Below are positions 1 to 20,630 of a stretch of 20,630 nt of DNA, one piece after another. A program made the position numbers and the translations under genes. Under the pieces are notes generated by a model. The model searched no databases. It was given only the letters and a program-made list of their open reading frames with translations, and was not told where the DNA came from. The stretch is from a bacterium. Lineage in GTDB: Bacteria; Blakebacterota; Blakebacteria; Blakebacterales; Blakebacteraceae. The stretch covers positions 1-20,630 of the forward strand of contig JALGWK010000015.1 of assembly GCA_025774205.1 (NCBI GenBank), in the 5' to 3' direction. Each line of letters starts with the position of its first letter. Position 1 is the first letter of the stretch.

Positions 1-1904
1 GAGACGATGTGGATGCGGTGGTTGGTCACTACGATGTCCACCTTCTTCTCCCCGGGTCCCCAGGTCTGGGTGCGGGCCCGGATGGTGACTCCTTTGCCCA
101 CTACAGGTTTGTTCTTCACGACCGCCAGGATCCTCTCGCCGTCAGCCAGTTTGAGGCTGAAATCCGGAGTGGAGATAAAACCCCATTGGGGGCCCGACAC
201 CGCGGAGTTCACCGATTCCCTCAGAAGATGTTCCGCTTCCATGAGGGCCTGGGAGAGACTCTGACCGCATCGGTCGCAGCGGGCGCTGTGAGCGGTGTTC
301 CGGTGCTGGCAGGAGGGACAGATCCAGTGGAGCGGCCCGCCGCACTGAATGCAGGTGCCCCGCTCTTCCTGCTGACGTGTCCCGCAGGAGGGACAGTTCA
401 CAAACGGTTCTTTATCGGAGAGAGCCTGCACAGGCGGGTAGTAATCTTCGATCTCATCCAGCATGGACCCGGGCGGCACGTCGGTCTTACCCACATTGAC
501 CTCTGAATCCAGTTCGAGAAACTCCCGCCCTTCTTCATCTGCCCCGGAATGATCTGCCCCCCGAACCGTTTCCGCGATTACGGTGATCGCTTCAGCCACA
601 TCATCCCCGTCCACTCTATCCGCATCCTCACCCTCACCGGGCTGGGCCGGTTCATCCTCCGGTACGGGCGGCAGGGAGGCCACATCCTCGTCGGCCTCAT
701 CGCCGTAATGCTGGAACTGGAAATCCGAGATGATGGGGATGGAGGTGACCGGCGCCCGAACAGTCACTTCTCCATCATCGCTCTCATCCTCCGCTTCCTT
801 GCTCTGCTCATCCATGACAAACGTCGGCTGCGATTCCGGTTCAGGGAATCCCTCTATTTCAGGTCTCTCCTCTGGAGACCACGATTCGATCGCGTCGGCG
901 ACCGGTTCTGCCCCGTCCCGCTCAGTCGCCTCGATCCGACTGAGGGCGTTCTCGGCCTCCTGCCGTTCGAGCTCCGCCTCGACGGCTGCGATCTCCTCCT
1001 GCTCTTCCGGGGTTGCCACTCCCGCCGAGCGCAGGAAGTGGTAGTAGTGATAGCCGTCCTGGGTGCTCCGATCCATGTCCCGGATGGCCATGGAGACCTC
1101 TTTATCATCGACCTGGCGCACATTCCGGCTGTGACTGACGACGAGGGAGAGATCGGCGATCGAACAGATAACACGGGGGATGCCCCGGGCGTACTGATAG
1201 ATCTCCTTGACTGCCTCATCCGTGAAGAGCTTCGGGCCGGTGTAGCCGGCGACCTTTATCCGGTATTCCAGCATCCGTCCGGTATCAAGGAGATCCATGC
1301 TGTGAAGGAAGTAGCGGACCGGCAGGCGCTGGTAGAACTCGGGCAGCCTTTTCATCATGCCTTCAAGTTCACTCTGACCGCTGAAGATAAAGGTCAGCAG
1401 GAACGTGTCTCCGACAGTGTAGTTCAGCAGGACCCGGAACTCCTGGAGCAGTTCGGTTCTGTCGGCCAGCAGCTGCCCCTCATCGAGGATGAAGACGCAC
1501 CGCTCTCCCCGCTCGAACATCTCAATCAGGGTCTCCCGCAGCTGCAGCAGATTCTGGATCTTCTCGCCGCGGGATTCCCCGAAGCCGAGCTGACGGAGGA
1601 TCTCCCAGAGCATCTGATCGGGGGTCAGAGTCGGATGATCTATGAAGACGATCCGGTAGTTGTCCTCTGCCGAGGCGTTCAGATCCTTCTCCAGCCGCCG
1701 CAGTACACTGGTCTTGCCGTCACCGGGGTTCTCACTCACCATGAGGGCGCCACCCTTGTTGCCGGCGATGGCGTACTGCAGGCGCAGCATGCACTCCCGA
1801 TGCTGTTTGGAGAGGTAGAGCATATCGGGATCAGGTGTCAGCGTGAAGGGGGCTCGCTCGAAGCCCCAGAAATCGAGATAACTCTGATCCAGATGTTCGG
1901 CCAT
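1..1904 (-). CDS. ExeA/GspA-like AAA ATPase with double zinc ribbon, 3' end outside window
   Basis: I read 634 codons from ATG at 1904 with no stop before the window edge, so the C-terminus is missing. Residues 11-35 (FWGFERAPFTLTPDP) are the characteristic opening of ExeA/GspA-type AAA ATPases. A Walker A-like loop lies at 57-65 (SENPGDGKT, with Ser where the first Gly is usual), Walker B at 136-142 (CVFILDE) and a sensor-2-like GIPR at 241-244. Residues 300-495 are an acidic, low-complexity, probably disordered linker. Two zinc ribbons follow: Cys504/507/518/521 and Cys529/532/543/546. From about residue 575 a beta-rich stretch ending in VVTNHRIHIV resembles the start of a bacterial PH-like domain; that is inference. 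ExeA relatives drive secretin or pilus assembly or act in transposition, but no such genes are visible here and the substrate is unknown. The ATG is 2 nt after the dut stop, suggesting coupling. Confidence 0.85.
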   Translation of the reverse strand, partial: MAEHLDQSYLDFWGFERAPFTLTPDPDMLYLSKQHRECMLRLQYAIAGNKGGALMVSENPGDGKTSVLRRLEKDLNASAEDNYRIVFIDHPTLTPDQMLWEILRQLGFGESRGEKIQNLLQLRETLIEMFERGERCVFILDEGQLLADRTELLQEFRVLLNYTVGDTFLLTFIFSGQSELEGMMKRLPEFYQRLPVRYFLHSMDLLDTGRMLEYRIKVAGYTGPKLFTDEAVKEIYQYARGIPRVICSIADLSLVVSHSRNVRQVDDKEVSMAIRDMDRSTQDGYHYYHFLRSAGVATPEEQEEIAAVEAELERQEAENALSRIEATERDGAEPVADAIESWSPEERPEIEGFPEPESQPTFVMDEQSKEAEDESDDGEVTVRAPVTSIPIISDFQFQHYGDEADEDVASLPPVPEDEPAQPGEGEDADRVDGDDVAEAITVIAETVRGADHSGADEEGREFLELDSEVNVGKTDVPPGSMLDEIEDYYPPVQALSDKEPFVNCPSCGTRQQEERGTCIQCGGPLHWICPSCQHRNTAHSARCDRCGQSLSQALMEAEHLLRESVNSAVSGPQWGFISTPDFSLKLADGERILAVVKNKPVVGKGVTIRARTQTWGPGEKKVDIVVTNHRIHIV

Positions 1905-1906
1905 GG

Positions 1907-2371
1907 TCAGTGTCCTGTGGAGCCGAAGCCTCCGGCGCCGCGTCCCGTTTCCGGCAGTTGCCTGACCACCTCGATGGCTGCCCGGCAGACCGGGCTGATG
2001 ACCATCTGGGCGATCCGCATCCCGTCCTCCACGGTGAACGGCTGCCGACCGTGGTTCACTACAATTACTTTTACCTCACCCCGGTAGTCGCTGTCGACAG
2101 TTCCCGGTGAATTCGGCAGAGAAATCGCATGCCTGAGGGCCAGGCCGCTTCTCGGTCTCAGCTGTGCTTCATACCCTTCCGGCAGGGCCACGGAGAACCC
2201 GGTCGGGATCAGGGCCGTGCCGCCCGGTTCGATCGTGACGGGATCATCGAGGCGCGCCCGGACATCCATGCCTGCTGCTCCCGAACTCTCATAGGCGGGT
2301 AGAGGTCGGTCCTCATGATCGTCGAGCCATCGCAACTGCACCCTGACCGGCTCGATCCGATCACCGTTCAC
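1907..2371 (-). CDS. dut: dUTP diphosphatase (dUTPase)
   Basis: Hydrolyses dUTP to dUMP and pyrophosphate, keeping uracil out of DNA and supplying dUMP for thymidylate synthesis; cytosolic homotrimer. All five trimeric dUTPase motifs are visible in the 154-residue product: AAGMDVRA (about 32-39), PRSGLA (about 73-78), [11 protein letters not shown] with the catalytic Asp (about 89-99), RIAQMV (about 119-124) and the C-terminal lid [10 protein letters not shown] (about 143-152). Length is normal for the family. The start is GTG at 2371, overlapping the TGA of the upstream M16 peptidase gene as GTGA, with a GAGG Shine-Dalgarno element 7 nt upstream. This coupling to the peptidase and pnp resembles the pnp-peptidase-dut neighbourhood of several bacterial phyla. 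Confidence 0.96.
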
Positions 2372-3642
2372 GCAACGTCCTCTGTCGCGCCAAGGATGGT
2401 CGTGGTGGTTGGACCGGAGGTGAGGATGGTGTCGGCCATGCGCACCAGATCATCAACGCTCACCGCGTCCAGGTTCCGCAGGGTCTCTTCGATCGGATTG
2501 ATCCGGTCTTCGAAGAAGAGCCCCTTGGCCAGTCTCGACATCCGCGCGAACGTGCTCTCCAGAGCCAGCAGGATATGTCCCTTCACCTGTTCCCTGGAAC
2601 TATCCAGATCCTCTTCCGTAACCGAGTCGCCCGTTCTGATGGTTTCGATCTCACCATCGATCAGCTCGAGGGCGAGACGGGCGTTTTCCGGAGCGCAGGC
2701 CAGGTAGAAAGCCGCCAGTCCTGTCTCCTCATGGAAAGAGGTGGTACTGCTGATGTTGTAGACGAGACCTCTCTGCTCCCTCAGCGACTGGAAGAGCCGA
2801 CTGCTCATCCCGCCCCCGAGGAGGGTCATCAGGATCACCAGCGCGTACCGGTCGTCGTGGCGATATGGCAATCCGGGGGTGCCGAGGATAACGTGAACCT
2901 GCGAGATGTCCCTCTGGTACTTCGATTCACCTCCATTCGACACCGGTTCGCTCAGGATCCGCGAGCCGGATTTGTCCGAATGGAGGGTGAAGGTCTGCTC
3001 GACAAGATCAACAACCCTTTCGTGCTCGAGTGAACCGGTCGCCGCGACAAGCAGGTTACCGTTCCGGTACCTGGTGTCGATGAACGAGCGGAGATCATCC
3101 ACCGAAAGTCCGCTGACACTCTCCTCGAATCCGAGCACCGGATGGGCCAGCGGATGCGATCCGTAGTGATCCATCAGGAAGAGTTCGTGAACCCAGTCGT
3201 CCGGGGTGTCGAAGGATGTCTTGATCTCCTCCAGGACCACCTGCTTCTCCCGTTCCAGCTCCACGGGATCGAGCTTCGGGTGCTGAATCATGTCGCCCAG
3301 CACATCGACTGCCACCGGCAGATGCTCGTCCAGGATATGTGCGTAGTAACAGGTATGATCCTTGGAGGTGAAGGCGTTGAGATAGCCGCCTTTTCGCTCC
3401 AGTTCATACGCGATATCGAACGCCGAGCGGTTCTCGGAACCCTTGAAGAACATGTGCTCAAGGAAATGGGCGGTGCCCTCGCAACCTGCTGTCTCGTCGC
3501 GGGACCCCGCCCTGCTCCATACACCGAACGCTACCGATCTCACGTGAGACAGCGTCTCGGTGACGACCGTCAGGCCATTCCCGAGTTCCGTGAGCCGGTA
3601 GTGATCGGTGGACAAACTGTTGCCACTGCCGCTGTCAGACAT
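2368..3642 (-). CDS. M16-family zinc metallopeptidase (processing-peptidase-like)
   Basis: 424 residues, the usual size of single-unit M16B peptidases (PepR/MlpA, mitochondrial processing peptidase beta-like). The inverted zinc motif HFLEH is at residues 59-63 (His59, Glu62, His63), and the third ligand is probably Glu138 or Glu139 in VVLEEIK, at the expected spacing. The N-terminal [14 protein letters not shown] strand and the C-terminal half with RGLVYNISS (the R/Y pair that closes on substrate in the family) are present, so it looks catalytically competent. No signal peptide is seen, so it is likely cytosolic, degrading peptides. It begins with ATG 6 nt after the pnp TAG; the Shine-Dalgarno is weak, which suggests coupled translation. 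It overlaps dut by 4 nt. The exact substrate cannot be told from sequence. Confidence 0.93.
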
Positions 3643-3648
3643 CAGCGA

Positions 3649-5769
3649 CTACCGCGGCACCTTCTGGATCCAGACGCTTTCCTCGTCCAGCTCCTCGATG
3701 GCCGCCTTCAGGCTCAGCTTGATCTTGCCGTTGTCATCGGTCCCGATGCACTTCACCCGGACCTTGTCCCCTTCCCGCAGTACGTCCTCTACCTCATTGA
3801 CGCGGCCAGCCGCGAGTTCGGAGATGTGACAGAGGCCATCCTTGCCCGGCATGATCTCGATGAACGCGCCGAACTTCACCACCGTCCGGACGGTTCCCTG
3901 GTAGATCTTGCCCGGTTCGGCTTCCTCGACGAGGGCCGACACCATGGCGAAGGCCTGTTCGCAGGCGTCCTTGTCGACGCTCGCGATGGTGACCAGTCCG
4001 TCGTTGTCGATGTCGATCTTGGCGCCGGTCGATTCCTGGATCGAACGGATCACCTTGCCGCCCGGGCCGATCACCTCACCTATCTTGGAGGGGTTGATCT
4101 TGAGACTGATGATGCGCGGAGCCTTCTCGTTCAGCTCGGTCCTCGGTGTCTCGAGGGCGCTCTTCATCGAATCGAGAATGCTTACGCGGGCTTCACGGGC
4201 GCGATCGAGCGCCACCGCCAGAAGATCACGGGAGACCCCGTCGATCTTTATGTCCATCTGGATCGACGTGATACCGCCGCGGGTACCAGCGACTTTGAAG
4301 TCCATATCACCAAGGTGATCCTCCGTACCGGTGATATCGGTCAGGATGACATCCTTGTCGCCCTCGTGGATCAGACCCATGGCAATCCCGGCCACCGCTT
4401 CCTTGATCGGAACTCCGGTGTCCATCAGCGAGAGCGAACCGGCGCAGACCGTCGCCATGCTGGAGGAACCGTTCGATTCCAGGATGTCACTCACGATGCG
4501 GATGGTGTAGGGGAAGAACTCCTCCGTCGGAATCACGGGGCGGAGCGCCCGCTCTGCCAGCATTCCATGACCGATATCCCGGCGACTGGGCCCTCTGACC
4601 GGCCGCACTTCGCCGACGCTGAAGGAGGGGAAGTTGTAGTGGAGCATGTAAGACTTCCACGATTCCCCTTCCAGCTCATCCATCCGCTGTTCGTCCTGCT
4701 TCGTTCCGAGAGTGGTCACGGTCAGAGCCTGAGTCTCACCCCGGGTGAAGAGTGCTGAACCATGGGTCTCCGGCAGGACCGAGACCTCACAGGTGATGTC
4801 CCGGATATCTTCCGGCTGCCGACCGTCATGGCGCTTGCCTGACTCGAGGATGACCTTGCGCATCTCCTCACTCTGGATGTCGTGGGTTACGTCGTAGACG
4901 TACCGCTGCTGGTCGGCGAATTCCTCTTCGGTCTCCTGCCGGACGAGAGCGAGCACATCATCCATGGCCTCTTCTCGCTCATGTTTCCCGTCGAGCTGGC
5001 TGCCTGCGACGATCTTCTCGCGGGCGATGTCATTCACCTTTGCGACGAACTCATCTGAGGCGGTGATTTTTTCATAGTCCTGCTTCGGCTTACCGACTTC
5101 CGCTTTCAGTTCGTCGATCATCGCAACGATCGGCTTGACGTGCTCATGGGCGAACTCGAGCGCCCCGACCATGTCGGCCTCGGTAGCCATTGAGGCGCCT
5201 CCCTCCACCATCACGATGCTGTCAGCCGAACCGGCGACGACGAGCTCGATATCGCTCTCTTTCATCTGGGTTCTGGTCGGGTTGATCACCAGTTCACCTT
5301 CAATGCGACCGACCCGTACTCCGGCGATCGTTTTGGCGAAAGGGATATCCGAGATGTTCAGGGACGCGCTGGCCCCGATCAAACCCAGGAAATCGGCGTC
5401 ATTCTCGCAGTCGGAGCTGATGATGCTCACGAACACCTGGACGTCGTTGCGGTAATCACCCGGAAAGAGCGGTCGGATCGACCGGTCGATCTGCCGGGCA
5501 CTGACGATCTCCCTCTCACGCGGCGGACCTTCCCGCTTGAAGAAACCACCCGGGATCCGGCCCGTGGCATACCACTTGGCCCGGTATTCCACCATCAGAG
5601 GGAAATAGGGTATGTCTTTCGGCTTCTTTGTCGCGGTGGCTGTCACCAGAACAACAGTCCCCCCGTACTGGACCCAGACCGCCCCGTTCGCCTGGCGGGC
5701 GACCTTGCCGGTCTCGAGACTGAGGACTCTGCCACCAATGGATATTTCCTTCTTCACTATCATTATCAT
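3649..5769 (-). CDS. pnp: Polyribonucleotide nucleotidyltransferase (PNPase)
   Basis: Phosphorolytic 3'-5' exoribonuclease that degrades mRNA and can add 3' tails, often within a degradosome; trimeric ring. The 706-residue protein has the full architecture: a first RNase PH domain (with FFKREG and RSIRPLFP), the alpha-helical domain, a second RNase PH domain starting near GKRHDGRQPEDIRDI with the catalytic acidic region GDMDFKVAGT, a KH domain with the IGPGGKVIR loop (about 552-612) and a C-terminal S1 domain (about 620-690). No domain is missing. The start is the first of two close ATGs (ATG ATA ATG ATA GTG); the second would also be acceptable. It lies 52 nt downstream of rpsO, the classical rpsO-pnp arrangement, with a hairpin in the gap that may be a processing or autoregulatory site. 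Confidence 0.98.
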   Translation of the reverse strand: MIMIVKKEISIGGRVLSLETGKVARQANGAVWVQYGGTVVLVTATATKKPKDIPYFPLMVEYRAKWYATGRIPGGFFKREGPPREREIVSARQIDRSIRPLFPGDYRNDVQVFVSIISSDCENDADFLGLIGASASLNISDIPFAKTIAGVRVGRIEGELVINPTRTQMKESDIELVVAGSADSIVMVEGGASMATEADMVGALEFAHEHVKPIVAMIDELKAEVGKPKQDYEKITASDEFVAKVNDIAREKIVAGSQLDGKHEREEAMDDVLALVRQETEEEFADQQRYVYDVTHDIQSEEMRKVILESGKRHDGRQPEDIRDITCEVSVLPETHGSALFTRGETQALTVTTLGTKQDEQRMDELEGESWKSYMLHYNFPSFSVGEVRPVRGPSRRDIGHGMLAERALRPVIPTEEFFPYTIRIVSDILESNGSSSMATVCAGSLSLMDTGVPIKEAVAGIAMGLIHEGDKDVILTDITGTEDHLGDMDFKVAGTRGGITSIQMDIKIDGVSRDLLAVALDRAREARVSILDSMKSALETPRTELNEKAPRIISLKINPSKIGEVIGPGGKVIRSIQESTGAKIDIDNDGLVTIASVDKDACEQAFAMVSALVEEAEPGKIYQGTVRTVVKFGAFIEIMPGKDGLCHISELAAGRVNEVEDVLREGDKVRVKCIGTDDNGKIKLSLKAAIEELDEESVWIQKVPR

Positions 5770-5784
5770 CTGCTCTCTTTGCGT

Positions 5785-5820
5785 CCGTTAACGGGCAGGG
5801 CCTTCCTGCCGCGGTAACCG
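5785..5820 (-). promoter_or_regulatory. Hairpin in rpsO-pnp intergenic leader
   Basis: The 52-nt gap between rpsO and pnp can fold on the minus strand. The core is GGCAGG (5810-5805) paired with CCTGCC (5799-5794) around a 5-nt loop, with an outer GTTA (5818-5815) paired with TAAC (5790-5787). No U-run follows, so it is not a convincing terminator. In Escherichia coli the rpsO-pnp leader carries an RNase III-cleaved hairpin through which PNPase represses itself. By position and shape this hairpin could do the same, but that is inference. Confidence 0.4.
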
Positions 5821-5821
5821 G

Positions 5822-6091
5822 CTACTTTCTCAGACCCAGCTCTACCAGCAGGGCCTTGTACTTCTCCCGGTCTTTCCGATTGAGGTAATCCAGGAGCCTT
5901 CGGCGCTGCCCCACCAGTTTGAGGAGTCCACGCCGACTTGCGTGGTCCTTCGTGTGCAGCTTCAAATGTTCCGTGAGATAGGTGATACGCTCGGTGAGGA
6001 GCGCGATCTGCACCTCGGATGAACCCGTGTCGTTTCCGTCACGTCCGAATTTCTCAACCAGAACAGCCTTATCCTCTTTCTTGAGTGTCAC
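5822..6091 (-). CDS. rpsO: 30S ribosomal protein S15
   Basis: An 89-residue product of exact family length. It binds the central domain of 16S rRNA (helices h20-h22) early in 30S assembly. Recognisable S15 segments are [24 protein letters not shown] in two consecutive stretches, DHASRRGLL, and the C-terminal [12 protein letters not shown]. The start is GTG at 6091, directly abutting the ribF stop (TGAGTG), with a strong Shine-Dalgarno 8 nt upstream inside the ribF coding sequence. S15 often represses its own translation by binding its leader, but here the would-be leader is ribF coding sequence and I see no clear S15 mimic fold. It is followed by pnp, the usual neighbour. Confidence 0.98.
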
Positions 6092-7030
6092 TCAGTGTTC
6101 CTCCTCTTCAAAGATGCTTCTTGTTTCTGCTACGTCGCTCTCTATCTGCTTCACGAGGGATTCAACTCCGTCGAAAGCACGTTCATCACGGATCCTCTGA
6201 TGGAAGCGGACCTCCACCGATTCACCGTAGATATCCTCATTGAAATCCAGGATGTGCACCTCGATGGTGCGCGATCCGGAACCAAATGTCGGCCGCACCC
6301 CCACACTGCAGGCTCCGGCGTAGACCCGGTCCCGCACTATCGTGCGGACCGCGTAGATACCATCTCCCGGCAGGCACTTCTCGGGCAGCGGCAGGGCGAT
6401 GTTCGCGGTCGGCCAGCCGATCTCACGACCCCGCTGTTCTCCCTTCTCGACCAGCCCTTTCATGTCGTAGGGACGGCCGAGCAGTTTCCCGGCTTTATCG
6501 ACTGCGCCTTCTTTGAGCAGGTTGCGGATCAGGGTACTCGTGATCGGATTACCGTTATCACGTACAGCCTCGACCACTTCGAGATCGAAACCATGTTCCG
6601 GGGCCATCTGCCGCAGCAGCTCCGGACGTCCCCGCCTGCCCTTGCCGAACGCGTGGTCGTGTCCGAGCACGAGGAACCTGACTCCGATGGCTTCCTTCAG
6701 GATTCCGATGACGAAGTCCTCAGCCTCCATCTCGCTCAGTTTCCGGTTGAAAGGAAGGATCACCACGGCATCGAGACCGATGCTCTCCAGCAGAGGTATC
6801 TTCTCCTCCCGCGATGTCAGCAACGGCGGCGCCGTTCCCGGGGCGATCACCTGTTGCGGATGCGGTTCGAAGGTCACCAGTACTCCTGAACCGCCGATCT
6901 CCTTCGCCCTGGCATTCACCCGACCGAGCAGCTGCTGATGTCCGCGATGGATCCCGTCGAAGGCTCCTATCGTTGCGACCGGTTTCACCATTCCGTCAGG
7001 CAATCCATCCAGACCGAGGTACACCTCCAT
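6092..7030 (-). CDS. ribF: Bifunctional riboflavin kinase / FAD synthetase
   Basis: Phosphorylates riboflavin to FMN and adenylylates FMN to FAD. The 312-residue length fits bacterial RibF. The N-terminal nucleotidyltransferase domain carries GAFDGIHRGH (about 22-31), LGHDHAFGKGRRG and STLIRNLL. The C-terminal flavokinase domain carries GREIGWPTANI, GDGIYAV and the IEVHILDFNEDIYG stretch with its conserved acidic residues. The ATG at 7030 has a strong purine-rich GGGGAGGGGAG site about 7 nt upstream and begins 3 nt after the truB TGA. The C-terminus ends in a Glu run whose codons double as the Shine-Dalgarno of rpsO. A truB-ribF-rpsO order is common in bacteria. Confidence 0.97.
   Translation of the reverse strand: MEVYLGLDGLPDGMVKPVATIGAFDGIHRGHQQLLGRVNARAKEIGGSGVLVTFEPHPQQVIAPGTAPPLLTSREEKIPLLESIGLDAVVILPFNRKLSEMEAEDFVIGILKEAIGVRFLVLGHDHAFGKGRRGRPELLRQMAPEHGFDLEVVEAVRDNGNPITSTLIRNLLKEGAVDKAGKLLGRPYDMKGLVEKGEQRGREIGWPTANIALPLPEKCLPGDGIYAVRTIVRDRVYAGACSVGVRPTFGSGSRTIEVHILDFNEDIYGESVEVRFHQRIRDERAFDGVESLVKQIESDVAETRSIFEEEEH
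6100..6106 (-). promoter_or_regulatory. Ribosome binding site for rpsO, inside ribF
   Basis: The minus strand reads GAGGAGG, 8 nt before the rpsO GTG. It is encoded by the run of Glu codons that ends ribF (FEEEEH). It decides the GTG start of rpsO and provides a strong entry site for a ribosomal protein that must be made in far greater amount than RibF. Confidence 0.75.
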
Positions 7031-7033
7031 CTA

Positions 7034-7969
7034 TCAGCTCCCCTCCCCTGCCGCCGTGATAAGGACCGTTCGCGGCTGGAACAGTCCTTCACTGCCAACG
7101 ACGACGAGTCGTCCCACCGCCACCAGTTGCTCCCGACATACGATCCCGACATGGGAAAACTCCGCTGCGTGCCTCACGCTGTCGGCCGGGAGCCGCATTT
7201 CATTGCCGTGCTGGAGATGCTTCGCCTGTGCCGGAGTCACCTCGATCTGGATATCCCCGGGCAGCAGTTCGGTCATCGGTCGGATCCATTCCCGCACGTA
7301 CCCTTCACCTTCTGGTCGAGCCAGCGGGAAGGCGTCCTCCACAGAGAACGGGCCGATCCCGGTCCGTCTCAATTCTGTCAGGTGACCACCCACCCCCAGG
7401 TCTCCACCGATATCGCGTGCCAGCGCTCTGAGGTACGTACCGGTGCCCACGACCGCCCGGAAGGTGACATCGGGAGGCGTGAATCCGATCATGTCCAGCT
7501 CGTGGATGGTGATGTCCCTCGCTTCGAGTACCGGGGCTTCTCCGCGTCTTGCCATCCGGTAGGCCGGCTCTCCCTCGATCTTTATCGCCGAGTATCTGGG
7601 CGGCACCTGCTCCACCTCTCCGATCCATTCCTGGAATGCATCGGAGATCCCGCTCGCCGTCAGTGATGCCACCGCTTCAGCGTCTTTCTCTTCGATGGCC
7701 GTGCCGGTCAGGTCACAGGTGTCGGTGGTGATCCCCAACCTCATGACACCGGAGTACGATTTCCGATAATCCTCCAGATAGCGCATCAGTCTCGTGGCCT
7801 TGCCGATGAGCAGGATCAGCAATCCAGTCGAGAACGGATCGAGTGTTCCGGCGTGTCCGACCTTGGTACCCTTCAGGGCCTTGCGGACCCACCTGACCGC
7901 GTCGAATGAACTCCAGCCTTCAGGCTTGTCGACCAGGACAAACCCGTCTTTGATCGGTTCGTCGTTCAT
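7034..7969 (-). CDS. truB: tRNA pseudouridine(55) synthase
   Basis: Isomerises U55 to pseudouridine in the T-loop of tRNAs. The 311-residue product opens with DGFVLVDKPEGWSSFDAV and holds the catalytic motif HAGTLDPFSTGLL with Asp44 as the nucleophile. Other family blocks are KSYSGVMRLGITTDTCDLTG, read here in short stretches, then RYSAIKIEGEPAYRMAR and GTYLRALARDIG. The C-terminal part (GDIQIEVTPAQAKHLQHG onward) fits the PUA-like RNA-binding tail. The ATG at 7969 shares one base with the nrnA stop (TAATG), indicating termination-reinitiation coupling. Confidence 0.97.
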   Translation of the reverse strand: MNDEPIKDGFVLVDKPEGWSSFDAVRWVRKALKGTKVGHAGTLDPFSTGLLILLIGKATRLMRYLEDYRKSYSGVMRLGITTDTCDLTGTAIEEKDAEAVASLTASGISDAFQEWIGEVEQVPPRYSAIKIEGEPAYRMARRGEAPVLEARDITIHELDMIGFTPPDVTFRAVVGTGTYLRALARDIGGDLGVGGHLTELRRTGIGPFSVEDAFPLARPEGEGYVREWIRPMTELLPGDIQIEVTPAQAKHLQHGNEMRLPADSVRHAAEFSHVGIVCREQLVAVGRLVVVGSEGLFQPRTVLITAAGEGS

Positions 7970-8964
7970 TACAGGCGCTTCTCCACTACAGCCAGGAGCC
8001 TCTCCCTGGTCTCATCCAGGGTTCCCTTGAGGGTGCATCCGGCCGCGCCGGCGTGTCCACCGCCTCCCAGTGACTCGGCGATTTTCTGAACGTTCACGCC
8101 ACCCCTCGATCGAAGGCTGGCGCGGCAGGTGTCGGGAGTGGTTTCACGCAGGAATATCCCGACTTCCACATCCGCCACCTGGATGGTGTAATCGACGATC
8201 CCCTCGGTATCCATCTCCCCTTCCGGCCAGAGGGCTTTCGCGTTCCCGGCCGGCAGGGTCATCACGCAGGTCCGCCCCCCATGGTGCAGGTCCATCGTGC
8301 CGAGGAGGTAGCCGAGGAGTCGGTAGAAGTTGAGAGCACGCTGATGATAGATCCGGTCGGCAACCCGTGACGGAGTAGCTCCCGCTTCAACCAGACTTCC
8401 GGCGGCCCGCAGGCTGTCAACGTTGGTATTGGAATACTGGAAACAGCCGGTGTCGGTGAGCACTCCGGCAAACAGCTGATCCGCGGCCTGGGGAGTCAGG
8501 TCGACGTCGAGTGATTCAGCGATCTCCAGAACCAGCTCCGCCGCTGATGACCGTGTCGGGTCTATGATCACGATATCACCGAAACCATCGTTGCTGACGT
8601 GGTGGTCGACATTAACGATGACCGGGTTCTGACCGGACCGCCCCTGGTACCACTCCAGCACGCTGCCGATCCGCTCACGCTCGGAGGCATCGAGATAGAC
8701 GATCATCTCGAAGGCACCGTCCGTCATTATCTCCTCGAGATCGGGATCACTCACCAGCCTGACAGGCCGGTCGATGAGGAAACGGTACTTCGGAGGGATC
8801 TCGTCATTGAGCACGATCTCCACTTTCTTGCCGAGCTTCTCCAGGATCGCCCTCATACCCAGAACAGATCCGACGGCATCACCGTCGGGATTGATATGAG
8901 TGGTCACAATGACCTTCTCAACCTGTTCGAGCGCTGTCCTGAATTCGTTGATGCTTTCAGTCAT
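7969..8964 (-). CDS. nrnA: DHH/DHHA1 phosphoesterase, NrnA-type oligoribonuclease / pAp phosphatase
   Basis: By homology to NrnA this enzyme degrades nano-RNAs of 2-5 nt and can dephosphorylate 3'-phosphoadenosine 5'-phosphate. The 331-residue protein shows the DHH-family metal motifs: THINPDGDAVGS (His23, Asp27, Asp29), an internal acidic site VYLDAS (Asp92), and NVDHHVSN (Asp120, His121, His122). The C-terminal DHHA1 signature GGGGHAGAAGC (about 300-310) binds substrate. Its placement between rbfA and truB is the standard one for this subgroup in many bacteria. The ATG lies 8 nt inside the end of rbfA. The split between oligoribonuclease and pAp activity cannot be settled by reading. Confidence 0.93.
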   Translation of the reverse strand: MTESINEFRTALEQVEKVIVTTHINPDGDAVGSVLGMRAILEKLGKKVEIVLNDEIPPKYRFLIDRPVRLVSDPDLEEIMTDGAFEMIVYLDASERERIGSVLEWYQGRSGQNPVIVNVDHHVSNDGFGDIVIIDPTRSSAAELVLEIAESLDVDLTPQAADQLFAGVLTDTGCFQYSNTNVDSLRAAGSLVEAGATPSRVADRIYHQRALNFYRLLGYLLGTMDLHHGGRTCVMTLPAGNAKALWPEGEMDTEGIVDYTIQVADVEVGIFLRETTPDTCRASLRSRGGVNVQKIAESLGGGGHAGAAGCTLKGTLDETRERLLAVVEKRL

Positions 8965-9316
8965 CCCTGTCCCGTTCGTCGGCTATCTGTTTCAGCAAAG
9001 CATCCATCCGGAAGCCCGTGTCGAGCGACGTGTCATACACGAAATGCAGCTCCGGTGTCAGGCGGAGCCTCATCGATTCCCCGACCCGCTTCCGCAGGAA
9101 CCTGGCCGCGGCTTTCAGGCCCGCCAGGGTCTCTTCGGTGTCTTCATCCTCGGCGATCGTGACGTAGACGGTCGCAACCGAGAAATCGCGGGCGACCCTC
9201 ACATCCAGAACCGTCACGAATCCTATCCGGGGATCCTGCACCTCGCGTTCGATGAGGTCCCCGAGCAACCTCTTGAGTTCATCATTGACGCGATCTGTTC
9301 GGCGATACTGTTCCAT
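8957..9316 (-). CDS. rbfA: 30S ribosome-binding factor A
   Basis: A late 30S assembly factor that binds near the 5' end of 16S rRNA. The 119-residue protein begins RRTDRVNDELKRLLGDLI, typical of RbfA, followed by DPRIGFVTVLDVRVARD with the KH-like fold's conserved strand, and the C-terminal half with LRLTPELHFVYDTSLD. Length is normal. It follows ylxP by 8 nt with only a weak Shine-Dalgarno (GGAG about 17 nt away), so coupling is likely. It overlaps nrnA by 8 nt. Confidence 0.96.
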   Translation of the reverse strand: MEQYRRTDRVNDELKRLLGDLIEREVQDPRIGFVTVLDVRVARDFSVATVYVTIAEDEDTEETLAGLKAAARFLRKRVGESMRLRLTPELHFVYDTSLDTGFRMDALLKQIADERDRDD

Positions 9317-9324
9317 GGCGCGGC

Positions 9325-9606
9325 TCAGAGAAGCTCCAGGGAATAATCCTGAAGCTGGCAGGAGGGATCACGTTCCACCCGCTCCACCACCTTGCTCAGA
9401 ACCCTGTTCGCGAAGGCACGGTCCGTACTCACCACCGCCACTCCCAGTCGGGCCGACTGATGAAGATCCTGCTTCTCCACCTCAGCCACGCTCACATTGA
9501 AATCCCGCTGCAGACGCGAAATGAGTTTCCTGAGCAGTCCCCTCTTCTCCTTGAGGGACCTGCACCCGGGGAGGTAGAGATCTATCGTCAGGGTCCCGAG
9601 GGTCAC
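9325..9606 (-). CDS. ylxP: DUF503 family protein, YlxP-like
   Basis: A 93-residue protein with the DUF503 pattern: an N-terminal strand (GTLTIDLYLPGCRSLKEKR), a helix with LLRKLISRLQRDFNVSVAEV, and the conserved QSARLGVAVVS segment. The family is small, cytosolic and almost always sits between infB and rbfA, as here; a role in 30S assembly or initiation has been proposed, but I cannot assign a biochemical activity. The start is GTG at 9606, overlapping the infB TGA as GTGA, so it depends on ribosomes finishing infB. Confidence 0.93.
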   Translation of the reverse strand: MTLGTLTIDLYLPGCRSLKEKRGLLRKLISRLQRDFNVSVAEVEKQDLHQSARLGVAVVSTDRAFANRVLSKVVERVERDPSCQLQDYSLELL

Positions 9607-12437
9607 GCCTGTTCACCGAGCGTCCGCGCGACCTCTTCGATCTCATACACCTCGATCAGATCACCCACCTTGACATCATTGAAGTTCTCGATGCCGATAC
9701 CGCATTCGAAGCCCTGCTTGACCTCCTTGGCATCTTCCTTGAACCTTCTCAGGCTTCCGACCCGGCCGTCGTAGACGACGATCCCCTCCCGGACGAGTCG
9801 GACCTTGCTCTTCCGTGTGATCATGCCCTCGACAACCATCGAACCGGCGATTGTACCAACCTTTGGTACACGGAAGATCTCCCGTACCTCGATCGTCCCC
9901 GTGACCTCTTCATTGATGTGCGGTTTCAGCAGCCCTTCGAGGCCGAGTTTGATCTCTTCGACCGCCTCATAGATGATGTCGTAGAGTCGGATCTCCACCT
10001 TCAGCTGTTCGGCGACGTCCCGCGCGTTCTTGTCAGGCCTGACATGGAATCCAACGATGATCGCGTCTGAGGTCTGGGCCAGCATCACATCAGATTCGTT
10101 GATGCCGCCAACACCCTGGTGGATGACCTTCACCATCACCTCGTCGGTGCTCAGCTTGTGAAAGGAATCGCTGAGAGCTTCCATCGATCCGTCGGTGTCG
10201 GCTTTCACGATCAACGGCAGTGCACTGATTTCGCCCTGCTCGATCCGCGCTCTCACATCACTGAGACTTGTCGCCTCGCGAACCGCGAATTCCTGCTGAC
10301 GACGGATCTGCTGACGCTTCTGGGAGAGGACCCGGGCCTCCTTCTCGTCGGCCAGGGTATGGAATGAGTCACCCGGCTGCGGCAGTCCATCGAACCCGAG
10401 GATCTGCACAGCCTGGGAGGGGTGCACGTCCCTGCGGGGACGTCCACGCTGATCGAAGAGCGCTCTGGCCCTGCCGGAATGGAGTCCGGCCAGAAAGGCA
10501 TCCCCTTCCTTCAGTTCACCCTTCTGCACCAGGATGGTGGCCACCGGACCGCGACCCTTGTCGAGCTCGGCCTCGATGACGACCCCCCGGGCCAGGCCGG
10601 TCCGGTCCGCTTTCAGTTCCAGCATATCGGCCTGAAGGAGGAGGAGCTCCAGCAGTCGGTCAACCCCTTCTCCCGACTTCGCTGAAACCGGTACGGCAAC
10701 GGTCTCACCGCCATATTCCTCCACCACGATGCTCTGGGCCATCAGCTGCTGCTTGACGCCGTCCGGGTCGGCGTCGGGGAGATCGATCTTGTTGATGGCC
10801 ACGACGATCGGCACCCCGGCGGCCTTGGCATGGTTGATGGCCTCTACAGTCTGGGGCATGACCTTGTCATCAGCAGCGACCACGAGCACCACGATATCTG
10901 TCAGTGACGCGCCCCTGGCCCGCATGGCCGTGAACGCCTCGTGACCGGGCGTGTCGAGGAAGGTGATGGTCCCGTGGGCAGTCTCTACCTCATAGGCCCC
11001 GATGTGCTGGGTAATCCCTCCCACTTCACCTGCCACGACGGTCGTCTGCCGGATGTAATCGAGCAGAGAGGTCTTACCGTGGTCGACATGCCCCATGACA
11101 GTCACTACCGGGGCGCGCGAGACCAGATCTCCCTCTTCGCCCGAATCCTCTACTTCATCGAACATATCCGCGCCGAATTCATCTATCGATTCGACCTCGA
11201 AACCGAATTCGTCGGCGATGAATTCGATCGTCTCCATGTCGAGACGCTGGTTGATCGTGACCACAAAGCCCAGCTGGAAACAGGCCGCAATGATATCGCT
11301 CGGTCGCACTTCCATCTGGGAAGCCAGTTCAGAGACAGAGGCGAACTCGGTGATCTGGATCACCTTATGCTCCTCGACCTCCATGGTCTCGATCTCTTCG
11401 CCCTCGGCGGTACGCCGGCGACGCTTCCCCTTCGATCTTCCGGGACCGCTGCGGATGTCTGCCAGGGTCTCCTTGATCGTCGTGCGGACCTCTTCCTGGT
11501 CGACTACCTTCCGGCCCTTCTTCCGCTTCTTCTTCTTCCGGGGTGAGGTATCCACTGCCGGACGCGGAGCAGGTCGGCGCTCCTTGACCTGGGGAGCGCG
11601 CCGCTCGATGATCTTCGGCCCTTCCCCTTCTGTTTCCCTTAATTCCTTGCTCTGTCTGATCCGCTCCCGCAGGCTCGATCCCGAGAGTCGACCGGCCTTC
11701 ACCGCTTCATCTTCGACTGGGGCCACGGCTTCAACGGTTTCTGCTTCCTTCGCAGCCTCCTCCGTCGCCGTGGCTGTCTCTTCCCCGGCCTCTTCCCCAG
11801 CCTCTTCGACGGCCTCTTCGACAGTCTCTTCCCCGGCAGCTTCGACCTCGACCGGTTCAGCCTCCTCGATCCCGATCGTCTCCACTTCCTCGACAACTGC
11901 CTCAACCGCTTCCAGTATCACTGCCTGGACCGCTTCGTTGTCGGGTAATTCCGCCTGAGCCGCGGCCTCCAGCTCGGCCTGCTGCTTCGCTTCGGTAGCC
12001 TGCTGCTTCACCTCGGCAGCCTGCTGAATCAGGCGTTCGGCCTCAGCCTTGGCCCGGGCAAGTTTCTCGGCGACCCTGCTCGTGCCAGCATCGACCGGCT
12101 TCTTCCGGGCAGGACGGCCTTCAGGCGGGGCCTCCTGTTCAGCCTTCTGCTTCGTCGTCGCCTCACGTTCGGCCCGCACAGCCACTTTCTCTGCCTCTTC
12201 GAGGGCCTTGCGCTTTTCTGCCACTTCCTTTTTGCGGACGTCACCAGCCTTCGACTCAGCCTTCAGGCTTTCGAAGTACTCTTCGACCGCAAGTATCATG
12301 GATTCGTTGACGGGGCTCATATGGCTCTTGATCTCGAAACCCAGACCCTGAAGCACTTCGATCATCGCCTGGCTGGAGATCTTGAACTCCCGGGCCGCGT
12401 CATATACTCGGTTCTGCTTGGTCAAGCCTGCCTCCAT
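9603..12437 (-). CDS. infB: Translation initiation factor IF-2
   Basis: The GTPase that brings initiator fMet-tRNA to the 30S subunit and promotes subunit joining. Of 944 residues, about 60-300 form a charged Glu/Ala-rich extension (repeated [15 protein letters not shown]-like runs), followed by a basic patch [10 protein letters not shown] (about 301-310) and an IF2-N domain (about 355-415). The GTPase domain has GHVDHGKT (449-456), DTPGHEAF (495-502) and NKID (549-552). Domains II to IV follow, ending in the fMet-tRNA-binding C2 region. The given start is ATG at 12437, but TTG at 12425 is at least as likely: it has GGAGG at 5 nt and gives [14 protein letters not shown], matching the usual IF-2 N-terminus. 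The upstream gene is the ylxQ-like gene, 37 nt away. Confidence 0.97.
12431..12435 (-). promoter_or_regulatory. Ribosome binding site pointing to a TTG start of infB
   Basis: GGAGG lies 5 nt before TTG at 12425-12423. The sequence before the ATG at 12437 has no comparable purine element. The motif therefore favours TTG as the true infB start, which would shorten the protein by four residues. Confidence 0.55.
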
Positions 12438-12474
12438 ACTGCTCTGGAGTTTGATTCCTGATTGTTATCCTCTG

Positions 12475-12792
12475 TCACTCACCGGACTCTGCGGCCGCTC
12501 CCACCAATTCCAGAAGCGCGCCGGTCAGACCGGCATCCGTCACCGCAACCACTGCGACCTCTTTGCGGCCGAGGGCCCGCCCCATCTCTGTCCTCGTGCC
12601 CCACCTGGTCAACGGAGTGTCTTCTCCCCGGCAGAGGCTTTCCATCTCGGCAACCAGGGCCCCGCCAGCGTCAACAGTCATGAACACATGGACCGTCTGT
12701 CGCCTGTGAACGGCATCCCGAACCCGATCCCGTCCCACTACTGCGTTGCGGCCCCGGTACGCCATTCCGATCAGGTCAGAGAACTGGTTCAT
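12475..12792 (-). CDS. Ribosomal L7Ae-like protein, YlxQ type
   Basis: A 105-residue product from ATG at 12792. It shows the L7Ae/L30e/YlxQ pattern: LIGMAYRGRNAVVGRDRVRDAV at the N-terminus (read as LIGMAYRGRN then AVVGRDRVRDAV), then a hydrophobic strand VHVFMTVDAGG, and near the end MGRALGRKEVAVVAVTDAGL, which matches the family's E-L-G-x-x-x-G-R...V-A-V-x-D signature. The family binds kink-turn RNA, and the ylxQ position between nusA and infB is standard. The ATG is inside the end of the acidic repeat frame (stop at 12776), a 17-nt overlap, and has no good Shine-Dalgarno, so it probably depends on translation of that frame. The same frame stays open upstream to 13440 through basic-reading repeats, so a longer fused product cannot be excluded. 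ylxR is absent. Confidence 0.85.
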   Translation of the reverse strand: MNQFSDLIGMAYRGRNAVVGRDRVRDAVHRRQTVHVFMTVDAGGALVAEMESLCRGEDTPLTRWGTRTEMGRALGRKEVAVVAVTDAGLTGALLELVGAAAESGE

Positions 12793-13307
12793 CAGTCTCA
12801 TCGTCTGTCGCGGCCGACGTCTCCTCAGGGAGTTCGGCGTCCACTTCGGTCTCTGCCGCTTCCTCAACCGGTGTCTCGGCGTCCACTTCGGTCTCTGCCG
12901 CTTCCTCAACCGGTGTCTCGGCGTCCACTTCGGTCTCTGCCGCTTCCTCAACCGGTGTCTCGGCGTCCATCTCTGTCTCTGTCGCTTCCTCAACCGGTGT
13001 CTCGGCGTCCACTTCGGTCTCTGCCGCTTCCTCAACCGGTGTCTCGGCGTCCACCTCTGTCTCTGTCGCTTCCTCAACCGGTGTCTCGGCGTCCACACCA
13101 CTTCTGTCTCTGTCGCTTCCTCAACCGGTGTCTCGGCGACCACCTCTGTCTCTGTCGCTTCCTCAACCGGTGTCTCGGCGACCACTTCGGTCTCTGCTGC
13201 GGCCGGCTCCACCGGCTCTTCTTCCTCTTCGGTAGTCACAGCCTCGGCCTCATCCCGTGATTCGCTCTTCCGAAGGATATCCGGATCGATAACCCAATCG
13301 GCCTCAT
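12776..13307 (-). pseudogene. Acidic repeat coding region, frame-interrupted; probable former C-terminal tail of NusA
   Basis: Directly after the nusA TGA, frame A encodes NEADWVIDPDILRKSESRDE, then a Glu-rich stretch and copies of AETPVEEATETEV. At 13097-13101 an extra 5 nt shifts the acidic reading to frame B, which continues as repeats of AETEVDAETPVEEA and ends in ATDDETDEPVL at a TGA at 12776. Frame B has a TGA just upstream of the insertion, so the acidic protein cannot be read through without a shift. One added base at the nusA stop (ACCTGA to ACCCTGA) plus removal of the 5 nt would join nusA to a tail of about 175 residues, ending where ylxQ begins. The alternative is a separate gene with an unclear start (a GTG at 13239 is possible). 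Assembly error in a repeat is also possible. Confidence 0.5.
12839..13200 (-). repeat. 42-bp tandem repeat, about eight copies plus a partial
   Basis: Contiguous copies start at 12839, 12881, 12923, 12965, 13007, 13049, 13091 (47 nt, carrying the 5-nt insertion) and 13138, with a decaying partial copy from 13180. There are no spacers. Two subtypes differ at three or so bases (GCA/ACA, ACC/ACA, GAA/GAG codons in the acidic frame), and the unit at 12965 has ATG for GTG. Copies at 13138 and beyond encode VVA; those at 12839-13090 encode VDA; the unit with the insertion sits exactly at that border. Two of the three subtype differences are synonymous in the acidic frame but only one in the basic frame, weakly favouring the acidic frame as coding. 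Confidence 0.97.
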
Positions 13308-14657
13308 TCAGGTGAAGAGATCCTCGATCGAGTCCTTGTCGGGATCGAGATCGGCGACCCTGATCTCCGCCTCCACCCGTTCCGGCGGTACGTATTCCTC
13401 TCCGGTGAATACCTCGAACTTGGCGATGATCGAGTTGCACGTTGCTGGACCGATACCCGGTATGGCCTGGATCTCCTCGATGGTCAGCTCGAGGATGTCC
13501 TGCACGTATTCGACTCCCGCCGTGCGCAGTTTCTCCGCCTGGGCGGCTGTGATGTCGAGTTCATTGATACGCTGGAAGACCCCTTCCACTTCCTTCAGGG
13601 CCCGCTCGTATTCCGTATCGGAGACCACGTCTATCTGGTACCCCACCAGTTCCCCGGCCAGACGGGCATTGGTTCCGCCCGGTCCCAGAGCCAGCGCGAT
13701 CTGGTCTTCCGGCAGAATGAGGGTGAGTTCCTTCCGTTCTTCATCGATCAGTACCCGGCTGACCTTGGCCGGTCCGATGGCCTTGGTCACGAAGAAGATC
13801 ACGTCGGGACTCCAGGGCACGATATCGATCCGCTCGTTGTTCAGTTCCCGGACGATACTCTGGACCCGCGAGCCCTTCATACCGACACACGCTCCGACCG
13901 CATCCACCCGGAGATCGTGGCTCCTCACGGCGACCTTGCACCGTTCGCCCGGTGCCCTGGCGACCATTTTGATCTCCACGATTCCTTCATAGATTTCGGG
14001 AACCTCGATCGCGAACAGCTTCCTGACGAACATTTCATCGCCCCGGCTCAGCACGATCGACGGACCCTTGGCGTTCATCGAGACTTCCTTGACCAGCGCG
14101 CGGATCGTGTCTCCCTGCCTGAATCGTTCGCGTCTGATCTGCTCCCGGTAGGGGAGGATCGCCTCGACCCGGCCGATATTGACCAGCAATGTGCCGCGGG
14201 TGACCTGCTGAACGCTGCCGGTGATGATCTCCCCCTCACGATCGAGGTATTCCTCGAAGATCTTGTCCCGCTCAGCTTCCCTGATCCGCTGCTGCAGGAC
14301 CTGTTTGGCGGCCTGGATGGCCGTACGGCCGAATTCGGCCACCGGTACGTCGACGTTGAGGTGCCAGCCGACCTCGGTGTCGGGATCGAGTTCTTTCGCC
14401 ATCTCGAGGGTGATCTGCAGGAGTGGCTCCTCGATCTCCTCGGCTGTCGCCACGACTTCCTTCACGATTCCGATCGAGATCTCCCCGGTGTCCCTGTCGA
14501 CGTCGATATCGACCGGATCGAGGGTCCCGAGAGCCCTCTTGGCGGCTGTCAGAAGCCCGATCTCGAGACTCTCGAGAACGATCTCCCGCTTCAGATTCCG
14601 CTCCCTGGCTATCTGGCTCAGAGCTTCGATAATCTCATAGTTGATGTCTTCTGCCAT
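13308..14657 (-). CDS. nusA: Transcription termination/antitermination factor NusA
   Basis: Binds RNA polymerase and nascent RNA to modulate pausing, intrinsic termination and antitermination. The 449-residue reading frame has the N-terminal RNAP-binding domain (1 to about 125), an S1 domain (about 137-201, GSVQQVTRGTLLVNIG), KH1 with VDAVGACVGMKGSRVQSI and KH2 with ALGPGGTNARLAGELVGYQID. A helix-hairpin-helix-like C-terminal segment follows (LTIEEIQAIPGIGPATCNSI). It ends in EDLFT at a TGA. The ATG has GGAGG 4 nt upstream, beneath a small hairpin. The stop may be accidental: a one-base change would continue the frame into the acidic repeat region, so the native protein may be longer. It sits between rimP and ylxQ-infB, the canonical operon order. 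Confidence 0.97.
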   Translation of the reverse strand: MAEDINYEIIEALSQIARERNLKREIVLESLEIGLLTAAKRALGTLDPVDIDVDRDTGEISIGIVKEVVATAEEIEEPLLQITLEMAKELDPDTEVGWHLNVDVPVAEFGRTAIQAAKQVLQQRIREAERDKIFEEYLDREGEIITGSVQQVTRGTLLVNIGRVEAILPYREQIRRERFRQGDTIRALVKEVSMNAKGPSIVLSRGDEMFVRKLFAIEVPEIYEGIVEIKMVARAPGERCKVAVRSHDLRVDAVGACVGMKGSRVQSIVRELNNERIDIVPWSPDVIFFVTKAIGPAKVSRVLIDEERKELTLILPEDQIALALGPGGTNARLAGELVGYQIDVVSDTEYERALKEVEGVFQRINELDITAAQAEKLRTAGVEYVQDILELTIEEIQAIPGIGPATCNSIIAKFEVFTGEEYVPPERVEAEIRVADLDPDKDSIEDLFT

Positions 14658-14668
14658 CGATCCTCCGA

Positions 14669-14686
14669 CCGGCGTCTCTGCGCCGG
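14669..14686 (-). promoter_or_regulatory. GC-rich hairpin just upstream of the nusA ribosome binding site
   Basis: The 34-nt rimP-nusA gap folds on the minus strand as CCGGCG, a 6-nt loop, CGCCGG, followed within a few bases by the GGAGG of nusA. There is no U-run. It could tune access to the nusA Shine-Dalgarno or block ribosomes arriving from rimP. Function is inferred from position only. Confidence 0.4.
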
Positions 14687-14691
14687 CACTG

Positions 14692-15186
14692 TTAGAGACT
14701 GATCTCTATTCTTCCTTCGCGGATATGGGAGAGCGTCACCCTGATCGGCGCGCCTTTTTCACCCGAACCGCCCTGTTTACCTTTCACCTTCACCGGCGGA
14801 TCGAGGAGCAGATCGTCATCCAGCACCCCGGTGAGCAGACCCAGGATGGTCCTGCTCCCGCCATCTTCCTCCTCAACATCGAGCCTGAGCTGTTCGCCTA
14901 TGACCCGTTCGAAATCCCGCCGACTGTGCAACCGCCGGTCGAGTCCGGGTGAGGAGACCTCTATCGACAGCGATCCCTGCACGAAATCGTCATGCTCCAG
15001 GGCCCGGACAAGACGCCGGTTTATCCTGGTGCAATCCTCGATCGTCACTCCCTCCGGGCGCCAGATGAAGACCTTGATACGCTGTTTGCCCGAATGGACG
15101 GTCTCGACCATTTCGATCCCGTCTTCCAGGTCGATGATCTGCTGGACGTATCCGTCTACCAGCGTTTTCTGTTTCGATTCCTCCAC
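14692..15186 (-). CDS. rimP: Ribosome maturation factor RimP
   Basis: Needed for efficient 30S assembly. The 164-residue product shows the RimP core: GIEMVETVHSGKQRIKVFIW for the first strand pair (read as GIEMVETVHS then GKQRIKVFIW), GVTIEDCTRINRRLVRALE, and the hallmark LSIEVSSPGLDRRL with RDFERVIGEQLRLDV. The C-terminal domain contains an Arg/Gly/Lys-rich insertion before IRVTLSHIREGRIEISL. The start is GTG at 15186, the only start codon in frame upstream of the conserved region before a TAA; its Shine-Dalgarno (GGTGGGCAG) is poor. It is the first gene after the long leader region and is followed by nusA 34 nt later. Confidence 0.95.
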   Translation of the reverse strand: MEESKQKTLVDGYVQQIIDLEDGIEMVETVHSGKQRIKVFIWRPEGVTIEDCTRINRRLVRALEHDDFVQGSLSIEVSSPGLDRRLHSRRDFERVIGEQLRLDVEEEDGGSRTILGLLTGVLDDDLLLDPPVKVKGKQGGSGEKGAPIRVTLSHIREGRIEISL

Positions 15187-15300
15187 CTGCCCACCCTGAT
15201 CGTTTTCGCCGTCCCGCCAGTCTGCGGGACCCGGAACACCCTGAACGACAGTGACACCCGAAATCGGCTGTACCTTGAGGATCTCCTTAAGCCTGGCGCA

Positions 15301-15360
15301 TTATGAGGATCGGAAAACCAAAAAAGCAGCGCCTGCAGAGATCCCCGACCCGCCGGCCAT
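15301..15360 (-). CDS. Possible 19-residue leader peptide ORF
   Basis: ATG at 15360 to TAA at 15303-15301 encodes MAGGSGISAGAAFLVFRSS. A GGAAGGAG element ends only 1 nt before the ATG, closer than ideal, and it forms the 3' arm of the strong hairpin at 15362-15384, so translation would be hidden when the hairpin folds. The ORF spans the short stem and T-run, an arrangement seen in attenuators. No amino-acid bias suggests a sensed substrate. It may be chance. Confidence 0.15.
   Translation of the reverse strand: MAGGSGISAGAAFLVFRSS
15320..15336 (-). terminator. Weak terminator- or attenuator-like stem with U-run
   Basis: GCAG, loop GCG, CTGC, then six T on the minus strand. The 4-bp stem is short for an intrinsic terminator, but its GC content and T-run are suggestive. 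It lies after the biotin-carrier gene and before rimP, so it could end the upstream transcript or act as an attenuator for rimP-nusA. Confidence 0.25.
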
Positions 15361-15361
15361 G

Positions 15362-15384
15362 CTCCTTCCTTCAGGGGGAAGGAG
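15362..15384 (-). promoter_or_regulatory. Strong 8-bp leader hairpin holding an SD-like arm
   Basis: CTCCTTCC (15384-15377) pairs perfectly with GGAAGGAG (15369-15362) around a 7-nt loop. The 3' arm looks like a ribosome binding site immediately before an ATG at 15360, and the 5' arm is a matching anti-Shine-Dalgarno. Confidence 0.5.
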
Positions 15385-15413
15385 TCCCGGTAGGGTCAGC
15401 AATCCGGGTAAGG

Positions 15414-15442
15414 CCTATAAAAAAAGGATATTTTGCTGAAAA
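15414..15442 (-). promoter_or_regulatory. Weak sigma70-like promoter candidate for rimP operon
   Basis: TTTTCA at 15442-15437, a 17-nt spacer rich in A/T, and TATAGG at 15419-15414 match the -35 and -10 consensus at four of six positions each. This is the most A/T-rich part of the window and the only sensible place for a promoter of the downstream cluster. The start site would be near 15407. Confidence 0.3.
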
Positions 15443-15476
15443 CGCAAGAACTCAGGAAATAATCGTGCCGGAGCCG

Positions 15477-16025
15477 TCAATCCGATGCCGGCGCCACGAT
15501 CGTGACCAGACTCTCACCCTTGTCGACCACCGCGCCTTCGGTCACCAGGACCGACTCCACGATGCCTCCGTGGGGCGAGGTGATCTCGTTCTCCATCTTC
15601 ATAGATTCCACGATCGCGATCCCGTCACCGGGTGATACTTCCTCTCCCACCGAGACCTGGATCGAGAGGACGAGACCAGGCATCGGGGCGACCACATCCG
15701 CCGGTCCCCGACTTCCCGAGGTAAGGGCTATATCCTGTTTCAGGCGGTGAAAACGCGCCTCCTCCACCTCTGCCAGGTATTGTCGACCTCGAACCGCTGC
15801 CTGTATCCCCTGCCCGTCCCGGTAGAGCCAGACCGGTTCGATACGGTTCCCGACCGTGACATGGTAAAGGTTCCCGTGGACCCGGCAGAGACTCACGCGG
15901 ATCTCTTCCAAACCATCGTCTCCATCCGCGCGGGAAAGGAGGTACCCGTTATCTTCCCGTGATCGGTCAAGCGAGAACTCCCAGGTCTTCCCGGCCAGGG
16001 TGACGGCCCAGGTTATCTTTGCCAT
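15477..16025 (-). CDS. Biotin-carboxyl-carrier subunit of acyl-CoA carboxylase
   Basis: Carries the biotin that shuttles carboxyl groups between the biotin carboxylase and the carboxyltransferase. The 182-residue product ends in a biotinyl domain (about 108-180) with the VESMKMENE motif; Lys143 is the biotinylation site. Residues 1-95 are beta-rich and resemble the linker/BT region of propionyl-CoA carboxylase alpha chains, so this gene plus the preceding one look like a split PccA. ATG at 16025 is chosen because GGGGAGGGGGG stands 7 nt upstream; a GTG at 16055 is in frame but lacks this support. It overlaps the carboxylase gene by 13 nt. It is the last gene before the leader region. Confidence 0.92.
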   Translation of the reverse strand: MAKITWAVTLAGKTWEFSLDRSREDNGYLLSRADGDDGLEEIRVSLCRVHGNLYHVTVGNRIEPVWLYRDGQGIQAAVRGRQYLAEVEEARFHRLKQDIALTSGSRGPADVVAPMPGLVLSIQVSVGEEVSPGDGIAIVESMKMENEITSPHGGIVESVLVTEGAVVDKGESLVTIVAPASD

Positions 16026-17551
16026 CGCCAGTCCCCCCTCCCCTTCACGACCCACGGGCTCATGGTCGGTTCTGTCCCGGGCGGTTCATCGCCGACGAGT
16101 CCGCCCTCTGCTGCGGTCCGGAACAGGGCCGCCGCGACGGCGGCGAGGAAAGCGTCCCGATCCCCGGCATCATCCTCTCTCCCACTCCGGTCCTCCTGCA
16201 TCCGGGAGACGATCGTGGTATCGTATGTTCCCGACCGGAATGACTCCTCCCTCAGCACCTCTCCGAGGAACGGGATGATGGTGGTGACACCGGCGATCCG
16301 GTACTCGTCGAGGGCCCGCAGCAGTCGATCGATGGCGCGCTGCCGGTCGGGAGCCCAGGAGATCAGTTTGGCGATCAGCGAGTCATAGAAGAGCGTGACC
16401 TCGCTGCCGGCCGTCACCCCCGAGTCATGCCGGATACCGGGACCGGCGGCAGGCTCGAGGAAGGTGATCGTGCCGGGGGACGGGAAGAAGCTGTTTTCCG
16501 GATCCTCGGCGTAGATTCGGAGTTCGATGGCATGCCCCTCCGGTCGGATCTCCTCCTGGGTCAGGTCGAGTGGTCTGCCCGCGGCGACGATCAGCTGATC
16601 ATGGACCAGGTCCCGGCCGGTGACCATCTCGGTGACCGGGTGTTCCACCTGGAGCCGGGCATTCACCTCGAGGAAATAGAACCGGTCATCCTCAAAGAGG
16701 AACTCCGCCGTTCCCGCCCCGACATAGCCCGAGGCCCGCGCTATCGCCGTTGCCGCGTCACCAATCTTCTGCCGCGTTTCCGCGGTCAGGGCCGGGCTCG
16801 GCGATTCCTCGACGATCTTCTGATGGCGACGCTGCACACTGCATTCCCGTTCCCCCAGCCAGAGGCAGGTGCCGTGGGAGTCCGCCATGATCTGGATCTC
16901 TATATGTCGCGGCCTGGTGATGTACTTCTCGATGAAGATCGAATCATTCCCGAAGGATGAAGCTGCCTCCGAGGCGGCCATCCGGAACGCGGCCTCCAGG
17001 TCATCAGCCGCCTCCACCACCCGCATCCCCTTCCCGCCGCCGCCGGCGGCAGCCTTGAGCAGGATGGGATATCCGATCTCGGCCGCTGCCGAGATCGCCT
17101 CTTCGGTGGAAGTGACCGGGTCCGGGGTGCCGGGCAGAACCGGCACCCCGTGCTCGACGGCCACCCGGCGGGCCGAAGTCTTGTCACCCAGCAGGCGCAT
17201 CGCCTCCGGCGGGGGACCGATCCAGGTCAGTCCGGCCTCGATGACTGCCTCGGCGAATTCTGCGTTCTCTGCCAGAAATCCGTAACCGGGGTGGATGGCC
17301 TCCGCGCCGCTTTCACGCGCCGCGTCGAGGATCTTCTCCATGACGAGATACGACTCCCTCGCCGGCGGCGGACCGATCAGGTACGCCTCACCGGCGGCGG
17401 CAACGTGCGGGGCCGTCCGGTCCGCCTCGCTGAACACGGCGACAGTATCGATCCCCAGCTCGCGACACGTCCTGAAGACCCGGATGGCGATCTCACCGCG
17501 GTTGGCGACCAGAACCTTCGAGAAGAGTCGTGCAGAAACCACCTGAATCAC
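16013..17551 (-). CDS. Biotin carboxylase subunit of acyl-CoA carboxylase (AccC/PccA type)
   Basis: Uses ATP and bicarbonate to carboxylate carrier-bound biotin. The 512-residue product has the N-terminal KVLVANRGEIAIRVFRT, HPGYGFLAENAEFA, the ATP-grasp glycine loop GGGGKG (170-175), HIEIQI, RECSVQRRHQK (235-245) and FLEVNARLQVEHPVTE (293-308), with the metal-binding Glu/Asn/Arg and catalytic residues in place. It is about 60 residues longer than stand-alone AccC because of a C-terminal extension seen in propionyl- or methylcrotonyl-CoA carboxylase alpha chains. The GTG at 17551 overlaps the upstream TGA (GTGA), but AGGAGG is only 1 nt away; GTG at 17542, with a 10-nt spacing, is an alternative. 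The substrate could be propionyl-CoA or acetyl-CoA. Confidence 0.95.
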   Translation of the reverse strand: MIQVVSARLFSKVLVANRGEIAIRVFRTCRELGIDTVAVFSEADRTAPHVAAAGEAYLIGPPPARESYLVMEKILDAARESGAEAIHPGYGFLAENAEFAEAVIEAGLTWIGPPPEAMRLLGDKTSARRVAVEHGVPVLPGTPDPVTSTEEAISAAAEIGYPILLKAAAGGGGKGMRVVEAADDLEAAFRMAASEAASSFGNDSIFIEKYITRPRHIEIQIMADSHGTCLWLGERECSVQRRHQKIVEESPSPALTAETRQKIGDAATAIARASGYVGAGTAEFLFEDDRFYFLEVNARLQVEHPVTEMVTGRDLVHDQLIVAAGRPLDLTQEEIRPEGHAIELRIYAEDPENSFFPSPGTITFLEPAAGPGIRHDSGVTAGSEVTLFYDSLIAKLISWAPDRQRAIDRLLRALDEYRIAGVTTIIPFLGEVLREESFRSGTYDTTIVSRMQEDRSGREDDAGDRDAFLAAVAAALFRTAAEGGLVGDEPPGTEPTMSPWVVKGRGDWRWQR

Positions 17552-18711
17552 GCCTCCTGTCGGTTGAGCAGCTGTTCGGCGGCATTCGTCGCCACGCCTG
17601 AGACCGCTCCCGTCAGCGACTCGGTCGCTGAGAGGAAACGCAGCACGCTCTCCGGTGAACTGGAGGCCCCCATGAGCCCGACCCGGACGACCTCACCGGC
17701 CAGGGGACCGAGACCGGCTCCGATCTCGATATCGTGCTCCTGCAGCAGCCGACCACGGAATTCCTTCTCATCCACACCGGCCGGCGGCCTGATGGTCGTG
17801 AGCGGATGGAGGCGCCAGGCCTCATCCACGAACGGTTCCCAGCCGACTGCCTGCAGTCCCGCCTGGAGCGCAGCGGCATGGCGGCGATGTCGATCCCACC
17901 TGTTCTCCAGTCCCTCCTCGAGGATCAGCCGCAGACCCTCATGGAGAGCGTAGACCATGTTGATCGGGGCGGTATGGTGGTAGGCCCGTTTCTCACCCCA
18001 GTAGTTCCTGATCATCGTCATGTCGAGGTACCATGAAGCTACCTTGCTGCCGCGGTTCTCCAGTTTTTCGAGCGCCCGTTCCGAGAAGGTCAGGGGAGAG
18101 ACACCGGGCGGGACCGAGAGACATTTCTGCGCCCCCGAGTAGCAGACATCCACCCCCCAATCATCGATCCGGACCGGGACTCCGGCGAGACTGGTTACGC
18201 AGTCGAGCAGGAGCATCGCGCCGTGCTCGTGACAGAGGTCTCCCACTCCTTCGATCGGCTGCATCACACCGGTCGAAGTCTCTCCGTGCACCAGCATCAC
18301 CATGCTGACGGAATTCCTTTTCAGCGCCGCTTCGATCGCCTCGACGGGGATCGGCGTCCCCCAGTCGGCTTCGATCGCTTCAACCTCGGCTCCGGCCCGG
18401 CCGGCCATATCGACCAGGCGGGTTCCGAAAACCCCGTTGACTCCCACGATCACGCGGTCACCCGGCTCCACCAGGTTGTCGACCGCCGCCTCCATGGCGG
18501 CGCTGCCGGTACCCGAAACGGCGATCGTGAAGGGATTGTCGGTCAGGAGGACCGCCCGCAGCATCTCCTGGACCTGGTCCATCACCTCGAGGAAGGCCGG
18601 ATCGAGATGACCGATAGTCGGACTGGAAAGAGCCTCCAGCACCGATGACGGAACATTGCTCGGGCCGGGGCCCATCAGGAGGCGGCTGGGGATTTCGAAC
18701 TTCTGGTTCAT
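17548..18711 (-). CDS. Class V PLP-dependent aminotransferase, alanine/serine-glyoxylate type
   Basis: A fold-type I PLP enzyme that most likely transfers the amino group of alanine or serine to glyoxylate. The 387-residue length is close to characterised alanine-glyoxylate aminotransferases. Landmarks are MGPGPSNV (13-20), SGTGSAAMEAA for the phosphate site (66-76), HGETSTGV (142-149), LLLDCVTS with the PLP-ring Asp170 and SGAQKCLSVPPG with the Schiff-base Lys196. A C-terminal domain ends near VVRVGLMG, also typical. ATG at 18711 has GAGGAG about 7 nt upstream, 25 nt after the M14 gene. The 3' end overlaps the biotin carboxylase start by 4 nt, linking it to the carboxylase genes. The in vivo substrate pair is not determinable. 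Confidence 0.92.
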   Translation of the reverse strand: MNQKFEIPSRLLMGPGPSNVPSSVLEALSSPTIGHLDPAFLEVMDQVQEMLRAVLLTDNPFTIAVSGTGSAAMEAAVDNLVEPGDRVIVGVNGVFGTRLVDMAGRAGAEVEAIEADWGTPIPVEAIEAALKRNSVSMVMLVHGETSTGVMQPIEGVGDLCHEHGAMLLLDCVTSLAGVPVRIDDWGVDVCYSGAQKCLSVPPGVSPLTFSERALEKLENRGSKVASWYLDMTMIRNYWGEKRAYHHTAPINMVYALHEGLRLILEEGLENRWDRHRRHAAALQAGLQAVGWEPFVDEAWRLHPLTTIRPPAGVDEKEFRGRLLQEHDIEIGAGLGPLAGEVVRVGLMGASSSPESVLRFLSATESLTGAVSGVATNAAEQLLNRQEA

Positions 18712-18736
18712 CTCTGTTCTCCTCGGGTAGTGACGC

Positions 18737-20395
18737 TCATCTCCCCGCGACCCGCGTGATCCTCCTGCGCGAGACCGCGGGAACCGTCATCAGCTTCAGA
18801 ACCGGCACATCCCTGCCCCGGTTGAGGGAGCGGTCGAAGTAATTCCAGGTGAAGAGGCTGTCGTCGATCTCCGGTTCCAGCATGGTGAAGACCAGCGCCC
18901 CGAGCGGTTGGGCCGTCGATACCCAGTACCAGCCGGCAGGCACCTCCCGCTCCATATCATGGTAGTCCCCCTGAAGGCTCACGGTCCGGTGTCCCTGGTA
19001 GGGACGCCCGACAGCCAGTGAATCGACCCGGAAGGCTTTTGCGGAGACGTCCAGGGCCGACTCCAGCTGTTCCACCACGATCCCGTGACGGAGGAGGAGT
19101 TCCACCGCCTCCGGATAGGCAACCGGGATGAGATAGCCAGCCGGGAAGGGTCGGGTAGCTACCGGTTTGAAGACCGTGAAGACATCCATCAGGGCTTCCT
19201 CGATCTGGCCGGTGTACACCCTCCTCCGCCTGCCCCCGGCGGGATCGTCCGGAGTTTCGCTCACTTCCCAGGTGACCAGTTCCTTCCCCCGACTCACCAG
19301 TTCGAAGCGCACGCCCAGTTCAGGCGCGTTCTCCGGATCTGTACCCCAGGCTACGACTTCCTGCTGGGCATCATGAATCAATTCGAGGATGGCATCCGCT
19401 CTCTCTCCGGCGAAGGCCACCGTCTCCCTGACGAACCAGTAGGTCGCGCTCAGTCTGGTACGGAAGGGACGGTAGGAGACCGCTTCGCTCAGGATGCTGA
19501 TTACTCCCCGCGTTCCGACGTAGTTCGACGCGTACCGCGGCTGCCAGCCGAAGGTCCGCCAGGTGGTCGGGGGGGTTCCGCCGCCGTGGTTCCCGTAATC
19601 GAAGAGAGCGTGCCCGCGCTCAGCGACCCGGGCCTTGACCTCAGGCAGCAGCACCTGGTTGGTGAAGTCGACCGGTCCCGGCGGAGCGGTCGGGGTCATC
19701 GTCGCGGCGTAGGTGAGGTCATAGCTGTGATGCGAACCGTTGGTGGTGTGAAGATCCATGAAGAGGTGCGGCCGCCAGTTGTTGAGTATGCCATTGAGTG
19801 CGCCCCTCGTTTCGGGGGCTTCCGCCTTGATGTAATCGCGGTTCAGATCGAGCCCCATTCCGTTGTAGCGCAGCCCCACTTCCTCAGGTCCGTCCTGTCC
19901 GCGCCGGTTCCGTTCGACCGGCCCCCACATCTCGTTGCCGTCGGCGTTGTAAATGGGATTGATGAGGAGAATGACACCGTCGAGCAGGTCCCTCGCCTCC
20001 CCCAGCGTGACATCCCTGATGAACATCAGCAGGGCATCCTTCCCCTCCACCTCACCGGCGTGGATGTTCCCCTGCAGGTAGATGATCGGCTTCCCCGAAG
20101 CGTGGGCTTCCGCCGGGGTGGTGACCAGGGGACGGGAGAGGGTCACCAGCGGCATCGCCCGTCCTTCGGTAGTCAGACCGGTCGTGGTCACATCGATATC
20201 AGCCCCGAGCGACTGCATCAGTCCGAGCCATTCCCAGACATCATCAAAGGTGGCCGTCCGCGTGAATTCGGACGCCTCGGCGACCGTCAGCGGCAGGTCC
20301 CCCGTCCGGACCACCGGCTGGGCGTCGGCGACCGAGGGGAGCATGATCAGGGAAGCCAGCAGGAACGCCGGCAGGTTCTGGCACCGTGGATTCAC
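18737..20395 (-). CDS. Secreted M14-family zinc carboxypeptidase
   Basis: The 552-residue product has an N-terminal signal peptide (hydrophobic LPAFLLASLIMLPSVADA, likely cut near residue 25 after ADA), so it is exported to the periplasm or outside. The zinc ligands of M14 are visible as HAGEVEGK (His112, Glu115) and MDLHTTNG (His216). LDLNRDY holds the substrate-binding Asn185/Arg186 pair, and ILSEAVSY holds the likely catalytic Glu304. Residues beyond about 340 form an extra C-terminal region of unknown role, as seen in large bacterial M14 proteins. The start is GTG at 20395 with GGAG 7 nt upstream, 13 nt after the carboxyltransferase stop. It probably trims peptides for nutrition or wall turnover; the substrate is unknown. 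Confidence 0.92.
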   Translation of the reverse strand: MNPRCQNLPAFLLASLIMLPSVADAQPVVRTGDLPLTVAEASEFTRTATFDDVWEWLGLMQSLGADIDVTTTGLTTEGRAMPLVTLSRPLVTTPAEAHASGKPIIYLQGNIHAGEVEGKDALLMFIRDVTLGEARDLLDGVILLINPIYNADGNEMWGPVERNRRGQDGPEEVGLRYNGMGLDLNRDYIKAEAPETRGALNGILNNWRPHLFMDLHTTNGSHHSYDLTYAATMTPTAPPGPVDFTNQVLLPEVKARVAERGHALFDYGNHGGGTPPTTWRTFGWQPRYASNYVGTRGVISILSEAVSYRPFRTRLSATYWFVRETVAFAGERADAILELIHDAQQEVVAWGTDPENAPELGVRFELVSRGKELVTWEVSETPDDPAGGRRRRVYTGQIEEALMDVFTVFKPVATRPFPAGYLIPVAYPEAVELLLRHGIVVEQLESALDVSAKAFRVDSLAVGRPYQGHRTVSLQGDYHDMEREVPAGWYWVSTAQPLGALVFTMLEPEIDDSLFTWNYFDRSLNRGRDVPVLKLMTVPAVSRRRITRVAGR

Positions 20396-20408
20396 AGGAA
20401 TTCTCCAG

Positions 20409-20630
20409 TCAGAGCGGGATGTTGCCGTGCTTCTTCGCCGGATTGCGGTCGACCTTTGTCTCCAGCATTTCCAGCGACTCGATCACCCTTCTCCGGGTTG
20501 TCCGTGGTTCGATAATGTCGTCCAGGTAACCTCGCCTGGCTGCTTCATACGGATTCGCGAATGTTCGTCGATACTCCTCTTCCCTCTCCGCGAGGGCTTT
20601 ATCCGGATCGTCCGCCTCGGCGATCTCTTT
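20409..20630 (-). CDS. Acyl-CoA carboxylase carboxyltransferase subunit, C-terminus only (PccB type)
   Basis: Only the last 73 codons are in the window; the 5' part lies beyond position 20630. The readable end includes YRRTFANPYEAARRGYLDD, IIEPRTTRRRVIESLEML and the hallmark terminus NPAKKHGNIPL, which closely match the C-terminus of propionyl-CoA carboxylase beta chains and methylmalonyl-CoA decarboxylase alpha chains. It transfers carboxyl from biotin to the acyl-CoA. With the biotin carboxylase and carrier genes downstream it supplies the third component of the enzyme. It ends in TGA at 20409-20411. Confidence 0.93.
   Translation of the reverse strand, partial: KEIAEADDPDKALAEREEEYRRTFANPYEAARRGYLDDIIEPRTTRRRVIESLEMLETKVDRNPAKKHGNIPL

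Follow-up and report, generated by a model that had tools for sequence, protein, structure and literature searches.

In Escherichia coli NusA, the part behind KH2 is acidic and holds two domains, AR1 and AR2, which are folded and HhH-like. AR2 is autoinhibitory: in free NusA it masks KH1, and on RNAP it binds the alpha-CTD; IF2, through its N-terminal domain, is a partner of KH2-AR1 (PMC12297416). The NusA encoded in the window (the whole stretch of DNA that was analysed, 20,630 nucleotides) also has an acidic C-terminal part behind KH2 with an HhH/AR-like domain, but it carries one such domain only, followed by a repeat of 14 residues without a Pfam match. No account of such a tail was found in the literature on NusA C-terminal extensions. 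The delta subunit (RpoE) of Firmicutes RNA polymerase has an acidic, disordered C-terminal tail that is thought to mimic nucleic acid; its folded part is unrelated to NusA, and the likeness is one of action only, by analogy. The reading of the locus that we consider probable is that NusA of this lineage ends in an acidic tail, predicted to be a disordered polyanion, and that the gene is cut into three frames here by probable assembly artefacts.

As it stands, the nusA open reading frame occupies 14657-13308 of the minus strand, encodes 449 amino acids and ends in ...DSIEDLFT at a TGA (13310-13308). Pfam identified NusA_N, S1 and KH domains in that order (PF08529, PF00575 and PF13184, E values from 9e-34 to 1e-8), and the protein was accordingly assigned to NusA. 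Behind KH2 lies one folded HhH/alpha-CTD-like (AR-like) domain (13416-13580, minus strand), matched above cut-offs by PF03118 at residues 360-414 and by PF14520 at residues 369-413; it is intact, lies upstream of the nusA stop, and is of the kind found in NusA proteins with an AR-type C-terminal domain. The order rimP-nusA-ylxQ-infB is present in the window, with a rimP-like frame at 14692-15186 and an infB-like frame at 9603-12437 (both named by sight), and a ylxQ-like gene of the L7Ae family at 12475-12792 of the minus strand (PF01248), which has matches in the genomes G001 and G002. The same order was found in locus L031 of G002 and also in G001, where a contig gap interrupts it.

Past the nusA stop, the DNA reads in another frame of the minus strand as LNEADWVIDPDILRKSE followed by about nine acidic units of 14 residues. 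From CTG AAT GAG at 13311, this frame (frame A) opens as LNEADWVIDPDILRKSESRDEAEAVTTEEEEEPVEP... and continues into AETPVEEATETEVV units; its reading from the CTG is LNEADWVIDPDILRKSESRDEAEAVTTEEEEEPVEPAAAETEV, and the 14-residue units that follow have the form AETPVEEATETEV[V/D]. At the first frame break (13308-13311), the homologous reading thus goes on one base back from the nusA TGA, with the CTG at 13311-13309. A first tail segment (13102-13308) comprises the motif DWVIDPDILRK (13267-13299; DWVIDTEILRK in L031), a Glu-rich linker and the first two repeat units, which are of the V type. The second break is an extra GTGGT at 13101-13097, located exactly where V-type units (GTGGTC) give way to D-type units (GTGGAC). 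Past 13097, the peptide units carry on in the third minus frame, and this second segment (12776-13096) consists of D-type units and ends in ...DETDEPVL at a TGA (12778-12776), an ending matched by EEPVL and a stop in L048, a locus of G001. A scan of codon usage, with the genes in the window as training set and without open reading frame information for the tail, placed the switches of minus frame at 13310/13311 and 13095/13096. Both tail frames were strongly coding (codon log-odds of +32.4 and +50.6 nats), the other minus frames being negative, and the codon signal, the motif and the acidic composition were kept in the two segments without further stops. The original prediction had located the nusA stop, the tail frame, the 5-nt insertion at 13097 and the end at 12776, and these positions were right wherever they were checked. 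Its proposal that one extra base at the stop restores the frame is one solution among several: the window has a shorter linker between the HhH domain and the motif than L031 does, so that a single missing C is not required and the first lesion may be larger. Only the effect of this lesion on the frame is fixed (-1 modulo 3).

The window is contig C502 of assembly G000, which has 527 contigs and is 86% complete. Of the sixty genomes searched, one other shares the genus, two share the family and the rest are related only at the domain level; given so few close genomes among the 60, the lineage is regarded as an isolated branch. In L031, which belongs to the same family and another genus, a single open frame of 264 residues extends from KH2 to ...GDQEQGRD and a stop, taking in the HhH domain, DWVIDTEILRKTEERDE and an acidic tail (...TGETYAPPERE...VVEGLDEKDWVIDTEILRKTEERDEDAP... 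to the end), and its end overlaps ylxQ. The tail frame of the window aligned to L031 with 14/20 identical residues (E 1e-7), a score reached by 0 of 2000 shuffles. In the same genus, contig C44 of G001 (L048) opens within the tail, reads ETPEEPAVEEPGEEPVL and ends in ...EEPGEEPVL, with a stop that overlaps ylxQ by 20 nt; the other contig of that genome, C35, stops inside nusA codon 33, and an assembly gap extends from there to the tail end on C44. The contig scan for a closer complete nusA copy turned up nothing beyond the truncated nusA contig of G001 and NusA proteins of more remote bacteria, and no nusA match was found in G003. The nusA contig of the same-genus genome bears the name Meg19_1012_Bin_119, and a metagenome-assembled genome (MAG) of that series is listed from hydrothermal sediment of the Guaymas Basin (PMC10553843).

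Since the reading is a single frame in L031 and its end overlaps ylxQ in L048, the acidic tail is the ancestral C-terminus of NusA, with a conserved ylxQ overlap. The original prediction of an ancestral NusA with an acidic tail in this frame, coupled to ylxQ, is borne out by these two relatives, and the check that it had proposed, a comparison of NusA and of the nusA-ylxQ gap with close relatives, came out in its favour, the frame of L031 being continuous. The tail of the lineage measures 128 to about 175 residues and is acidic and of low complexity. In the C-terminal part of the protein, the HhH/AR-like domain is succeeded by the short motif DWVIDxxILRKxE, which is conserved, and this by Glu/Asp-rich sequence that in this genus has expanded into the 14-residue tandem repeat. 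In the window, the start of ylxQ overlaps the tail end (DEPVL and the stop) by about 17 nt. Because the tail stops just inside ylxQ, translational coupling of the two genes is probable.

Tandem Repeats Finder delimited the array to 12834-13197 (minus strand), with a unit of 42 bp, or 14 residues (AETPVEEATETEV[V/D]), and about 8.5 copies. With the two segments joined, the tail has 40% D/E and a net charge of -68 over 177 residues, and that of L031 has 34% D/E and -36 over 128 residues. The tail was also considered as an AR domain and rejected, the second segment being a low-complexity 14-residue repeat for which no Pfam match was found. The out-of-frame part is a low-complexity acidic tail, and not an acidic-repeat domain in the E. 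coli sense. Acidic NusA tails are not unique to the lineage, as several NusA proteins from other phyla in the sample end Glu-rich. Two of them (L006 and L009) share with the window an acidic low-complexity stretch after the HhH domain, which in L006 reaches 40% D/E after KH2; they differ in that neither the DWVIDxxILRK motif nor the 14-residue repeat was seen among the C-termini listed.

Regarding the origin of the interruption, both frame breaks are most likely assembly artefacts, a view that derives from controls in the same assembly (40 sampled stretches of G000, 216 kb without N). A DPP-IV/S9 peptidase gene (L064:4214-6181, G000:C503) is split into three frames with exact tandem duplications of 22 and 17 nt (L064:4920 and 5152), and its consecutive Pfam DPPIV_N matches cover 44-158, 155-231 and 227-354. 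A copper-type heavy-metal P-ATPase (L068:1874-4127, G000:C507) loses its frame near L068:3940, the missing stretch presumably being part of the hinge region, and another 22-nt duplication lies within a coding frame of L071. In the sister MAG, rplP (L16; L092:16250-16684, G001:C28) is broken by an exact tandem duplication of 35 bp; since L16 belongs to the core ribosomal proteins, a genuine break there is improbable. The duplications in the peptidase gene and in rplP are probable assembly errors. Exact tandem duplications of a length not divisible by three numbered six in 216 kb of G000 and one in 142 kb of G001, counts that are too few to prove G000 worse than its sister and include some duplications not clearly in genes; the argument for an artefact therefore rests on the individual broken genes. 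The GTGGT lesion is a near-duplication of the adjoining GTGGA inside the repeat array, of the same character as the duplications in the control. The original prediction had left truncation, phase variation and mis-assembly side by side; of these, mis-assembly fits best since frame-breaking duplications occur elsewhere in the same assembly. Phase variation and programmed frameshifting found no support. Against an artefact, the evidence at the first break is weaker, this being a plain indel about 110 bases outside the array and without tandem duplication. Moreover, the in-frame arrays of rpsE (33 bp) and of an L30-like gene (15 bp) in the same genome were assembled without indels, so that repeats alone are not always a cause of error here.

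The position of the first break outside the repeat, with no duplication, would also suit true mutations in the strain that truncated NusA at EDLFT and left the tail as a recent pseudogene remnant, and E. coli does cope without the C-terminal AR1-AR2 region of NusA (PMC12297416). If so, the tail would be dispensable. We consider such a loss unlikely: it must be very recent, since codon signal, motif and acidity are kept in both segments, it needs two independent hits in about 210 bases, and other frame-breaking duplications are present in the same assembly.

Much less probable still is regulated expression, in which a programmed -1 frameshift, or phase variation through slippage, would yield a short and a long NusA. 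The tail frame is indeed -1 relative to nusA and open directly behind its stop, and phase variation usually acts on tandem repeats and micro-duplications. However, no slippery heptamer of the X XXY YYZ type was found in CTCTTCACCTGA, the codons at the stop (CTC TTC ACC TGA) offering neither such a site nor a homopolymer tract, as a programmed -1 shift would call for; the predicted fold downstream of the first break was nothing unusual (z -0.50), and sequence inspection found no slippery site, homopolymer or usable restart. A second shift would also be required within the array, and L031 has a shift at neither place. The locus does not have the make-up of a phase-variable contingency gene, one break being an insert of 5 nt and the other a short indel that lies beyond the array; because the 42-bp unit is in frame, a change in copy number leaves the frame unchanged and cannot act as a switch, and phase variation is thus unsupported. 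That the tail belongs to a small gene of its own, placed between nusA and ylxQ, is the least credible reading, for although GTG-start frames exist in the tail frames (13440 and 13096), the first start lies inside nusA where its frame scores as non-coding and the second inside the repeat, and the single frame that motif and acidic region share with nusA in L031 rules such a gene out for the related genus.

As for its mode of action, the tail may be a disordered polyanion whose charge lets it compete for the positive RNA-binding face (S1-KH1-KH2), or for partners that are basic. A long polyanion beside that face would be expected to rival RNA or to retain basic partners. Such a tail would tune the contacts of NusA in a manner resembling AR2 of E. 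coli, and DWVIDxxILRK could serve as a short docking motif; the contact with the alpha subunit of RNAP suggested in the original prediction is conjectural. Electrostatic autoinhibition or tuning by the tail is put forward tentatively as the best guess, at somewhat short of even odds. A wider scheme, in which the conserved hydrophobic motif and the polyanionic repeat tail modulate transcription-translation contacts and this species is losing or switching the tail by frameshift, is improbable.

Charged extensions were also observed on other proteins of the lineage. Ribosomal protein S5 (rpsE; L051:1501-2535 in G000:C361 and L049:902-1840 in G001:C28) carries at its C-terminus, in each of the two species of the genus, an acidic, Pro/Ala-rich extension of about 145-180 residues, with a 33-bp in-frame repeat in G000. 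The gene next to it (L051:2538-3122 and L049:333-899), whose C-terminal part resembles ribosomal protein L30 and which is putatively assigned to it, has an N-terminal Lys/Ala/Thr repeat extension (15-bp unit, 13.6 copies in G000), and this polycation adjoins the polyanion of S5. In the window, infB (9603-12437), which shares its operon with the acidic-tailed nusA, encodes a long N-terminal region with Ala/Glu-rich low-complexity repeats, with Tandem Repeats Finder arrays at 11776-11846 and 11977-12026.

For annotation, these results amount to a correction: at about 620 residues instead of 449, NusA of the lineage would include a repeat tail that is strongly acidic, and a tryptic peptide at the tail motif would end in ...NEADWVIDPDILR. 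In draft MAGs, tandem repeats and micro-duplications can make a gene look truncated or phase-variable. Several core gene-expression proteins of this lineage carry charged low-complexity extensions, NusA along with S5, the L30-like protein and IF2, and these charged tails raise the question of polyelectrolyte tails in transcription and translation.
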